DNA of 64,000 bases from Algibacter lectus (GTDB lineage Bacteria > Bacteroidota > Bacteroidia > Flavobacteriales > Flavobacteriaceae). Numbering within the stretch: the first letter of the stretch is position 1; each line of letters starts with the position of its first letter. Positions 1 to 64,000 of this stretch are shown one piece after another. The notes under the pieces were generated by a model. It did not search any database. It was not told where the DNA came from and saw only the letters and a program-made list of their open reading frames with translations. The translations under genes were made by a program, and so were the position numbers. The stretch is taken from the NCBI RefSeq assembly GCF_900112395.1, contig NZ_FOLN01000004.1, positions 248,001-312,000 of the forward strand, given 5' to 3'.

Positions 1-488
1 GTAACGCCATTGCGGCAACACTAGAAGGCATGCGACCTTTAATGATAGAAGTTCAAGCCTTAGTAAGCACAGCTGTATATGGCACACCACAACGTAGCGC
101 CACAGGCTTTAACGCTAAACGTCTTAACATGTTATTAGCCGTTTTAGAAAAACGCGCAGGATTTAGATTAGGTGCAAAAGATGTCTTTTTAAATATTACG
201 GGAGGCATAAATGTTGATGATCCAGCTATAGATTTAGCTGTTGTTGCGGCTATTTTATCTTCAAATGAAGATGAAGCTCTCCCTGCAAATTATTGTTTTG
301 CTGCAGAGGTTGGGTTATCAGGAGAAATCCGCCCTGTGCAACGTGTAGAGCAACGCATACTTGAAGCCGAAAAACTTGGCTTCTCAACAATTTTTGTGTC
401 TAAATACAATAAAATCTCTTTGAGAGATACTAACATTAAAATTCAATTAATTTCTAAAATTGAAGATCTAGTATCAAGCTTAACCTAA
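1..488 (+). CDS. radA: DNA repair protein RadA (Sms), 3' part only
   Basis: RadA is a RecA-like ATPase that drives branch migration during homologous recombination. The reading frame is open from the window edge, and the first visible residues (NAIAATLEGMRPLMIEVQAL) lie well inside the family's C-terminal Lon-protease-like domain. The ATG at 30 is therefore internal and not the start. About 161 residues are visible, roughly the last third of a protein of about 450 residues. Visible conserved tracts include TPQRSATGFNAKRLNMLLAV and the NITGGI and DLAVVAAILSS segments of the Lon-like fold. The zinc finger, Walker motifs and KNRFG motif would be upstream of the window. No clear hairpin terminator follows the stop. 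The assignment is firm; only the truncation is due to the window. Confidence 0.93.
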   Translation, partial: NAIAATLEGMRPLMIEVQALVSTAVYGTPQRSATGFNAKRLNMLLAVLEKRAGFRLGAKDVFLNITGGINVDDPAIDLAVVAAILSSNEDEALPANYCFAAEVGLSGEIRPVQRVEQRILEAEKLGFSTIFVSKYNKISLRDTNIKIQLISKIEDLVSSLT

Positions 489-1187
489 AAACCACTAATC
501 TACAGAAAACTGCAATTGAACGACACTAGCTCACTACCCGAACGATTCTCTTTATAATCTGACAATGATTTGTATAGTTTTGTATAACAAATTACGTGAA
601 ATAATTGAATTTTGTTCCCTCAGCACAATTCGACTTACTAAAATTCGTTTAGAAAATAAAAAAAAACATATCACAGCGATGTATTTTAACGGTTTTTTAA
701 GCATTAATTATAAAAAAGATGTCTTTAAACGAGTTTTTTAGTTGTTTTAACGATAAAAAAACATTAATATTACCACCAATTTAAATCTCATTTCAGTTTT
801 AAACACCGAAATAAAATTTAAATTGGTGCACGTTTACTTCCCTCGTAAATACATTTTAATATATCCATTAATCAAAAAAAATAGTTATAGACAAAAATTT
901 AATAGTCCCAAACTAATTAAAATTTTAATCTATGAGTATAAATTACGCCAACCTATACCCTGTTATAGCACTTTGCTTAACACATACATTTTATACATTC
1001 TTAAAGTTATTACATGCACTTAATTTAGCCTCGCTAAACTTAAGCACAAGAAATCCATACGGCACCAATGTAAAAATTCAGGAATAGAAATACTTATTTT
1101 TCATTATCCAATAATTCACAACATTTATACAAATTAGCTTTAATACGCTTTTCTCCCTAAAATATAATCTCTCAAATTAATTAAACA
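489..1187. other. 699-bp intergenic region between radA and the large T9SS protein
   Basis: This is a strongly AT-rich stretch without a convincing gene. The only open frame of any size (823-1023, 66 codons, TTG start) has a low-complexity, Lys/Ile/Tyr-rich translation typical of chance frames in AT-rich DNA. The one clear structure is the long inverted repeat at 774-828, listed separately. No tRNA-like or rRNA-like sequence was seen. It probably holds the promoter of the gene at 1188, but no good TAnnTTTG element stands out. Confidence 0.5.
774..828. repeat. Long two-tier inverted repeat (hairpin)
   Basis: CACCAATTTAAAT (774-786) is the exact reverse complement of ATTTAAATTGGTG (816-828). 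Inside it, after a symmetric 3-nt internal loop on each side, ATTTC (790-794) pairs with GAAAT (808-812), leaving a 13-nt apical loop. The structure has 18 base pairs in total. It has no T-run directly after it, so it is not a standard terminator. It could be an RNA structure, a protein-binding site or a miniature repeat. Confidence 0.6.
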
Positions 1188-4100
1188 ATGCGCCTCAATA
1201 ATTTCAAGTTTAAATTCATTCTGTTTTTTTGTTTTATTTTTTTCAATATGGCAAATGCCCAGTTAAGCGACTTGCATTTCCTACCTCCATTAAAACAAGA
1301 TGCTAACAACCAAGCTATACAGCAACAAACCATTTATCTATCAACACCTACCGTAAATACTTTTACTGTAAATGTTTATCAAGGCACAAGTACAACACCC
1401 CTAACCAGTTTTTCTTTATCTAAAGCAACCCCTGTAACTTATAGTTTAAGTAATGGAGACAACAACATTACCTTGGTAAGCAACAATAATACTGGCGTTG
1501 TTTTAAGCACCGCAGGCTTAAGGTTTGAGGCTCCTTCGGGCGATAATTTTTATGTAAACTACAGAGGTAGATCAGGATCACAAGCAGCTTCAATAACAAC
1601 AAAAGGAAGGGCTGCTTTGGGACAAAAATTTAAATGGGGAGGCGCACCCATTGAGGCTAACCATAATACAATGAGTGCAACTTTAGGTATTATGGCTTCA
1701 GAAGACGATACCAATATTACTATCTCAGGTTACAATCCTAATTGCGAGTTTAGACTTCAAAACGATTTAGACGGACTTACGGCCAATACAATTAATATCA
1801 CCTTGCAAAAAGGACAGTCTTATGTTTTGGAAGCTGCCAAAGATGCTGCATCGGCAAACGTAGATGGCTGGATAGGCGCTTCAATAAATTCAGACAAAGA
1901 TATTGCTATTAGTAATGGTATGTTAAATTTCGGAGTAAACCCTTCTAGCGCTAGTAGAGATGCCGGAGCCGACCAGCCCGTTCCAGAAGATAAGTTAGGT
2001 AAAGATTATGTTTTTGTAAGAGGTCGCGGAGGCAGCTCGAATGAGTTTGTAATCATCATAGGAACTCAAGCAAATACAAACGTCTATGTTAACGGTAATA
2101 CAACACCTTTTGCAAATATAGATGAAGGAGAGTACGCAGAAATACCTAGTTCATATTTTTCAGGAAATTCAGTTGGAGATAACATGTTAATCACCACTTC
2201 TAAAGACACCTATGCTTATCAAGTTATTTCAGGAGATACCGGCATACATACCGTAAGTCTTAATTTCGTAGCACCAGTAAGCTGCCTATTACCAGACACC
2301 ATGGATTTTATTCCTAATATTAAGGATATATCAGGAGTCACTGCTAATGGCGGAGTTTTCATCATAGCCTCTACCTCTACAGACGACTCAAACATTAAAG
2401 TTAAAGATGGTGCCACTGAAGTCGCGCTTCCTGCAGCAAAAGCTGTAGCAGGTTCTTCAGACTGGAAAACATTTTATATTTCAGGGCTTACAGGAGATAT
2501 TTCTGTTCAATCTTCTGGTCCTATTGCTGTTGGATACTTAGGATACAATGGCGCGCGTGGTATTGCTGGATATTTTTCTGGATTTGATACTGTTCCCGAA
2601 GTAACTTTACAAGTTGCAGGTGGAGGCTGTTTGCCAGGAGCTATAGTAGAAGTTATAGATGAAACATTCGATTCCTACCAATGGTTTGAAGATGGAGTCT
2701 TAATAGCAGGAGCAACACACGCAACCTATTCACCAACAACATCTGCAGATTATTATGTAAGAGTTGTAAAAGGCGGATGTACTTATGATTCTCAACCACT
2801 TTCCGCATACTATTGCAACCCAGATATTGTGCTAACCAAAACGGTTGATAAAGACCAAGTTATTGAAGGTGAAACAGCAATATTTACAATTGAAGTAGAA
2901 AACTCTGGTTTAAACCCTGTTACAAACTTAAAAGTTGAAGATAACATCCCTAACGGGTTAACTTTAATAAGCTCTAACACTTCTGTAGGAACTTGGAGTG
3001 GTAACACTTGGACAATAGGTACTTTAAATAGCGGAGACAAAGAAACTATTGAGTTAGAAGTAATGGCCGATGACATAAATACCATGGCTACAGCTCTCAC
3101 AAATACAGCATTTAATTATCAAGACCAAACAGATGATAACATCACTCCCGATAGTCCTTCTGCTGATATTTACATTTACAATTTTGTAAGCAAGGCTTCT
3201 ATAGATTTTGATGGAGCTGATGATTATTTAGATGGCACACCATTTATAACTGATTGGGACAATGCTACAATAATGGGTTGGATAAAAATTGATCATGATA
3301 ATGACGGTAATTTACCTGATTCTTACAGTATTGCTGGGCAAGAAAATATGCGAATTTTTGTAACTAACGGTCGCACACCTGCCTTTTCGGTAACTATGCA
3401 AGGCGAGGTCACGGCATCATCAAACTATCCAAATAATATTCAAGTACAACCAGATCCATCTTCAGGTGTTAAACTAGAAAATAACCTATGGTATCATGTG
3501 GCCGGAGTGTTTGACTCAAGTAATGAATCCATCAAACTGTATCTAAACGGCGAATTAGTAGGCACAACAACAAATTCAAAATTAAATTCAGAATTAATAA
3601 CTAAAAATTATAATGGTACTCCACATATCTACTCTACAAGAAACTTTACAATAGGTAGATACCCGACCAACACTAGTCCTTCGAAACATTTTAACGGAGA
3701 CATAGATGAGGTGCGTGTATTCAATACCGCATTAAGCGATGTACAAGTACAACAAATGGTTTACCAAGAAATAGAAGAAAACACCGGTGTTATACGCGGT
3801 AGTGTTATACCAAAAAATATTGAAGACCCTAATTTATCAAAAGTACCTTGGTCTACTTTACAAGGATATTACCCTATGACGGATATCTATTACGCTACAA
3901 ATACTGTAACAGATTACTCAGCAAGCGGTCACGATTTAACATTACATAACATTTCAACAATACTCGAGCAAACAGCTCCAATGCCTTTTGTTACAAATAG
4001 TGATGGAGATTGGACCAACGAAACAAACTGGCTACATGGTGATGTTTGGGATATAACAGACACCAACGGAAATAGCCCGTGGAGTATTATAAAAATTGAA

Positions 4101-5855
4101 CACAATATTGAAGGAAACCTTTCAACTGAAAATCTTGGGTTAATAATTGACACAGACAAAACGTTAACTATAAATGGCGATAATCTTGTAAAAAACAATT
4201 GGTACCTAGAATTAAATGGAGCATTAGATTTAATGAATGATTCCCAATTAATACAAACCGAAATTAGTGACTTAGTAACATCAGAAAACGGTAGAATATT
4301 AAGGAGACAAGAAGGTACATCAAATGTATACTGGTACAACTATTGGTCTTCTCCTGTAGGAGCTACAAGCATCACCCCTTTAACCAATAATAACGCCTCA
4401 GAAAATAACAGTAATAATTCAACCTTTAATCTAGACATGATTAAATTTAATCCTGGATTAGAAGGAAGATTTACATCAAGTTACAGCGGATCAGGAAGCA
4501 TTAGCACCTTCTGGCTTTACACTTTCACAAACGCATTAACTTATTGGGATTGGAGAAAACTATCACTATCAACCCCTATACAACCCGGTGTAGGATATAC
4601 CCAAAAAGGAACAGGTACACCAGAAGATAAGCAAGAATATACCTTTGAAGGAAAACCCAATAATGGAACTATTTTAATTGATGTTATTGATAAAGGAGGA
4701 GAAGGGTCCGTAGCAACGGTATCCAAGACAGAATATCTTCTTGGAAATCCTTACCCATCGGCAATTGATATTCATAAATTTATTGATGACAATGTAGGAT
4801 TAATAGATGGCACTTTGCAAATTTGGCAGCAATGGAGTGGATCTTCCCATAACCTAGCAGATTACAATGGCGGTTACGCACAAGTAAACAAATTAGGATC
4901 AACTAGAGCGCGCCAGTTTGTAGGTCTTGCTGATGAAACTACAGGAGGAGAAGCTGGCACACTTTTACCAACAAGATACTTACCTGTTGGACAGGGATTT
5001 ATCACAGAAATCACATCAACCGGCCAAGTGGAGTTTAATAATAGCCAGCGTATTTTTATTAAAGAAGCTGATGCAGACGGAACAGAGGCTAGTGGCTCTG
5101 TATTCTTTAAAGGTGTTCAAGGAAAAAATTACACAACAAACGAAACCCCTTCCGAAGAAAATAGCATTCAAAAAATCAGATTAGAATTCAACTCTATAAC
5201 AGGTCCTCAAGCCAAACGCGAACTTTTATTAGGCTTTAGCGAACAAACTTCAGATGCTTATGATTATGGTTACGATGCTGAATCTGACGACACAAACAAC
5301 AATGATTTAAACCTTGATTTGGATGGTAAAAATATGAATTTACAAGCCTACGGTGAAATTACCGATGATAAGGTTGTATCATTAAATTTTAGATCGTCTG
5401 GAGATAATGCTTTCGAAATTAAAATCACTGAAGAAGTTAATTTAGATGAAAACCAAAACGTTTATTTACGCGATAATTTATTAGGAACCTATTTCGATTT
5501 AAAACAAGATGCTGCCTACAACTTCACGTCTACACAAGGTATCTTTAATAAAAGGTTCGAAATTGTATTTCAAAATGAAGTACAAACCCTAAGCAACGAA
5601 GAAGTTACAGCTACCGAAAACTTTATGTATTTCCAAAACAAGGTAAATACATTTTATGCAAAAAAATTAAATAGCGACGTTAATAAATTAGCATTGATAA
5701 ACATGAGAGGACAAACCGTTTTAGAACAACAAAACCTGTCATCTTCAGAATTAAGCAACGGTATCCAATTTAATAATTTAGCAACCGGAACCTATATTGT
5801 ATGTTTAAGAACAGACATAAATGAAGTGCTTACTAAAAAGATAGTAATCAACTAA
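1188..5855 (+). CDS. Very large secreted multidomain protein with T9SS sorting domain
   Basis: A 1555-residue surface or secreted protein. A signal peptide (about residues 1-25, ending ANAQ) is followed by a region resembling IgGFc-binding/adhesin N-terminal domains (about 130-480), an Ig-like segment (about 490-543), a DUF11-type repeat (about 545-640, starting PDIVLTKTVDK), a LamG/concanavalin-like domain (about 668-860, starting ASIDFDGADDYLDG) and a long C-terminal region. The last 80 or so residues look like a type A T9SS sorting domain (LINMRGQTVLEQQNL, then NLATGTYIVCL and a basic KKIVIN end). The half after about residue 1030 resembles the corresponding half of the protein at 23570. 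The likely role is adhesion or carbohydrate or protein binding at the cell surface; no catalytic site was recognised. It is monocistronic, with a terminator after it. Start: the ATG begins directly with the signal peptide. Confidence 0.85.
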   Translation: MRLNNFKFKFILFFCFIFFNMANAQLSDLHFLPPLKQDANNQAIQQQTIYLSTPTVNTFTVNVYQGTSTTPLTSFSLSKATPVTYSLSNGDNNITLVSNNNTGVVLSTAGLRFEAPSGDNFYVNYRGRSGSQAASITTKGRAALGQKFKWGGAPIEANHNTMSATLGIMASEDDTNITISGYNPNCEFRLQNDLDGLTANTINITLQKGQSYVLEAAKDAASANVDGWIGASINSDKDIAISNGMLNFGVNPSSASRDAGADQPVPEDKLGKDYVFVRGRGGSSNEFVIIIGTQANTNVYVNGNTTPFANIDEGEYAEIPSSYFSGNSVGDNMLITTSKDTYAYQVISGDTGIHTVSLNFVAPVSCLLPDTMDFIPNIKDISGVTANGGVFIIASTSTDDSNIKVKDGATEVALPAAKAVAGSSDWKTFYISGLTGDISVQSSGPIAVGYLGYNGARGIAGYFSGFDTVPEVTLQVAGGGCLPGAIVEVIDETFDSYQWFEDGVLIAGATHATYSPTTSADYYVRVVKGGCTYDSQPLSAYYCNPDIVLTKTVDKDQVIEGETAIFTIEVENSGLNPVTNLKVEDNIPNGLTLISSNTSVGTWSGNTWTIGTLNSGDKETIELEVMADDINTMATALTNTAFNYQDQTDDNITPDSPSADIYIYNFVSKASIDFDGADDYLDGTPFITDWDNATIMGWIKIDHDNDGNLPDSYSIAGQENMRIFVTNGRTPAFSVTMQGEVTASSNYPNNIQVQPDPSSGVKLENNLWYHVAGVFDSSNESIKLYLNGELVGTTTNSKLNSELITKNYNGTPHIYSTRNFTIGRYPTNTSPSKHFNGDIDEVRVFNTALSDVQVQQMVYQEIEENTGVIRGSVIPKNIEDPNLSKVPWSTLQGYYPMTDIYYATNTVTDYSASGHDLTLHNISTILEQTAPMPFVTNSDGDWTNETNWLHGDVWDITDTNGNSPWSIIKIEHNIEGNLSTENLGLIIDTDKTLTINGDNLVKNNWYLELNGALDLMNDSQLIQTEISDLVTSENGRILRRQEGTSNVYWYNYWSSPVGATSITPLTNNNASENNSNNSTFNLDMIKFNPGLEGRFTSSYSGSGSISTFWLYTFTNALTYWDWRKLSLSTPIQPGVGYTQKGTGTPEDKQEYTFEGKPNNGTILIDVIDKGGEGSVATVSKTEYLLGNPYPSAIDIHKFIDDNVGLIDGTLQIWQQWSGSSHNLADYNGGYAQVNKLGSTRARQFVGLADETTGGEAGTLLPTRYLPVGQGFITEITSTGQVEFNNSQRIFIKEADADGTEASGSVFFKGVQGKNYTTNETPSEENSIQKIRLEFNSITGPQAKRELLLGFSEQTSDAYDYGYDAESDDTNNNDLNLDLDGKNMNLQAYGEITDDKVVSLNFRSSGDNAFEIKITEEVNLDENQNVYLRDNLLGTYFDLKQDAAYNFTSTQGIFNKRFEIVFQNEVQTLSNEEVTATENFMYFQNKVNTFYAKKLNSDVNKLALINMRGQTVLEQQNLSSSELSNGIQFNNLATGTYIVCLRTDINEVLTKKIVIN

Positions 5856-5878
5856 AAATTAAACACATACACAATTTT

Positions 5879-5910
5879 TAAAAAGACCACAACTCTAGTG
5901 GTCTTTTTTT
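5879..5910 (+). terminator. Rho-independent terminator after the large T9SS gene
   Basis: AAAAGACCAC (5881-5890) pairs with GTGGTCTTTT (5898-5907) around a 7-nt loop and runs into a T tract. It sits about 25 nt after the stop at 5855 and before ileS. Confidence 0.85.
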
Positions 5911-5976
5911 ATTTCAAAAAATTAATGTTTTAAGTATTATTCCTTAAATTCGCAACCTTACTAGAATTGATGATAC

Positions 5977-8900
5977 ATGAGCGCTAAATTTCCTGAATAC
6001 AAAGGACTTGACTTACCAAATGTTGCAGACCAGATCTTAAACTATTGGCAAGAAAATAACATATTTGAAAAAAGTGTAACCACAAGAGAAGGCAAAAAAC
6101 CTTTTGTGTTTTTTGAAGGTCCACCTTCAGCAAACGGATTACCTGGTGTACACCATGTTTTAGCACGTGCTATTAAAGATATTTTTCCACGATATAAAAC
6201 CATGAAAGGTTACCAAGTTAAGCGTAAAGCTGGTTGGGACACACATGGTTTACCTATTGAATTAGGTGTAGAAAAAGAATTAGGAATTACCAAAGAAGAT
6301 ATTGGTAAAACTATTTCTGTAGAAGATTATAATGCAGCCTGTAGAAAAGCAGTAATGCGCTATACAGATGTTTGGAACGACCTCACTCAAAAAATGGGGT
6401 ATTGGGTAGATATGGACGATCCATACGTAACCTACGAACCAAAATACATGGAAACAGTTTGGTGGCTATTAAAAGAAATATATACCAAAAATTTAATGTA
6501 CAAAGGCTACACTATTCAGCCTTATTCGCCTAAAGCAGGCACAGGTTTAAGCTCGCACGAGGTTAACCAACCGGGCGCTTACCAAGATGTAACAGACACA
6601 ACTATTGTCGCTCAGTTTAAAGCCGTAGAAAGTACATTGCCAGATTTTTTACAAAACGAAGGTGATATCCATTTTACAGCATGGACTACAACACCTTGGA
6701 CTTTACCGTCTAATACAGCGTTAACAGTTGGTCCAAAAATAGATTACGTTTTAGTTGAAACGTATAACCAATATACATTCAAACCTATGAATGTTATTTT
6801 GGCAAAAGCTTTAGTTAACAAACAATTTGACGGAAAATTTAAAAGAGTTGAAGAAAAACCAGCACTTTTAGAATATAAAGATGGCGACAAAAAAATACCA
6901 TACTTCGTTGTAAAAGAGTTTAAAGGAAAAGATCTTGTTGGTATTAAATACGAACAATTATTACCATATGCTTTACCAAACGATAACCCAGAAAATGCTT
7001 TTAGAGTTATTGCTGGAGATTTTGTAACCACAGAAGACGGTACAGGAATAGTACATACAGCACCTACTTTTGGTGCAGACGATGCCTTGGTTGCAAAGCA
7101 AGCCGCACCTGAAATCCCGCCAATGTTGGTAAAAGATGAAAACGACAACTTAGTACCACTTGTAGATTTACAAGGTCGTTTTAGGCCAGAAATGAAAGAG
7201 TTTGGCGGCAAGTATGTTAAGAACGAATATTATGCAGATGGTGAAGCACCAGAACGCTCAATAGACGTTGAATTAGCTATTAAATTAAAAGAAGAAAACA
7301 AGGCCTTTAAGGTTGAAAAATATAAGCACAGTTACCCACATTGTTGGCGTACCGATAAACCAATTCTATATTACCCATTAGATTCTTGGTTTATCAAAGT
7401 AACCGATATTAAAGGGCGCATGCACGAGTTAAACACAGGCATTAATTGGAAACCAAAAGCAACCGGAACAGGCCGTTTTGGAAACTGGTTAGCAAATGCA
7501 AACGACTGGAATTTATCGCGTTCTCGCTACTGGGGAATTCCGTTACCAATCTGGAGAACAGAAGATGGTAAAGAAGAAATCTGTATAGGTTCTGTTGAAG
7601 AGCTTAAAGCAGAAATGCAAAAAGCAGTTGCGGCAGGCGTACTAGCAAAAGATATTTTTGAAGAGTTTGAAGTTGGAAACAATTCCGAAGAAAACTACGC
7701 GAAAATAGATTTACATAAAAATATAGTTGACGAAATTACTTTAGTTTCAGCAAACGGCCAACCAATGAAACGCGAAAGCGATTTAATCGATGTTTGGTTC
7801 GATTCTGGTTCTATGCCATATGCACAATGGCACTACCCTTTTGAAAACAAAGATAAAATTGACGAAAACAAATCGTTTCCAGCAGATTTTATTGCAGAAG
7901 GTGTGGATCAAACACGTGGATGGTTTTATACCCTTCACGCCATCGGAACTATGGTTTTCGATTCTGTGGCATACAAAAATGTAGTTTCTAACGGGTTGGT
8001 ACTAGACAAAAACGGACAAAAAATGTCTAAACGCCTAGGTAACGCCGTAGATCCTTTTGAAACTTTAGGAACATATGGTGCCGATGCTACACGTTGGTAC
8101 ATGATTGCTAATGCAAACCCTTGGGATAATTTAAAATTCGATTTAGAAGGTATAGAAGAAGTAAAACGTAAATTCTTCGGAACACTTTACAACACCTATT
8201 CATTCTTTCAACTTTATGCTAATCTTGATAACTTTAACTACAGCGAAGCCGATATTCCTTTAAACGAACGTCCGGAAATAGACAGGTGGATTCTTTCAGA
8301 ATTACACACTTTAATTCAGAAAGTAGATGCTTTTTATGCCGATTACGAACCAACAAAAGCAGCTAGGGCAATTTCAGATTTTACTCAAGATTACGTAAGT
8401 AACTGGTTTGTACGTTTAAGTAGAAGACGCTACTGGAAAGGTGATTACCAACAAGATAAAATTTCGGCATACCAAACACTTTACACCTGCATGGAAACTA
8501 TCGCGAAACTAGGAGCACCAATTGCACCGTTCTTTATGGATAAATTGTATTTAGATTTAAATTCAGTTACTAAAAAAGAATCTTTTGAGAGTGTACACCT
8601 ATCAAACTTCCCGGTATTCGATGAGAATTTTGTTGATAAGTCTCTAGAGAACAAGATGGAAAGCGCTCAAATTATTTCATCATTAGTACTTTCATTACGT
8701 GCAAAAGAAAAAATAAAAGTAAGACAACCATTACAAAAAATAATGATTCCTATTGATAGTGAATCTCAAAAAAATGAAATACTAGCCGTTGCAGACCTTA
8801 TAAAATCTGAGGTTAATGTAAAAGAGGTTGAAGTTCTTGAAGATGCTTCGGATATTTTGGTAAAACAAATAAAACCAAACTTTAAAGTACTTGGCCCTCG

Positions 8901-9381
8901 TTTTGGAAAAGACATGAAAGCCATTGCACAAATAGTTAATAACTTCACTGCTAGCGACATAAAAAACATTGAGCAAAATGGTATTTTGGAAGTCGAAGTA
9001 AACGGAAAAAATATTACCTTAGAACGCACAGATGTTGAAATAACATCTCAAGATATCGAAGGGTGGCTAGTTGCAAACGACGGTGCCTTAACGGTAGCTT
9101 TAGATGTAACCATTACTGAAGAATTACGTAAAGAAGGTATTGCGAGAGAGTTAATCAATCGTATACAAAATTTACGAAAAGATTCAGGTTTTGAAGTAAC
9201 CGACCGTATAGATGTTACTTTTCAAAAAGACGAAAATATCGTAAAGGCTGTGGAAGCAAATCTTGCGTATATTAAGTCTGAAACACTAACTAACGAATTA
9301 AAAATTATTGATAAATTAGAAGATGGTATAGAAATTGCTTTTGATGAAGTAAATACCAAATTGTCTATCCAAAAAAACTAA
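5977..9381 (+). CDS. ileS: Isoleucyl-tRNA synthetase, type 2, with GXHH signature
   Basis: Charges tRNA-Ile with isoleucine in the cytoplasm. The length of 1134 residues and the C-terminal region match the eukaryote-like type 2 IleRS. Class I signatures: the HIGH position reads G57-V58-H59-H60 within PPSANGLPGVHHVLAR, and the KMSKS loop is K682-M-S-K-R. The editing (CP1) domain is indicated by TAWTTTPWTLPSNTAL and by GTGIVHTAPTFGADD. In family members with a canonical motif the four residues are HxGH; here the first and third positions are exchanged to GxHH, a variant that I recall being reported to give very high mupirocin resistance in type 2 enzymes. The ATG at 5977 begins directly with the conserved N-terminus; a near-consensus -7 element (TAAATTCG, 5945-5952) lies upstream. 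It is followed after 4 nt by the DksA-like gene. Confidence 0.97.
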   Translation: MSAKFPEYKGLDLPNVADQILNYWQENNIFEKSVTTREGKKPFVFFEGPPSANGLPGVHHVLARAIKDIFPRYKTMKGYQVKRKAGWDTHGLPIELGVEKELGITKEDIGKTISVEDYNAACRKAVMRYTDVWNDLTQKMGYWVDMDDPYVTYEPKYMETVWWLLKEIYTKNLMYKGYTIQPYSPKAGTGLSSHEVNQPGAYQDVTDTTIVAQFKAVESTLPDFLQNEGDIHFTAWTTTPWTLPSNTALTVGPKIDYVLVETYNQYTFKPMNVILAKALVNKQFDGKFKRVEEKPALLEYKDGDKKIPYFVVKEFKGKDLVGIKYEQLLPYALPNDNPENAFRVIAGDFVTTEDGTGIVHTAPTFGADDALVAKQAAPEIPPMLVKDENDNLVPLVDLQGRFRPEMKEFGGKYVKNEYYADGEAPERSIDVELAIKLKEENKAFKVEKYKHSYPHCWRTDKPILYYPLDSWFIKVTDIKGRMHELNTGINWKPKATGTGRFGNWLANANDWNLSRSRYWGIPLPIWRTEDGKEEICIGSVEELKAEMQKAVAAGVLAKDIFEEFEVGNNSEENYAKIDLHKNIVDEITLVSANGQPMKRESDLIDVWFDSGSMPYAQWHYPFENKDKIDENKSFPADFIAEGVDQTRGWFYTLHAIGTMVFDSVAYKNVVSNGLVLDKNGQKMSKRLGNAVDPFETLGTYGADATRWYMIANANPWDNLKFDLEGIEEVKRKFFGTLYNTYSFFQLYANLDNFNYSEADIPLNERPEIDRWILSELHTLIQKVDAFYADYEPTKAARAISDFTQDYVSNWFVRLSRRRYWKGDYQQDKISAYQTLYTCMETIAKLGAPIAPFFMDKLYLDLNSVTKKESFESVHLSNFPVFDENFVDKSLENKMESAQIISSLVLSLRAKEKIKVRQPLQKIMIPIDSESQKNEILAVADLIKSEVNVKEVEVLEDASDILVKQIKPNFKVLGPRFGKDMKAIAQIVNNFTASDIKNIEQNGILEVEVNGKNITLERTDVEITSQDIEGWLVANDGALTVALDVTITEELRKEGIARELINRIQNLRKDSGFEVTDRIDVTFQKDENIVKAVEANLAYIKSETLTNELKIIDKLEDGIEIAFDEVNTKLSIQKN

Positions 9382-9385
9382 AACT

Positions 9386-9763
9386 ATGGCAGAAAATACT
9401 GTAAGATATTCGGATGCTGATTTAGCAGAGTTTAAAGTGCTAATAGCCGAAAAAATAAAAAAAGCACAACACGACTTAGCACTTATACAAAGTGCGTATA
9501 TGAACGACCATAGCAATGGAACTGAAGATACATCGCCTCAATTTAAAGCCTTTGATGAAGGTAGTGCTGTAATGAGTAAGGAATCTAACTCACAATTAGC
9601 TATCCGTCAAGAAAAATTTATACGCGATTTAAAAAATGCTTTAATCCGTATTGAAAACAAAACTTACGGTATTTGCAGAGTTACAGGAAAACTGATAAAC
9701 AAAAAACGTTTAGAGCTTGTGCCACACGCTACATTAAGTATCGAGGCTAAAAACATGCAATAA
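9386..9763 (+). CDS. TraR/DksA-family protein with degenerate zinc finger
   Basis: A 125-residue protein of the DksA/TraR type: an N-terminal helical part (residues 8-40), a linker, and a C-terminal part with the family's YGICRVTGKLI segment. DksA relatives bind RNA polymerase through the secondary channel and modulate transcription. The usual C4 zinc finger has two CxxC pairs; here only C97 is present (CRVT instead of CxxC) and no second pair follows, so zinc binding is doubtful. This degenerate form is, to my knowledge, common in Flavobacteria. It starts 4 nt after the ileS stop and is followed by a terminator and lspA, so it is probably co-transcribed with ileS. Its exact function here is unknown. 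Confidence 0.85.
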   Translation: MAENTVRYSDADLAEFKVLIAEKIKKAQHDLALIQSAYMNDHSNGTEDTSPQFKAFDEGSAVMSKESNSQLAIRQEKFIRDLKNALIRIENKTYGICRVTGKLINKKRLELVPHATLSIEAKNMQ

Positions 9764-9786
9764 TCGCAATTAAAATTTTATATTTG

Positions 9787-9818
9787 AAACGTCTCATACT
9801 TTTATGAGGCGTTTTTAG
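9787..9818 (+). terminator. Terminator between the DksA-like gene and lspA
   Basis: AAACGTCTCATA (9787-9798) pairs with TATGAGGCGTTT (9803-9814), with one G-T wobble and a 4-nt loop, followed by T residues. It lies only 9 nt before the lspA start, so lspA is probably reached by partial read-through. Confidence 0.8.
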
Positions 9819-9826
9819 TTTTTAAT

Positions 9827-10447
9827 ATGTCTTTAAAAAAATCTATTCTACTTATTGTTATCTTATTATTAATCGACCAGATTAGTAAAATATACATTAA
9901 AACCAATTTCGCACTTCATGAAAATGTTGAGGTATTTAGTTGGTTCAAAATATATTTTATAGAAAATGATGGCATGGCTTGGGGTACAAAAATTAGTGAT
10001 TTTGTTTCCTTTATAGACGATAGATCTGCAAAAATCGCTTTAACCCTATTTAGAGTTTTTGCTATTTTTGGTATTGGTTATTGGCTTGTTGATGCAACTA
10101 AAAAGCAAAGTTCTAAAATATTAATTACAGCTATTGCTTTAATATTTTCCGGTGCTTTAGGTAATATTATAGATTCAGTATTTTATGGTGTTTTATTTGA
10201 AGATAGCATGAACCAAGTAGCAAGCTTTTTACCGGAAGCAGGAGGATATGATAGCTTATTACATGGCAAAGTAGTAGACATGCTTTATTTTCCTTTATTT
10301 CAAATAAATTTACCGCAATGGCTACCTTTATATGGCGGACAACGCTTTAACTTCTTCGAACCTGTATTCAATGTAGCCGATATGGCTATAAGCACAGGTT
10401 TTCTAATGTTAATTGTATTTAATAAGAAAGCGTTCAGTAAAGATTAA
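9827..10447 (+). CDS. lspA: Lipoprotein signal peptidase (signal peptidase II)
   Basis: An inner-membrane aspartyl protease that removes signal peptides from prolipoproteins after lipidation. The 206-residue protein has four predicted membrane segments (about 5-22, 68-88, 97-116, 180-198). The catalytic aspartates are D116 in LGNIIDSVFYG and D185 in FNVADMAIS, both in their conserved contexts, and the ENDGMAWG segment matches the family's N-x-G-x-A/S-W/F region. It is longer than the 160-170 residues of E. coli LspA because of an insertion between the catalytic residues (about 122-170), typical of Bacteroidetes. Its substrates would include the lipoproteins at 34241, 36780 and 41707. It converges on the gene at 10460, 12 nt away. 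Confidence 0.96.
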   Translation: MSLKKSILLIVILLLIDQISKIYIKTNFALHENVEVFSWFKIYFIENDGMAWGTKISDFVSFIDDRSAKIALTLFRVFAIFGIGYWLVDATKKQSSKILITAIALIFSGALGNIIDSVFYGVLFEDSMNQVASFLPEAGGYDSLLHGKVVDMLYFPLFQINLPQWLPLYGGQRFNFFEPVFNVADMAISTGFLMLIVFNKKAFSKD

Positions 10448-10459
10448 GTTTATAATGCT

Positions 10460-11026
10460 TTACGAAAACTCATAAACACGCTCTGGCGTTACGCAATAAT
10501 CTAGGCGCACATCACTTTCAAAAACATCGGTAATTTCGGCGGAAGCTTCAAAAAAAGACAAGCCTATTTTAATAGTTTCAGGTTTACATTTGACTAAAAA
10601 CCGATCGTAAAAACCTTTACCATAACCAACACGGTTACCAAGTGTATCAAAGGCTAAGAGCGGAATAAACACTACTTCAACCTTATCATCTAAAATCTCG
10701 ATACCATCAATAGGTTCAGGAATATTATAGTTGTTTTTTTTAATAACCATATTATCGGTTAATAAAAAATGCTGCATACCACCAGTTTTAAAATCGCTTT
10801 TAGAAATTAAAATATTTTTATCCTTTCCCGATAAAATATTCAGAATATAATCGGTGTTTACCTCCTTATGTTCTTCAATAGCTAGAAAAACATGATAAAA
10901 AGAAGCATTCCAAACTGGCAATTTTAAAAGCTGATTAGCAATAGCCAAGCTAAAATCGTCTATTTGATTTACAGATAATTCGCTTCTAAGTTTTTTATAT
11001 GTTTTTCGTAATTCGTTTTTAGTCAT
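10460..11026 (-). CDS. 5-formyltetrahydrofolate cyclo-ligase
   Basis: Converts 5-formyl-THF to 5,10-methenyl-THF using ATP, a salvage step in one-carbon metabolism (MTHFS family, YgfA/Fau in E. coli). The 188-residue length is standard. The N-terminal helix MTKNELRKTYKKLRSEL and the C-terminal signature FIPLLAFDTLGNRVGYGKGF (substrate/ATP site) are clearly present. It is the last gene of a four-gene minus-strand run, 22 nt after the aspartoacylase-like gene, so it may share that transcript, although the pathway link is not obvious. Confidence 0.94.
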   Translation of the reverse strand: MTKNELRKTYKKLRSELSVNQIDDFSLAIANQLLKLPVWNASFYHVFLAIEEHKEVNTDYILNILSGKDKNILISKSDFKTGGMQHFLLTDNMVIKKNNYNIPEPIDGIEILDDKVEVVFIPLLAFDTLGNRVGYGKGFYDRFLVKCKPETIKIGLSFFEASAEITDVFESDVRLDYCVTPERVYEFS

Positions 11027-11048
11027 TCTAAAATCATATTATCAAAAC

Positions 11049-12023
11049 TTAATGTTTCAAGGTTGTAGAGATGTGAAACAAGGCATCCCCCTGATATACA
11101 ATAGGCGATTCGTTTACATTAATAATATATCCAGAATTTGGTGCTTTCACAACATATTCAAACTTGCCATAAGGATCTGTAATATTACCCAATACATCAC
11201 GCCTATCAACATAAGAACCTATGGCAACCTCAGGTTTAAACATGCCCGAATATTTAGCACGTTGCCATTTACTATCATCTATAAAAATGGTGCTTTTTCT
11301 AGGTGTTGCACTTTTAAAATTAACCCCAAGCATACCTAAATATTTCAATACACGTTTAGATCCATTTACTCCAGAGTTGGTTACAGCATCATCAATATGG
11401 TTAGATTTTCCACCTTCAAAAAGCAAAAGAGGCTTCCCTAATTTATAGCAAGTTGTTCTAAACGATTTCGATAAGTTTTTAGAATACAAAACAAAAGGTG
11501 CTCCAAAAGCTTTCGCTAAATTATTAAGTTCAACATCTTCCTTTGTATAACGCAGTTGCGGTGCATTAAAACGACCAGACCCACCCGTATGAAAATCTAA
11601 AATAATATCTACATGTGGTAAAATTTCGTTTACCAACTTAAAAGCAACGCGAGCCGCCAACGAACCTGTTGGACTACCAGGGAATACTCGGTTTAAATCG
11701 CGACCATCAGGAAATTCTCGTTTTAAGTTTATAAACCCAAAAACATTAATAACCGGAATACAAATTATGGTTCCTATTTTAGGTTTATTAATACCTTTAG
11801 CAATAAGTTGTCTAACAATTTCAACACCATTAACTTCATCTCCATGAATTCCTGCTGTAAAAAGCACAATTGGACCAGGCTTTTTAGCACGCGAAATTAT
11901 AACCGGTACATTTACTGGTGTTGAGGTATGTAAATTAGCCACATCAAAATTAACCTCTCTACTCTCTCCCGGACCTATATCTTCTCCTAAAATAGTTAAA
12001 ATGTTGTTGCGTAATTCTGGCAT
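11049..12023 (-). CDS. Succinylglutamate desuccinylase/aspartoacylase-family metalloenzyme
   Basis: An M14-like zinc-dependent amidohydrolase or carboxypeptidase of 324 residues. The first zinc site is H60-G-D-E63 (AGIHGDE) and the third ligand is H145 in ILDFHTGG; FPDGRDLNRVFPG is the substrate-binding Asn-Arg segment of the AstE/ASPA family. A C-terminal beta-rich domain (about 240-324) resembles the small domain of these enzymes. It directly abuts the stop of the upstream RimK-like gene and is therefore almost certainly co-translated with it. In AstE the reaction is release of succinate from succinylglutamate; here, next to a RimK-type ligase and no arginine-degradation genes, removal of ligated amino acids or another acyl-amino acid hydrolysis is more likely (inference). 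Confidence 0.88.
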   Translation of the reverse strand: MPELRNNILTILGEDIGPGESREVNFDVANLHTSTPVNVPVIISRAKKPGPIVLFTAGIHGDEVNGVEIVRQLIAKGINKPKIGTIICIPVINVFGFINLKREFPDGRDLNRVFPGSPTGSLAARVAFKLVNEILPHVDIILDFHTGGSGRFNAPQLRYTKEDVELNNLAKAFGAPFVLYSKNLSKSFRTTCYKLGKPLLLFEGGKSNHIDDAVTNSGVNGSKRVLKYLGMLGVNFKSATPRKSTIFIDDSKWQRAKYSGMFKPEVAIGSYVDRRDVLGNITDPYGKFEYVVKAPNSGYIINVNESPIVYQGDALFHISTTLKH

Positions 12024-12899
12024 TTATTTCGTGTTTTTTTCAATATAAACAATAATATTCTTTGCAATATTTCGTCCTGTAGCAGCTTCAATACCCTCTA
12101 AACCAGGTGTAGAATTCACCTCTAACAATAACGGGCCACGTTCCGACTGTAACATATCTACACCGCAAACAGGCAGCTTTAAAGCTGTAGCGGCATTCAT
12201 AGCCACCTTTAACTCATCATGATTAAGTTTTACAATTTCGGCCGATCCGCCACGGTGTAAATTAGATCTAAACTCCCCCTCTTTTCCTTGGCGTTTCATA
12301 GCACCAACCACTTGGCCATCTACAACCAAGGCACGTAAATCTGCACCTTTAGCTTCCGATATATATTCTTGCACCAATGCACGAGCCTGTAAACCATTAA
12401 AAGCCTCTAAAACAGATTCTGCAGCATTTTTAGTTTCAGCTAAAACCACTCCTAAACCTTGAGTACCTTCTAAAAGTTTAATAATAACCGGTGTACCACC
12501 AACATGCTCAATAACACGTTCTACATCGCGAGAATAATTAGTAAACACCGTTTTAGGCATACCAATTCCTGCTTTAGACAAACGCTGAAAACTACGCAGT
12601 TTATCACGAGAACGAATAATCGCATCCGATGTTACTGTGGTAAAAACCCCCATCATTTCAAACTGGCGCACTACAGCACAACCAAAAAAGGTAACCGAAG
12701 TTCCAATTCTAGGTATAATAGCATCAACATAGTCTAAATATCGATCTTTATAAAAAATCGTTGGGTTTTCCTTTTCAATAATAAGGTCACACTTCAACGG
12801 GTCTATAACCTCGATTTTATGACCTCTTTTTTTCCCTTCTTCCACCAAGCGATCAGTCGAATACAGTTCCGCATTACGCGATAAAATTACTATGTTCAT
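12024..12899 (-). CDS. rimK: RimK-type ATP-grasp ligase (ribosomal protein S6 glutamate ligase-like)
   Basis: RimK adds glutamate residues to the C-terminus of ribosomal protein S6 using ATP, and related enzymes make poly-alpha-glutamate or modify other targets. The length of 291 residues matches E. coli RimK (300). ATP-grasp features: K141 in [13 protein letters not shown]178 in ALVQEYI, and the metal-binding end [21 protein letters not shown] with E260 and N262. The middle [18 protein letters not shown] segment is diagnostic of the family. It starts 2 nt after the stop of the retropepsin-like gene and ends against the start of the AstE-like gene. It is firm as a RimK family member; the true substrate is not shown by the sequence. 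Confidence 0.93.
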
Positions 12900-12901
12900 T
12901 G

Positions 12902-13327
12902 TTATTGTTTTTTCATTTTAAAAGAAACTTGTTCCAAATCCACATCGATCAAAAATTTTTGTTTTAAAAATTGTCTTCCAATCAACACCGGATATTTCAT
13001 ATCGCTTCTCGTGCTTAAAGTTAAGTTAATCTTGTATGTTTTACCAAAGATTACCACATCAGATTTTACTTTATATCTATTTTCCTTAAAACCGTTACTA
13101 CTTTTCACATTGGTTCGTGAAAATTCGGTAAACACAATTTCTGTATCACCAAAATTTTGATGTACATCACTACTAAAACCACATTTTAGCACATTATTTT
13201 CTTCAATTATTTCCGTACAATGTATTGCCGATGTATAAGCACCTGTATCCATTTTTACATCAATATTAAACAAACCTAATACAGGAAAATCTAAAACATC
13301 GGTTCTACCTAAAATCTTTTTACTCAT
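12902..13327 (-). CDS. Retropepsin-like 'ATP-dependent zinc protease' family protein (RimB-like)
   Basis: A 141-residue single-domain aspartic-protease fold of the Zn_protease family (PF05618 type). The catalytic-type triplet D27-T28-G29-A30 lies in [14 protein letters not shown], and [20 protein letters not shown] is the second conserved block with the ILIGR-like flap. In Pseudomonas a family member, RimB, is encoded with RimK and regulates it. Here it is first in the minus-strand operon and only 2 nt before rimK, matching that association. The name zinc protease is historical; the fold suggests an aspartic protease active as a dimer. Its target is unknown. Confidence 0.88.
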
Positions 13328-13344
13328 TTTTCAATTATTTCTTT

Positions 13345-13444
13345 GGGCGTTACCAGAAGGGTCGGGCTTTCCGCAGTCGCTTTTTTGTGTTGCATAGGTG
13401 CAACCACACAAAAAGAGCTCCAACAATGCTGCAATCCCTAACGC
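13345..13444 (+). repeat. Dispersed intergenic repeat, copy 1
   Basis: A GC-richer island bounded by GCGTTA (13347-13352) and TAACGC (13439-13444). Diagnostic tracts are GGGCGTTACC, GGGTCGGGCTTTCCGC and GCTGCAATCCCTAACGC. Its centre forms an imperfect hairpin from CTTTTTTGTG around 13380 to CACACAAAAAG around 13415. Related copies lie at 19169-19312 and, inverted, at 21161-21244. From memory, sequences of this type are widespread between genes in marine Flavobacteriaceae. No open frame is present. Confidence 0.75.
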
Positions 13445-13655
13445 AAGCCCATCTGCAAACATCAATTTTCGTCAATAAACAAAACACATCCTAGCAAACT
13501 AGAAGCGTTTTTAAAAGTGGCGAAAATATACAATTAGTCAATTCAAAAAACATTTTTAAAAAATAATTTCTACCTATAAATTAACAAGCATAAGTTATAA
13601 CATCTATTCGTATAAATTCGTGAGATTACTATCTAAAAAACATCAATAAAATAAT

Positions 13656-13663
13656 TACCTTTG
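13656..13663 (+). promoter_or_regulatory. -7 promoter element of uvrC
   Basis: TACCTTTG matches the Bacteroidetes TAnnTTTG element exactly and ends 5 nt before the uvrC ATG, so the transcript would start at or next to the start codon. No clear -33 TTG was seen at the usual distance. Confidence 0.6.
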
Positions 13664-13668
13664 AAACA

Positions 13669-15468
13669 ATGGATACCCCTGATTTAGACATACAATTAAA
13701 GACCCTGCCAAATCAACCTGGTGTTTATCAATATTTTGATAAAGATGATACCATAATTTACGTTGGTAAAGCCAAAAACCTTAAAAAAAGGGTCACCTCC
13801 TATTTCACTAAAACCCACGACAACGGTAAAACTCGCGTGTTGGTAAAAAAAATAGCCAACATAAAGCACATTGTGGTCGATACCGAAACCGATGCACTTC
13901 TACTGGAAAACAACCTGATAAAAAAGTACAAGCCGCGATACAATGTTTTATTAAAAGATGATAAATCGTACCCATGGATTTGCATAAAAAACGAACGTTT
14001 CCCACGCGTGTTTTCTACACGACGTGTTTTTAAAGACGGTAGCGATTATTTTGGACCATACACCAGTGGTAAAACCGTTTATACGCTTTTAGATTTAATA
14101 AAAGGCTTGTACAGTTTACGTACCTGTAACTTTAACTTATCTCAAGAAAAAGTAAATTCAGGCAAATATAAAGTCTGCTTAGAATACCATTTAGGCAACT
14201 GCAAAGGCCCTTGTGAAAACCGCGAAACCGAAGCAGAATACAACAAAAACATAGTAGCAATAAAAGAAATTTTAAAAGGAAATTTTAAAGACTCCTTACA
14301 GCAATTTAAACAGCAAATGCGCGATTTAGCAGACAACATGCAGTTTGAAGAAGCCCATAAAATGAAGGAGAAAATTCAGGTTTTAGAAAATTACCAAGCT
14401 AAATCTACCATTGTAAATCCAAAAATTAGTAATGTAGATGTATTCTCTATCATGAGCGACGAAGGCTATGGTTACATCAATTTTTTACAATTATCCTACG
14501 GCTCCATAATTCGTTCGCATACTTTAGAAATTAAAAAGAAGCTAGACGAAACCGACCAAGAATTACTAGAACTCGCGATTACAGAAATCAGACAACGTTT
14601 CGATTCTAATTCTAAAGAAATTTACGTTCCCTTTAAAGTTAATATAGGCGAAAACTTAAAAGTTACAGTACCACAATTGGGCGATAAAAAACATATTTTA
14701 GATCTATCACTTCGGAATGCTAAGTATTTCCGAATGGAACGTTTTAAACAAATAAAAATAGTAGATCCAGATAGGCATGCCAACAGAGTTATGGCACAAA
14801 TGAAAGCCGATTTACGTCTTTCTGAAGAACCTCGCCACATTGAATGTTTCGATAACTCGAATATCCAAGGCACAAACCCTGTAGCGGCTTGCGTTGTATT
14901 TAAAAATGGCAAACCCAGTAAAAAAGACTATCGCCACTTTAATATAAAAACCGTAGTTGGTCCAGACGATTTTGCTTCTATGGAAGAGGTTGTATACCGT
15001 CGTTACAAACGTTTAGTTGAAGAAGAACAACCTTTACCACAACTAATAATAATAGATGGTGGAAAAGGACAACTATCTTCAGCATTAAAAAGTTTAGACG
15101 CATTAGGCTTACGAAATACTATTGCTATTATAGGAATCGCAAAACGTTTAGAAGAATTATTCTATCCAGACGATCCAATTCCCTTATATTTAGATAAAAA
15201 AAGTGAAACTCTAAAGATAATTCAGCAATTACGAAATGAAGCCCACCGTTTTGGTATTGAGCATCACCGTAATAAACGTAGTAAATCAGCTTTAAATACC
15301 GAGCTTGAAACCATTCCGGGTATTGGCGATAAAACCATTGTAGAATTATTGAAACATTTTAAATCGGCAAAACGTGTAGCAAATGCTAAACTAGACGAAC
15401 TAGAAGATGTTGTTGGCGTATCGAGAGCCTCAAAAATTTACACCTTTTATCACGAAAAGGAGACTTAA
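13669..15468 (+). CDS. uvrC: Excinuclease ABC subunit C
   Basis: The incision subunit of nucleotide excision repair, cutting on both sides of a lesion marked by UvrAB. The 599 residues contain a GIY-YIG nuclease domain (about 15-95, GVYQYF and YVGKAKNLKKR), a Cys-containing linker (YHLGNCKGPC), a UVR UvrB-binding motif (about 223-250), an RNase H-like endonuclease domain (about 385-490, IECFDNSNIQGTNPVA and IIIDGGKGQL) and a C-terminal helix-hairpin-helix pair (about 545-595, IPGIGDKT). All expected domains are intact. The ATG at 13669 sits 5 nt after a -7 promoter element, so the mRNA is probably leaderless. It is followed 62 nt later by the patatin gene, possibly co-transcribed. Confidence 0.97.
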   Translation: MDTPDLDIQLKTLPNQPGVYQYFDKDDTIIYVGKAKNLKKRVTSYFTKTHDNGKTRVLVKKIANIKHIVVDTETDALLLENNLIKKYKPRYNVLLKDDKSYPWICIKNERFPRVFSTRRVFKDGSDYFGPYTSGKTVYTLLDLIKGLYSLRTCNFNLSQEKVNSGKYKVCLEYHLGNCKGPCENRETEAEYNKNIVAIKEILKGNFKDSLQQFKQQMRDLADNMQFEEAHKMKEKIQVLENYQAKSTIVNPKISNVDVFSIMSDEGYGYINFLQLSYGSIIRSHTLEIKKKLDETDQELLELAITEIRQRFDSNSKEIYVPFKVNIGENLKVTVPQLGDKKHILDLSLRNAKYFRMERFKQIKIVDPDRHANRVMAQMKADLRLSEEPRHIECFDNSNIQGTNPVAACVVFKNGKPSKKDYRHFNIKTVVGPDDFASMEEVVYRRYKRLVEEEQPLPQLIIIDGGKGQLSSALKSLDALGLRNTIAIIGIAKRLEELFYPDDPIPLYLDKKSETLKIIQQLRNEAHRFGIEHHRNKRSKSALNTELETIPGIGDKTIVELLKHFKSAKRVANAKLDELEDVVGVSRASKIYTFYHEKET

Positions 15469-15530
15469 ATAGAATACCAATTATCAGTAAAATATTATTA
15501 TTAAACATACACCCGTTAAAATAAAAAACA

Positions 15531-17762
15531 TTGATAAAAAAAACCACCATATTACTCCTAATTCTGTTCGTTGGCCTTTCCGCGAAAGCGCAAAACAAAA
15601 CAGAAAAAAATACTCCAAAAGTAGGCTTGGTATTAAGTGGTGGTGGAGCAAAAGGGCTTGCCCACATTGGTGTTTTAAAAGTTATAGACAGTTTAGGTAT
15701 TAAGATAGATTATATTGCAGGCACAAGTATGGGCGCCGTAATTGGCGGACTTTATGCCTCGGGATATTCGGGTAATCAACTAGATTCTATTTTTCATCAA
15801 GTAGATTTTGATAAACTTATAAACGATAATTTGCCAAGAGCTTCTAAGGCCTTTTACGAACGTGATAATGCCGAAAGATATGCGGTGAAATTACCCTTCG
15901 ACGATTTTAAAATTAAATTACCATCTGCACTTTCTCGTGGTCAAAACACTTATAATTTATTTTCAACCTTAACGCTATCTATAAACGAAACTAGCGATTT
16001 CAGCAAATTACCTATTCCGTTTTTTTGTATTGGCACAAACGTAGAAACGGGTAACCAAGTGGTTTTAGAATCGGGCGATTTAACACAATCTATTATGGCG
16101 AGTAGCGCGCTTCCATCACTTTACCAGCCGGTTATAATTAATGGCGATGTACTTGTAGATGGTGGTGTAATTAACAACTACCCTATTGGAGAATTACGTG
16201 CTAAAGGCATGGATAAAATTATTGGTGTAGATGTACAAGACGATCTTTTAAAACGCGACGAACTCACCTCGGCTCCCGATGTTTTGCTTCAAATAAATAA
16301 TTTCAGAACGGTAAACGACATGAAATTAAAAGCCAAGCTTACCGATATTTACATAAAACCAAATATTAAAGAATACAACGTGGTATCTTTTAATGAAGGT
16401 CGAGAAATTATTGAAAGTGGAAAAATAGCCACATTAGCAAACCTAGAAGACTTTAAAAACTTACCTCTAAGAAAAAAAGAACAAAAACTTAAAGAAAGAG
16501 TACCAGATAGTATTACCATAAACAACCTATCAATAAAAGGCAATAAAAGCTACACACGCGCCTATGTTTTAGGAAAGTTAAAATTAAAGCAAAGCGGAAA
16601 AATAAGCTACACAGATTTTATAGAAGGAGTGAACAATTTAGTAGCAACCAATAACTTCGATTCCTTTCAATATAAATTAAAACATACAGGAGCTTCTGAA
16701 ACTTACGATTTAGAAACGCATTTAACCGAAACTAAAAACACAACGTTTTTAAAACTTGGTATCCATTTTGATGATTTATACAAAAGCGCCATTCTAGTAA
16801 ACATCACTAAAAAACGATTACTATTTAAAAATGATATCGCTTCTTTCGATTTTATTCTAGGCGATAATGTGCGTTATAATTTCGATTATTTAATAGACAA
16901 AGGTTTTTACTGGAGTGTTGGTTTCCGTTCTAGTTTCAATACATTTAATAAAAACGTAAGCGCAAGTTTATTATTGGAAGACAGTGAAATAGACGCCACC
17001 GGATTAAACAAAATAGCAACAGAATTGGATGATCAAACCAATCAATTTTATCTACAAACATTGTTCAGAAAAGATTTTGCATTCAGTATAGGAGCAGAAC
17101 ACAAGCGTTTAGAGTTAAGCTCAGAAACTTTTTTAACAGATAGTCCAGACGAAGAATATGTATTCGAAAAAACAGATTATCTAAGTGTTTTCGGAAACCT
17201 TAAATTAGACACCTACGATAACAAATATTTCCCTAAAAAAGGCGTGTATTTTAATGGCGATTTACACACCTACTTATTTGCCTCTAACTTCAATAAAGAT
17301 TTCGATAACTTCTCTATTGCTAAAGCAGATTTAGGCTATGCCTTTAGCGCATCACACAATTTAGCATTCAATATAAAAACAAGTGGTGGTTTTAAAACCG
17401 GTAACAAATCGACCAAAACCTTAGATTTCGCACTTGGAGGATACGGTAATAACCTAATAAACAACTTCATACCATTTATTGGTCACGATTTTATTTCCCT
17501 TACGGGGAATAGCTACGTAAAGGCATCTTTTATTGCCGATTATGAAATTTTCAAAAAACATCACATTACGCTAGAAGGCAACTGGGCCAACATAGACGAC
17601 GATATTTTCGACTCTGGCGAATGGTTCTCACTTCCAGACAATCGCGGTTACGGCTTAGGTTACGCCATGGAAACCCTTATAGGTCCGCTACAAGTAAAAT
17701 ACAGTTATGCGCCCGAGTTAGGCCAAAGCATCTGGTTCTTTAATTTAGGTTTTTGGTTCTAA
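15531..17762 (+). CDS. Patatin-like phospholipase fused to an outer-membrane beta-barrel
   Basis: A 743-residue exported lipid acyl hydrolase anchored in the outer membrane, of the PlpD/RssA-barrel type. A signal peptide (about 1-20, ending SAKAQ) precedes the patatin domain (about 30-310) with oxyanion loop GGGAKG, nucleophile S66 in GTSMG and catalytic D210 in DGG. A POTRA-like segment follows (about 325-400, SITINNLSIKGNKSYTRAYV), then a 16-strand-type barrel ending in the aromatic residue of FNLGFWF. The start is a TTG: no in-frame ATG exists upstream of the signal peptide, and the next ATG is inside the active site. The likely function is phospholipid hydrolysis at the cell surface; the in vivo substrate is unknown. 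Confidence 0.92.
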   Translation: MIKKTTILLLILFVGLSAKAQNKTEKNTPKVGLVLSGGGAKGLAHIGVLKVIDSLGIKIDYIAGTSMGAVIGGLYASGYSGNQLDSIFHQVDFDKLINDNLPRASKAFYERDNAERYAVKLPFDDFKIKLPSALSRGQNTYNLFSTLTLSINETSDFSKLPIPFFCIGTNVETGNQVVLESGDLTQSIMASSALPSLYQPVIINGDVLVDGGVINNYPIGELRAKGMDKIIGVDVQDDLLKRDELTSAPDVLLQINNFRTVNDMKLKAKLTDIYIKPNIKEYNVVSFNEGREIIESGKIATLANLEDFKNLPLRKKEQKLKERVPDSITINNLSIKGNKSYTRAYVLGKLKLKQSGKISYTDFIEGVNNLVATNNFDSFQYKLKHTGASETYDLETHLTETKNTTFLKLGIHFDDLYKSAILVNITKKRLLFKNDIASFDFILGDNVRYNFDYLIDKGFYWSVGFRSSFNTFNKNVSASLLLEDSEIDATGLNKIATELDDQTNQFYLQTLFRKDFAFSIGAEHKRLELSSETFLTDSPDEEYVFEKTDYLSVFGNLKLDTYDNKYFPKKGVYFNGDLHTYLFASNFNKDFDNFSIAKADLGYAFSASHNLAFNIKTSGGFKTGNKSTKTLDFALGGYGNNLINNFIPFIGHDFISLTGNSYVKASFIADYEIFKKHHITLEGNWANIDDDIFDSGEWFSLPDNRGYGLGYAMETLIGPLQVKYSYAPELGQSIWFFNLGFWF

Positions 17763-17997
17763 ACCAACGATTACGATTTATTCAAAATAAATTCTATTTT
17801 ACGAGTTATAATTTAAAATTTTACGATATTTGTGGTAATATGACACTGTTTTGGGCAAATTTACTTCAGCACCTTAATTTTCTTATCAAGAGAAATCCTG
17901 AATAAGCAGGCATTATTGTATATTTAAATCACTTTTTTTAAAGTTTAAAGCCACACGCTTTAAAACGTTTAATTATTAACTTATAATTCTAAAAAGT

Positions 17998-19155
17998 ATG
18001 CCTATTTATCATAAACTAGGAAACATTCCTCCTAAACGACACACACAATTTAGAAAACCAGACGGCAGTTTGTACGCCGAACAACTTTTTGGCACCATTG
18101 GTTTCGATGGTATGGCAACCAATAGCTACCACGAACAACGACCAACACAAGTAAAAGTAATAAAAAACCAATACAGTGTTGCTCCAAAAATTGCATTAAA
18201 AAACAACATAAAATCTTATAGATTAAAAGGCTTTCAAGTAAAACCAGAAAACGATTATCTAGAAAGTCGTAAAACCGTTTTAATAAATAGCGATTGCGCT
18301 ATTATTCTAGCAGCACCAAAACAATCTACAGAAAACTATTTTTATAAAAACACCGATGCCGACGAGCTTATTTTTGTGCACAAAGGCACCGGAAAACTGC
18401 GCACACACTTAGGAAACCTGGATTTTAAATACGGTGATTATCTTTTAATTCCGCGCGGTATTATTTATAAAATAGATTTCGACACCGAAGACAACAGGCT
18501 TTTTATAGTAGAATCGCGTCGCCCAATTTACACACCAAAACGTTACCGCAATTGGTTTGGGCAACTTTTGGAACACGCTCCATTTTGTGAACGTGATATT
18601 CGCCGTCCGGTAGAATTAGAAACCCATAACGAAAATGGAGATTTTTTAATAAAAGTAAAAAAACAAGACGATATTATAGAAATGGTTTACGCCTCTCATC
18701 CTTTTGATGTTGTGGGCTACGACGGCTACAATTATCCGTACGCCTTTTCCATACACGATTTCGAACCCATAACAGGCCGCATACACCAACCGCCACCGGT
18801 GCACCAAACTTTTGAAACCGATGCCTTTGTAATATGCAGTTTTGTGCCGCGAATTTACGACTACCATCCGCAATCTATTCCGGCGCCATACAACCATAGC
18901 AACATCGATTCCGATGAAGTTTTATATTACGTAGACGGCGATTTTATGAGTCGTAACGATATCGATCAAGGTCATATTTCTCTGCATCCTGCAGGTATTC
19001 CACACGGTCCGCACCCAGGAGCCACCGAGCGTAGTATTGGCAAAACCAAAACCAACGAACTCGCTGTAATGGTAGACACCTTTAAACCACTCATGCTAAC
19101 CGAAGAAGCCATGAAAATTGCCGACGAGAACTATTATAAATCCTGGTTAGAATAA
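17998..19155 (+). CDS. hmgA: Homogentisate 1,2-dioxygenase
   Basis: A cytoplasmic Fe(II) enzyme that opens the ring of homogentisate to maleylacetoacetate in tyrosine degradation. The length of 385 residues is close to the short bacterial form. The N-terminus PIYHKLGNIPPKRHTQFRKP and the metal-site region with H300 and E307 (PYNHSNIDSDE) and H336/H339 (GIPHGPHPG) fit the family, as does the HQPPPVHQTF segment. It shares orientation with hppD, which performs the preceding step, with one small membrane-protein gene between them. Regulation is not visible; a 235-bp gap precedes it. Confidence 0.94.
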   Translation: MPIYHKLGNIPPKRHTQFRKPDGSLYAEQLFGTIGFDGMATNSYHEQRPTQVKVIKNQYSVAPKIALKNNIKSYRLKGFQVKPENDYLESRKTVLINSDCAIILAAPKQSTENYFYKNTDADELIFVHKGTGKLRTHLGNLDFKYGDYLLIPRGIIYKIDFDTEDNRLFIVESRRPIYTPKRYRNWFGQLLEHAPFCERDIRRPVELETHNENGDFLIKVKKQDDIIEMVYASHPFDVVGYDGYNYPYAFSIHDFEPITGRIHQPPPVHQTFETDAFVICSFVPRIYDYHPQSIPAPYNHSNIDSDEVLYYVDGDFMSRNDIDQGHISLHPAGIPHGPHPGATERSIGKTKTNELAVMVDTFKPLMLTEEAMKIADENYYKSWLE

Positions 19156-19168
19156 AATAATAAGAAGC

Positions 19169-19312
19169 TAATCCTGCTTTCCGCTATATCTTTTAACAAA
19201 GCCACTTGTCTATTATTTAAGTTTTATTACTTTCATTAAAAATTTAGTAAAACACAAAGTTTAGAACATTATAACGCTTTGTAAAAAGGATGCCGCTGCA
19301 ATCAGAGCTAAC
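19169..19312 (+). repeat. Dispersed intergenic repeat, copy 2 (degenerate)
   Basis: The left part (GCTTTCCGCTATATC, around 19176-19190) and right part (GGATGCCGCTGCAATC, around 19288-19303) match the two ends of the repeat family, flanking a longer AT-rich centre. CTTTTAACAAAG (about 19190-19201) can pair imperfectly with CTTTGTAAAAAG (19277-19288). The outer GGGCGTTA end is not preserved, so this looks like an eroded copy. It fills most of the hmgA to 19405 gap. Confidence 0.55.
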
Positions 19313-19404
19313 CTAACCGCCAATAAAAAGGCTTAACCTAAAAACACTCAAATCCCCTGTTTGAGCACCTTCTAAACAAGAAGTTTAATTATGGGTAAAT
19401 TATT

Positions 19405-19881
19405 ATGAATTACAGTAAACTACCAGCCGATCCAAGTTCATTAGTATTAGGTATTGTAGCCTTAGTATTAGGTTTTGCAGGCTGTTGTTGTTATGGCATT
19501 TTTGCCATTATCCCATTAATAATAGCCATTATTGGTTTAATGAGCGCCAATAGAAGTTTAAAAGAATTTGGCAACAATCCAGATGTCTATACACCACAAA
19601 CTAGAAGTAACGTCTCAACGGCACGCGTGCTAAACATAATTGCCATTGTTTTTAACGGTATTATAGTGCTTATGTTTATAGGTGCACTTATATTCTACGG
19701 CACCATGTGGTCTACAGGTGTTTTTGATGAATTTAAAAACTTTGACAACTTCGAGACAGAGGAGATTTACGAATATGAATCGGATACTATTTTTAGTGAT
19801 ACCGAATACTACGAATCTGAAACTACTATAGACAGCATAGAGGTTGAAGAACTCATAGAACCCACCGATAGCGGTGAATAA
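19405..19881 (+). CDS. CCC-motif membrane protein
   Basis: A 158-residue small inner-membrane protein of unknown function, known in Flavobacteria as the CCC-motif family (similar in layout to DUF4190 proteins). Two long hydrophobic segments (about 12-46 and 73-98) flank a short polar loop; the first carries the C-C-C run in FAGCCCYGIF. The C-terminal 50 residues are very acidic (many Glu/Asp/Ser, a single Lys) and probably face one side of the membrane as a disordered tail. It lies between hmgA and hppD, ending 32 nt before hppD. Whether it takes part in tyrosine degradation is not known. Confidence 0.82.
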   Translation: MNYSKLPADPSSLVLGIVALVLGFAGCCCYGIFAIIPLIIAIIGLMSANRSLKEFGNNPDVYTPQTRSNVSTARVLNIIAIVFNGIIVLMFIGALIFYGTMWSTGVFDEFKNFDNFETEEIYEYESDTIFSDTEYYESETTIDSIEVEELIEPTDSGE

Positions 19882-19913
19882 AACACAAATCCACAACTAA
19901 TAAATAAGATATC

Positions 19914-21074
19914 ATGAGTAAAGATATAGAATCAGTAAACTACGGATTAGAAAAAATATTTGAAGGCGCACAAGATTTCTTACCACTTCTTGGTACCGAT
20001 TATGTAGAATTCTACGTTGGTAACGCGAAACAATCAGCTCATTTTTATAAAACAGCATTCGGTTTTCAATCGCATGCTTATAAAGGTTTAGAAACCGGAT
20101 CTACAGATTCCGTAAGCTACGTGCTTACCCAAGATAAAATCAAACTGGTTCTAACCACACCTTTAAACAGTAAATCGCCAATAAACGAACACATTGTTAA
20201 ACATGGCGATGGCGTAAAAGTAGTTGCTCTTTGGGTAGAAGATGCCCGAAAAGCTTACCAAGAAACTACCAATCGAGGAGCAAAATCGTATATGGAGCCA
20301 ACCGTTGAAACCGACGAACATGGCGAAGTTGTTAGAGCCGGTATTTATACTTACGGCGAAACGGTACACATGTTTGTAGAACGCAAAAACTATAACGGTA
20401 CTTTTTTACCAGGATTTAAGGCATGGAATTCTGACTACAACCCAAAACCTGCCGGACTTAAATACATAGACCACATGGTGGGCAATGTAGGCTGGAACCA
20501 AATGGATACTTGGGTTAAATTTTACGAAGATGTTATGGGCTTTGTAAACTTTTTATCGTTTGATGATAAGCAAATTCATACCGAATATTCGGCCTTAATG
20601 AGTAAGGTAATGAGTAACGGTAACGGCCGTATAAAATTCCCGATAAACGAACCTGCGGAAGGTAAAAAACGCTCGCAAATTGAGGAATATCTAGATTTTT
20701 ATGAAGGTGCAGGCGTGCAGCACATTGCCGTTGCTACAGATGATATTATAAAAACAGTAAGCCAACTAAAAGCTAATGGTGTGGAATTTTTATCGATTCC
20801 GCCAGAGGAATATTATAGAGCCGTACCAGGTAGATTAGAGGCTTACAGCCACGAACTTCGTGAAGATATTGAAGGTCTAAAAAAACTAGGCATTATGATT
20901 GATGCTGACGAAGAAGGGTATTTGCTTCAAATTTTCACAAAACCCGTGGAAGATAGACCGACCTTATTTTTTGAAATTATACAACGTATGGGAGCTAAAG
21001 GCTTTGGTGCTGGTAATTTTAAAGCACTTTTTGAATCTATTGAGCGTGAACAAGCTAAAAGAGGCACACTTTAA
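19914..21074 (+). CDS. hppD: 4-hydroxyphenylpyruvate dioxygenase
   Basis: A cytoplasmic non-haem Fe(II) dioxygenase converting 4-hydroxyphenylpyruvate to homogentisate. The 386 residues form two VOC-fold halves. The iron ligands are visible as H187 (KYIDHMVGNV), H270 (GVQHIAVATDD) and E354 (LFFEIIQRMG), and the C-terminal GAKGFGAGNFKALFESIE helix is the conserved active-site lid. It lies downstream of hmgA and the CCC membrane gene in the same direction, so the three may form one operon. A strong hairpin terminator follows. Confidence 0.97.
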   Translation: MSKDIESVNYGLEKIFEGAQDFLPLLGTDYVEFYVGNAKQSAHFYKTAFGFQSHAYKGLETGSTDSVSYVLTQDKIKLVLTTPLNSKSPINEHIVKHGDGVKVVALWVEDARKAYQETTNRGAKSYMEPTVETDEHGEVVRAGIYTYGETVHMFVERKNYNGTFLPGFKAWNSDYNPKPAGLKYIDHMVGNVGWNQMDTWVKFYEDVMGFVNFLSFDDKQIHTEYSALMSKVMSNGNGRIKFPINEPAEGKKRSQIEEYLDFYEGAGVQHIAVATDDIIKTVSQLKANGVEFLSIPPEEYYRAVPGRLEAYSHELREDIEGLKKLGIMIDADEEGYLLQIFTKPVEDRPTLFFEIIQRMGAKGFGAGNFKALFESIEREQAKRGTL

Positions 21075-21118
21075 TTTTAACCTCAACCATACAACGTTTG
21101 TTGTTATTTAATATTTTT

Positions 21119-21160
21119 AAAACCCGTCTCTTTCTAGAAAAACAAGACGGGTTTTCTTTT
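21119..21160 (+). terminator. Terminator after hppD
   Basis: AAAACCCGTCT (21119-21129) pairs exactly with AGACGGGTTTT (21145-21155), with a 15-nt loop that can itself fold (TTTC/GAAA), followed by CTTTT. It ends directly at the left edge of repeat copy 3. Confidence 0.85.
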
Positions 21161-21244
21161 GCGTTAGCGATTGAACGGCCTGTTTGAGCTCCCGACCTTA
21201 GGAGGAGCGAGTAGTGAAAGCGCGACCCTTTTCGGGTAACGCCC
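21161..21244 (-). repeat. Dispersed intergenic repeat, copy 3 (inverted)
   Basis: Bounded by GCGTTA (21161-21166) and TAACGC (21237-21242). Read on the minus strand it begins GGGCGTTACCCG, then GGGTCGCGCTTTC, and ends CGCTAACGC, matching copy 1 at both ends but with a shorter, different centre. It lies between the hppD terminator and the promoter of the cupin gene. No open frame. Confidence 0.7.
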
Positions 21245-21276
21245 AAATTAGTATTTTTAAATTGGTAACGTTTTGT

Positions 21277-21284
21277 TAACTTTG
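21277..21284 (+). promoter_or_regulatory. -7 promoter element of the cupin/JmjC gene
   Basis: TAACTTTG matches TAnnTTTG and lies 20 nt before the TTG start at 21305. No good -33 TTG is present at 18-20 nt; one TTG lies too close (21262-21264). Confidence 0.5.
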
Positions 21285-21304
21285 ACCCCGAATACAAACA
21301 AGCT

Positions 21305-22165
21305 TTGACGTTGAACTTACAGGATATTCCGCGCGTAAAACATATTACGAAATCGGATTTTATAAAACACTATTTTACACCGCAAAAGCCTGTGGTTATC
21401 GAGCATTTTATCGATGACTGGCCTGCGTATTCTAAATGGAGTTTGGAGTACATGAAGCAAGTGGGTGGCAATATTACCGTGCCACTTTACGATGATAGGC
21501 CTGTGGATTTTAAAGATGGTTTTAATGAGCCACATGCCAAAATGAAACTTGCCGATTACATTGATTTATTGAAGCGCGAGCCCACTAAATTCAGGATATT
21601 CTTGTGGAATGCCTTAAAGGAGATTCCTGTTTTACAGAAAGATTTTACGTTTCCTGATTTTGGTTTACGTTTAATGAAAGGTATACCGATGTTGTTTTTT
21701 GGCGGTGAGAACTCGCATACGTTTATGCACTATGATATTGATTTGGCTAACATTTTTCACTTTCATTTTGAGGGTAAAAAGCAGTGTATTTTGTTTGACC
21801 AAAAGCAGAATAAGTTTTTATACAAAGTGCCTCACGCTTTAATTACTCGCGAGGATATAGACTTTAATAATCCGGATTTTGAAAAATGGCCTGCGTTAAA
21901 AAAAGCAAATGGTTACAAAACGGAACTTAACCATGGCGAAGTACTCTATATGCCCGAAGGTTATTGGCATTATATGCGCTACATAACCCCTGGTTTTTCT
22001 ATGAGTTTGCGTGCTATTGCTAGAAACCCAAAACACTTTGGCAAAGCGATTTACAATGTATTTATTATGCGTAATTACGATAATTTAATGCGTAGAATTA
22101 AAGGGCAAAAATGGATTGATTGGAAAAATGAACAGGCCATACTACGCACAAACAAGCATTTGTAA
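21305..22165 (+). CDS. Cupin-like/JmjC-type Fe(II) 2-oxoglutarate oxygenase
   Basis: A 286-residue member of the cupin_8/JmjC-like hydroxylase family, enzymes that usually hydroxylate amino-acid side chains in proteins. The iron site is suggested by H-x-D in TFMHYDIDLAN and a distal His in PEGYWHYMRY, with the LFFGGENSHTFMHYD and KKQCILFDQ blocks of the family. The start is inferred as TTG at 21305 (a second TTG two codons later is possible), because no in-frame ATG precedes the conserved N-terminus and a -7 element lies 20 nt upstream. It follows the tyrosine genes but has its own promoter. The target is unknown. Confidence 0.85.
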   Translation: MTLNLQDIPRVKHITKSDFIKHYFTPQKPVVIEHFIDDWPAYSKWSLEYMKQVGGNITVPLYDDRPVDFKDGFNEPHAKMKLADYIDLLKREPTKFRIFLWNALKEIPVLQKDFTFPDFGLRLMKGIPMLFFGGENSHTFMHYDIDLANIFHFHFEGKKQCILFDQKQNKFLYKVPHALITREDIDFNNPDFEKWPALKKANGYKTELNHGEVLYMPEGYWHYMRYITPGFSMSLRAIARNPKHFGKAIYNVFIMRNYDNLMRRIKGQKWIDWKNEQAILRTNKHL

Positions 22166-22173
22166 ATTAAACC

Positions 22174-22203
22174 TTTGATTTTAAAAAAGTTGTAATATCT
22201 TTG
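22174..22203 (+). promoter_or_regulatory. Promoter of the small outer-membrane protein gene
   Basis: TTTG (22174-22177), an 18-nt spacer and TATCTTTG (22196-22203) match the Bacteroidetes promoter layout well. The ATG follows at 22227. Confidence 0.7.
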
Positions 22204-22226
22204 CCGACTTAAATAAAACTCAAATC

Positions 22227-22727
22227 ATGAATAAAAATTTAATTTTATTAGTATTAGTTGTACTTAGCGTATCGTTTGCACATTCGCAAGCATTTGAAGG
22301 TAAAGGTGATAATAAATTCCAAGTTGGTGCTAACTTACAAGATAATGGCACTGGACTTAATTTAAGTTACGATTTTGGTGTTGGCGAAAACATTTCAGTT
22401 GGTTTTTCTACTTCATACCTTTTAAGCGTTAACGATGTTATTTTGGATGATGCTTTTGATACACGTTTTGACTTAAGAGCTCGTTTTAATGCTAACCTTG
22501 GTAATGTTATTAATGTTGATGAAAACTTTGATGTTTATCCTGGTTTAAGTCTTGGACTTAAAAACTTTGGTGGTCACTTAGGTGCTCGTTATTTTTTCTC
22601 TGATGGCTTTGGTGTTTATACAGAATTTAATGCGCCTTTCGCTAAATATAAATCTGGAACGTTAACAGCTTCTGAAACTTTACACAATCAATTTACAGTT
22701 AACTTAGGTGCTGTTTTCAACTTATAA
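22227..22727 (+). CDS. Small outer-membrane beta-barrel protein
   Basis: A 166-residue exported protein. The signal peptide is about residues 1-21 (SFAHSQ end). The rest alternates polar and apolar residues in barrel-like strands (for example NLSYDFGVGENISVGFSTSY and FGVYTEFNAPFAKY) and ends in a C-terminal strand closing with VNLGAVFNL, as in outer-membrane barrels. It resembles the flavobacterial DUF6646-type family, but this name is from memory. It has its own well-formed promoter and a shared bidirectional terminator with recX, so it is monocistronic and probably well expressed. The function is unknown. Confidence 0.8.
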   Translation: MNKNLILLVLVVLSVSFAHSQAFEGKGDNKFQVGANLQDNGTGLNLSYDFGVGENISVGFSTSYLLSVNDVILDDAFDTRFDLRARFNANLGNVINVDENFDVYPGLSLGLKNFGGHLGARYFFSDGFGVYTEFNAPFAKYKSGTLTASETLHNQFTVNLGAVFNL

Positions 22728-22766
22728 TATATAGTGTACCCTTACTTTTTTAAGGATAACTTTTAT

Positions 22767-22808
22767 AAAAAAAGCTGATAGAAATAATTTCTATCAGCTT
22801 TTTTTTAT
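22767..22808. terminator. Bidirectional terminator between the barrel gene and recX
   Basis: AAGCTGATAGAAAT (22772-22785) pairs with ATTTCTATCAGCTT (22787-22800), preceded by an A-run and followed by a T-run, so it can stop transcription in both directions. Confidence 0.9.
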
Positions 22809-22812
22809 GCTT

Positions 22813-23289
22813 TTATTTAATGATTTCGTGTGCTTTCTCGTAAACCAAATGAGACTCCCAACCACGATATAGAAAATAATCGACAAACTTTTTACGCTTT
22901 TTGTAAACGTCGCTCTCTTTTAGAGTTTCTACTTTTTTTTCGGCTAACTCATTGAAAGTCTCAATGTAATCCTCGTTTTCAATTTCTAAAAGTGCTCTAT
23001 TTATATTTACTTTACTAATATGCTTTTTCTTGAGTTCCATAGATATGCGCACTCTACCCCAACGCTTAATACGGAACTTTCCGCGTGCAAAAGCCATTGC
23101 AAATCGTTCTTCGTTAAGGAAGTTGTGTTCTATAAGGTGTACGGCAACCACATCGATAACTTCAGGAATCATATTCATGCTAATTAGCTTTTGCCTAACC
23201 TCGTAATGACTACGTTCTTGGTATGCGCAATAATGCTCCATTTTTCTGGTAGCTTCTTCTAAAGTATAAGATTTTGTGGAACGTTGCAT
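22813..23289 (-). CDS. recX: Recombination regulator RecX
   Basis: RecX binds RecA filaments and limits RecA activity. The protein is helical, with the RecX repeat blocks CAYQERSHYEVRQKL, LIEHNFLNEERFAMAFARGK and RIKRWGRVRISMELKKK followed by further three-helix units. I place the start at the ATG at 23289 (MQRSTKSY, 158 residues). An in-frame ATG at 23307 would add MLFLLP, but a perfect -7 element (TATTTTTG on the minus strand, 23303-23296) lies between the two, only 6 nt before the downstream ATG. The message is therefore probably leaderless. It is not adjacent to recA here. Confidence 0.92.
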   Translation of the reverse strand: MQRSTKSYTLEEATRKMEHYCAYQERSHYEVRQKLISMNMIPEVIDVVAVHLIEHNFLNEERFAMAFARGKFRIKRWGRVRISMELKKKHISKVNINRALLEIENEDYIETFNELAEKKVETLKESDVYKKRKKFVDYFLYRGWESHLVYEKAHEIIK

Positions 23290-23295
23290 AGGTAA

Positions 23296-23303
23296 CAAAA
23301 ATA
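23296..23303 (-). promoter_or_regulatory. -7 promoter element of recX
   Basis: On the minus strand this reads TATTTTTG (TAnnTTTG), followed 6 nt later by the ATG at 23289. It decides the start codon of recX against the longer reading at 23307. Confidence 0.6.
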
Positions 23304-23569
23304 ACAATTAGATTAAATAAACGTGCTTTTTAGAACAGTTTTAATAATCGCGCCACCCAGCTTTAAACTTTCTAGCCTTAAGGAAAACAAGCAACTAAAT
23401 TTTATTTTTATCAAAAACAACAAATCACTCATTGATAGCTATTTGCAAATCAACCTAAAAAACAGCTGTTACATCTAGATAAAAAACCTTATTAACTAAT
23501 AATTCTTTATTTTAGTTCAATCTAATTGCCTAAAAAGCAATTAAGAGAACCTTTTAATCCCTAAGAATT

Positions 23570-25975
23570 TTGAAAAAATTATTCCTTTTAATATTAATGC
23601 TTTTAGCCTTTGATTTTGGATTTGGGCAAGAAATAGCTTCTTTTAGCCGACTAAACAGTGCTGGGTGCAGCGGCTCCATTTATGAAGACTCAAATATTAC
23701 CACAACAGGGATTTGTAGAGGTCCAGGGCTACTTCAAAACGGAGGAGTAACATACAACTCAAGAAGATGGACTAGCACTACTACTCTTGATCCTACAGAT
23801 TATCTTGAATGGACTTTAACCGCTAACTCCGGATATCAAATAGATTTAACAACAATGGATATCCGTTATGATCGAAGTGGAGAAGGTCCAAAGCGAGCAG
23901 AAATACAAATAAATACAGGCTCAGGCTTTACAACTATATTTACAGATGCATCGGTTTCTCCATCTGGTGAAAATAATAACATAGATTTATCTAGTTTTTC
24001 GGGAATTACAAACACCATAACTTTTAGAATTTACGCTTACAATTCTGATACTCAGGGTGGAACGTTTGACATAGAAGAACTTACTGTTCCTACTGACAAA
24101 GGTATTATTATAAATGGTTCTGTAATTCTTGCTTCTCCTTGTGTATCAACTTCAATCTGGAACGGATCAACATGGAGTACAGGTACACCCAATTTAACAA
24201 CAGAAGCGATTCTTGATGCCAACTACGATACTAGTAGTAATGGAAACATTCAAGCTTGTAGTTTAACCGTTAGCTCAAACTTCGATCTAACCATTACAAA
24301 CAATACTTTTGTTGAAGTAGAAAACGACCTAACTGTAGAAGCAAATGCAAACATTTATGTAGCATCTCAAGGCGCATTTGTACAAAATGACGATTTAGGA
24401 ACTATTACCTACAATGGCACCATTGAAGTTGAAAAAGTAACGGCCCCAACAAACAACTGGTACGAATACACGTATTGGAGTTCTCCTGTAGTAGGAGAAG
24501 ATATAGACGGCGGCCTAACAGACGCGAAATCAAACAGACGCTATTTATTTAATGCGGAAAACTTTCTAGATTCTACTGCAGAAACTAACAATAACAATGC
24601 AACTATTGCCGGGCAAGATAATATTGATGATAATGGTGACGATTGGGCTAATGTAAGCGGCACGACGATTATGGAAGCAGGTATTGGTTATGCATCTATG
24701 CACGATCCTGTTGGTTTTACTGGTCCTGGTAGTGCTCCATATCAATTTAGTTATAGCTTTGAAGGTGCCTTTAACAATGGTGTAATATCTGTGCCTATTT
24801 ACAGAAACGACTCGGAAAACAACGATATTAACTGGAACTTTATTGGAAATCCATACCCATCAGCGATTGATGCCGATTTGTTTTTAGCAGCCAACAGTAA
24901 TATTTCTACTAGTGTTGCCGGATCAGGATACATAAATGGCGCTATATTTTTATGGTCTCAAAACACACTACCTTCGGCTACCACCAATGGCAACGAACCA
25001 TTAAACTTTTCTAATGATGATTACTCTATTATAAATGCATCTGGCGAAACTACAGGTGGCGATGGCACAACTGCTGCTACATTATCTAATTCAAACAGAG
25101 CAATTTCTTCGGGGCAAGGTTTCTTTGTAGCTTTTTCAGATGGGGCGATACCCATTTCTACTACTGGAGATATATCGGAAGGCGTTATCACATTCAACAA
25201 CTCAATGCGCGTAACCGATGTAGCAGCTAATAGTGTGTTTTTCAAAGGAACATCATCTAAAAACACAAATATTGCAGATAAGCTATGGATTAACTTAACA
25301 TCAGAAGTTGGAGTATATAATCAAATTTTAATAGCCTATGTAAATGGAGCAACTAATGAAGATGATGGATTAACTTTTGATGCTACCAAATACCCAACCA
25401 ATTCGGGTGCAGCTTTATATTCTACTATCGGTAACTCTAATAAAAAGTTTGCCATACAAGGTAAAGCTGTTGAAAGTATTAATGAAGAAGAGGTTATAAA
25501 TCTCGGCTTTACTAATTATATTAATAATGAAATACCATACACCTTATCTATTGATAAACTACAAGGTGATTTTCTAAACAATAACACGGTTTATTTAAAA
25601 GATAATTTACTAAACATTACTCATAACCTATCGGATGGCGATTACAACTTTACTTCAGAAACAGGAGCATTTACAAATCGTTTTGAAGTAGTGTTCAAAG
25701 AAGAAAACACGCTAACAGTTGATGATATTATTAATAACGAAAGTGCTTTCCAAATTATTCAACATGACAGCGACCGTGTTACCTTTAAAACAGGAACGAG
25801 TGCTACTTTAAAATCGATTGCTATTTACGACTTGTTTGGTAGAAAAGTATATCAATTTAAAGGCGGAAATAGTTCGGAAACATTTAATATTCCAAATATA
25901 AAAACAGGTATTTATCTCGCTAAAGCGGAATTATCTACAGGAGTAATAATCACTAAAAAAGCTATAAAAAGATAA
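23570..25975 (+). CDS. Secreted protein with T9SS sorting domain
   Basis: An 801-residue exported protein starting at a TTG (no in-frame ATG precedes the signal peptide KKLFLLILMLLAFDFGFG). The N-terminal region (about 21-190) looks like a beta-sandwich domain. The region from about 290 on (NWYEYTYWSSPVV, IGNPYPSAIDADLF, GQGFFVAF, NSVFFKG, NTVYLKDNLLN) aligns with the last 500 or so residues of the protein at 1188. The last 75 residues are a type A T9SS signal (LKSIAIYDLFGRKVYQF, KTGIYLAKAEL, KKAIKR). No catalytic motif was recognised; a role as a surface or matrix protein is likely. A 7-bp inverted repeat (TAATTGC 23523-23529 and GCAATTA 23537-23543) lies 27 nt upstream and may be an operator. 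Confidence 0.85.
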   Translation: MKKLFLLILMLLAFDFGFGQEIASFSRLNSAGCSGSIYEDSNITTTGICRGPGLLQNGGVTYNSRRWTSTTTLDPTDYLEWTLTANSGYQIDLTTMDIRYDRSGEGPKRAEIQINTGSGFTTIFTDASVSPSGENNNIDLSSFSGITNTITFRIYAYNSDTQGGTFDIEELTVPTDKGIIINGSVILASPCVSTSIWNGSTWSTGTPNLTTEAILDANYDTSSNGNIQACSLTVSSNFDLTITNNTFVEVENDLTVEANANIYVASQGAFVQNDDLGTITYNGTIEVEKVTAPTNNWYEYTYWSSPVVGEDIDGGLTDAKSNRRYLFNAENFLDSTAETNNNNATIAGQDNIDDNGDDWANVSGTTIMEAGIGYASMHDPVGFTGPGSAPYQFSYSFEGAFNNGVISVPIYRNDSENNDINWNFIGNPYPSAIDADLFLAANSNISTSVAGSGYINGAIFLWSQNTLPSATTNGNEPLNFSNDDYSIINASGETTGGDGTTAATLSNSNRAISSGQGFFVAFSDGAIPISTTGDISEGVITFNNSMRVTDVAANSVFFKGTSSKNTNIADKLWINLTSEVGVYNQILIAYVNGATNEDDGLTFDATKYPTNSGAALYSTIGNSNKKFAIQGKAVESINEEEVINLGFTNYINNEIPYTLSIDKLQGDFLNNNTVYLKDNLLNITHNLSDGDYNFTSETGAFTNRFEVVFKEENTLTVDDIINNESAFQIIQHDSDRVTFKTGTSATLKSIAIYDLFGRKVYQFKGGNSSETFNIPNIKTGIYLAKAELSTGVIITKKAIKR

Positions 25976-25992
25976 TTAGGTTTACACCGAAA

Positions 25993-28401
25993 TTACAAGC
26001 TATACTTTAATGCTAAAATAACATTTATTCCAGCGGCTGCAATTCCAGACGAATAGGTTTTGTAACGCTGGTTAGTTATGTTTTCTATACTTGCCGAAAT
26101 TGATGTTGATTTACGCCATTGATATTGCGTTCTTAAATTAAGCGTATACCAAGCTGGCGAGTACGGATTGCCATCTGCATCTAAAGCATAGATATAATCT
26201 TTTTCAATTTCCGAAGGCGCTAATTGATTAAAAGATAATTCGTTATTATAATTTGCAAAAGCATCAACTTTCAACTTGTTTTTAGCCCATGTAATGTGTG
26301 TGTTTCCAAAATATGGTGCAACATGCCTAATTGGAACTTCAATGCCTTCATCTTCTTCTGTACCACCTATAATGTTGTATTGCGAAGTAAGCTCGAGTTG
26401 TTTAGATAGTTTATACTTCAACCCAACTTCAAACCCGTAAATCCAAGCTTTAGATGCATTTTGAATAGCTTGTACGTTACTTAACTCACCATCGTACATA
26501 ATTTCAGTTTCACCATTTAAACTATAATCGCGACGCACTAAGGCGTTATCCAGATACGTGTAATACGTGTTTAAATCTAAAATAAGGCTTTCGTTAAAAT
26601 TCAACTTCAGTCCCACTTCACCACCATAAGCATATTCAGGCTTTAAATTATCATTAGGCACTACAACAGATCCTGGTTCAGAATCGAAAACCTTACCAAT
26701 ATCATCAATATTTGGAGCTCTAAAAGCAGACGATGCATTTAATTTCCATTGCATCATCTTGTTTGGAGTCCAACTCACTCCAGCGGTTCCGGTAAGTGCA
26801 CCTGCTTCATTATTAGAAACCGTAAAAGGTAAATTTAAATAGACATTATTTTCGGTGAAATCGGCCTTAGAAACCACATGGTTAAAACGTAAACCTGACT
26901 GAAATACAAATTTAGTATTCGGCTTATATTTTATACTAGAATACACAGCAGTAGATTGCCATGTTGCTCCATTTGGATAACGCGAAACAGTTGGTTCTAA
27001 TGTATTAATATCAATATTCTCATCCTCTCCACTAGAAGTTACTTTATTATAAACGTACTCAAAACCATAAAAAAATTGTGTTTTGGAATCTAAAGTTTTT
27101 TCTAAATCTAAATTAAAGGAGTAAGCATCTACAGCTTCTTCTCGAATACTCCTGATAGACGATTGAAAATCACGATCCATTCTGCTTTCTTCAAAATTCT
27201 GATAAGCTATGGTTGCTTTAATTTTATCATACAAATTCGAATTACTGCTTAATTTAGTAACCTGTAAATTAGACATAAACCAGTTTTGTGGACCATAATT
27301 CCATTCTGCAGAACGCAGCGTACCACTACGATATCTGATTAAACGATCGTATCTTGGAATATTTGATGATGTGGTGTAAAACAAACCTAAATCGAAACTT
27401 AAATTTTCTAAAGGCTCATACCTCACTTTTTGCATTAAATTAAGCTGATTGTAACCAGAATATTTTTGAACCAAAGGATCGCTATTTCCTTGAACAATAT
27501 CTCCTTCTGAAGTTGTAACAACATATTCGGGTCTTAAATAATCATCAGGTCCATTTTTTCCCATTTTTAAATCTCCAAAATCAGTATAACTCGCACTAGT
27601 AACAAAACCCCAATTTTTGTAACCTAAATTCAAATCGAAATGCCCTGTTTTTTCGTTACTTGCAGAAGCATACCTCGCTACAACATTCGATTTTACTAAA
27701 AGTGAATCTGTATAAGACAATTGCGGTTTTTGCGTATAGAAACTCATAACACCACCTATGGCATCACTACCATAAATTACCGAACCTGCACCAAGTGTTA
27801 CCTCGGTATTTTGAATTGAAAATGGGTCGATAGCTATTACATTTTGAAGGTTTCCTCCTCTAAAAATGGCATTATTCATGCGCACACCATCTACCGTGAT
27901 AAGCAACCTATTGGTTGAAAATCCACGTATCATTGGACTACCACCACCCATTTGACTTTTTTGCACATAAACTTGGCCTGTAGTTTCTAATAAATCGGCA
28001 CTTGTTTGCGGATTAGTAAACTGTATATTTTTACTGTTTAGACTTACTATTTTTTGAGGAATATCTCTTTTGTTTTGCTGAAATTTTGAAGCTGATATTA
28101 CAATTTCCTGAAGGCCTTCAGTGTTAGATTCTAGATATATTTTGTTTCTAGAACCAATGATAAACTTAGTGGTTTGTTTTAAAACATGCGATAAGTGTTT
28201 AAAATAAATGACTTCACCTTCATCAAACTCACTTAAGGAAGCTTCGCCTCTAAAGTTTGTAATCTCAGATTTCGATTTATCAACATTATATATAGCGACA
28301 CCAAAAATTGGTTCTTGCGTAGTTTTGTTAAGCACTTTTACGTTTTGAGCAAAGCTTACACAGGTAAATAGAACGAAAAATATAATGTAAAAAGACTTCA
28401 T
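25993..28401 (-). CDS. TonB-dependent outer-membrane receptor (haem/haemoglobin receptor-like)
   Basis: An 802-residue energy-coupled outer-membrane transporter. A signal peptide (1-19), a short carboxypeptidase-regulatory-like domain (about 20-95), a possible TonB box around EIVISASK (98-105), a plug domain (about 110-225, with GGGSPMIRGFSTNRLLITVDG) and a 22-strand barrel follow. The plug signature and the VIYGSDAIGGVMSFYT end of the plug resemble haem/haemoglobin/transferrin-type receptors, so iron or haem is a reasonable substrate guess, but the sequence does not prove it. It is the last gene of porZ-recO-receptor, with 2 nt between it and recO. No SusD partner is present. Confidence 0.9.
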   Translation of the reverse strand: MKSFYIIFFVLFTCVSFAQNVKVLNKTTQEPIFGVAIYNVDKSKSEITNFRGEASLSEFDEGEVIYFKHLSHVLKQTTKFIIGSRNKIYLESNTEGLQEIVISASKFQQNKRDIPQKIVSLNSKNIQFTNPQTSADLLETTGQVYVQKSQMGGGSPMIRGFSTNRLLITVDGVRMNNAIFRGGNLQNVIAIDPFSIQNTEVTLGAGSVIYGSDAIGGVMSFYTQKPQLSYTDSLLVKSNVVARYASASNEKTGHFDLNLGYKNWGFVTSASYTDFGDLKMGKNGPDDYLRPEYVVTTSEGDIVQGNSDPLVQKYSGYNQLNLMQKVRYEPLENLSFDLGLFYTTSSNIPRYDRLIRYRSGTLRSAEWNYGPQNWFMSNLQVTKLSSNSNLYDKIKATIAYQNFEESRMDRDFQSSIRSIREEAVDAYSFNLDLEKTLDSKTQFFYGFEYVYNKVTSSGEDENIDINTLEPTVSRYPNGATWQSTAVYSSIKYKPNTKFVFQSGLRFNHVVSKADFTENNVYLNLPFTVSNNEAGALTGTAGVSWTPNKMMQWKLNASSAFRAPNIDDIGKVFDSEPGSVVVPNDNLKPEYAYGGEVGLKLNFNESLILDLNTYYTYLDNALVRRDYSLNGETEIMYDGELSNVQAIQNASKAWIYGFEVGLKYKLSKQLELTSQYNIIGGTEEDEGIEVPIRHVAPYFGNTHITWAKNKLKVDAFANYNNELSFNQLAPSEIEKDYIYALDADGNPYSPAWYTLNLRTQYQWRKSTSISASIENITNQRYKTYSSGIAAAGINVILALKYSL

Positions 28402-28403
28402 GC

Positions 28404-29123
28404 TTAACTAAAAACTTGATTAAAAATTTTTAAGGATTTTGGTGTTTTAAAACTCCCCAAATGTAGTTCAAAATATAGCAAAATCATATTTAAAAACGAT
28501 TGCCTTTGCCTTCCGTTAATTTTCACATTTTGCAAGTCGTTAAAGGTTGTTTCTAATAGTTTTTTAAGGAGATTTAAATCTTCACCTGCAATGGTATTTC
28601 GAATATCTTGTCTTACTTGAAATTTACCTTCAATTAAATTAAAATGATCTAACTCTCTATCCAAACTATCAGGATAAAAACCAAGGTACTTTGTGAGATT
28701 GAGTAGAAATAACAAATGGAAATTAGCATAGTCACTTTGCTCATCTAACCATAATAGTGCTGTTTCTAAATACCTAAAAAGCGTTTCGTTTTGCTCCTCT
28801 TCGCGCAAAGCACTGCTTAAAACCTCGGATAAAAACATCACGATAGCACTTTTTAAAACATTGGTATGCAAACTACTATACAAATGATTTAAACGCACCT
28901 CGCTTAAGCTTTGTAACGAACGACTATCTTTATAATTTACTGTAATATGTAACTGAGATAATAATTGAAAGTATGCGATTTTAGCCCCTCCTTTTTTGCT
29001 TTTTAAAACACCGCGAAGTAAAAAACTAACCACACCAAGTTCTTCGGTATAACATTTAACTATTAAATCGTTGTCTCTATATTTTAGCTTAGAGAGCACA
29101 ATGGCATTGGTTTTAACTAACAT
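28404..29123 (-). CDS. recO: DNA repair protein RecO
   Basis: RecO, with RecR, loads RecA onto SSB-coated single-stranded DNA. The 239 residues start with the OB-fold domain (about 1-80, TNAIVLSKLKYRDNDLIVKC and LGVVSFLLRGV), followed by the helical domain; the zinc-binding cysteines found in some RecO proteins are absent. The start codon overlaps the porZ stop by one base (TAATG), which implies translational coupling. The neighbouring porZ-recO order is recurrent in Bacteroidetes as far as I know. Confidence 0.94.
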   Translation of the reverse strand: MLVKTNAIVLSKLKYRDNDLIVKCYTEELGVVSFLLRGVLKSKKGGAKIAYFQLLSQLHITVNYKDSRSLQSLSEVRLNHLYSSLHTNVLKSAIVMFLSEVLSSALREEEQNETLFRYLETALLWLDEQSDYANFHLLFLLNLTKYLGFYPDSLDRELDHFNLIEGKFQVRQDIRNTIAGEDLNLLKKLLETTFNDLQNVKINGRQRQSFLNMILLYFELHLGSFKTPKSLKIFNQVFS

Positions 29124-31474
29124 TACCTAACTACCATTAATTTTACAACCTTAGTTTCGAAGGTATCTAAATCGGAAATCATAATTAAATACACACCAGA
29201 AGACACAACATTATTCGCCATATTTCTTCCGTTCCAAAATACAGTCCCTCCATCTATTTCAAGGTTGTAATTATTATATCTTAAATTAATTCGCGATTGC
29301 GCCTCGGCTACCAAGTTTCCTTCAATATCAGTGATTTTGATATTTACGTTATCGGAAATGTTTTTAATTTTTACCTTTTTTTCGACGATATCAAAATTTG
29401 GTCGCACCGGATTTGGATAAGCATAAACGGTTTCTAAATCTTCTGACGAACCCGAACCTCCAGATTTAAAAGACACTAAACCTCTATCGGTTGCTAAATA
29501 AATAATACTATTTGTTTCTTCTATAGATATTTCACTTATAGCATTTGAGGGTAACGGTGAATTATCGGTTGTGAAATGATAAATAGTTTCTTGACCATCG
29601 GATGATAAGTAAAACACACCAGCATCAATGGTACCAATCCATTTATTATTTGCGCCATCGACCTTTATATCTGTAATATACTGTTCTGAGAGAAGTTCCC
29701 GAGCTATACCATCTTCAAGAATTATAATCTCTTCTGCAGTAGAATTATCATCTGTAAAAAAACCAGATGTATTATACAAAACCCTTAAACCTTTATCTGT
29801 ACCAATCCATAATTGATTTCTGTCATCTGCCGCCAAAGCTCTTACCGAATTAACAGGTAGGTTACCATCTACTTCATCTATATTCTTTAACAATGGACTT
29901 CCATTATTCTCATTAAAACCAATTACACCTTTAGAATAACTAGCTATCCATTTTGTATTATTTCTATCTATAACCAACTTATCAAACCCTAAATTATCGT
30001 TTAAAGCATCTTCAATTAAAGATTCAAAACTATAAGAAACCCATTGATTATTTGTAGGATTATAAGATTTTAATGGCTTTTCGACTCTACTTGTAATAGT
30101 CCACAACAAACCTGTATTATCAAATATTGACTCTCCAACTCTTATATCTACATAACTTGGGTTAGTAGGAATAACCAAAGACTCTAGTCCGCTATTATTT
30201 TGATTATATAAAACTGTCGGTTCATTATTATTAAATTCCAATAAACCACTAAAAAAAGAACTAACAAAAGCTTGATTTATATTAGACGGATTTACTGATA
30301 TTGCATTTAAAGATCTTGCTCCAAATAAATCACTATAATCTGTGTTTATCCAAAATCCCTTAGTTAAATGACTAACTCCACGTGCATTTAAAGGGTAAGG
30401 GTTGTAATCTAATGTATAATCACCATAGGTAACCCAAACACCATTTACATCTGCCTGAATTGAAAATGGGGTATTTAACAATGGTCCGTCTGGGTGAATT
30501 TCTTCATAATTTAAAGGATTTAAAATTGAAGTCGATAACACACCAAAGTTATCTGTACCAATATAGATATTATCAGCATCTATGGTTGCCGCATTAAAGT
30601 TTGTATTAAAATCTGCATTATCCGATGCTTTTGCGAGTAAATTAAAATCTACATCGTAAACAAAAACATCGTTTTTTGTGGTTACTATTAACTTCTCATT
30701 TAAACTAGTTGTTTTAAGCGGCGTATCGGCAAACACCAATAAACTGGTTAATACATCGTTATTAATCTCGTATAGTCTTTTACCTGTATTTATTGTATAT
30801 AATTTGCTTTCGTTTGTTTGCACAGACAAAAAATCTCCATTACTTACTTGCTCCCAGTTTTTATAATCGATTAAATTAGGACTTGCAATAGGTGCTTTTT
30901 TAAGTCCACCACCATCAAGACATGCCGCATAAATATAATCACCAAAAATAGTTGTTTGACTTACTTCTATTTGAATCCCTCCATCACCAATAAAATAAGT
31001 GTCACCAAACTCCAAACGCTCTAAATCGAATACAGATATACCATAACCCGTAGATAGATATACATTATTTTCATTGGCGTTAATATGATTAATTTTTTTA
31101 TCACCATCTAGAATTGTTGATTTATTCACAATATCTACAACAGTTAATATATCATCATCTTCATCGAAAACAATTTCAATTAATCCATTTTCATAACCAA
31201 CAACCAATAGCTCGTAAACTTCACTATAGTATATAGTTGAAATGGTTTCACCAGACAAACCTTGTATTGTGGTAATTTCTTCTAAAGTTTTGGTTTGACT
31301 GTCAAAACTAAAGATAGCATTTTCTGAAGCTGCATAGACTTTGTTTCTTCCGGTGACAACCTCGTTTACCTGATTGTATGAAAAGTAACCCTCCCAGAGA
31401 TTGGAGAAATCTTGTGCAAACTGCACAAGAGGCAACATATAAATTAAAAAAATTATAACTTTCTTAAACATCAT
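29123..31474 (-). CDS. porZ: T9SS component PorZ (beta-propeller protein)
   Basis: PorZ is a cell-surface part of the T9SS attachment complex that supplies the anionic lipopolysaccharide to cargo. The 783 residues have a signal peptide (about 1-20), an N-terminal propeller beginning FSNLWEGYFSYNQVNEV (highly typical), a second propeller with two-component-regulator-type repeats (WIASYSKGVIGFNENNG, LWIGTDKGLRVLYNT, WIGTIDAGVFYLSSDG) and a C-terminal T9SS domain (about 688-783, VYAYPNPVRPNF to VKLMVVR). It is the first gene of a three-gene minus-strand unit. It functionally matches the two T9SS cargo genes in this window. Confidence 0.9.
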   Translation of the reverse strand: MMFKKVIIFLIYMLPLVQFAQDFSNLWEGYFSYNQVNEVVTGRNKVYAASENAIFSFDSQTKTLEEITTIQGLSGETISTIYYSEVYELLVVGYENGLIEIVFDEDDDILTVVDIVNKSTILDGDKKINHINANENNVYLSTGYGISVFDLERLEFGDTYFIGDGGIQIEVSQTTIFGDYIYAACLDGGGLKKAPIASPNLIDYKNWEQVSNGDFLSVQTNESKLYTINTGKRLYEINNDVLTSLLVFADTPLKTTSLNEKLIVTTKNDVFVYDVDFNLLAKASDNADFNTNFNAATIDADNIYIGTDNFGVLSTSILNPLNYEEIHPDGPLLNTPFSIQADVNGVWVTYGDYTLDYNPYPLNARGVSHLTKGFWINTDYSDLFGARSLNAISVNPSNINQAFVSSFFSGLLEFNNNEPTVLYNQNNSGLESLVIPTNPSYVDIRVGESIFDNTGLLWTITSRVEKPLKSYNPTNNQWVSYSFESLIEDALNDNLGFDKLVIDRNNTKWIASYSKGVIGFNENNGSPLLKNIDEVDGNLPVNSVRALAADDRNQLWIGTDKGLRVLYNTSGFFTDDNSTAEEIIILEDGIARELLSEQYITDIKVDGANNKWIGTIDAGVFYLSSDGQETIYHFTTDNSPLPSNAISEISIEETNSIIYLATDRGLVSFKSGGSGSSEDLETVYAYPNPVRPNFDIVEKKVKIKNISDNVNIKITDIEGNLVAEAQSRINLRYNNYNLEIDGGTVFWNGRNMANNVVSSGVYLIMISDLDTFETKVVKLMVVR

Positions 31475-31641
31475 TAACCTGTATCATAAAGAGCTAAGCA
31501 ACTTACTTAAAACCCATATTTACTTTAAAATTGATCTATAAAAAACAATTTAGAACTCATTTCGATTCAAATATATTTATAACTAACGAATTAAGCTTCA
31601 AAAAAATATATTATAGCCGTGATTCTTTCATATTAATAAAT

Positions 31642-31669
31642 AAAAAAGCCTTCTGCAAAACAGAAGGCT
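31642..31669 (-). terminator. Terminator after gdhA
   Basis: AGCCTTCTG (31647-31655) pairs with CAGAAGGCT (31661-31669); read on the minus strand the hairpin is followed by a T-run (31647-31642), 28 nt after the gdhA stop. Confidence 0.85.
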
Positions 31670-31696
31670 CTATATTAATAATTATGCTTTTATATT

Positions 31697-33040
31697 TTAA
31701 ACTACACCTTGTGCTAACATAGCATCGGCCACTTTTACAAAGCCAGCAATGTTTGCGCCACGAACGTAATCTACATAACCATCTTCATCTTCGCCAAACT
31801 CTAAACAAGATTTATGAATATCAGACATAATATCCTTTAACTTGGTATCCACTTCTTCTCGAGTCCATTTAAAACGCAATGAATTTTGCGTCATCTCTAA
31901 ACCTGAAGTTGCTACACCTCCAGCATTAGATGCTTTTCCTGGTGCAAATAATATTTTTGCTTTGTGAAATACAGTTATAGCTTCTTTAGTTGATGGCATA
32001 TTAGCACCTTCACTAACACAAATACAACCATTTTTAACTAGAGTATTTGCATCATCTTCATTTAATTCATTCTGTGTTGCACATGGTAATGCTATATCAC
32101 ATTTAACACCCCAAGGTGTTTTTCCTTTTACAAAAGTTGCATTCGGGTAGCTTTCTAAATACTCGCTAATTCTACCACGCTTAACGTTTTTCAAATTCAT
32201 AACGAAAGCTAGTTTTTCTTCATCGATACCTTCTTCATCATAAATATATCCAGAAGAATCAGAAAGCGTAAGTACTTTTCCGCCTAATTGTAAAACTTTT
32301 TCTGCTGCATATTGTGCTACATTACCAGAACCTGATATTACAACGGCTTTACCATCAAAACTATCATTTTTAGTTTCAAGCATTTTCTGTGCAAAATAAA
32401 CATTGCCATATCCTGTTGCTTCCGGTCTAATTAAAGATCCACCCCAAGACATTCCTTTTCCAGTTAATACACCAGTAAACTCATTTCTAAGTTTTTTGTA
32501 CATCCCGAATAAAAAGCCAATTTCTCTTGATCCAACACCAATATCTCCTGCAGGAACATCGGTATTTGGGCCAATATGTCTAAACAATTCACCCATAAAA
32601 GCATGACAGAAACGCATAATTTCATTATCACTTTTTCCTTTTGGATCAAAATCACTTCCACCTTTTCCACCACCCATTGGTAATGTGGTTAAACTATTTT
32701 TAAAGACTTGCTCGAAAGCTAAAAACTTTAAAATACTCATATTTACTGTTGGATGAAAACGTAACCCTCCTTTATAAGGTCCGATAGCAGAATTCATCTG
32801 AATTCTATATCCACGGTTTACTTGAATCTCACCATCATCATCTACCCAGCACACTCTAAACGTGATAACACGCTCAGGCTCAACCATCCTTAATAAAATA
32901 TTCTTTCCGTAATATATATCGTGTTTAACAATGTACGGAATTACAGTTTCCGCAACTTCTTCTACTGCTTGTAAAAACTCAGGCTCATCACCATTTCGTT
33001 CTTTTACCAGGTCTAAAAACGCTTTAATGTTATTTTTCAT
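31697..33040 (-). CDS. gdhA: NADP-type glutamate dehydrogenase
   Basis: Catalyses the reversible reductive amination of 2-oxoglutarate to glutamate. The 447-residue length is that of hexameric NADP-dependent enzymes. The catalytic Lys126 is in LPMGGGKGGSDFDPKG, the substrate-binding segment is PYKGGLRFHPTVN, and the Rossmann dinucleotide loop is VVISGSGNVAQYAAEKV (about 233-249). It is monocistronic with its own terminator. A minus-strand -7 element (TATATTTG, 33095-33088) lies about 48 nt upstream. It is divergent from the outer-membrane protein at 33242. Confidence 0.97.
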   Translation of the reverse strand: MKNNIKAFLDLVKERNGDEPEFLQAVEEVAETVIPYIVKHDIYYGKNILLRMVEPERVITFRVCWVDDDGEIQVNRGYRIQMNSAIGPYKGGLRFHPTVNMSILKFLAFEQVFKNSLTTLPMGGGKGGSDFDPKGKSDNEIMRFCHAFMGELFRHIGPNTDVPAGDIGVGSREIGFLFGMYKKLRNEFTGVLTGKGMSWGGSLIRPEATGYGNVYFAQKMLETKNDSFDGKAVVISGSGNVAQYAAEKVLQLGGKVLTLSDSSGYIYDEEGIDEEKLAFVMNLKNVKRGRISEYLESYPNATFVKGKTPWGVKCDIALPCATQNELNEDDANTLVKNGCICVSEGANMPSTKEAITVFHKAKILFAPGKASNAGGVATSGLEMTQNSLRFKWTREEVDTKLKDIMSDIHKSCLEFGEDEDGYVDYVRGANIAGFVKVADAMLAQGVV

Positions 33041-33087
33041 TTATTATAAAATGTATTAAAAATTATATAATATACAATTATAGAGTA

Positions 33088-33095
33088 CAAATATA
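33088..33095 (-). promoter_or_regulatory. -7 promoter element of gdhA
   Basis: The minus strand reads TATATTTG, matching TAnnTTTG, 47 nt before the gdhA ATG. No convincing -33 element was found. Confidence 0.45.
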
Positions 33096-33176
33096 CGTTA
33101 TCTTTAAAAATATAGCTTAATTTTTTAAAAATTCGCAATAGAATATTCAATTACGCTAGTCCACATACTACAAACA

Positions 33177-33207
33177 TTTGCTAGTTCCATCAGATTTTCT
33201 ATATTTG
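33177..33207 (+). promoter_or_regulatory. Promoter of the THC0290_0291-type gene
   Basis: TTTG (33177-33180), a 19-nt spacer and TATATTTG (33200-33207): a full-consensus Bacteroidetes promoter, with a leader of about 28 nt before the ATG at 33242. Confidence 0.75.
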
Positions 33208-33241
33208 CTTTTATTAATGCCTCAAAAACAGTATCTTAATT

Positions 33242-34045
33242 ATGCTTAACTTAAAGCGTTTAGCTTGTTTTATTTGCTTGTTTGCTACCTATCAAACAGC
33301 ATTTTCCCAATTGGGATTTTCACATGAAATTGGCGTTATAGCGGGCCCTGTTCAATTTCGAGCAGATTATGGCCAAAGAGATAACTCTAGTACAAATTTT
33401 GAAAATTCAGGTTTTGGAATCGGTATTGTGCACTATTTAAATTTTGCATACCGAGCCGACTGTAATTGCTACACCACAGAATCTTACTTTAACGATCATT
33501 TTAAATTAAGAAACGAAATATCATACAACAAAAGTAATCTAGAACATGTTGGCAGATGGGTTGATGTCAATAAAAACTCTGATGATACAAACAGACTTAG
33601 AGGACACAAAGGTGTTGCCGAAAATTTTGACATCGGTACACAACTTGAATTTTACCCACTAAGCATTCGCGATTTTCAATCTTTTAGTCCAAGAGTAGCA
33701 CCTTTTGTTAGTTTAGGAATTCACTACACAGCCTTTACACCAAGCGTGACTACAACTTACGCTAATCCAAATCCAACAGCAGTTGGAGATGTAACCGATG
33801 CTAGTAATTTTTACTCTCTTTGGGACCCAGGATCTGTAGATGCAACACCAGGGAGTACTTTTTCTACTGTAATGAGTGTTGGTATGCGTTACAAATTAGA
33901 TCGCGTTTCAGATTTAATGATTGATTTTAGAGGCCAATTTTACTTTAGTGATTGGGTTGATGGGCTTAATCACCAATTAGACTATAATAAAAATAACGAT
34001 TGGCTTATGTGGTTTAACGTTGGCTATATTTATTACTTAGATTAA
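33242..34045 (+). CDS. THC0290_0291-family outer-membrane protein
   Basis: A 267-residue exported protein with a signal peptide (about 1-22, TAFSQ end) and a barrel-like pattern of aromatic-capped strands (HEIGVIAGPVQFRADYGQ, MSVGMRYKLDRVSDLMIDF), ending in MWFNVGYIYYLD as outer-membrane barrels do. The family name is from memory of flavobacterial annotation; relatives are sometimes mislabelled glutamate dehydrogenase because they lie next to gdhA, as here. The function is unknown. It has a strong promoter and its own terminator. Confidence 0.78.
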   Translation: MLNLKRLACFICLFATYQTAFSQLGFSHEIGVIAGPVQFRADYGQRDNSSTNFENSGFGIGIVHYLNFAYRADCNCYTTESYFNDHFKLRNEISYNKSNLEHVGRWVDVNKNSDDTNRLRGHKGVAENFDIGTQLEFYPLSIRDFQSFSPRVAPFVSLGIHYTAFTPSVTTTYANPNPTAVGDVTDASNFYSLWDPGSVDATPGSTFSTVMSVGMRYKLDRVSDLMIDFRGQFYFSDWVDGLNHQLDYNKNNDWLMWFNVGYIYYLD

Positions 34046-34068
34046 TAAAACTCAATTTATAAAATATT

Positions 34069-34105
34069 AAAAAGGCTTATATTTCACAGAGATATAAGCC
34101 TTTTT
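34069..34105 (+). terminator. Terminator after the outer-membrane protein gene
   Basis: AAAAAGGCTTATAT (34069-34082) pairs exactly with ATATAAGCCTTTTT (34092-34105), with a 9-nt loop. Confidence 0.88.
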
Positions 34106-34240
34106 CAATTTAAATCCTCAACATAAGCTTCACTCATATTACAAAACATTTACCATTATGTTTTTATAAATATTAATAGCTTTTAATATGGTGTATTCAA
34201 ATGCAATAATTATCTTTAATGTTGCTAAATAATACAATCC

Positions 34241-34966
34241 ATGCTTAAAATAAACACGCTACTTACAATTTGTTGTTTCACTCTATTTTTTAGTTGTAAA
34301 GATGATGTAAACACCACTTTTGAAGATATAAATATCACGACCGAAAACAATAGCGTTGTTGAAGTTAACATACCTAAAGCGGTTGGTAACAAAACAGTTT
34401 CTAGTGTTATTAATTCTGAAATAGAAAAAGAGGTGATAGCCAATTTACATCTTGGAGAACCTAATGCAATTAATGCTAAATCTATAGAAGAAAGTATTAA
34501 TAACTTTAATAAGGAATTTGAAACTTTCCAAACCGATTTTTCTGAAATTTCTCAACCATGGGAAGCTCAAATTGATGGCGAAATTATGTTCTCTTCTCCC
34601 GAAATTATAAGCTTGGCACTAACATCGTATATGAATACAGGTGGTGCACATGGCATGCTTAAAGTTTCTTTCTTAAACTTTGATGCAACTACCGGAAAAA
34701 CAATTCCGAATAAAAACTTAATAAATGATACTGAAGTTTTTAAACAAATAGCCTTACCTTATTTTAAAGAAGCCACAAAAGATAAAGACATTTTTGAACC
34801 AGAATTAGACGCCTTTAAATTACCCGAAAATATAGGTTATAACGACGAAGGCATTGTTCTACTTTATAACGCATACGAAATTGCCCCATATTCAACAGGT
34901 ATTATAGAATTTGAAATTCCTTTTAATAAAATTGCGAATTACTTAGCCTTTAACAGCGCGCGATAA
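34241..34966 (+). CDS. DUF3298/DUF4163-type (RsiV-like) lipoprotein
   Basis: A 241-residue lipoprotein: signal peptide with lipobox ending at C19 (LFFSC followed by KDD). The mature part resembles the DUF4163-DUF3298 pair found in the lysozyme-binding anti-sigma factor RsiV and in peptidoglycan-related proteins: an N-terminal half with NKTVSSVINSEIEKEV and a DUF3298-like half with MNTGGAHGMLKVSFLNFD and a final FEIPFNKIANYL. No membrane-spanning anti-sigma part is present, so it is an envelope protein of unknown role. Its 3' end overlaps the converging DinB-fold gene by 24 bp. Confidence 0.8.
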   Translation: MLKINTLLTICCFTLFFSCKDDVNTTFEDINITTENNSVVEVNIPKAVGNKTVSSVINSEIEKEVIANLHLGEPNAINAKSIEESINNFNKEFETFQTDFSEISQPWEAQIDGEIMFSSPEIISLALTSYMNTGGAHGMLKVSFLNFDATTGKTIPNKNLINDTEVFKQIALPYFKEATKDKDIFEPELDAFKLPENIGYNDEGIVLLYNAYEIAPYSTGIIEFEIPFNKIANYLAFNSAR

Positions 34967-35407
34967 GGCAAGAATATAACCATAGTGCATCCCTTCGTGA
35001 ACTAAATCAAATGGTAAAACATCATCAATACTTCTTAATGTATTTCCTGTGGTAGACACCGTATATTCGGTATAATTTTTAAAAACACCTGCTTTATAAT
35101 CTGCCTCCAATTGCTTCATAGTAGAAATTAATAAATCATTAATTTCATCAACTTCAGCTTGAGTAACATCACCTTCTGGTTTGCTATCTTTTTTGTATTT
35201 ACCAATCATCTCGTCACTAACAACCATTGGTAAGCCAGAAAGCTTATAAGCCAAAACCTGTGTAGTAACCACCATATGAGCTATATTCCAAATAATATTA
35301 TTATTGAATCCTTCTGGAATTTTATTTAAATCCTCTAAAGTATTATTTTCAATATGTTTTTGTGCCATAGCACGAATATTGGCTAAAACGTCGAATGTAA
35401 ATTGCAT
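34943..35407 (-). CDS. DinB-fold (DinB_2) family metal-binding protein
   Basis: A 154-residue four-helix-bundle protein of the DinB/YfiT-like superfamily, members of which act as thiol-dependent transferases or detoxifying enzymes. The three-histidine metal site is visible as H44 (WNIAHMVV), H137 and H141 (LVHEGMHYGYI). It is unrelated to the DNA polymerase IV gene called dinB at 37890. The last 24 bp overlap the end of the lipoprotein gene on the other strand. The substrate is unknown. Confidence 0.85.
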   Translation of the reverse strand: MQFTFDVLANIRAMAQKHIENNTLEDLNKIPEGFNNNIIWNIAHMVVTTQVLAYKLSGLPMVVSDEMIGKYKKDSKPEGDVTQAEVDEINDLLISTMKQLEADYKAGVFKNYTEYTVSTTGNTLRSIDDVLPFDLVHEGMHYGYILALSRAVKG

Positions 35408-35541
35408 GTTTTTAATTTTTGCATAAATATACTTCTAAAACCAAAAATAGTCTAAAAAATTAAAGCATATTCTTTAATAAATTCTAAAATGAATTGGTTT
35501 AAAACTGAAAATTAACGTTATTTTGCTTCAAACAAAAAGTC

Positions 35542-35889
35542 ATGAAAAAAGTATATTATTTAAAAACGTGTAGCACTTGTATTAGAATTTTAAAAGAGCT
35601 TAATATTCCTGCCGATTATATACTTCAAGATATTAAAACAGAACCTATAACTGTAGCTCAAATAGAAGAAATGCAAGCTCTTTCGGGCAGTTACGAAGCC
35701 CTTTTTAGCAAACGCGCCAAACTTTACAAAGAAATGGATTTAAAAAACCAAGACTTAACAGAGCGTGATTACAAGCAGTACATTTTAGAGCATTATACAT
35801 TTTTAAGCAGACCTGTAATAATAAATGGCGATGCTATTTTTATTGGAAACTCTAAGAAAACAGTAGAATCTGCTAAAGGAAATCTTTAA
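35542..35889 (+). CDS. ArsC/Spx-family protein (arsenate reductase-like)
   Basis: A 115-residue thioredoxin-fold protein of the ArsC/Spx/YffB family. The N-terminal motif C10-S-T-C13 follows a first beta strand (KKVYYLKTC), and the C-terminal FLSRPVIINGDAIFIGNS matches the family's SRPxxxxG substrate-side segment. No other ars genes are nearby, so a real arsenate reductase role is uncertain; a redox or regulatory role is equally possible. It stands alone between two converging or diverging genes. Confidence 0.85.
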   Translation: MKKVYYLKTCSTCIRILKELNIPADYILQDIKTEPITVAQIEEMQALSGSYEALFSKRAKLYKEMDLKNQDLTERDYKQYILEHYTFLSRPVIINGDAIFIGNSKKTVESAKGNL

Positions 35890-35907
35890 GTTTTAATTTG
35901 AAACACC

Positions 35908-36813
35908 TTATTTTCTAATCACAGTTTTAATCATACTATGATCGGAATCTCTTGTGGCTATTTTTTCCGAATTTACCATAGTTAAATCTTTAGACACCCA
36001 AATATGGTCTATAGACAACAACGGAAAATTCCATGGCCAAGTTTCTCTAAAACCATTACCTTTTTTTGAAAAGAAGTGATTGTAATTTTGCTCTAAACGA
36101 TCTAAAAACACAGACTCGTAAGGCGCATTAAAATCACCTAATACAACGGTATTGTTGGTGTTTTTAATAATATCGTTCGCAAATTTAAATTCCCAAGCTT
36201 TAGGTACATCAAAACTACCTTGCATATCTACAGCATAAAATTGAATACCAGCAGAGCTAAACTTCACTATTGTAGAGCTATATTTAGAACGCTGCTCCTC
36301 TTCAATATGAAGCGGTGTTTTTGAAAAAATTTCAATTTCGCCATTCGATTTATAAAAGTAATATTGAGGATATTTTGCTTTAATCCTATCGAAACTGCGT
36401 TTTTTAGGCTCACTTAAAACCATAATATCCGGAATAGATTCGTTCTCTTTAAAAGCCGACTCAAACCCATCGTCTCTAGAGGCATTCCAAAATACAACTT
36501 CAACATCGGTATCTTTTACTTCTTCTGTAAAACTGATACTAAAACTTCTAAAAAACCATACAAATAATAAAACACCAGCAAGAATAAGATTGTATTTTCT
36601 ACGCTTTCCAAGAAAAACAGAAAACACCAAAACTATAGTAATTATAATGGGTAAAGGAAATAAATAAAACCAGTAGGCGAATTTAAACGATGCATCTTTT
36701 ACTAAAAAATGGAGTACTAATAAAGCAAGAACACATATTAGGTTTACTATAAATATGCCCGTACTTAATACCTTAAGTATTATCTTAAACCAACGCCTTT
36801 TGCTGCCCACCAT
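35908..36813 (-). CDS. Membrane-anchored endonuclease/exonuclease/phosphatase-family protein
   Basis: A 301-residue protein with three N-terminal membrane helices (about 12-36, 43-68, 75-95) and a C-terminal EEP fold on the outside or periplasmic face. Fold signatures: VVFWNAS (N110), VLSEP (E135), VVLGDFNAPYES (Asp/Asn catalytic pair), SIDHIWVSKDL and RDSDHSMI (final Asp-His). All catalytic positions look intact. Family members are DNases or lipid/sugar phosphodiesterases; the sequence does not say which. Its start overlaps the upstream YciI-like gene by 34 bp, so the two are coupled. Confidence 0.85.
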   Translation of the reverse strand: MVGSKRRWFKIILKVLSTGIFIVNLICVLALLVLHFLVKDASFKFAYWFYLFPLPIIITIVLVFSVFLGKRRKYNLILAGVLLFVWFFRSFSISFTEEVKDTDVEVVFWNASRDDGFESAFKENESIPDIMVLSEPKKRSFDRIKAKYPQYYFYKSNGEIEIFSKTPLHIEEEQRSKYSSTIVKFSSAGIQFYAVDMQGSFDVPKAWEFKFANDIIKNTNNTVVLGDFNAPYESVFLDRLEQNYNHFFSKKGNGFRETWPWNFPLLSIDHIWVSKDLTMVNSEKIATRDSDHSMIKTVIRK

Positions 36814-37316
36814 GGATGTATTTCTATTTCTAAACGTTCCGCCTCAACCATAGGGTCGGCTTTAGCTAAACTATCGGCCATTTTTAAAGTTGGCACATTA
36901 TATATGGTTATACCACTAATATCTCCATCGTCACCAAACGGTCCCGAAATATCTGCATAACCTAACTCGTACATTTTTGATAAATGCTCTAAATGTAATT
37001 TTTGTAAACGCTCACTCTCTTCTTCGTTTTGCATTTTAATAGCGCTCTTTTTTAAAAAGGCCATAAAATATTGCTGCATTAATACAGTATCCTGTGTTGT
37101 TTCATTAACATGTACATAGGTTTTAAACCCCTTAGCCGTTAATTCTTCTTTTATTTCTTTCAATGTTTTTTTAACAGGCTCTGCTGGTACTTCAACTATA
37201 ATAGTATCTGTAACAGTTTTCCCTGGATCTTCACTGTTAGAATCTCCTTGCTTTGTCTCATTTTTACACGATACTAACAATAAAACACATAAAAACGGTA
37301 GTATTAATTTTTTCAT
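36780..37316 (-). CDS. YCII-domain lipoprotein
   Basis: A 178-residue lipoprotein with lipobox ending at C17 (LLLVSCKNE), a charged linker with many Glu/Lys/Thr (about 20-65) and a YCII-related domain (about 80-165: FMAFLKKSA, LHLEHLSKMYELGYADISGP, SLAKADPMVEA). YCII domains carry a conserved His-Asp pair; here H in LEHL and D in KADPM fit those positions. An exported, lipidated YCII protein is unusual compared with the cytoplasmic YciI. The function is unknown. Its 3' end overlaps the EEP gene by 34 bp and it follows the CYTH gene by 17 nt. Confidence 0.8.
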   Translation of the reverse strand: MKKLILPFLCVLLLVSCKNETKQGDSNSEDPGKTVTDTIIVEVPAEPVKKTLKEIKEELTAKGFKTYVHVNETTQDTVLMQQYFMAFLKKSAIKMQNEEESERLQKLHLEHLSKMYELGYADISGPFGDDGDISGITIYNVPTLKMADSLAKADPMVEAERLEIEIHPWWAAKGVGLR

Positions 37317-37333
37317 AACAAATAAATATTAAG

Positions 37334-37807
37334 TTATTTAATCCAAGATTTAAAAGGGTGTTTACTTAACTGCGAATTGTAATATTTCACATCTCCAGTA
37401 ACTTCGTTACCTAACCAGTCCGGTTTTATATACGTTTCGGTTTCGGTATTTAGTTCTATTTCGGCAACAATTAATCCAGAATTATATCCATAAAACTCAT
37501 CGACTTCATAAATATGCTGTCCTTGTTTTATTTCATAACGAGTTTTATCAATAATGGAAGGCTCGCATAGCTCCAATAAAGCTTCGGCTTCTTGCTTTGG
37601 AATCTCCTTTTCCCATTCAAAACGAGATAGGCCGCTTTTAGAACTTGCGCCTTTAATCGTTATAAAGCCTTGCTTCCCTTTTAACCTCACTCTAACCGTA
37701 CGTGCTTTATCGGTATTTAAAAACCCTTGGCTAATTCGAGTTTGCTTAAAAGCTTCTTTTTTAAAAGCTTCAGATTTTACTAAAAATTTACGTTCTATTT
37801 CTATCAT
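37334..37807 (-). CDS. CYTH-domain triphosphatase-like protein
   Basis: A 157-residue CYTH protein. The signature ExExK is at the N-terminus, E3-I-E5-R-K7 (MIEIERKFLV), with further basic and acidic residues of the tunnel fold in TVRVRLKGKQGFITIKG, RFEWEKEI and YEVDEFYG. Most bacterial members of this size are inorganic triphosphatases rather than adenylate cyclases. It is first in a three-gene minus-strand run (CYTH, YCII lipoprotein, EEP). It is divergent from dinB, 82 nt apart. Confidence 0.9.
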   Translation of the reverse strand: MIEIERKFLVKSEAFKKEAFKQTRISQGFLNTDKARTVRVRLKGKQGFITIKGASSKSGLSRFEWEKEIPKQEAEALLELCEPSIIDKTRYEIKQGQHIYEVDEFYGYNSGLIVAEIELNTETETYIKPDWLGNEVTGDVKYYNSQLSKHPFKSWIK

Positions 37808-37856
37808 ATAAAATTCCGCGAAAGCGAAAATATTTTAAAAATATTAAGTTTAGGAA

Positions 37857-37885
37857 TTGCCCTTAAATATGAATTGATAAATTTA
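37857..37885 (+). promoter_or_regulatory. Probable promoter of dinB
   Basis: TTG (37857-37859), an 18-nt spacer and TAAATTTA (37878-37885, one mismatch to TAnnTTTG). The ATG follows after 4 nt, which suggests a leaderless or almost leaderless mRNA. Confidence 0.5.
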
Positions 37886-37889
37886 CGCT

Positions 37890-38987
37890 ATGTTAACCGA
37901 TTTACCAATAAGAAAAATTATTCATGTGGATATGGACGCCTTTTATGCGTCTGTTGCGCAATTGGATAATCCTGATTTAATTGGTAAAGCCATTGCTGTT
38001 GGCGGAAGCGGAAGGCGTGGCGTAATTAGTGCCGCCAGTTACGAAGCTAGAAAGTTTGGTGTAAAAAGTGCCATGTCTGGAAATCTGGCCGTTAAACTTT
38101 GTCCGGAATTAATTTTTGTAAAAACCGATTTTGAACGCTATACCTCTATATCTAAAAAGATTAGAAAAATATTTCTAGATTATACCGATTTGGTAGAACC
38201 ACTTTCTTTAGATGAAGCTTACCTCGATGTTACGCAAAACAAAAAAGGAAACCCAAGTGCCTCTATGATTGCCGAAGAAATAAGAGCACGCATTTTTAAT
38301 GAAGTAGGTTTAACAGCTTCCGCAGGAATTTCCATTAATAAATTTATAGCAAAAATTGCCAGCGATTACAATAAACCTAACGGACAAAAAACAGTAAATC
38401 CAGAAGAGGTTATTCCGTTTTTAGAAACGCTAGATATTAGGAAGTTTTATGGTGTAGGTAAGGTTACTGCGGAGAAAATGTATCAAAAAGGCATTTTTAC
38501 AGGCATGGATTTAAAACAGAAATCGATAGAGTTTCTAGATGAACACTTTGGGAAATCGGGTAGCTATTATTACAACGTAGTTCGTGGTATACATACTAGT
38601 GAAGTGAAACCAAACCGGATTAGAAAAAGTTTAGCTGCAGAACGTACTTTTAGTGAAAATTTATCTTCGGAAGTTTTTATGATGGAGAAACTAGAACAGA
38701 TTTCTGAAGAAGTTACCAAACGCTTATTAAAAAGCAAAGTTGCAGGAAAAACAGTGACTTTAAAAATAAAGTACAGCGACTTTAGTTTACAAACGCGCAG
38801 CAAAACACTACCCTACTACATAAGTGATAAAGACATTATTCTAGAAACAGCAAAAGATTTACTTTATCAAGAAAAAATGAGTAACTCGGTGAGATTACTA
38901 GGCATTTCTCTTTCCAATTTAAATACGGATACTAAAAAAGCACCAGAACCAAAAAGTGTTAGCGCACAGCTAAAATTTGGATTTTAA
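37890..38987 (+). CDS. dinB: DNA polymerase IV (Y-family)
   Basis: An error-prone translesion polymerase. The 365 residues have the catalytic D14 (IIHVDMDAFYASV), the SLDEAYLDVT motif with the second Asp/Glu pair (about 109-117), the fingers segment GVISAASYEARKFGVKSAM and the little-finger domain (about 240-350). The C-terminus is short and lacks an obvious beta-clamp pentapeptide beyond VSAQLKFGF, where QLKFGF could be the clamp-binding sequence. It has its own promoter with a near-zero leader. No SOS (LexA) box was recognised, in line with the lack of a standard LexA system in many Bacteroidetes. Confidence 0.95.
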   Translation: MLTDLPIRKIIHVDMDAFYASVAQLDNPDLIGKAIAVGGSGRRGVISAASYEARKFGVKSAMSGNLAVKLCPELIFVKTDFERYTSISKKIRKIFLDYTDLVEPLSLDEAYLDVTQNKKGNPSASMIAEEIRARIFNEVGLTASAGISINKFIAKIASDYNKPNGQKTVNPEEVIPFLETLDIRKFYGVGKVTAEKMYQKGIFTGMDLKQKSIEFLDEHFGKSGSYYYNVVRGIHTSEVKPNRIRKSLAAERTFSENLSSEVFMMEKLEQISEEVTKRLLKSKVAGKTVTLKIKYSDFSLQTRSKTLPYYISDKDIILETAKDLLYQEKMSNSVRLLGISLSNLNTDTKKAPEPKSVSAQLKFGF

Positions 38988-39240
38988 AAGTTTAAGATAT
39001 TTATTAAAAATCACTAAAACTTAACTTTATTCAACAACTTCTATCCATTTTTTTGCTTATCCACTCATCTAATTGTATAAATTCAGGACACCTCACTATT
39101 TAGAATAATTAAAAATAAACACAAAAAACTTAAATATTCTTAATGAGAGTATCGATTTTTTTTGCAAATAAAAAGCAAATCTGCCTTTACCTTAAATTAT
39201 CATCAAATCCGTTATCTTTATTTGGACTGAATACAAATAA

Positions 39241-39265
39241 GAGTAATTTTGTAAAAAAATTACTC
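39241..39265 (+). promoter_or_regulatory. Perfect hairpin abutting the TonB-receptor start codon
   Basis: GAGTAATTTT (39241-39250) is the exact reverse complement of AAAATTACTC (39256-39265), with a 5-nt loop; the ATG begins at the very next base (39266). It could be an operator for a repressor or an mRNA structure that hides the translation start. Confidence 0.6.
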
Positions 39266-41692
39266 ATGCCATCAGTAAAAATATTTTCAACTTTCTCATT
39301 GTTTTTCTTAAGCATTTTGGCTTTTAGTCAAAACGGAGATTTATATGGTAACGTTAAATTTGATACCAAAGAGCCTGTTTTAGGAGCCTATATTATTTTA
39401 AAAAGTTCTAGTTTTCAAAAGGAAGCAAACTCTGATATTAATGGTGATTTTTACTTTGAAAATATTCCTTACGGAAATTATACACTCCAGTTGCATTCTT
39501 TAAATGCCGAAGTTAAAACTATTGATATTACTATAAATACTTCAGAAAAAAACCTTGATGTTACATTAACTTTTTCCTCGTATCAAGATTTAAAAGAAAT
39601 ACAAATTGCGGGTAAAACCTTAAAAAGACAGATTGAAGATAAAGGCTTTGCTGTAAATGTTATTAAAACAAAAGAAGCCAGTATTAGAAATATTCAAACA
39701 AACGATTTACTAAACACTACGGCTGGTGTAAAAATTCGTCAAAATGGTGGTTTAGGTTCTAACGTAGAATATAGCTTAAACGGCTTATCGGGTAGTTCGG
39801 TTAGAATTTTTATTGATGGTGTTCCAATCACTATGTATGGTTCTTCTTATAGTTTAAACAGCATTCCGGCTTCAATGATAAAAAACATAGAGGTTTACAA
39901 AGGTGTTGTTCCTGGGCATTTAGCAGACGATGCTTTGGGTGGAGCCATTAATATAGTACTTCATAATTCAACTAAAAATTACTTAAACGCTTCAGCTTCT
40001 TATGGATCGTTTAATACTTTTCAAACCAATGTAAACGGATTATATAGATTCGAAAAATCTGGCTTTACGGTTAAGGCGTCAGTGTTTCATAATTATTCTG
40101 ATAATGATTATAAAGTTTCAGGACGAAGCGTTGTTGTTACTGGTTTAGGTGGTGCACAAACTCCAATTACTGCAAGACGATTTAATGATGCCTACAGATC
40201 TACAGGTGGCATGGCACAAATTGGTTTTACAAACGTAAAATGGGCCGATCAATTTTTTGTTGGAGTTACGAGTTCCGATGACTATAAAGAAGTTCAACAC
40301 GGCGCTTTTATGACTATTACACCATACAAAGATCGTTTTTTAGAGTCTGATGCTCTACTTGGTAATTTAATCTACAAAAAAAGAGACCTATTTACTGAAG
40401 GCTTTGATGTAAATGTAAATGCTTTGTACGGTAAACGAAATAGAATTGTGAATGATACTGTAGCGGCTGCATACAGTTGGAATGGAGAAAGAGCCATAGA
40501 TTTTAGAGGAGATGAATACGAATATACTTGGGGCTCTCAACAAGAAGGCGGACCAACTCTAGCAAAAATAGAAAGGAACGTCGCTGCTGTTAGAACCGGA
40601 CTATCTTATACCATAAACGAACATCACAAAGTATTATTCAACCATGCATACTCTAGTATTGAAAGAGAAGATAGCGATGCCTTAAGGACGGTTTTAGAAA
40701 ACACCTTCATGGGTACTAGAGATTTATATAAAAATATTTTTGCTTTAACCTACGAGTTATCTGCTATTAACAACCAATTAAAAACGAGCATATTTGGTAA
40801 ATACTATAGCCAAAAAACTTTGAGTATCGATCCTGCCATTGCAACAGATAGTGAAGGAAATGATACCGTAGTTGATGAAACTGTAAAGGCCAACAACAAA
40901 TACGAAGGTTTTGGTTTTGCAGCCTCTTATGCCATTACACCAACAGTTAGCTTATTAACATCGGCCGAAAAAGCGATTAGATTACCTAACGAAACGGAAG
41001 TTTTTGGTAACGATGGTGATAATGTTGTTGCAAACCCAAGCTTAAACCCAGAGGTTAGTAATAATTTCAATATAGGTTTTAGATTTGGTAGATTCAAAAT
41101 AAAAAAACATGCTTTTACCATTTCAACCAATGCTTTTATAAGAGATATAAAAGATAGAATTGGATTACCTATAGAAACATCTTTAAACGTGGATGACGAA
41201 TTAATTCTATATGTTAATCAGGGTAATGCAAAATCTAAAGGTATAGATGCACAACTTAACTATACGTACAATAAAAACTTAGGTTTTAATTTTAATATAT
41301 CTCGTTTCGATTTAACAAGCGAAACTACCAACGGAACAGAGTTCGATATTCCGAACACACCTTTTTTTACAATGAATGGTAGTTTAAGATATTCATTCAA
41401 AGAGCTTATTCAGAAAAAATCTTTATTAAACCTTTTCTACTCCGTGTATTTCACAGACGAGTTTTCATACTTAGTGTCTCAAGGCTCTAACACCGTTGGC
41501 GACGATTTCTTTAAAGTACCGGAGCAATTAGTTCACGATTTAGGCCTTACCTACTCTTTTCCTAATAGAAGATTAGCGATGAGCTTCGATATTAAAAACA
41601 TTTTCGACGAACCCGTTTACGACAACCTTTCGGTACAAAAACCAGGACGTGCTTTTTATCTTAAACTGAATTATACAATCAATAAATTTTAA
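39266..41692 (+). CDS. TonB-dependent outer-membrane receptor (siderophore/iron type)
   Basis: An outer-membrane transporter of 808 residues from my preferred start. The frame is open from an ATG at 39143, but those 41 extra residues are not signal-like; the ATG at 39266 begins a standard signal peptide (MPSVKIFSTFSLFFLSILAFS). Next come a carboxypeptidase-regulatory-like domain (NGDLYGNVKFD to about 95 residues), a plug (SGSSVRIFIDGVPITMYGSS, LADDALGGAINIV) and the barrel, ending LKLNYTINKF. It is followed after 14 nt by a DUF4374 lipoprotein, a pairing seen in iron or siderophore uptake loci, so a ferric siderophore is the likely substrate (inference). Confidence 0.9.
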   Translation: MPSVKIFSTFSLFFLSILAFSQNGDLYGNVKFDTKEPVLGAYIILKSSSFQKEANSDINGDFYFENIPYGNYTLQLHSLNAEVKTIDITINTSEKNLDVTLTFSSYQDLKEIQIAGKTLKRQIEDKGFAVNVIKTKEASIRNIQTNDLLNTTAGVKIRQNGGLGSNVEYSLNGLSGSSVRIFIDGVPITMYGSSYSLNSIPASMIKNIEVYKGVVPGHLADDALGGAINIVLHNSTKNYLNASASYGSFNTFQTNVNGLYRFEKSGFTVKASVFHNYSDNDYKVSGRSVVVTGLGGAQTPITARRFNDAYRSTGGMAQIGFTNVKWADQFFVGVTSSDDYKEVQHGAFMTITPYKDRFLESDALLGNLIYKKRDLFTEGFDVNVNALYGKRNRIVNDTVAAAYSWNGERAIDFRGDEYEYTWGSQQEGGPTLAKIERNVAAVRTGLSYTINEHHKVLFNHAYSSIEREDSDALRTVLENTFMGTRDLYKNIFALTYELSAINNQLKTSIFGKYYSQKTLSIDPAIATDSEGNDTVVDETVKANNKYEGFGFAASYAITPTVSLLTSAEKAIRLPNETEVFGNDGDNVVANPSLNPEVSNNFNIGFRFGRFKIKKHAFTISTNAFIRDIKDRIGLPIETSLNVDDELILYVNQGNAKSKGIDAQLNYTYNKNLGFNFNISRFDLTSETTNGTEFDIPNTPFFTMNGSLRYSFKELIQKKSLLNLFYSVYFTDEFSYLVSQGSNTVGDDFFKVPEQLVHDLGLTYSFPNRRLAMSFDIKNIFDEPVYDNLSVQKPGRAFYLKLNYTINKF

Positions 41693-41706
41693 TTAACTCT
41701 AAAAAC

Positions 41707-43047
41707 ATGAAAAAACAAATTTTAAACCTTAAAACCTTAGCCTTGCTATTTAGTGTTTTATTACTAGCCTTTAGTTGTAGTGATGATGATGCTCCAAAAG
41801 AAGTTGTAGATGAAGAAACTGAAGACGTTAGCAGATGGATAACTGTTGCTGCCGCAAGAATGGGAGAAAACCCAGGCGATGGAAATGGTGGAACTTTAAT
41901 TTACTCTATTAGCAGTGAAGATGCTAAAGACCCAACCGTTTCTATTGAAGCTTTTGAAAATGGATTTATTGCACCATCAAATAGAACGGCACGTTTACAA
42001 TCATCTGAAGATGGTAGTACTATTTTTAACATTAGCTACGCCGGTGACACTGGTGGCAACTATACCAAATACCTTGTAGAAGGCGGACAAACCTTTACAC
42101 AAACCGGAACAGAAATTAGCATTGCGCCTTACGTAGGAACAGCTCCAAGATGGATTAAATTATTCGATGGCGATCAAACAGGTGCTGCCGTTTACGTTTC
42201 TACAGAACATGAAGCTGATGCTGATGGTAACTATACTAGAACTAACGCTACCATTGGTGTGGTAACTTTAGATTTAGAAAACTCTTTAATTAATAACTTC
42301 CAAGAGCACGATGTGGCATTAACTGATGAAGAAGAAGCACTAGGATACTATATTTCTAGAATTGATATGCCAACTTTAAATGCTGCTGGCGATAAATTAT
42401 ATATTGGTGCACGTTTAAGTAAAGTTGACCCTGCCACTACTGAAGGCGATAGCGATTATGAAATTTTAGGATCGAAAACTATTGTCTTAGATTATCCATC
42501 ACTTTTAAATCCATCAGTTATTACATCGACTGTAGGACACGGTAATACTAACGGATACCGTAGTATTAATGCTTTTCTTTATGACGGAAGTGTTTATCAA
42601 GCTAACCAAAGTGACCCAGAAGGTTCTCATATTTTAAAAATTAATTCGGATAATGAATATGATAACTCTTACGATTTTAATTTAGATGATGCTCTTGGTG
42701 TTGAAGGCGCTTACATTCTTGCATGGAGACCAGCATCTAACGGAAAAGCTGTACTAGCCTATCGTCACAACGGTTCTGCCGAAGGTGTTGCTGGAGCCCA
42801 AGGATTTTTTGCTCTTGTTGATTTAGATGCTAAAACGGCTCAAAAAATTGAAGACATTCCATATCACGAAGATTTCTACTTATTCCAATACCAAGGTTTT
42901 GTAGTGGATGGAACAGAAATATACCTAACTCAAGCCCCTGTTGGACAAAATGGAAACATCTACGTTGTAGATACCGAAACAGGTGTTGTAACAAAAGGTG
43001 CAGAATTAGTTAATGTAGAAGGAAGTCACTTTATTGGAACGTTCTAA
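41707..43047 (+). CDS. DUF4374-family lipoprotein
   Basis: A 446-residue surface or periplasmic lipoprotein: the lipobox Cys in LLLAFSCSDDD is followed by the acidic run typical of flavobacterial lipoproteins. The mature part has seven-bladed-propeller-like repeats (RWITVAAARMG, TYAGDTGGNYTK-like blocks, GNIYVVDTETGVV) as in DUF4374 proteins encoded beside TonB receptors. It is probably an accessory substrate-binding or sensing protein for the receptor upstream, from which it is separated by 14 nt. A perfect palindromic terminator follows. Confidence 0.87.
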   Translation: MKKQILNLKTLALLFSVLLLAFSCSDDDAPKEVVDEETEDVSRWITVAAARMGENPGDGNGGTLIYSISSEDAKDPTVSIEAFENGFIAPSNRTARLQSSEDGSTIFNISYAGDTGGNYTKYLVEGGQTFTQTGTEISIAPYVGTAPRWIKLFDGDQTGAAVYVSTEHEADADGNYTRTNATIGVVTLDLENSLINNFQEHDVALTDEEEALGYYISRIDMPTLNAAGDKLYIGARLSKVDPATTEGDSDYEILGSKTIVLDYPSLLNPSVITSTVGHGNTNGYRSINAFLYDGSVYQANQSDPEGSHILKINSDNEYDNSYDFNLDDALGVEGAYILAWRPASNGKAVLAYRHNGSAEGVAGAQGFFALVDLDAKTAQKIEDIPYHEDFYLFQYQGFVVDGTEIYLTQAPVGQNGNIYVVDTETGVVTKGAELVNVEGSHFIGTF

Positions 43048-43071
43048 TAAACAAAACACATATTTACAAAC

Positions 43072-43109
43072 AAAAACGGCCAATAGATTTAAATCTATTG
43101 GCCGTTTTT
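43072..43109. terminator. Perfect 38-bp palindrome, bidirectional terminator
   Basis: A 19-base arm (43072-43090) is followed directly by its exact reverse complement (43091-43109), with outer A- and T-runs. It lies between the DUF4374 gene and the converging pyk gene and can serve both. Confidence 0.92.
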
Positions 43110-43129
43110 AATATATAAAACTTAAGTTT

Positions 43130-44572
43130 TTAAAGACTACAAGTTGTAATTTCTGAAACTCTTAACGTATTAACCATTCCTTTATCTTGAATTGGCATAG
43201 CAGCTAAACTCACTAACATATCTCCAACTTCTAAATAACCTTGCTTACAAGCTATAGCATTAACATCTTCGATAGTTTCGTCGGTGCTAACAAACTTATC
43301 ATAATAAAAAGCACGAACACCCCAAAGTAAACTTAAACGCGTTAAGATTCGCTTATTTGATGTAAATACTAAAATATGACATGAAGGTCTCCAAGCCGAA
43401 ATTTGAAACGCTGTATACCCACTATTTGTTAACGTAGAAATAGCACTTGCATCAATTTCGTTTGCCATAAGTGCAGCATGATAACAAATTGATTTAGTAA
43501 TATATCTATTAGTTCTAATATGCGGAGGTAATTGTGGTACTTGAATTAAATCAGAATCTTCAACATTCTTTAAAATGTTACTCATTTGTCTAATCACTTC
43601 CACAGGATATTTACCAACTGAAGTTTCACCAGAAAGCATTACAGCATCGGCACCATCCATAACAGAATTGGCAACATCATTTACTTCAGCTCTTGTTGGT
43701 GTTAAACTATCAATCATAGTCTCCATCATTTGCGTCGCAATAATTACCGGAATTCTAGCTTTTTTAGCACGCAAAACCAATTGTTTTTGGATTAACGGAA
43801 CTTCTTCAGCAGGAACTTCTACACCTAGATCACCACGGGCAACCATAATACCATCACAATGTGTAACAATTTTATCGATATTCTCAACAGCCTCTGGCTT
43901 TTCTATTTTAGCTATAATTGGAATTTTATGAGTTCCGTGTTCCGCAATTAAATCACGTAATTGCATTAAATCTTCAGCATGACGCACAAAAGATAAGGCC
44001 ATCCAATCTACATCTTGCCCAATGGCAAAAATAGCATCTTCGATATCTTTTTCTGTAAGTGCAGGCTGAGATATATTTGTGTTAGGCAAGTTTACCCCTT
44101 TTTTAGATTTTAATGGTCCACCTTGAACAACTTTGGCTAAAACCTCGTTTTTTCCATTTGTAGAAACTACTGTAAAAAGTAATTTTCCATCATCTAAAAG
44201 AATACGCTCTCCTGGTTTTGCATCTTGTGGAAATCTATCATAAGTCATGTAAACACGTTCCTTATTTCCAACAAAACGTTCGCCTGTAGCAAAAATAATT
44301 TCATCACCCGGATTTACAACAACATCTTCCTCCATAACTCCTACACGAAGTTTTGGACCTTGTAAATCTGCTAAAATAGCGGCAGTAAAACCAAACTCTT
44401 CGTTTAACTCACGAATCATGGTGATACGCTCGGCTACATCCTTATAATCGGCATGAGAAAAGTTAATTCTAAATACATTAACACCTTCCTCAAGCATGCC
44501 TTTTAATACTTCTTTTGTGCTTGTAGCTGGTCCTAGAGTTGCTACTATTTTGGTTTTTTTTCTTGTTGCCAT
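43130..44572 (-). CDS. pyk: Pyruvate kinase
   Basis: The final ATP-yielding step of glycolysis, phosphoenolpyruvate to pyruvate. 480 residues: barrel domain with KIVATLGPATS, RINFSHADY, the catalytic and metal segment IIAKIEKPEAVENID and GIMVARGDLGVEVP, and TRAEVNDVANSVMDGADAVMLSGET (quoted in part: MDGADAVMLSGE), then the C-terminal domain. The length is normal for bacterial enzymes. Its ATG overlaps the stop of the upstream IPExxxVDY gene by one base (TAATG), implying translational coupling. Confidence 0.97.
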   Translation of the reverse strand: MATRKKTKIVATLGPATSTKEVLKGMLEEGVNVFRINFSHADYKDVAERITMIRELNEEFGFTAAILADLQGPKLRVGVMEEDVVVNPGDEIIFATGERFVGNKERVYMTYDRFPQDAKPGERILLDDGKLLFTVVSTNGKNEVLAKVVQGGPLKSKKGVNLPNTNISQPALTEKDIEDAIFAIGQDVDWMALSFVRHAEDLMQLRDLIAEHGTHKIPIIAKIEKPEAVENIDKIVTHCDGIMVARGDLGVEVPAEEVPLIQKQLVLRAKKARIPVIIATQMMETMIDSLTPTRAEVNDVANSVMDGADAVMLSGETSVGKYPVEVIRQMSNILKNVEDSDLIQVPQLPPHIRTNRYITKSICYHAALMANEIDASAISTLTNSGYTAFQISAWRPSCHILVFTSNKRILTRLSLLWGVRAFYYDKFVSTDETIEDVNAIACKQGYLEVGDMLVSLAAMPIQDKGMVNTLRVSEITTCSL

Positions 44573-45057
44573 TAGCTAAAAATTAAATTGTCTTTTGATT
44601 TTAATTGAAATGTATCAATACTATAAGCTGTTGCAATTTGAGGAATTTCCAATATAGTGTCTAAAATATATTTTTCTTTACTCGAACTGAACTCGTTTTC
44701 TATTTTCAAAAAGTAGTTAACACGCTTATATTCTGGTATTAAATGAGTTGTTTTTGTTATTTTTTCTTGATTTTCAAATAAAGACCCAAAACTAATTTCT
44801 TGTAAACTCTCTGTTTTACAAGTATTAGAAACTAAACTCCAAGTAGTTAGTTGCTTTTCATCTTCCCATTCAAATATAGAATAGTTAGATTTTCCCTTGT
44901 TAAAATCTAAATCTTTAGATCTCCTAGCAAGCTTGATCTTTAAATGTTTATTAAGAAGAAAGGCCAATCTGTAGTCCTCAAGTGTACAATGCATTGCTAC
45001 TAATGTGTATGCCACATCGTCAAAAACATCATCAAGCATCAGTTTATGAACAGCCAT
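44572..45057 (-). CDS. IPExxxVDY-family protein
   Basis: A 161-residue protein of unknown function in the flavobacterial IPExxxVDY family, named for a conserved motif. Here the motif reads LIPEYKRVNYFLKI, with Asn in place of the usual Asp. The rest is mixed alpha/beta without membrane segments or known catalytic motifs. Genes of this family usually lie beside rnc and pyk, exactly as here: rnc upstream (129 bp gap) and pyk translationally coupled downstream. A link to pyruvate kinase expression or to RNase III is possible but unproven. Confidence 0.85.
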   Translation of the reverse strand: MAVHKLMLDDVFDDVAYTLVAMHCTLEDYRLAFLLNKHLKIKLARRSKDLDFNKGKSNYSIFEWEDEKQLTTWSLVSNTCKTESLQEISFGSLFENQEKITKTTHLIPEYKRVNYFLKIENEFSSSKEKYILDTILEIPQIATAYSIDTFQLKSKDNLIFS

Positions 45058-45186
45058 AACTTCCTATTATTATTTGTAAATATAGTATTTATAACAATTA
45101 CTAAATACATGTTTTAACGAATCTTAATAAGAATCGATACTAAAACGTTATAGTTAATTGTTTTTTTCAGTTAAGCTGAAGTTTCG

Positions 45187-45927
45187 CTAAACTGATTTTG
45201 AAATTTTACTCTGAAACACAAAAAAAGCACGTTTAGAAGCTTTCTCTTCTGCTTTTTTCTTTGAAGTCCCTCGTGCTTTCGCAACGACTTTATCGTCTAT
45301 AGATAGTTTTACCGAGAAATGCCTAACATCGTCATTTCCTGTATCTTCATAAACATTATACCCAAAAGTTTTCTTTTCTTTTTGGCACCACTCTATCAGT
45401 AAACTTTTATAGCTTATTACTTTCCCTTCTAAGGTTGCAATATCTACATAAGGTAGAATAACTCGAGTGTAGATAAACTTTTCACAATACTTATAGCCTC
45501 TATCTAAAAAAATAGCGCCTACTAAAGCTTCAAATAAGTTACCATGAATATTATCGCCAAATTGGCCTTTAGGTATTTTACTTTCAACTAAAGTAATTAA
45601 CCCTAAATCTTTACCCAACTCATTTAAATGCTCTCTACTTACAATTTTAGAGCGCATTTTGGTTAAATATCCTTCATCACCACTTGGAACTTCAAGATAT
45701 AAATGAGATGCTATAACAGCACTTAGCATAGCGTCTCCCAGAAATTCTAATCGTTCATAATTAATAGCATTGCCTTCGCTATCTTTTATGTTCATAGAAC
45801 GGTGGGTAAAAGCCTTTCTAAAATATTTTATATCCTTAGGTTTAAAACCAAGGATTTGATTTATTTCCATAAAAAAATTCCCGCTGCGTTTAAAACGGGA
45901 ATTTAATATGTTACGAATGTATTTCAT
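45187..45927 (-). CDS. rnc: Ribonuclease III
   Basis: Cleaves double-stranded RNA in rRNA and mRNA processing. 246 residues: the endonuclease signature ERLEFLGDA (58-66, with E61 and D65), a second catalytic block HGNLFEALVGAIFLDRGY (about 127-144), and a C-terminal double-stranded RNA-binding domain (about 168-240, ending ARGTSKKKAEEKASKRA). The first 20 residues before MEINQILGF are less conserved, so a start at residue 20 is an alternative. It is third in the acpP-fabF-rnc operon, 7 nt after fabF, a gene order conserved across many bacteria. Confidence 0.96.
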   Translation of the reverse strand: MKYIRNILNSRFKRSGNFFMEINQILGFKPKDIKYFRKAFTHRSMNIKDSEGNAINYERLEFLGDAMLSAVIASHLYLEVPSGDEGYLTKMRSKIVSREHLNELGKDLGLITLVESKIPKGQFGDNIHGNLFEALVGAIFLDRGYKYCEKFIYTRVILPYVDIATLEGKVISYKSLLIEWCQKEKKTFGYNVYEDTGNDDVRHFSVKLSIDDKVVAKARGTSKKKAEEKASKRAFFVFQSKISKSV

Positions 45928-45934
45928 TCGGGAT

Positions 45935-47185
45935 TTAATCTAATTTTTTGAATACTACACAGGCGTTGTGACCGCCAAATCCAAATGTATTACTCATTCC
46001 TACTTTTATGTCCCGCTTTTGTGCCTTGTTTAAGGTTAAATTTAATTCAGGATCTATACTTTCGTCTACAGTAGTATGGTTAATGGTTGGAGGTATAACT
46101 CCGTTTTCCATTGCCAAAATAACCGAAATTGCTTCAATAGCACCTGCTGCACCTAATAAGTGCCCAGTCATAGATTTTGTTGAATTAATATTTATGTTTT
46201 TAGCGTGACTTCCAAAGATCTCTGAAATTGCTTTTAATTCTGCAACATCACCTAAAGGCGTAGATGTACCATGAGTATTAATATGGTCTATATCTTCCGG
46301 TTTAAGTCCTGCATTTTGCAAGCAATTTTTCATAACCGCTACAACACCAATACCATCAGGATGTGGCGCCGTCATGTGGTAAGCATCAGAAGATAAACCT
46401 CCTCCAACAAATTCCGCATAAATTTTTGCGCCTCTAGCTTTTGCATGCTCATATTCTTCTAGAATCAGTGCGCCAGCACCTTCTCCCAAAACAAAACCAT
46501 CACGCGTTCCATCAAATGGACGTGAGGCTGTTTCTGGACTTTCATTTCTAGTCGATAGTGCGTGCATAGCGTTAAACCCGCCCATACCTGCAATAGTAAC
46601 TGCTGCTTCACTTCCGCCTGTAACAACCACATCACAATGCCCTAAACGAATAATGTTTAAAGCATCAAACATAGCGTTAGCCGAAGATGCACATGCCGAA
46701 ACCGTTGTATAGTTTGGCCCCATAAAACCATGTTTTATAGAGATGTTTCCTGGTGCAATATCAGCAATCATTTTAGGAATAAAGAAAGGGTTAAAACGTG
46801 GCGTTCCATCTCCAGCAGCAAAGTTTAATACTTCGTTCTGGAAGGTTTCCAATCCACCGATGCCTGCTCCCCATATAACGCCTACTCTTAATTTGTCAAC
46901 TTCATCTAGATTCAATTTAGCATCTTCAATGGCTTCATCTGCAGCTACCATAGCGTATTGTGCAAATCGATCCATTTTTCGAGCTTCCTTTCTATCAAAA
47001 AAATCTGTTGCGTTAAAGTTTTTCAATTCGCAAGCGAACTTTGTTTTAAACTTTTCGGCGTCATAATATGTTATAGGCGCAGCACCACTTTTACCACTAA
47101 TTAAACCTTCCCAAAATTCGTCTTTGGTATTGCCAATTGGTGTTAAAGCCCCTAATCCTGTGACTACAACTCGCTTTAATTCCAT
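45935..47185 (-). CDS. fabF: 3-oxoacyl-ACP synthase II
   Basis: A condensing enzyme that elongates acyl-ACP with malonyl-ACP in fatty acid synthesis. 416 residues with the Cys-His-His triad: C165 (TVSACASSANAM), H305 (HINTHGTSTPLGD) and H342 (SMTGHLLGAAGAIEA). The glycine-rich end NTFGFGGHNACVVF is also typical. It lies 12 nt after acpP, which supplies its carrier protein substrate, and 7 nt before rnc. Confidence 0.97.
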   Translation of the reverse strand: MELKRVVVTGLGALTPIGNTKDEFWEGLISGKSGAAPITYYDAEKFKTKFACELKNFNATDFFDRKEARKMDRFAQYAMVAADEAIEDAKLNLDEVDKLRVGVIWGAGIGGLETFQNEVLNFAAGDGTPRFNPFFIPKMIADIAPGNISIKHGFMGPNYTTVSACASSANAMFDALNIIRLGHCDVVVTGGSEAAVTIAGMGGFNAMHALSTRNESPETASRPFDGTRDGFVLGEGAGALILEEYEHAKARGAKIYAEFVGGGLSSDAYHMTAPHPDGIGVVAVMKNCLQNAGLKPEDIDHINTHGTSTPLGDVAELKAISEIFGSHAKNININSTKSMTGHLLGAAGAIEAISVILAMENGVIPPTINHTTVDESIDPELNLTLNKAQKRDIKVGMSNTFGFGGHNACVVFKKLD

Positions 47186-47197
47186 AAAATATTTTGC

Positions 47198-47431
47198 TTA
47201 TTTTGCTGCTTCGATGTATGATATAGCTTGACCTACTGTTGCAATGTTTTCAGCTTGATCATCTGGAATTTGGATATCGAATTCTTTTTCGAATTCCATT
47301 ATTAATTCCACAGTGTCTAAAGAGTCTGCTCCTAAATCGTTTGTGAAGCTAGCTTCAGTTACAACTTCATTCTCGTCTACTCCTAATTTATCAACGATAA
47401 TAGCTTTTACTCTTGATGCAATGTCTGACAT
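47198..47431 (-). CDS. acpP: Acyl carrier protein
   Basis: A 77-residue acidic carrier of growing fatty acyl chains. The phosphopantetheine attachment serine is S37 in [13 protein letters not shown]. It is first gene of the acpP-fabF-rnc operon. A minus-strand -7 element (TATTTTTG, 47469-47462) lies 30 nt upstream. Confidence 0.97.
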
Positions 47432-47461
47432 AATTTTTAATTTTAAGTTTTAATTAGTTGG

Positions 47462-47469
47462 CAAAAATA
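47462..47469 (-). promoter_or_regulatory. -7 promoter element of the acpP operon
   Basis: The minus strand reads TATTTTTG, matching TAnnTTTG, 30 nt before the acpP ATG. The -33 region is not distinct. Confidence 0.45.
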
Positions 47470-47616
47470 AAAAACTTTATTTTTAAAACACACCTTTACC
47501 TTAAAAATGTGTGTGTAATTTACTAAAAATAGTTTTAAGTATTTCTCTTTTACCTTCTAATTGTTAATATTTATTCTTTTTTTTGTTTGAATAATTATTA
47601 AACACATTGTCTGTAA

Positions 47617-48183
47617 ATGAAACGAATTGTAATTTTTGCGTCCGGGAGTGGTACTAATGCTGAAAATCTAATTAAGTTTTTTCACAACAGAGAAAATGCT
47701 TCTGTTATTCAAGTGTTAACTAACAATCCTCATGCCAAAGTTTTAGATCGTGCAAAAAAGCTAAAGGTTAGCGCACTTTCTTTTAACAAAATAGCAATAT
47801 CTGAGACCGAAGACGTTTTAAACATATTAAAAGCCGCCAAACCCGACCTAATTGTACTAGCAGGTTATTTATGGAAATTCCCAGACAATATATTAGCAGC
47901 CTTCCCTAATAAGGTAATTAACGTGCACCCAGCTTTACTGCCAAATTACGGAGGAAAAGGCATGTACGGCATGCACGTGCACAATGCTGTTATAGCTAAT
48001 AAAGAGAAAGAAACTGGTATTACCATACATTATGTAAATGAACATTATGATGAAGGCGCTGTTATTTTTCAGGCAAAATGTAATATAACGGAAACCGACA
48101 CAGCCAATGATGTTGCTGCAAAAATTCACCAATTAGAAATGGAGCACTTTCCACAGGTTGTTAACGATATATTATCTAAATAA
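47617..48183 (+). CDS. purN: Phosphoribosylglycinamide formyltransferase
   Basis: The third step of de novo purine synthesis, transferring formyl from 10-formyl-THF to GAR. 188 residues: GAR-binding loop FASGSGTNAENL (8-19), the catalytic trio N102 and H104 (INVHPALLPNYGGKGMYG) and D145 (HYVNEHYDEGAVI). It is divergent from acpP (185 bp apart). It ends 52 nt before the RNase H start. The later purine gene purF lies 1.9 kb downstream in the same direction. Confidence 0.96.
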   Translation: MKRIVIFASGSGTNAENLIKFFHNRENASVIQVLTNNPHAKVLDRAKKLKVSALSFNKIAISETEDVLNILKAAKPDLIVLAGYLWKFPDNILAAFPNKVINVHPALLPNYGGKGMYGMHVHNAVIANKEKETGITIHYVNEHYDEGAVIFQAKCNITETDTANDVAAKIHQLEMEHFPQVVNDILSK

Positions 48184-48235
48184 CTTTAAAAACTCAATTT
48201 TAAACAATTACCACTTTCGTGAAAAATGCCAAAGT

Positions 48236-48874
48236 ATGTCGAAAAAAAAGAAATTTTACACCGTTTGGAAAGGTCATAAAACAGGGGTTTTCGAAAAATG
48301 GAATACTTGTAAAAAACAAATAACAGACTATCCCGGCGCACAATATAAATCGTTCCCAACCTTAGAAGCCGCTCAAGAAGCTTTGGAAGGCAATTATTTT
48401 GATTACATTGGGAAAAGCAAAGCTTTTAAAAGCGAACTCTCGCACGAGCAACTAAAAAAAATAGGCAAACCAAACTATAACTCTATTTCGGTAGATGCTG
48501 CCTCTAGCGGAAACCCAGGTATTATGGAATACCGCGGTGTAGACACTAAAACAAAAAAGCAACTCTTTATACAAGGTCCTTTTCCGGAAGGCACCAATAA
48601 TATAGGCGAATTTTTGGCCCTTGTTCACGGCTTGGCTATTCTTAAAAAAAATAATAGCGATCGTATTTTATATACCGATTCGCGAACAGCAATGAGTTGG
48701 GTGCGTAAAAAAACGTGCAACACTAAATTAGATCGTAATTCTAAAAACAAACCGGTTTTCGATTTGGTAGATCGCGCCGTAGACTGGCTTAAAAACAACA
48801 GTTACAACACCGTAATTGTAAAATGGGAAACGAAGGCTTGGGGAGAAATTCCAGCCGATTTTGGACGTAAGTAA
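48236..48874 (+). CDS. Ribonuclease H with N-terminal viroplasmin domain
   Basis: Degrades the RNA strand of RNA-DNA hybrids. The protein of 212 residues starts MSKKKKFYTVWKGHKTG, the viroplasmin-like hybrid-binding domain (about 5-47) seen in eukaryotic-type RNase H1. The RNase H domain follows with Asp in ISVDAASSGNPG, Glu in NNIGEFLALVHG, Asp in ILYTDSRTAM and a final Asp in GEIPADFGRK, so the DEDD set is complete. A longer frame opens at 48158 but would overlap purN and adds non-conserved residues, so I take the ATG at 48236. Confidence 0.93.
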   Translation: MSKKKKFYTVWKGHKTGVFEKWNTCKKQITDYPGAQYKSFPTLEAAQEALEGNYFDYIGKSKAFKSELSHEQLKKIGKPNYNSISVDAASSGNPGIMEYRGVDTKTKKQLFIQGPFPEGTNNIGEFLALVHGLAILKKNNSDRILYTDSRTAMSWVRKKTCNTKLDRNSKNKPVFDLVDRAVDWLKNNSYNTVIVKWETKAWGEIPADFGRK

Positions 48875-48965
48875 AAGCAATTATTCTTCTTTTAAAACAT
48901 TTATCTTAGCAATTTTCATTCAAATTGAACATTAAAAATAATAAGGATTAAGCATATAAATAACC

Positions 48966-48973
48966 TATATTTG
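48966..48973 (+). promoter_or_regulatory. -7 promoter element of the PfkB-family kinase gene
   Basis: TATATTTG matches TAnnTTTG, 22 nt before the ATG at 48996. No TTG was found at the usual -33 distance. Confidence 0.5.
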
Positions 48974-48995
48974 CAGAAAATTATCAAGAACTTTC

Positions 48996-49922
48996 ATGGG
49001 TAAATTAGTAATAGTTGGTACAGTAGCTTATGATGCTATTGAAACACCATTCGGTAAAACCGATAAAATTTTAGGTGGAGCAGGTACTTATATCGGTCTT
49101 TCTGCATCTAATTTCGATGTAGACTCTGCCATTGTTTCTATTGTTGGCGGCGATTTTGAACAAAAATATTTAGACTTACTTTCTAGTAAAAACATCGACA
49201 TTTCAGGTATTGAAATCGTTAAAGAAGGTAAAACGTTTTTTTGGAGCGGAAAATATCATAACGATATGAATTCTCGCGATACCTTAATAACAGAGCTAAA
49301 TACTTTAGAAGATTTTAACCCAGTTGTACCAGAAAATTATAAAGATGCAGAAGTGGTTATGTTAGGAAACTTACATCCACTCGTCCAATCTAGTGTTTTA
49401 GATCAAATGACGGTTAAACCGAAATTAGTAGTTTTAGATACTATGAATTTCTGGATGGATATCGCTTTAGAAGATTTAAAAAACGTTATAAAACGTATTG
49501 ATGTGATTACCATAAATGATGAAGAAGCAAGACAATTAACCGGCGAATACTCGCTAGTTGTTGCTGCGAAAAAAATTCATGAAATGGGACCAAAGTACGT
49601 TGTTATTAAAAAAGGAGAGCACGGCGCATTATTGTTCCATAACGAACAAATGTTTTACGCACCAGCCTTACCTCTAGCAGAAGTTTTTGACCCAACTGGT
49701 GCAGGAGACACCTTTGCTGGTGGCTTTGCTGGCTATTTAGCAAAAACAGGCGATGTATCTTTCGAGAACATGAAAAACGCTGTAGTTTACGGTTCTGCTT
49801 TAGCATCCTTTTGTGTTGAAAAATTTGGCACCGAGCGCATGGAGAATTTGTCGCACAGCGAAGTGCAACAACGACTGATGCAGTTTAAACACTTAACGCA
49901 ATTTGAAATAGAATTAACATAA
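48996..49922 (+). CDS. PfkB-family (ribokinase-type) carbohydrate kinase
   Basis: A 308-residue sugar or nucleoside kinase. The N-terminus MGKLVIVGTVAYDAIETPFG with the GGAGTYIGLSAS di-glycine substrate loop, and the C-terminal signature DPTGAGDTFAGGFAGYLA with the catalytic Asp, place it in the PfkB family. The exact substrate cannot be told; adenosine or ribose-like sugars are family options. It lies just upstream of purF, but a strong terminator between them indicates separate transcripts. Confidence 0.88.
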   Translation: MGKLVIVGTVAYDAIETPFGKTDKILGGAGTYIGLSASNFDVDSAIVSIVGGDFEQKYLDLLSSKNIDISGIEIVKEGKTFFWSGKYHNDMNSRDTLITELNTLEDFNPVVPENYKDAEVVMLGNLHPLVQSSVLDQMTVKPKLVVLDTMNFWMDIALEDLKNVIKRIDVITINDEEARQLTGEYSLVVAAKKIHEMGPKYVVIKKGEHGALLFHNEQMFYAPALPLAEVFDPTGAGDTFAGGFAGYLAKTGDVSFENMKNAVVYGSALASFCVEKFGTERMENLSHSEVQQRLMQFKHLTQFEIELT

Positions 49923-49925
49923 ACT

Positions 49926-49953
49926 AACGCGCCCACAATTTGGGCGCGTTTTT
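49926..49953 (+). terminator. Terminator after the PfkB-family kinase gene
   Basis: AACGCGCCCA (49926-49935) pairs exactly with TGGGCGCGTT (49941-49950) around a 5-nt loop, followed by TTT. This is a very GC-rich stem for this genome. Confidence 0.92.
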
Positions 49954-50067
49954 AATTGAATATATTTTCTTGAGACCAAATCTCGAGACCACCATTAAAA
50001 TATAATTCCTTTGGAAACCAAGGGGTTTAAAAAAAGAAACACCGCAAAGCATAAAATAATTTAGACT

Positions 50068-51966
50068 ATGAGTGATGCCCTAAAACACGAATGTGGAATA
50101 GCAGTTATTAGACTATTAAAACCGTTAGAATTTTACAAAGAAAAATACGGTAGCGCATTTTATGGCGTAAACAAAATGTATTTAATGATGGAGAAGCAGC
50201 ACAATCGTGGTCAAGACGGTGCTGGTCTTGCAAGTATTAAATTAGATACAAAACCTGGAGAACGTTACATTAGTAGAGTACGTTCTATAGCACAACAACC
50301 TATTCAGGATATTTTTGCACAAATTAACGACCGCGTTAATAAAGAATTCAAAGAGCATCCAGAATATATGGATGATGTGGCTGCGCAAAAAAAGAACATT
50401 CCATACATTGGAGAAGTGTTACTTGGGCACGTACGATATGGAACTTTTGGAAAAAATAGTGTAGAGAGTGTACACCCATTTTTAAGACAAAATAACTGGA
50501 TGCACCGTAACCTTATTATGGCTGGAAACTTTAACATGACAAATGTTAAAGAACTATTTTCAAACTTAATTGAACTAGGGCAACATCCAAAAGAGTATAC
50601 AGACACCATTACTATAATGGAAAAAATTGGTCATTTCCTTGACGATGCGGTTAGTAAAATATACCGTGATTTAAAGAAAGAAGGCTACAACAAACAACAA
50701 GCTTCTCCATTAATAGCCGAACGTTTAAAAGTTGGTAAAATTTTAAAACGCGCTGCAAAAAACTGGGATGGTGGTTATGCTATGGCAGGCTTAATTGGTC
50801 ATGGTGATGCTTTTGTTTTACGCGATCCTGCAGGAATTAGACCAGCATACTATTATAAAGATGACGAAATTGTGGTGGTTGCATCAGAACGTCCGGTAAT
50901 TCAAACTGTTTTCAATGTAAAATTTGAAGATGTTAAAGAATTAGAACCAGGACAAGCTATTATCACTAAAAAATCTGGTGAAGTTAGATTAAAACAAATA
51001 TTAGAACCTTTAGAACGTAAATCTTGTTCATTCGAGCGTATTTACTTCTCAAGAGGAAGTGATGCAGAAATTTACCAAGAGCGTAAAATGCTTGGTAGAT
51101 TACTTATGCCAAAAGTTTTAAAAGCTATCAATAACGATACAAAAAACACGGTATTCTCTTTTATTCCAAACACAGCCGAAACTTCGTTTTTTGGTATGAT
51201 TGAAACTGTAGAAGACTTTATTAACAAAAAGAAAACAGAAGCTATTCTAAACGGACAACGATCAATATCTGCTGAAGATGTTACCGAAATTTTATCGGAA
51301 CGTGCTCGTGTAGAAAAAATAGCTATTAAAGATGTAAAACTGAGAACGTTTATTACAGAAGATAGTAGTCGTGATGATTTAGTTGCACACGTTTACGATG
51401 TTACTTACGGCGTTATTAAACCTACAGATAACTTAGTAATTATTGATGATAGTATTGTAAGAGGTACTACATTGAAGACAAGTATCTTAAAAATGCTTGA
51501 TCGTTTAAATCCTAAAAAGATTATAGTTGTATCATCTGCACCGCAAATTCGTTATCCAGATTGCTACGGAATCGATATGGCAAACTTAGAGAGCTTAGTT
51601 GCTTTTCAAGCAGCTTTAGCACTATTGAAAGAAAACAACATGTATCATATTATTGATGATGTTTACAAAAAATGTATTGAGCAAACTGAATTAAAAGATA
51701 AACATGTACAAAACTTTGTAAAAGAAGTTTACGATCCGTTTACAGACGAGCAAATTTCAGATAAAATTTCAGAATTATTAAGCGATGAAACTATTAAAAC
51801 TGAGGTTAAGGTTATTTTTCAAGGAGTTGATTGCTTACACAAAGCTTGCCCAGAACATTTAGGTGATTGGTATTTTACAGGAAATTATCCAACTAACGGA
51901 GGAAATCGCGTTGTAAATCGTGCTTTCATCAATTTTTATGAAGGCAATAATGAACGTGCATATTAA
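50068..51966 (+). CDS. purF: Amidophosphoribosyltransferase
   Basis: The first committed step of purine synthesis: PRPP plus glutamine to phosphoribosylamine. The 632-residue protein is much longer than E. coli PurF (505), as is usual for the Flavobacteria form. The N-terminal glutamine amidohydrolase has its nucleophile at C9 (KHECGIAVI), so the first eight residues would be removed as a propeptide. RGQDGAGLASI and GHVRYGTFG are glutaminase blocks. The PRPP-binding loop is VIIDDSIVRGTTLK (about 457-470). The extra length lies in insertions and a C-terminal extension (after about 500). No iron-sulfur cysteine set like that of Bacillus PurF was evident. Confidence 0.93.
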   Translation: MSDALKHECGIAVIRLLKPLEFYKEKYGSAFYGVNKMYLMMEKQHNRGQDGAGLASIKLDTKPGERYISRVRSIAQQPIQDIFAQINDRVNKEFKEHPEYMDDVAAQKKNIPYIGEVLLGHVRYGTFGKNSVESVHPFLRQNNWMHRNLIMAGNFNMTNVKELFSNLIELGQHPKEYTDTITIMEKIGHFLDDAVSKIYRDLKKEGYNKQQASPLIAERLKVGKILKRAAKNWDGGYAMAGLIGHGDAFVLRDPAGIRPAYYYKDDEIVVVASERPVIQTVFNVKFEDVKELEPGQAIITKKSGEVRLKQILEPLERKSCSFERIYFSRGSDAEIYQERKMLGRLLMPKVLKAINNDTKNTVFSFIPNTAETSFFGMIETVEDFINKKKTEAILNGQRSISAEDVTEILSERARVEKIAIKDVKLRTFITEDSSRDDLVAHVYDVTYGVIKPTDNLVIIDDSIVRGTTLKTSILKMLDRLNPKKIIVVSSAPQIRYPDCYGIDMANLESLVAFQAALALLKENNMYHIIDDVYKKCIEQTELKDKHVQNFVKEVYDPFTDEQISDKISELLSDETIKTEVKVIFQGVDCLHKACPEHLGDWYFTGNYPTNGGNRVVNRAFINFYEGNNERAY

Positions 51967-52001
51967 TTTTGAAATTGCTATTTTTCAGGGGTTTAATTAG
52001 T

Positions 52002-52038
52002 AAAAATGTATTTCATCTTAAAAAAATGTATTTCATCT
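52002..52038 (+). repeat. 17-bp direct repeat
   Basis: AAAAATGTATTTCATCT occurs at 52002-52018 and again at 52022-52038, just upstream of the first small RNA candidate. It may be a binding site pair or a chance short duplication. Confidence 0.6.
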
Positions 52039-52068
52039 AAAATATAACAACTTTAAAGTAAATACACA

Positions 52069-52076
52069 TAAATTAG
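52069..52076 (+). promoter_or_regulatory. -7 element of small RNA candidate 1
   Basis: TAAATTAG differs from TAnnTTTG by one base and sits at the same place, relative to the conserved RNA sequence, as the perfect element of copy 2. Confidence 0.5.
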
Positions 52077-52153
52077 TCTCACCATAACATAAGTAGGTTA
52101 AGTTCATGGTAGATTTGGGGCAAAAAAAGGTGAACTTCTGTTCGCCTTTTTTT
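52076..52153 (+). ncRNA. Probable small RNA gene, copy 1 of a tandem pair
   Basis: 51 bases from 52076 to 52126 are identical to 52284-52334. Two hairpins are predicted by eye. The 5' one pairs ACCAT-AAC (52081-52088) with GTT-C-ATGGT (52102-52110, one bulged C) around a loop containing AAGTAGGTTAA. The 3' one, AGGTGAAC (52128-52135) with GTTCGCCT (52140-52147), runs into a T-tract as a terminator; it has one G-U wobble where copy 2 has a Watson-Crick pair, so the stem is maintained. A -7-like element lies directly upstream. The transcript would be about 70 nt. A short ATG frame (MVDLGQ) exists but differs in frame between the copies, so it is not conserved coding. Confidence 0.65.
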
Positions 52154-52276
52154 ATGCGCATTATTTTCATTTTTCTTTATTAAACAGCAATTAAACCCCA
52201 CAAATAATCAAGACTCCGCTTAAACCAAGATATAAGTCGTTTAACTAAAAAATTTTAACAAACTGACTAACAAACA

Positions 52277-52284
52277 TATATTTG
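52277..52284 (+). promoter_or_regulatory. -7 element of small RNA candidate 2
   Basis: TATATTTG matches TAnnTTTG exactly and ends at the first base of the conserved 51-base block. Confidence 0.6.
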
Positions 52285-52358
52285 TCTCACCATAACATAA
52301 GTAGGTTAAGTTCATGGTAGATTTGGGGCAAAAAGGTGAACATCTGTTCACCTTTTTC
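52284..52358 (+). ncRNA. Probable small RNA gene, copy 2 of a tandem pair
   Basis: Second copy of the element at 52076, 208 nt downstream in the same orientation. The first 51 bases are identical, and the 5' hairpin is therefore the same. The terminator stem AGGTGAAC (52334-52341) with GTTCACCT (52346-52353) is fully Watson-Crick and ends in TTTT. The flanking sequences of the two copies are unrelated, which shows that the conserved unit is the transcript itself. It has a perfect -7 element. Function unknown; possible roles are a regulatory RNA acting on nearby purF or sodA or on distant mRNAs. Confidence 0.68.
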
Positions 52359-52493
52359 ATTTTATAACATTTCGTATTTCCTTAAACAGCTTTTCTTAAT
52401 TAAGCCTCTCAATAATTCTCATTCATTCACCATAATTAAACCACGTGATATCGTTATCGACATCAGTGCCTAATTAACTTTATTTATATAAAT

Positions 52494-52528
52494 AAAAAAG
52501 CCGTTTCTGCTAAACAGAAACGGCTTTT
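52494..52528 (-). terminator. Terminator after sodA (bidirectional form)
   Basis: AAAAGCCGTTTCTG (52496-52509) pairs with CAGAAACGGCTTTT (52515-52528) around a 5-nt loop, with the T-run on the minus-strand side continuing to 52494. Confidence 0.9.
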
Positions 52529-52549
52529 AAAATATTTAATGTTGTCTAC

Positions 52550-53158
52550 TTACTTCGCTTCAGCATAACGTTTTTCAACTTCATTCCAGTTAATTACACT
52601 AAAAAATGCTTTAATGTAATCTGGACGACGGTTTTGGTAGTTTAAGTAATATGCGTGTTCCCAAACATCTAAACCTAAAATTGGTGTTCCTCCACAAGTT
52701 ACACCTGGCATTAATGGGTTGTCTTGGTTTGGAGTAGAACAAATTTCTACTTTACCACCTTTATGTACACATAACCATGCCCATCCAGATCCAAAACGAG
52801 TTGCTGCTGCTTTAGCAAAAGCATCTTTAAAATCGTCTACAGATCCGTAAGCTGCCTCAATAGCATCTTTTAACTCTCCAGATAAATATCCTTTTCCTTC
52901 TGGGTTCATTACGCTCCAAAATAAAGAGTGATTAAAAAATCCTCCTCCATTATTTCTAACAGCGCCATTATCCATATCTAAATTTGCAAGAATATCCTCA
53001 ATAGATTTCCCTTCTAAATTGGTTCCAGCAATAGCGTTATTCAAATTGTTTGTATATCCTTGGTGGTGCTTTGTATGGTGTATTTCCATAGTACGTGCAT
53101 CCATATGTGGTTCTAAAGCGTCGTAAGCGTACCCTAATTCTGGTAATTCAAAAGCCAT
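52550..53158 (-). CDS. sodA: Superoxide dismutase (Fe/Mn family, probably Mn type)
   Basis: Disproportionates superoxide to oxygen and hydrogen peroxide in the cytoplasm. 202 residues; metal ligands H27 ([12 protein letters not shown]), H77 (FFNHSLFW), D164 and H168 ([15 protein letters not shown]). The GGG before FFNHS and the NQD in [11 protein letters not shown] are typical of the Mn-selective or cambialistic form rather than of FeSOD. It is monocistronic with its own terminator; a minus-strand TAAATTTG element (53203-53196) about 37 nt upstream is a likely promoter. Confidence 0.96.
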
Positions 53159-53195
53159 AATTTTTATTTTTATTTAATTAATATTTAATTTAATT

Positions 53196-53203
53196 CAAAT
53201 TTA
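53196..53203 (-). promoter_or_regulatory. -7 promoter element of sodA
   Basis: The minus strand reads TAAATTTG, a full TAnnTTTG match, 37 nt before the sodA ATG; a TTG (53220-53218) upstream is closer than the usual spacing. Confidence 0.5.
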
Positions 53204-53283
53204 CACATAAATCGGGTCAATTAAAAATAATAAATTGTTATCAACTCATTGATAGTTTTTATCTTGTATGCAAATTTAAATTC

Positions 53284-56200
53284 ATGCAAAGCAACCAACC
53301 TTTTACTATTTACAATGCCTCAGCGGGCAGCGGAAAAACCTTTACTCTAGTAAAAGCTTATTTAAAAATTTTATTTAGCTCAAACAAACCTTATTTATTT
53401 AAGAATATTTTAGCAATTACATTTACAAATAAAGCGGTTGCCGAGATGAAAGGCCGTATTATAGATACTTTAAAGCAATTTTCGGACAAAGACATCCTGA
53501 AGTTAGACAACCCGATGTTTTTATCCATTTGTGATGAATTAAACCTTCGCCCAGAGCAACTACATAAAAAAGCCATAACGCTACTAGAAAGTATTATACA
53601 CAACTATGCAGCCTTTGATATTTCTACTATTGATGGTTTTACACATAAATTAATAAGAACTTTTGCACACGATTTAAAATTACCGTTAAATTTTGAAGTA
53701 GAATTAGACCAAGAATCTCTTTTACGCGAAGCTGTAGATAGTTTAATTTCTAAAGCAGGAACCGATGCCGTACTTACCAAAGTATTGGTAGATTTTGCTA
53801 TTGAAAAAGCAGATCATGATAAGAGTTACGATGTAGCCTTCGATTTTAACAAAATAGCAAAACTCCTTGTTAACGAAAACGATATTCCTTTTTTTGAAAA
53901 AATAAAAGACAAAACATTAGACGATTTTAAAGCACTAAAAAGTAAGCTAAAAAAAGATATTAATAACGAAGAGGCCATAATTGCAGAAAAAGCTAAACAA
54001 CTTTTAACTCAATTTGAAACATCGGGATTAGAATTTAAGGATTTTTCTGGAGCATATTTACCAAAACATTTTGAAAAACTATCTAACAATAATTTTAACG
54101 TTGCCTTCGGAAGTAAATGGCAAGACAATATAGAAAATGGCACCTTGTACCCAAAAAGGGTTACCCCAGAAACAGCCGGAACCATTGACAGTTTGCAACC
54201 ACAAATATTTTTAGTTTTTAATGAAACAAAGCAAGCTATATTTAATCATAAATTTCTAAATGCGTTTTATAAAAACATTACACCTTTATCGGTTTTAAAT
54301 GCCATTAACACAGAGCTTACTTTACTAAAAGAAGATCAAAACAAAATGTTGATTTCTGAATTTAACAGCATTATAAGTAAGGAAATAAAAAACCAACCTA
54401 CACCTTTTATTTACGAACGTATTGGAGAAAAATTTAATCATTATTTTATTGATGAATTTCAAGACACATCGGAAAGTCAATGGAATAATTTAATTCCGCT
54501 ATTAGAAAACTCAGTAGCATCAGAAAACGGAAGCACAATGCTTGTAGGTGATGCTAAACAGGCAATTTATCGCTGGCGCGGAGGTAAAGCAGAGCAATTT
54601 ATAGATTTATTTAACAAGAAAGATCATCCATTTCCAATAGAGCAATTTGTTGACAATTTACCCGATAATTACCGAAGTTTCCAAGCCATTGTTGATTTTA
54701 ATAATAGCTTCTTTAAATTTCTTTCTAATCAAATTTTTAAGAAGGAAGATTATAAAGATCTATATGAAAACGCTAGTCAAAACATCAAAAAAGACGAAAC
54801 TGGCTATGTAGAACTTTCTTTTCTTGATCTCGACAAGGAAGACGATAAAGATGAAGTGTTTCCAGAAAAAGTTCTAGAAAACATAAACAACTGCCTAGAT
54901 AACGGTTACAAACTAGAGGATATTTGTGTTTTAGTTAGAAAGAAAAAAGAAGGTGTTGCCGTTGCAAACTATTTAAGCCAGCACAACATTCCTATTATTT
55001 CTTCGGAAACGTTACTTATTAATAATGCGCCAGAAGTTGTTTTTGTTAATGCAGTTTTAGGCTATTTAATGCAACCTAAAAACGATGAGCTCAAAATTGA
55101 AATTTTAGACTATTTGGCCAAGCTTTTTAAAGTTGATGATAAACACGGATTTTTCTCTAAGCACATTAAACTAAGTGTTTCAGATTTCTTTAAAAGTTTT
55201 GAAGCCTTTAATATCTTTATAAACGGCGATACCCTATTACAATTACCGCTTTATGATTTAGCAGAAACTATTGTTAGAAATTTCAATTTAGTAAAAACAT
55301 CTAACGCTTATGTTCAGTTCTATTTAGATATCGTTCTCGACTTTTCACATAAAAAAGGCTCGGACATCCCGGCTTTCTTAGAATATTTCGACAAGAAAAA
55401 AGAAAACCTCAGTATTATTTCCCCGAAAGGGCAAGATGCCGTACAGATCATGACTATCCATAAATCTAAAGGTTTAGAATTTCCGGTGGTTATTTTCCCT
55501 TATGTCGATTTAGACATCTACAAAGAAATAGAACCTAAAGAATGGCTCGAAATTGACAAGGAAAAATATAACGGCTTCTCTCATACACTTTTAAATTTCA
55601 ATAAAGATTTTGAGTTTTTTGGAGAACAGGGCCAGCATATATTTGAAAATCATAAAGCGGAACAAGAGTTAGATAATATTAACTTATTGTATGTAGCACT
55701 TACACGCCCTGTAGAGCAGCTCTATATTATATCTAAAAATGACAGTGCTTTAAAAGAAGACGCCAAATCCAAAAAATATTCTGGGCTCCTCATTAACTAT
55801 TTAGAACACAACAACCTTTGGAGTGATAGCGAATTAACCTATAGTTTTGGAGATAGCAAAAAGACTTCTAAAGAAACTACATCTTTAAAAGAAACCAATA
55901 TTCAGCATGAATTCATTTCAACTTCAAAGGAACAACATAATATAAAGGTGGTAACAAAATCTGGTTTTTTATGGGATACTACACAAGAAGAAGCTATTGA
56001 AAAAGGAAATTTAATTCACGATATTATGTCGCATATTGAAACAAAAAATGATGTTAACGAGGTAATTCAGGATTTTATTTCATCATCAACCATAAACCCC
56101 GAGCAAGCCATAGAATTAAAACAACTTGTTTTACAAATAGTAAACCACACGGCGCTAAAAACCTTTTTCACAAAGGAAAACACTATATACAACGAGCGCG

Positions 56201-56424
56201 ATATTATAACCAAAGAAGGTGTGATTTTAAGACCAGATCGAGTTGTAATTACCCCAAATAACGATGCTGTGATTTTAGATTACAAAACTGGTTTGGAAGA
56301 CAAAAAATACGCACAACAATTACAGGTTTATCAAGACGTATTAAAGAGTATGAATTTTACAGTAAAACAGAAATACCTAATATACATTAATGAAGGAATT
56401 GAAGTCCGATCCTTACCTTTTTAA
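53284..56424 (+). CDS. AddA/RecB-like UvrD-type helicase-nuclease
   Basis: A 1046-residue subunit of a double-strand-break resection enzyme. Helicase motifs: Walker A NASAGSGKTF (11-20), motif Ia AITFTNKAVAEMKGRI, motif II FIDEFQDTSESQW (about 388-400), motif III VGDAKQAIYRWRGG, motif V/VI region TIHKSKGLEFPVVIFPY (about 724-740) and LYVALTRPVEQLY. The C-terminus carries a RecB-type PD-(D/E)XK nuclease: GNLIHDIMSHI, LRPDRVVI and VILDYKTG (about 996-1003). The likely partner is the AddB-like gene at 58361; the two are separated here by ompA. No recC or recD gene is in the window. Confidence 0.9.
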   Translation: MQSNQPFTIYNASAGSGKTFTLVKAYLKILFSSNKPYLFKNILAITFTNKAVAEMKGRIIDTLKQFSDKDILKLDNPMFLSICDELNLRPEQLHKKAITLLESIIHNYAAFDISTIDGFTHKLIRTFAHDLKLPLNFEVELDQESLLREAVDSLISKAGTDAVLTKVLVDFAIEKADHDKSYDVAFDFNKIAKLLVNENDIPFFEKIKDKTLDDFKALKSKLKKDINNEEAIIAEKAKQLLTQFETSGLEFKDFSGAYLPKHFEKLSNNNFNVAFGSKWQDNIENGTLYPKRVTPETAGTIDSLQPQIFLVFNETKQAIFNHKFLNAFYKNITPLSVLNAINTELTLLKEDQNKMLISEFNSIISKEIKNQPTPFIYERIGEKFNHYFIDEFQDTSESQWNNLIPLLENSVASENGSTMLVGDAKQAIYRWRGGKAEQFIDLFNKKDHPFPIEQFVDNLPDNYRSFQAIVDFNNSFFKFLSNQIFKKEDYKDLYENASQNIKKDETGYVELSFLDLDKEDDKDEVFPEKVLENINNCLDNGYKLEDICVLVRKKKEGVAVANYLSQHNIPIISSETLLINNAPEVVFVNAVLGYLMQPKNDELKIEILDYLAKLFKVDDKHGFFSKHIKLSVSDFFKSFEAFNIFINGDTLLQLPLYDLAETIVRNFNLVKTSNAYVQFYLDIVLDFSHKKGSDIPAFLEYFDKKKENLSIISPKGQDAVQIMTIHKSKGLEFPVVIFPYVDLDIYKEIEPKEWLEIDKEKYNGFSHTLLNFNKDFEFFGEQGQHIFENHKAEQELDNINLLYVALTRPVEQLYIISKNDSALKEDAKSKKYSGLLINYLEHNNLWSDSELTYSFGDSKKTSKETTSLKETNIQHEFISTSKEQHNIKVVTKSGFLWDTTQEEAIEKGNLIHDIMSHIETKNDVNEVIQDFISSSTINPEQAIELKQLVLQIVNHTALKTFFTKENTIYNERDIITKEGVILRPDRVVITPNNDAVILDYKTGLEDKKYAQQLQVYQDVLKSMNFTVKQKYLIYINEGIEVRSLPF

Positions 56425-56887
56425 GGTACAAATGTTAAATTAATAAATGGACTATTTATGTTAATTTAACAAGTCCTATTTATTTAGTATAATCAAAACA
56501 CACTTTAGCATCTTAATACTTATTTTATTCAGATAGAGGAAAATAACAGCATGTTTTAATTGATGTTATGCATCTTGAAAAGACCTCAAACTATCTCATT
56601 TTGCTATAAAAAATTAAAATTCACCACTTTTTGCTACTTTTTTTGAGATACCACAAAAAAAAGTATGCATTTATAAAAAATATGAAATTTTAGTTACCAA
56701 AACAAGGCGAGACAATGTTAATACAGCAATCGCAAGCGATAGAAAATTGTTAAAATTTAACCAAAACATACCTGTAGTGCCGACGAATTACCCTTCTCCA
56801 TGTATTTTTTATATATTTGTCTTTGTTAATAACATATAACAACTTACTTTTGTTCACAATTAACACTTAAAATTTAAAATTTTGAAT
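56425..56887. other. 463-bp region upstream of ompA
   Basis: AT-rich, non-coding. It holds the ompA -7 element at 56812-56819 and a short perfect palindrome TCGC-AA-GCGA near 56732-56741. No terminator hairpin was found after the AddA-like gene. No RNA gene was recognised. Confidence 0.55.
56812..56819 (+). promoter_or_regulatory. -7 promoter element of ompA
   Basis: TATATTTG matches TAnnTTTG; the ATG lies 68 nt downstream, leaving a leader of about 60 nt. Confidence 0.5.
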
Positions 56888-58282
56888 ATGAAAAATCTTA
56901 GCAGATTATTGTTCGCTATGTTGCTTGTACTTGGTTATAGCAACGCTAATGCGCAAGACAAAAACAATCCTTGGCAAATTACCATTGGTGTAAACGCAGT
57001 TGATGCTTATCCTTCTGGAGACGGTAGTCTTTTTGCTGGAGGCGGTTTCGCGAGTGACTCTTTTGGAGATGAATTCGGAAATGCTTCTGATCACTGGAAC
57101 ATTTTACCTTCTTTATCAACTATTTCTGTATCGAAATATTTAAGCGATGGTTTCTCTTTTGGAGTAACTGGATCTTTAAATAAAATCGAGAAATGGGGAG
57201 ATATTAGCTCTAACCCAGATGTAGAGAACAGCGTTGATGATTTATCATACTACGGTGTTGATGGTACAATTAAGTACAACTTTTTAGATGGAACTACAAT
57301 TGATCCTTTCGTAGGACTTGGTGGTGGTTACACTTGGATTGATGAAATTGGTGCTGGTACTGTAAATGGTACTGTTGGTTTAAACGTTTGGTTTAACGAC
57401 AACATCGGTTTAACATTACAAACTTCTTACAAACATGCGTTTGAAGATTACTTAGATACTCACTTCCAACATTCTGCTGGTATTTCTATCAAATTTGGTG
57501 GAACTGACACTGACGGTGATGGTATATTTGATAAAGATGATGCTTGTCCAGATGTTGCTGGTTTAGCTGCATTCAACGGTTGTCCTGATACTGATGGTGA
57601 CGGAATCGAAGATAGCAAAGATACTTGTCCAAACGAAGCTGGTACTGCTGAATTTAACGGTTGTCCTGATTCTGATGGTGATGGTGTAGCTGATAAAGAT
57701 GATAACTGCCCAACTGTTGCAGGTTTAAAATCTTTAGCTGGTTGTCCTGATGCTGATGGTGACGGTGTAACTGATGCTGATGATAAATGTCCTAATGTTG
57801 CAGGTCCTGCTGCTAACAAAGGTTGTCCTTACCCTGATACTGATGGTGATGGTGTTTTAGACAAAGATGACAAATGTCCTAAAGTAAAAGGTACTGTAGC
57901 AAACGCTGGTTGTCCAGAAGTTACTGCTGCTGTTCAAAAACAATTAAACGAGTATGCTAAAACTATCTTATTTGATACTGGTAAATCTACAATCAAAGCA
58001 CAATCTGCTACTGTATTGAGTGATATCATCAATATCTTAAAAGAATACCCAACTTCTAAATTTACAGTTGAAGGGCACACTGATAGTATTGGTAGCGAAA
58101 AACTTAACCAAAGATTATCTGATTCAAGAGCTAATTCTGTAAAAGAATACTTAATTGAAAACGGTATTGATGCATTTAGATTATCTGCACTTGGTTACGG
58201 TGAATCTAAACCAATCGACTCTAACAAAACTAGAGCTGGTAGAGCAAACAACAGACGTGTTGAAATTAACTTAGCTAAGTAA
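56888..58282 (+). CDS. OmpA-family outer-membrane protein with thrombospondin type 3 repeats
   Basis: An abundant-type envelope protein linking outer membrane and peptidoglycan. From the ATG at 56888 it has 464 residues (an upstream in-frame TTG at 56882 is less likely). A signal peptide (ending SNANAQ) precedes an eight-strand-type barrel (about 25-200). Next come five calcium-binding type 3 repeats of the form DxDGDGxxDxxDxCP (about 203-335), each followed by a GCP turn, and the OmpA C-terminal peptidoglycan-binding domain (about 355-464, [33 protein letters not shown]). The codon use is less AT-rich at wobble positions than its neighbours, consistent with high expression. Own promoter and a strong terminator. 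Confidence 0.93.
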
Positions 58283-58317
58283 TTAGATAAAGTTAACTTT
58301 AAATAAAATAAGTTTAC

Positions 58318-58349
58318 AAAAAACGCTTCGGATATCCGAAGCGTTTTTT
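58318..58349 (+). terminator. Perfect palindromic terminator after ompA
   Basis: A 16-base arm (58318-58333) is followed directly by its exact complement (58334-58349), centred on GATATC and ending in a T-run. It lies 12 nt before the AddB-like start. Confidence 0.9.
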
Positions 58350-58360
58350 ATTTTTATAAA

Positions 58361-61123
58361 ATGATAACAACTTTCATTTTAGATGTTTTAAACGATTTAA
58401 AAAAGAACAACTACAATCTTTCTAAAGTCACTTTTGTATTACCTAGTAAAAGAGCCGGTCTCTTTTTAAAACATCAATTAGTTCATGTTATTCAAGACAC
58501 AATCTTTGTTCCCGACATTATAAGTATCGAGGAGTTTGTCGAAGATCTCTCTGGACTTAAAACCACATCGAATACGGAATTACTTTTCGAATTCTACAAT
58601 AGCTATTTAGCACTTACAAAAAAGGAAGATCAAGATACTTTTGAATCTTTTTCTAAATGGGCCCAAATATTACTTCAAGATTTTAACGAAATTGATCGTT
58701 ACCTGATTCCTCAGGAAAACATATTTAACTATTTAAGCGACATTCAAGAATTAACACATTGGTCTGTTGAAGCCAACCAAACCGAATTTGTTAAAAAATA
58801 TTTACAGTTTTGGAATAAGCTTTATACCTACTACAAACACTTTACCAAACAACTGTTAGACAAAAGCATTGGCTACCAAGGTTTAATTTACAGAAAGGCT
58901 GCAGAACATTGTGATACTTACATAAACAACTTTACCGACAAGCAACATGTTTTCTTAGGTTTTAACGCCTTAAACACTGCTGAAGAGAACATTATTCAAC
59001 AATTTTTAAAAAGTGGCTTAGCGAAGGTTTATTGGGATATTGATAGTGTTTTTATAAACAATCCGAAACATGATGCTGCGCTCTTTACAAGGCAGCACAA
59101 AAAAAACTGGAAACATTTTGAAAAACACCCATTTGAATGGGTAACCGAAAACTATTCCAAAGAAAAAAACATAAACATTTACGGTGTTCCTAAAAACATC
59201 GGACAAGCCAAATATATTGGTACCCTTTTAAAAAATATAGAAGCAGAAACCAAATCACTACAAAGTACTGCTGTGGTTTTAGGTGACGAAAATCTATTGA
59301 TTCCGGTATTAAACTCCATACCACCCTCGGTAGAAGCACTTAATATCACCATGGGATTTCCATTAAAATCCATTCCATTAGCATCCCTTTTTGAAAGCTT
59401 ATTTCATATTCATAAAACATCGGGCAATGCCTTTTATTTTAAAGACGTTGTTAAGGTTTTATCACATCAATTTGTTCGTCCGTTATTTTACATAGACGAC
59501 ATTGATTACGCCTCCAAAATTATTGAAACCATAGACAGTAATAACCTAGTATATCTTACTCTAAACCGTTTAAAAGAAATAGACAAACACTCCAACAAGA
59601 TTTTAGACTTACTATTTTCAAACTGGAATACATCTATAGATTTAGCATTAAAGAATTGCGCTCTAATCATTTCAAAAATAAAAATCTATTTAGACCAAAA
59701 CAAAGATGCTAATTTACTTTCTTTAGAATACCTGTATCGTTTTAACGAACTGTTCAATGCACTTTCCTTGTTAAACTCGAAATACAAACACATCAAAGAT
59801 ATTTCAACATTGTTTGGTGTTTACAAAGAATTACTGAGTTCGGAAACCTTAGATTTCCAAGGTGAACCTTTGCAAGGTTTACAAATTATGGGAATGCTAG
59901 AATCGCGTGTTTTAGATTTTGAAACCGTAATTATTTCTTCAGTAAATGAAGGTATTCTTCCTTCAGGAAAAAGCAATAATTCATTCATCCCTTTTGATGT
60001 TAAAATAGAAAACAAACTACCCACTTATAAAGAAAAAGATGCCGTTTACACCTATCACTTCTATAGGTTACTACAACGTGCAAAAAATGTTTACATACTT
60101 TATAACACAGAAGCAGATGTGCTAACAGGTGGCGAAAAAAGCCGTTTTATTACACAACTAGAATTAGAAAACATCCATAACATACACCACGAAATTATAG
60201 CGCCACATGTACCTGTAATTACTCCCGAATTAAAAGTGGTACAAAAAACTGAAGATTCGCAAACCAGATTAAAAGAGATAGCCTCGAAAGGATTTTCTCC
60301 ATCGTCCCTTACCAACTATGTTAGAAACCCGATAGATTTTTATTATCAAAAAATTTTAAAAATTAAGGAGCATGATGAAGTTGAAGAAACCGTTGCAGCA
60401 AACACTCTAGGAACTGTTGTCCATAATACGCTAGAGGATTTTTACAAACCATTAGAAAACTCTTTTTTATCGGTTGATATTGTTAAAAAGCTTAAAACCC
60501 AAATTAACGAAAAAGTTACTTTTCATTTTAAAAATGAATTTAAAGAGGGTGATATTACAAAAGGCAAAAATCTTATTATTTATGAAATTGCAAAACGTTA
60601 TGTTTCAAACTTTTTAGATTTAGAAATTGAAAATTTAAAGGCCGGGAATGAAATAAAAATAATCAAAATAGAATCAAACAATAATGTTTTAATCGAAATT
60701 CCAGAACTAGATTTCCCTGTAAAACTTACAGGAAAAGTAGATCGTGTAGACGAATATAACGGTGTAACTAGAATTGTAGATTACAAAACAGGCCGTGTTG
60801 ATGCCAATAAAGTTGAAATTGTAAGTTGGGAAGATATCACGACCGACTACACCAAATACAGCAAAAGCTTTCAGGTGTTAACCTATGCTTACATGATGTT
60901 ATTATCTAATGAAATTACGCTTCCGGTAGAAGCTGGCATTATTTCATTCAAAAACTTAAAAGCAGGATTTTTAAAGTTTTCTAAAAAAGATAAAGCCGGC
61001 AATGGCGCTAAAAAAGATGCTCTAATTACTCAAGAAACACTAGATGATTTCTATGTTGAATTAAAAACACTAATTTTAGAAATCTGTAATCCTAACATAC
61101 CATTCACCGAAAAGGAAGTATAA
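58361..61123 (+). CDS. AddB-like PD-(D/E)XK nuclease (inactivated helicase fold)
   Basis: A 920-residue protein resembling the AddB partner of AddA. The N-terminus (VTFVLPSKRAGLFLKHQL) has lost the Walker A motif, as in AddB or RecC-type inactive helicases. Later blocks VIISSVNEGILPSGKSNNSF and DAVYTYHFYRLLQRAKNVYI are typical. The C-terminal nuclease has GTVVHNTLEDFY (about 684-695), LTGKVDRVDEY and IVDYKTGRVD (about 804-813), so the catalytic Asp and Lys are present. The four cysteines of the iron-sulfur staple of Bacillus AddB are missing. It probably works with the gene at 53284. Only one base separates its stop from the next gene. Confidence 0.87.
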   Translation: MITTFILDVLNDLKKNNYNLSKVTFVLPSKRAGLFLKHQLVHVIQDTIFVPDIISIEEFVEDLSGLKTTSNTELLFEFYNSYLALTKKEDQDTFESFSKWAQILLQDFNEIDRYLIPQENIFNYLSDIQELTHWSVEANQTEFVKKYLQFWNKLYTYYKHFTKQLLDKSIGYQGLIYRKAAEHCDTYINNFTDKQHVFLGFNALNTAEENIIQQFLKSGLAKVYWDIDSVFINNPKHDAALFTRQHKKNWKHFEKHPFEWVTENYSKEKNINIYGVPKNIGQAKYIGTLLKNIEAETKSLQSTAVVLGDENLLIPVLNSIPPSVEALNITMGFPLKSIPLASLFESLFHIHKTSGNAFYFKDVVKVLSHQFVRPLFYIDDIDYASKIIETIDSNNLVYLTLNRLKEIDKHSNKILDLLFSNWNTSIDLALKNCALIISKIKIYLDQNKDANLLSLEYLYRFNELFNALSLLNSKYKHIKDISTLFGVYKELLSSETLDFQGEPLQGLQIMGMLESRVLDFETVIISSVNEGILPSGKSNNSFIPFDVKIENKLPTYKEKDAVYTYHFYRLLQRAKNVYILYNTEADVLTGGEKSRFITQLELENIHNIHHEIIAPHVPVITPELKVVQKTEDSQTRLKEIASKGFSPSSLTNYVRNPIDFYYQKILKIKEHDEVEETVAANTLGTVVHNTLEDFYKPLENSFLSVDIVKKLKTQINEKVTFHFKNEFKEGDITKGKNLIIYEIAKRYVSNFLDLEIENLKAGNEIKIIKIESNNNVLIEIPELDFPVKLTGKVDRVDEYNGVTRIVDYKTGRVDANKVEIVSWEDITTDYTKYSKSFQVLTYAYMMLLSNEITLPVEAGIISFKNLKAGFLKFSKKDKAGNGAKKDALITQETLDDFYVELKTLILEICNPNIPFTEKEV

Positions 61124-61124
61124 T

Positions 61125-61967
61125 ATGATATCCAAAGAAAGCTATATTATAAACGGAAAGCACAAAAAATCGATTTTAATTGATGTTAGTTTTGTTGCCG
61201 AAAAAACAAATCTTCCTATTATTATTTTTTGCCATGGTTACAAAGGCTTTAAAGATTGGGGTGCTTGGAATTTAATGGCAAACACCTTCGCGGAAGCAGG
61301 ATTTTGCTTTATAAAATTCAATTTTTCGCATAATGGTGGCACTATGGAACACCCCATTGATTTCCCTGATTTAGATGCCTTCGGAAACAATAATTACACA
61401 AAAGAATTAGATGATTTAGAATCAGTTATCGATTGGATTTCAGATAATAAAGAACTTAAACCTATAGTAAATTTAAACAGTCTACATTTAATAGGCCACA
61501 GTAGAGGGGGTGGTATTGTATTAATTAAAGCTGAAGAAGATGAACGAGTTACAACTGTAATAAGCTTAGCTGGTGTTTGTGATTTTGGAAAAAGAACAGC
61601 AACAACTGGCGGTTTGAATGATTGGAAAAATACCGGAGTAAAATATGTTTTAAATGGACGAACAAAACAACAAATGCCACATTTTTATCAGTTTTATGAA
61701 GATTTCATTAAAAATGAAGAAAGATTAACCATAAAACGTGCGGTTTCTAACTTAAAAACACCTCACTTAATTATTCATGGTGGTAGCGATACCAGCGTCC
61801 TTATTGATGAGGCTAATCAACTTCATGAATGGAATCCGCAAAGCCAACTTGAAATTATACCAGATGCAAATCATGTATTTAATGCCAAACACCCTTGGGA
61901 TTCGAATACACTACCTAAAGAACTTCAAAAGGTTATAGATTGTTCTGTTTCATTTATAAAAAACTAA
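61125..61967 (+). CDS. Alpha/beta hydrolase
   Basis: A 280-residue serine hydrolase of the dienelactone-hydrolase/peptidase-like type. Catalytic triad candidates: S126 in the elbow GHSRGGG, D222 in HGGSDTSV and H250 in PDANHVF. The oxyanion region is FCHGYKGFKDWG. No signal peptide, so it is cytoplasmic. It starts one base after the AddB-like stop and is probably co-transcribed with it, although the roles look unrelated. The substrate is unknown. Confidence 0.87.
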   Translation: MISKESYIINGKHKKSILIDVSFVAEKTNLPIIIFCHGYKGFKDWGAWNLMANTFAEAGFCFIKFNFSHNGGTMEHPIDFPDLDAFGNNNYTKELDDLESVIDWISDNKELKPIVNLNSLHLIGHSRGGGIVLIKAEEDERVTTVISLAGVCDFGKRTATTGGLNDWKNTGVKYVLNGRTKQQMPHFYQFYEDFIKNEERLTIKRAVSNLKTPHLIIHGGSDTSVLIDEANQLHEWNPQSQLEIIPDANHVFNAKHPWDSNTLPKELQKVIDCSVSFIKN

Positions 61968-62001
61968 TAGAGCACATAAAGTATACCCTACTCAATTAAA
62001 A

Positions 62002-62044
62002 ACCTTTAAATACCTCATTTAGGCTTATTTAGTTAAAGGTATTT
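62002..62044 (+). promoter_or_regulatory. Inverted repeat upstream of the NUDIX-type regulator
   Basis: ACCTTTAA (62002-62009) and TTAAAGGT (62033-62040) are exact reverse complements; overlapping them, AAATACCT (62008-62015) and AGGTATTT (62037-62044) form a second exact pair. It lies just upstream of the -7 element, a suitable place for an operator. Confidence 0.45.
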
Positions 62045-62046
62045 TT

Positions 62047-62054
62047 TAAATTTG
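62047..62054 (+). promoter_or_regulatory. -7 promoter element of the NUDIX-type regulator
   Basis: TAAATTTG, a full TAnnTTTG match, ends 5 nt before the ATG at 62060; the transcript is probably leaderless. Confidence 0.55.
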
Positions 62055-62059
62055 TTTTT

Positions 62060-62779
62060 ATGGATCATAATAACTTACCATTAAATGATATTTATGCGCC
62101 TGAAAACCGCATCTATGTGGCTACAGATTGTATCATTTTTGGTTTTGATAAAGGCATTTTAAAATTATTAGTTTTTGAAAGACGTGTAGAACCTTTTAAA
62201 GGCACTTTATCTTTAATTGGCAGTTTTGTAAAACCTAATGAAGCCGCAAATGAAGCCGCTAGACGGGTTTTAAAAGAAATTACGGGTTTAGAAAACATCT
62301 TTATGGAAGAGTTAAAAACCTACTCTAATATCGACCGAGATCCTGGTGCACGATGCATTTCCATAGCCCACTACGCCTTAATTCGTATTGATGATTATGA
62401 TAAGGAATTGGTTGCAAAACATGATGCCATTTGGTGTGAGGTTGATAAGCTTCCTAAACTTGTTTTAGACCATGATTTAATGATTGAAGATGCATTAAAT
62501 AGATTACGCAGAAAAGCTAGATTTTACCCTATTGGATTTGAGTTACTTCCTAAAAAATTTACTATCCCACAGTTTCAAAATTTATATGAAGCGATTTTCC
62601 AGAAAACTCTTGATACTAGAAATTTCAGAAAAAAATTAATGTCTTTAAAGTTACTTATACCATTAAATGAAAAGGATAAATCGGGCTCTAAAAAAGGTGC
62701 TTTCTTATATAAATTCGATTACAAAAAATATAAAAGACTAGAAGAAAAGGGATTTAATTTTTCACTGTTTAAAAACTAA
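62060..62779 (+). CDS. NrtR/AraR-like transcriptional regulator with degenerate NUDIX domain
   Basis: A 239-residue protein: a NUDIX fold (about 15-150) followed by a winged-helix DNA-binding domain (about 155-239, PKKFTIPQFQNLYEAIFQK, DTRNFRKKLMSLKLLI). This layout is that of NrtR/AraR-type regulators, which sense a sugar or nucleotide ligand with a NUDIX domain that has lost hydrolysis. The NUDIX box aligns as S55, E61, R69, V70, L71, E73, I74, G76: the first Gly is Ser and two catalytic Glu are Val and Ile. In Bacteroidetes such regulators control arabinose or other sugar genes. It converges on the GH3 gene and may sense a related sugar (inference). A likely autoregulatory inverted repeat lies upstream. 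Confidence 0.87.
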   Translation: MDHNNLPLNDIYAPENRIYVATDCIIFGFDKGILKLLVFERRVEPFKGTLSLIGSFVKPNEAANEAARRVLKEITGLENIFMEELKTYSNIDRDPGARCISIAHYALIRIDDYDKELVAKHDAIWCEVDKLPKLVLDHDLMIEDALNRLRRKARFYPIGFELLPKKFTIPQFQNLYEAIFQKTLDTRNFRKKLMSLKLLIPLNEKDKSGSKKGAFLYKFDYKKYKRLEEKGFNFSLFKN

Positions 62780-62792
62780 TCACTTTAAAATG

Positions 62793-62825
62793 AAAAAGAG
62801 CTAAGTAAAAAACTTAACTCTTTTA
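62793..62825 (+). terminator. Terminator after the NUDIX-type regulator
   Basis: AAAAGAG (62794-62800) pairs with CTCTTTT (62818-62824) and, past one mismatch, TAAGT (62802-62806) with ACTTA (62812-62816). A- and T-runs flank it, so it could also act on the converging GH3 transcript. Confidence 0.7.
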
Positions 62826-62897
62826 AATAATCTAAACTAATAAACACAGTTTTTAGTCTTCGTTATTATAGTTACTATTAATCTAATACCTCAATAT

Positions 62898-64000
62898 CTA
62901 TAATTTAAATTTAGCTTCTAGCTCAGTAACTGAACTTCCACCTACAAAGACTTTAAAATCGCCCGATTCTACAATAAAATCACCACTATTATTATAGAAC
63001 CCAAGTTCTTTATCTGTTAATTGAAATGTTATCGTTTTAGCCTCATTTGGTTCTAACTCTACCAACTCAAAACCTTTTAATTCTTTTACTGGGCGTGTAA
63101 CGCTAGCAAATAAATCGCGAATGTATAATTGCGCAACTTCTTTACCTTTATACTTTCCGGTATTTTTTAAATCAACGGAAACCTCAACATGGTTATCTGA
63201 AATTTTGTTAACTTTTAAATCACTATATGAAAACGAGGTATAACTTAATCCGTGTCCAAAAGCATAAAGAGGCGTATTACTTTCGTCTATATAATGCGAC
63301 CAAAATACGCTGTTTGGCTCGTTTGCCGCTGGACGTCCTGTGTTTTTATAATTGTAATAAATAGGCACTTGTCCAACACTTCTAGGAAATGTCATTGGTA
63401 ATTTACCACTCGGGTTATAATCACCATACAATACCTGTGCAATTGCATGACCACTTTGCGTACCCAATTGCCATCCTTCTACAATAGCAGGAATATGTAC
63501 GTCTGCCCAAGAAATAGTTAACGGCCTTCCATTGTTCAATACTAAAACAATATTTTTATTAACAGCGTAAACAGCTTCTAATAACTCTTGTTGAACGCCA
63601 GGTAAACCTATTTTAGATCGGCTTCGTGCTTCTCCACTCTGAAAACCGTGTTCACCTAACACCATTATTACAACATCGGCGTTTTTAGCAACTTCCTTAG
63701 CTTCTTCAAAACCACTTTTATCTGTGGTGTTAATTTCTAATTCAAAAGGAAAAGAAGCCTCTCCAAGTGCCACATCGGCTCCTTTTGCATATGTAACCTT
63801 GTTACCAGAATATTTAGCTAAGCCTTCTAAAACAGAAACCGCTGTATTATCGTCTGCAGCAATTCTCCAACTTCCGAGCGGACTTGTTTTATCGTTAGCC
63901 AAAACACCAATAACAGCAATATTCTGTCCTTTCTTTTTTAAAGGCAATACGTTATTTTCGTTTTTAAGAAGTACAATAGATTTTTTTGCAACATCTAAAA
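62898..64000 (-). CDS. bglX: Glycoside hydrolase family 3 enzyme (beta-glucosidase type), C-terminal part
   Basis: The frame is open to the right edge of the window, so the N-terminal (beta/alpha)8 domain with the nucleophile Asp is not seen; 367 codons are visible. The first visible residues (LDVAKKSIVLLKNENNVLPL) are the classic start of the GH3 second domain, so the apparent start at 63947 is a TTG-coded Leu inside the gene. VIMVLGEHGFQSGEARSRS is the acid/base region, DYNPSGKLPMTFPRSVGQVP and YAFGHGLSYTSFSYS are typical, and a fibronectin III-like domain (from about KVNKISDNHVEV) closes the protein. The layout matches BglX-type periplasmic beta-glucosidases; exact specificity is not shown. 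Confidence 0.88.
   Translation of the reverse strand, partial: LDVAKKSIVLLKNENNVLPLKKKGQNIAVIGVLANDKTSPLGSWRIAADDNTAVSVLEGLAKYSGNKVTYAKGADVALGEASFPFELEINTTDKSGFEEAKEVAKNADVVIMVLGEHGFQSGEARSRSKIGLPGVQQELLEAVYAVNKNIVLVLNNGRPLTISWADVHIPAIVEGWQLGTQSGHAIAQVLYGDYNPSGKLPMTFPRSVGQVPIYYNYKNTGRPAANEPNSVFWSHYIDESNTPLYAFGHGLSYTSFSYSDLKVNKISDNHVEVSVDLKNTGKYKGKEVAQLYIRDLFASVTRPVKELKGFELVELEPNEAKTITFQLTDKELGFYNNSGDFIVESGDFKVFVGGSSVTELEAKFKL

Follow-up and report, generated by a model that had tools for sequence, protein, structure and literature searches.

A tandem pair of apparently uncatalogued small RNAs between purF and sodA of Algibacter lectus, most likely activated by a LytTR-type regulator

The region between purF and sodA in Algibacter lectus carries two units that share an identical block of sequence, which raises the question of what these units encode, what switches them on and what they act on. 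In the 64,000-nt stretch of DNA analysed here (the window), they lie downstream of purF (amidophosphoribosyltransferase; 50068-51966, plus strand; best NCBIfam match purF, under its cut-off) and upstream of the convergent sodA (Fe/Mn superoxide dismutase; 52550-53158, minus strand), both of which are conserved neighbours. A first-pass annotation, made from the sequence of the window, had proposed a tandem pair of undescribed small RNA (sRNA) genes at this site. Here, we report a comparative analysis of the two units and their relatives, and find that they most likely represent an apparently uncatalogued, deeply conserved sRNA family that is activated by a LytTR-type regulator.

Two units with promoters and terminators

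Both units, of about 71-75 nt, lie on the plus strand. Copy 1, the purF-proximal one, occupies 52081-52155, with its start placed at about A52081 and its end at the T-run of the terminator, and copy 2 occupies 52289-52359. The 51-base identity previously described for the pair is located at 52076-52126 in copy 1 and at 52284-52334 in copy 2. In front of each unit lies a -7-type element, as the first-pass annotation had it: TAAATTAG at 52069-52076 and TATATTTG at 52277-52284 (both plus strand), the latter a perfect match to the consensus TAnnTTTG, which is given in the accessible text of PMC7366714. Each unit ends in an intrinsic terminator (52122-52153 and 52330-52357, plus strand), and the terminator stems, also as described before, differ in sequence yet remain paired, with U-G in copy 1 at a position that is U-A in copy 2. 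One detail needs correction: the -7 element had been said to end at the first conserved base, which holds between the two copies but not across the family, where conservation begins at ACCAT (52081), about 5 nt past the element. The TCTC that follows the element is common to both copies and variable among relatives. Because conservation begins there, we put the RNA start at 52081, and ACCAT is likely to be the start region of the RNA.

Upstream of both promoters are 20-bp direct repeats, absent from the earlier description: two 20-bp units that are 95% alike at copy 1 (52002-52041, plus strand), and the half-sites TTAAACCAA and GTCGTTTAACTAA at copy 2 (52216-52251, plus strand), which score 34.6 bits with the family matrix. 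Within the RNA, the loop region of copy 1 (CATAAGTAGGTTAAG; 52088-52102, plus strand), with its counterpart in copy 2 (52296-52310, plus strand), is the proposed seed. The 5′ loop AAGTAGGTTAA is, as had been noted, identical in both copies, but part of it can form an inner 3-bp helix, one pair of which is lost in 7 of 21 distinct rows of the family alignment. The predicted folds of copies 1 and 2 beat 200 of 200 dinucleotide shuffles (z = -4.5 and -3.9), and this stability owes much to the terminator. The 4.8-Mb genome of A. lectus yielded just these two full copies, and both belong to the covariance model R1 described below (96.1 bits for copy 1 and 89.8 bits for copy 2).

Two other elements of the window were recorded. 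A terminator-like hairpin at 52495-52529, between the sRNAs and sodA, is probably the sodA terminator, and a Flavo-1 RNA (RF01705) lies at 19166-19313 on the minus strand, with 53.6 bits against a threshold of 42.

Conservation, fold and coding potential

The family-wide comparison drew on 341 copies and 177 loci, which came mostly from an exact 28-mer scan together with overlapping collections and are consequently partly redundant; the 341 rows were picked by core similarity (at most 2 changes in a 16-mer), and the searches with model R1 are less biased. In all 341 of these rows AGTAGGTTAAG is invariant, and ATGGT and most of ATTTGGGG are nearly so, with a one-base indel allowed. The contrast between a conserved block and unrelated flanks, first seen in the two copies, extends to the relatives, in which the block is kept across the family together with promoter and terminator.

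Structural constraint on the 5′ hairpin is not supported. In the terminator, the stem sequence varies among relatives and the pairing is kept (judged by eye), but in the 5′ hairpin 0 of 11 pairs have changed on both sides, as counted over 21 of the 22 unique cores. The outer stem ACCAT/ATGGT is largely kept. With no two-sided changes, and with an inner pair missing from a third of the distinct rows (7/21), we regard the 5′ hairpin as plausible only, short of proof.

The product is best read as RNA, because the frame varies and all three frames contain stops in the core: the frame after the common ATG yields 109 different peptides in 298 extracted units (each cut at the unit end). These counts bear out the previous assertion that RNA rather than peptide is maintained, and a short-peptide gene was rejected on them. 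Each unit has, at the sequence level, the two features by which a bacterial intergenic sRNA is recognized, its own promoter and an intrinsic terminator. With a block conserved across the family, a promoter and a terminator, and no Rfam family at threshold, the proposed tandem pair of undescribed sRNA genes is upheld, and the units would almost certainly be real RNA genes.

Synteny, arrays and distribution

The purF-sodA site is the rule, with exceptions. Upstream, purF runs in the same direction at 163 of 177 scored loci, and downstream, sodA faces the array at 144 of 177 (partly redundant loci in both counts); 6 of the 14 loci without purF and 9 of the 33 without sodA are too short to judge. 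Arrays of at least two copies are present in 123 of 179 locus-strands, with a maximum of six, and the spacing between copies is usually about 180-300 bp. At the stem bulge, two-copy loci have C in the first and T in the second copy in 59 cases, C in both in 32 and T in both in 8, and because of this C-then-T order the array copies appear old and distinct.

Extra copies away from the purF-sodA site occur at three loci (L045, L154 and L156), where the upstream box is weak (10.8, 1.3 and 10.0 bits, against a training median of 30). The one at L156 (6350-6520; Jejuia sp. UBA6058, DIYI01000012.1), which has a weak box only, is surrounded by genes that look mobile-element-like by eye.

A mobile repeat found at many unrelated sites, without promoter or terminator, was the case that the first-pass annotation had set against its own proposal. 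The loci present a different picture: purF and sodA accompany the array at the frequencies given above, and promoter and terminator are kept. An exact-pattern scan of viral contigs and a BLAST search of phage and plasmid collections each gave 0 matches. On the synteny, the two copies in the genome of A. lectus and these null searches, a mobile repeat was rejected.

A DNA search with one 73-nt copy as query matched 5 of 5 genus genomes; at family level it matched 121 of 149 genomes, or 107 of 125 if assemblies of good quality alone are counted. Model R1 is a covariance model of 20 sequences; the first alignment, A1, had 22, and for A2, the alignment of 20 behind R1, two rows with longer terminator loops were left out and four ends were re-cut. 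The covariance-model search across Flavobacteriaceae that had been suggested as a check recovers the RNA in most family members: 32 of 246 genomes match in an order sample, all 32 within the 40 listed Flavobacteriaceae, and 23 of 247 in a phylum sample that overlaps the first, all 23 within 27 Flavobacteriaceae. R1 gave 0 matches among the other 206 genomes of the order sample and 220 of the phylum sample, which were counted as outside the family because family members head the listing, most of them having no displayed name. As far as sampled, the sRNA family is confined to Flavobacteriaceae. The exact 28-mer scan hit at least 119 stretches from named species, in genera that include Winogradskyella, Formosa, Lacinutrix, Algibacter, Tamlana, Salegentibacter, Christiangramia and Cellulophaga. 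A CATTAGTAGG variant is frequent in a genus coded g128, which is probably Flavobacterium, since so many of the sampled genomes fall in it.

A LytTR-type direct repeat upstream of the promoter

What might control the units is suggested by the direct repeats. Of 211 non-redundant promoters (264 of 266 promoters were used, of which 211 remained after rows at least 80% alike had been dropped), 187 have their best half-site (about GCRTTTATCTAA) starting 60-62 bases upstream of the CCAT core. Across these 187 promoters, the column self-correlation reaches r = 0.79 at a lag of 20 and is at most 0.25 at the other 23 lags. LytTR sites consist, according to the accessible sections of PMC4847170, of two repeats of 9-11 nt separated by spacers of 11-13 nt, and the sRNA boxes, with their 20-bp period, have this layout. 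A strict two-half-site pattern matched 4 times in the whole A. lectus genome, 2 of the matches being the sRNA promoters, against 1 match for the reversed control. In G050, which has one sRNA copy in the locus, the promoter contains a perfect repeat of TGCATTTCATCTAA at 20 bp. The site of YpdB in Escherichia coli is a direct repeat of GGCATTTCAT, as far as the same partial source gives it (PMC4847170), and the sRNA boxes read TGCATTTCAT in many copies at the 20-bp period; orthology to YpdB is not claimed, and the likeness of the half-sites may be chance. Judging from these site features, the sRNA is quite probably under LytTR-type control.

Box strength varies within the family. In G005, G036, G046, G250, G313 and G347, the box has diverged or is missing in many copies, whose scores fall far short of the 30-bit training median. 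At L189, L190, L191, L192 and L195, the array closes with a copy (ATTTGGGACGAAAAGG) whose promoter, CAATACCAGTAATTTAG or a near variant of it, is well conserved and differs from that of the other copies. By score, this copy lacks a LytTR-type box, so long arrays may include one copy that is controlled differently. Weaker sites for the family matrix are present in 1.51 Mb of the A. lectus genome, two of them upstream of paralogous TPR proteins. These are two tandem genes for 688-aa proteins (G000:C23, about 119760-124330, minus strand), with upstream boxes of 22.1 and 21.0 bits, and they are possible further regulon members.

A candidate regulator between priA and rpsF

The A. lectus genome has 16 LytTR domain matches, and co-occurrence with the RNA was used to choose among them. 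The sample comprised seven small genomes with the RNA and seven without, chosen by us, few, related and partly incomplete; absence rested on the DNA search for five genomes and on model R1 for G135 and G342, and three were only 90-93% complete. LytTR matches in the RNA-bearing genomes number one in G096, G050 and G141, two in G047 and G103, three in G024 and eight in G064; in the RNA-lacking ones there are two in G027, five in G342 and seven in G135, against none in G068, G056, G008 and G039. Each of the seven RNA-bearing genomes encodes one LytTR protein whose best A. lectus match is L176. A tree built from 43 of the 48 LytTR proteins groups these seven with L176 in one clade of eight (support 100/98), of which no member was found in the seven RNA-lacking genomes by tree, BLAST or neighbourhood. 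The L176-type clade is present in 7/7 RNA-bearing versus 0/7 RNA-lacking genomes (one-sided exact p = 1/3432, calculated by hand). The tree omitted L389, L390 and L392, from RNA-bearing genomes, and L406 and L409, from RNA-lacking ones, as outside the length limits. By BLAST, the best match of L409 is another A. lectus LytTR protein; L406 (G342; 106 aa, LytTR domain only) matches L176 best, weakly, and has a different neighbourhood.

The L176 gene (G000:C10:87423-88115, minus strand; locus G000:C10:85932-89192) lies outside the window, between priA and rpsF. The clade (L176, L395, L383, L386, L385, L388, L382 and L381) adjoins priA in 8/8 cases and rpsF-rpsR in 7/8, the far side in G096 being another gene; neighbours were named with NCBIfam for L176 and by eye for the rest. 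The regulator looks orphan, because no histidine kinase gene was seen, by eye, beside the clade genes. At the aligned position that we take to be the usual phospho-accepting Asp, four of the eight sequences have another residue (Glu in G050; Ser in G096, G141 and G024), and some clade members, given these replacements, may not be phosphorylated. The nearest NCBIfam model for L176 is BtsR, under its cut-off. On co-occurrence and gene neighbourhood, the priA-side protein is, on balance, likely to be the regulator of the sRNA.

There was no sign that LytTR genes are autoregulated via the same box: among the 16 A. lectus LytTR loci, the sole site above 8 bits is at L176 (10.7 bits). Separately, in G142, a LytTR gene of the sister type (L170; 81% identity; L025:2346-3050) is found upstream of the two sRNAs, on the usual purF side.

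Candidate targets

We next consider what the RNA might pair with. Core duplex energies over 1141 start regions (31% of the A. lectus genome) revealed no clear target. The core has a lower mean energy at start regions (-14.0) than 24 of 24 shuffled RNAs, but the same holds within genes (6 of 6), and its best duplexes are of ordinary energy. No word stood out in a scan for antisense word enrichment, and a comparison with 0.8 Mb of G127, covering 120 reciprocal-best ortholog pairs, yielded no conserved target. In all 5 genus genomes scanned, AAATCTACCATGAA (one mismatch allowed) matched less often than its reversed control.

The start regions of the LytTR clade (-45 to +25; 8 genes) have a mean percentile of 0.12 relative to 600 genes (shuffled-target z; rank p = 2.5e-5). 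By raw energy their mean percentile is 0.161, lower than with 80 of 80 shuffled RNAs, and these regions pair fairly well even with the shuffled RNAs (mean 0.345). Control start regions are unbiased, at 0.526 for rpsF (7 genes) and 0.551 for other LytTR genes (35 genes). The loop is the centre of the signal: a 6-mer complementary to AAGUAGGUUAAG is found in 6/8 clade genes versus 190/1778 others, and an anti-loop 7-mer in 3/8 versus 40 others. Three further 12-nt segments of the RNA, which overlap, reach 4-5 of the 8 clade genes as well. Target prediction for the loop had been put forward with the first description of the units; the start regions of the LytTR clade are more complementary to the RNA than expected, and the genome-wide scans gave nothing firm. 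Base-pairing at mRNA start regions is marginally favoured. We would hold feedback on the mRNA of the LytTR regulator at about one chance in three, because the idea arose after a single match in G047, the eight rows are relatives, the p-values are nominal and the pairing sites of the clade genes differ in place.

Comparison with known RNAs

Among the 4227 families of Rfam 15, none reaches its gathering score at the two units, in agreement with the view that they match no named family, and the sole match in the window is the Flavo-1 RNA elsewhere; Flavo-1 (RF01705) is also a flavobacterial motif. The core strings were not printed in the literature searched and no description was found among the papers listed, although the RNA could be numbered in supplementary sRNA tables. 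Partial views of two sources leave specific candidates: the RNA could be Rfp18 or another of the Rfp1-89 RNAs listed in Flavobacterium psychrophilum (PMC9723704), or one of the candidate ncRNAs of F. columnare (PMC5395568). Rfp18 is likewise a conserved flavobacterial sRNA, studied by deletion, and is reported, in the accessible part of PMC9723704, to pair through its third stem-loop, whereas the present unit, compared by description, has two hairpins.

FopS/GibS (RF04319), as described in the accessible parts of PMC11697453 and PMC7366714, resembles the present RNA in being a short, multicopy sRNA of Bacteroidota with an intrinsic terminator and proposed pairing at start regions. It differs in the order of the conserved words and in genomic arrangement, with 14 paralogous sRNAs in Bacteroides thetaiotaomicron, whereas the present sRNAs form a tandem array at a single syntenic locus. 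The accessible text of PMC11697453 does not mention LytTR.

A proposed circuit and its alternatives

The reading that we favour as a whole, at a probability of roughly 0.58, is that of a LytTR-activated, base-pairing sRNA family that is not in Rfam. The conservation, the promoter, the terminator, the repeat and the synteny on which it draws are evident in the sequences themselves, as is the co-occurrence in a small sample. Each unit would be an independent gene for a trans-acting sRNA of about 71-75 nt, transcribed from a start about 5 nt past a sigma-ABfr-type -7 element. A LytTR-type response regulator, for which the orphan between priA and rpsF is the best candidate, would bind a pair of direct half-sites, spaced 20 bp apart and reaching to about 40 bp before the start, and activate transcription. 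The RNA would expose the invariant loop AAGUAGGUUAAG and a single-stranded GAUUUGGGGC stretch, end in its intrinsic terminator and pair with translation initiation regions, thereby controlling mRNAs; the regulator's own mRNA would be one candidate target, and pairing with it would complete a negative feedback loop. The most specific version, a family-wide, dosage-tuned module in which the orphan priA-rpsF LytTR protein is dedicated to the purF-sodA array and the sRNAs repress its mRNA through the loop, is doubtful. Circuits in which a response regulator drives one or more RNAs, which may act back, are represented by RNAIII under AgrA and Qrr under LuxO. Those belong to other phyla, whereas here an orphan LytTR gene sits in a ribosomal-protein neighbourhood.

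The link to the priA-side protein has an alternative reading, in which the sRNA is real, the repeat is read by a different LytTR protein or by a non-LytTR factor, and the priA-rpsF LytTR gene merely co-travels through genome reduction. There is room for this in a genome with 16 LytTR domains, a sister-clade gene of L170 type (81%) lies just upstream of the sRNAs in G142 (L025), and four of the seven sRNA-lacking genomes are small and have no LytTR match, so that reduction could have lost both partners. However, G050, G096 and G141 have the sRNA with one LytTR match, which belongs to the priA-side clade, and G135 and G342 have seven and five LytTR matches, none in the clade, and no sRNA match; we consider this reading somewhat unlikely. 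The mode of action could also differ: the RNA may bind a protein, as a sponge or 6S-like decoy, with arrays for dosage and base-pairing minor, a reading favoured by the near-invariance of the loop and the ATTTGGGG stretch across the family, the lack of clear mRNA targets and arrays of up to 6 copies. Complementarity to the LytTR start region and a 5′ part without a covarying fold speak against a decoy, which is unlikely.

Kinship with FopS/GibS would give the RNA another task, as a distant member or analogue that silences mRNAs of SusC-like or other surface proteins through UUCAUGGUA..AGAUUU at the start codon, with an RRM-type RNA-binding protein. Membership was considered on account of two common 7-nt words, UUCAUGG and UAGAUUU. 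The RF04319 model does align to the units, at 20.6 and 21.0 bits, with UUCAUGGU---AGAUUU identical; the accessible text of PMC11697453 has FopS blocking the start regions of susC-type mRNAs and places the matching part in its start-region seed; and both RNAs are multicopy, short and terminator-ended. Against this, 21 bits compare with a gathering score of 56 (E = 0.12 to 1.1), on which membership was rejected; FopS has 0 matches in the A. lectus genome (positive control, Bacteroides ihuae) and occurs in 5 of 149 genomes of the class, all 5 outside Flavobacteriaceae. The shared words show no start-codon target enrichment, TACCATGAA was seen at 2 start codons versus 2.25 expected, and no convincing start-codon target appeared in the genus, which leaves such kinship quite improbable. 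That the units are DNA-level elements or a short-peptide gene is scarcely credible: all 341 rows have the ATG of ATGGT, but the 298 units give 109 peptides, the core has stops in all three frames, and promoter and terminator frame each unit.

Under the favoured reading of a LytTR-activated, base-pairing sRNA, an anonymous intergenic repeat is replaced by a testable circuit, with a candidate regulator gene, a binding site, an RNA and a first candidate target. The sRNA probably has a basic function, since its sequence hardly varies across the family and it mostly occupies a single site. Flavobacteriaceae are abundant and, in our judgement, a regulator or target is known for few of their sRNAs; model R1 could be used to annotate this sRNA in many genomes. 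If true, the module would be a dosage-tuned feedback circuit in a phylum whose sRNA networks are barely mapped.
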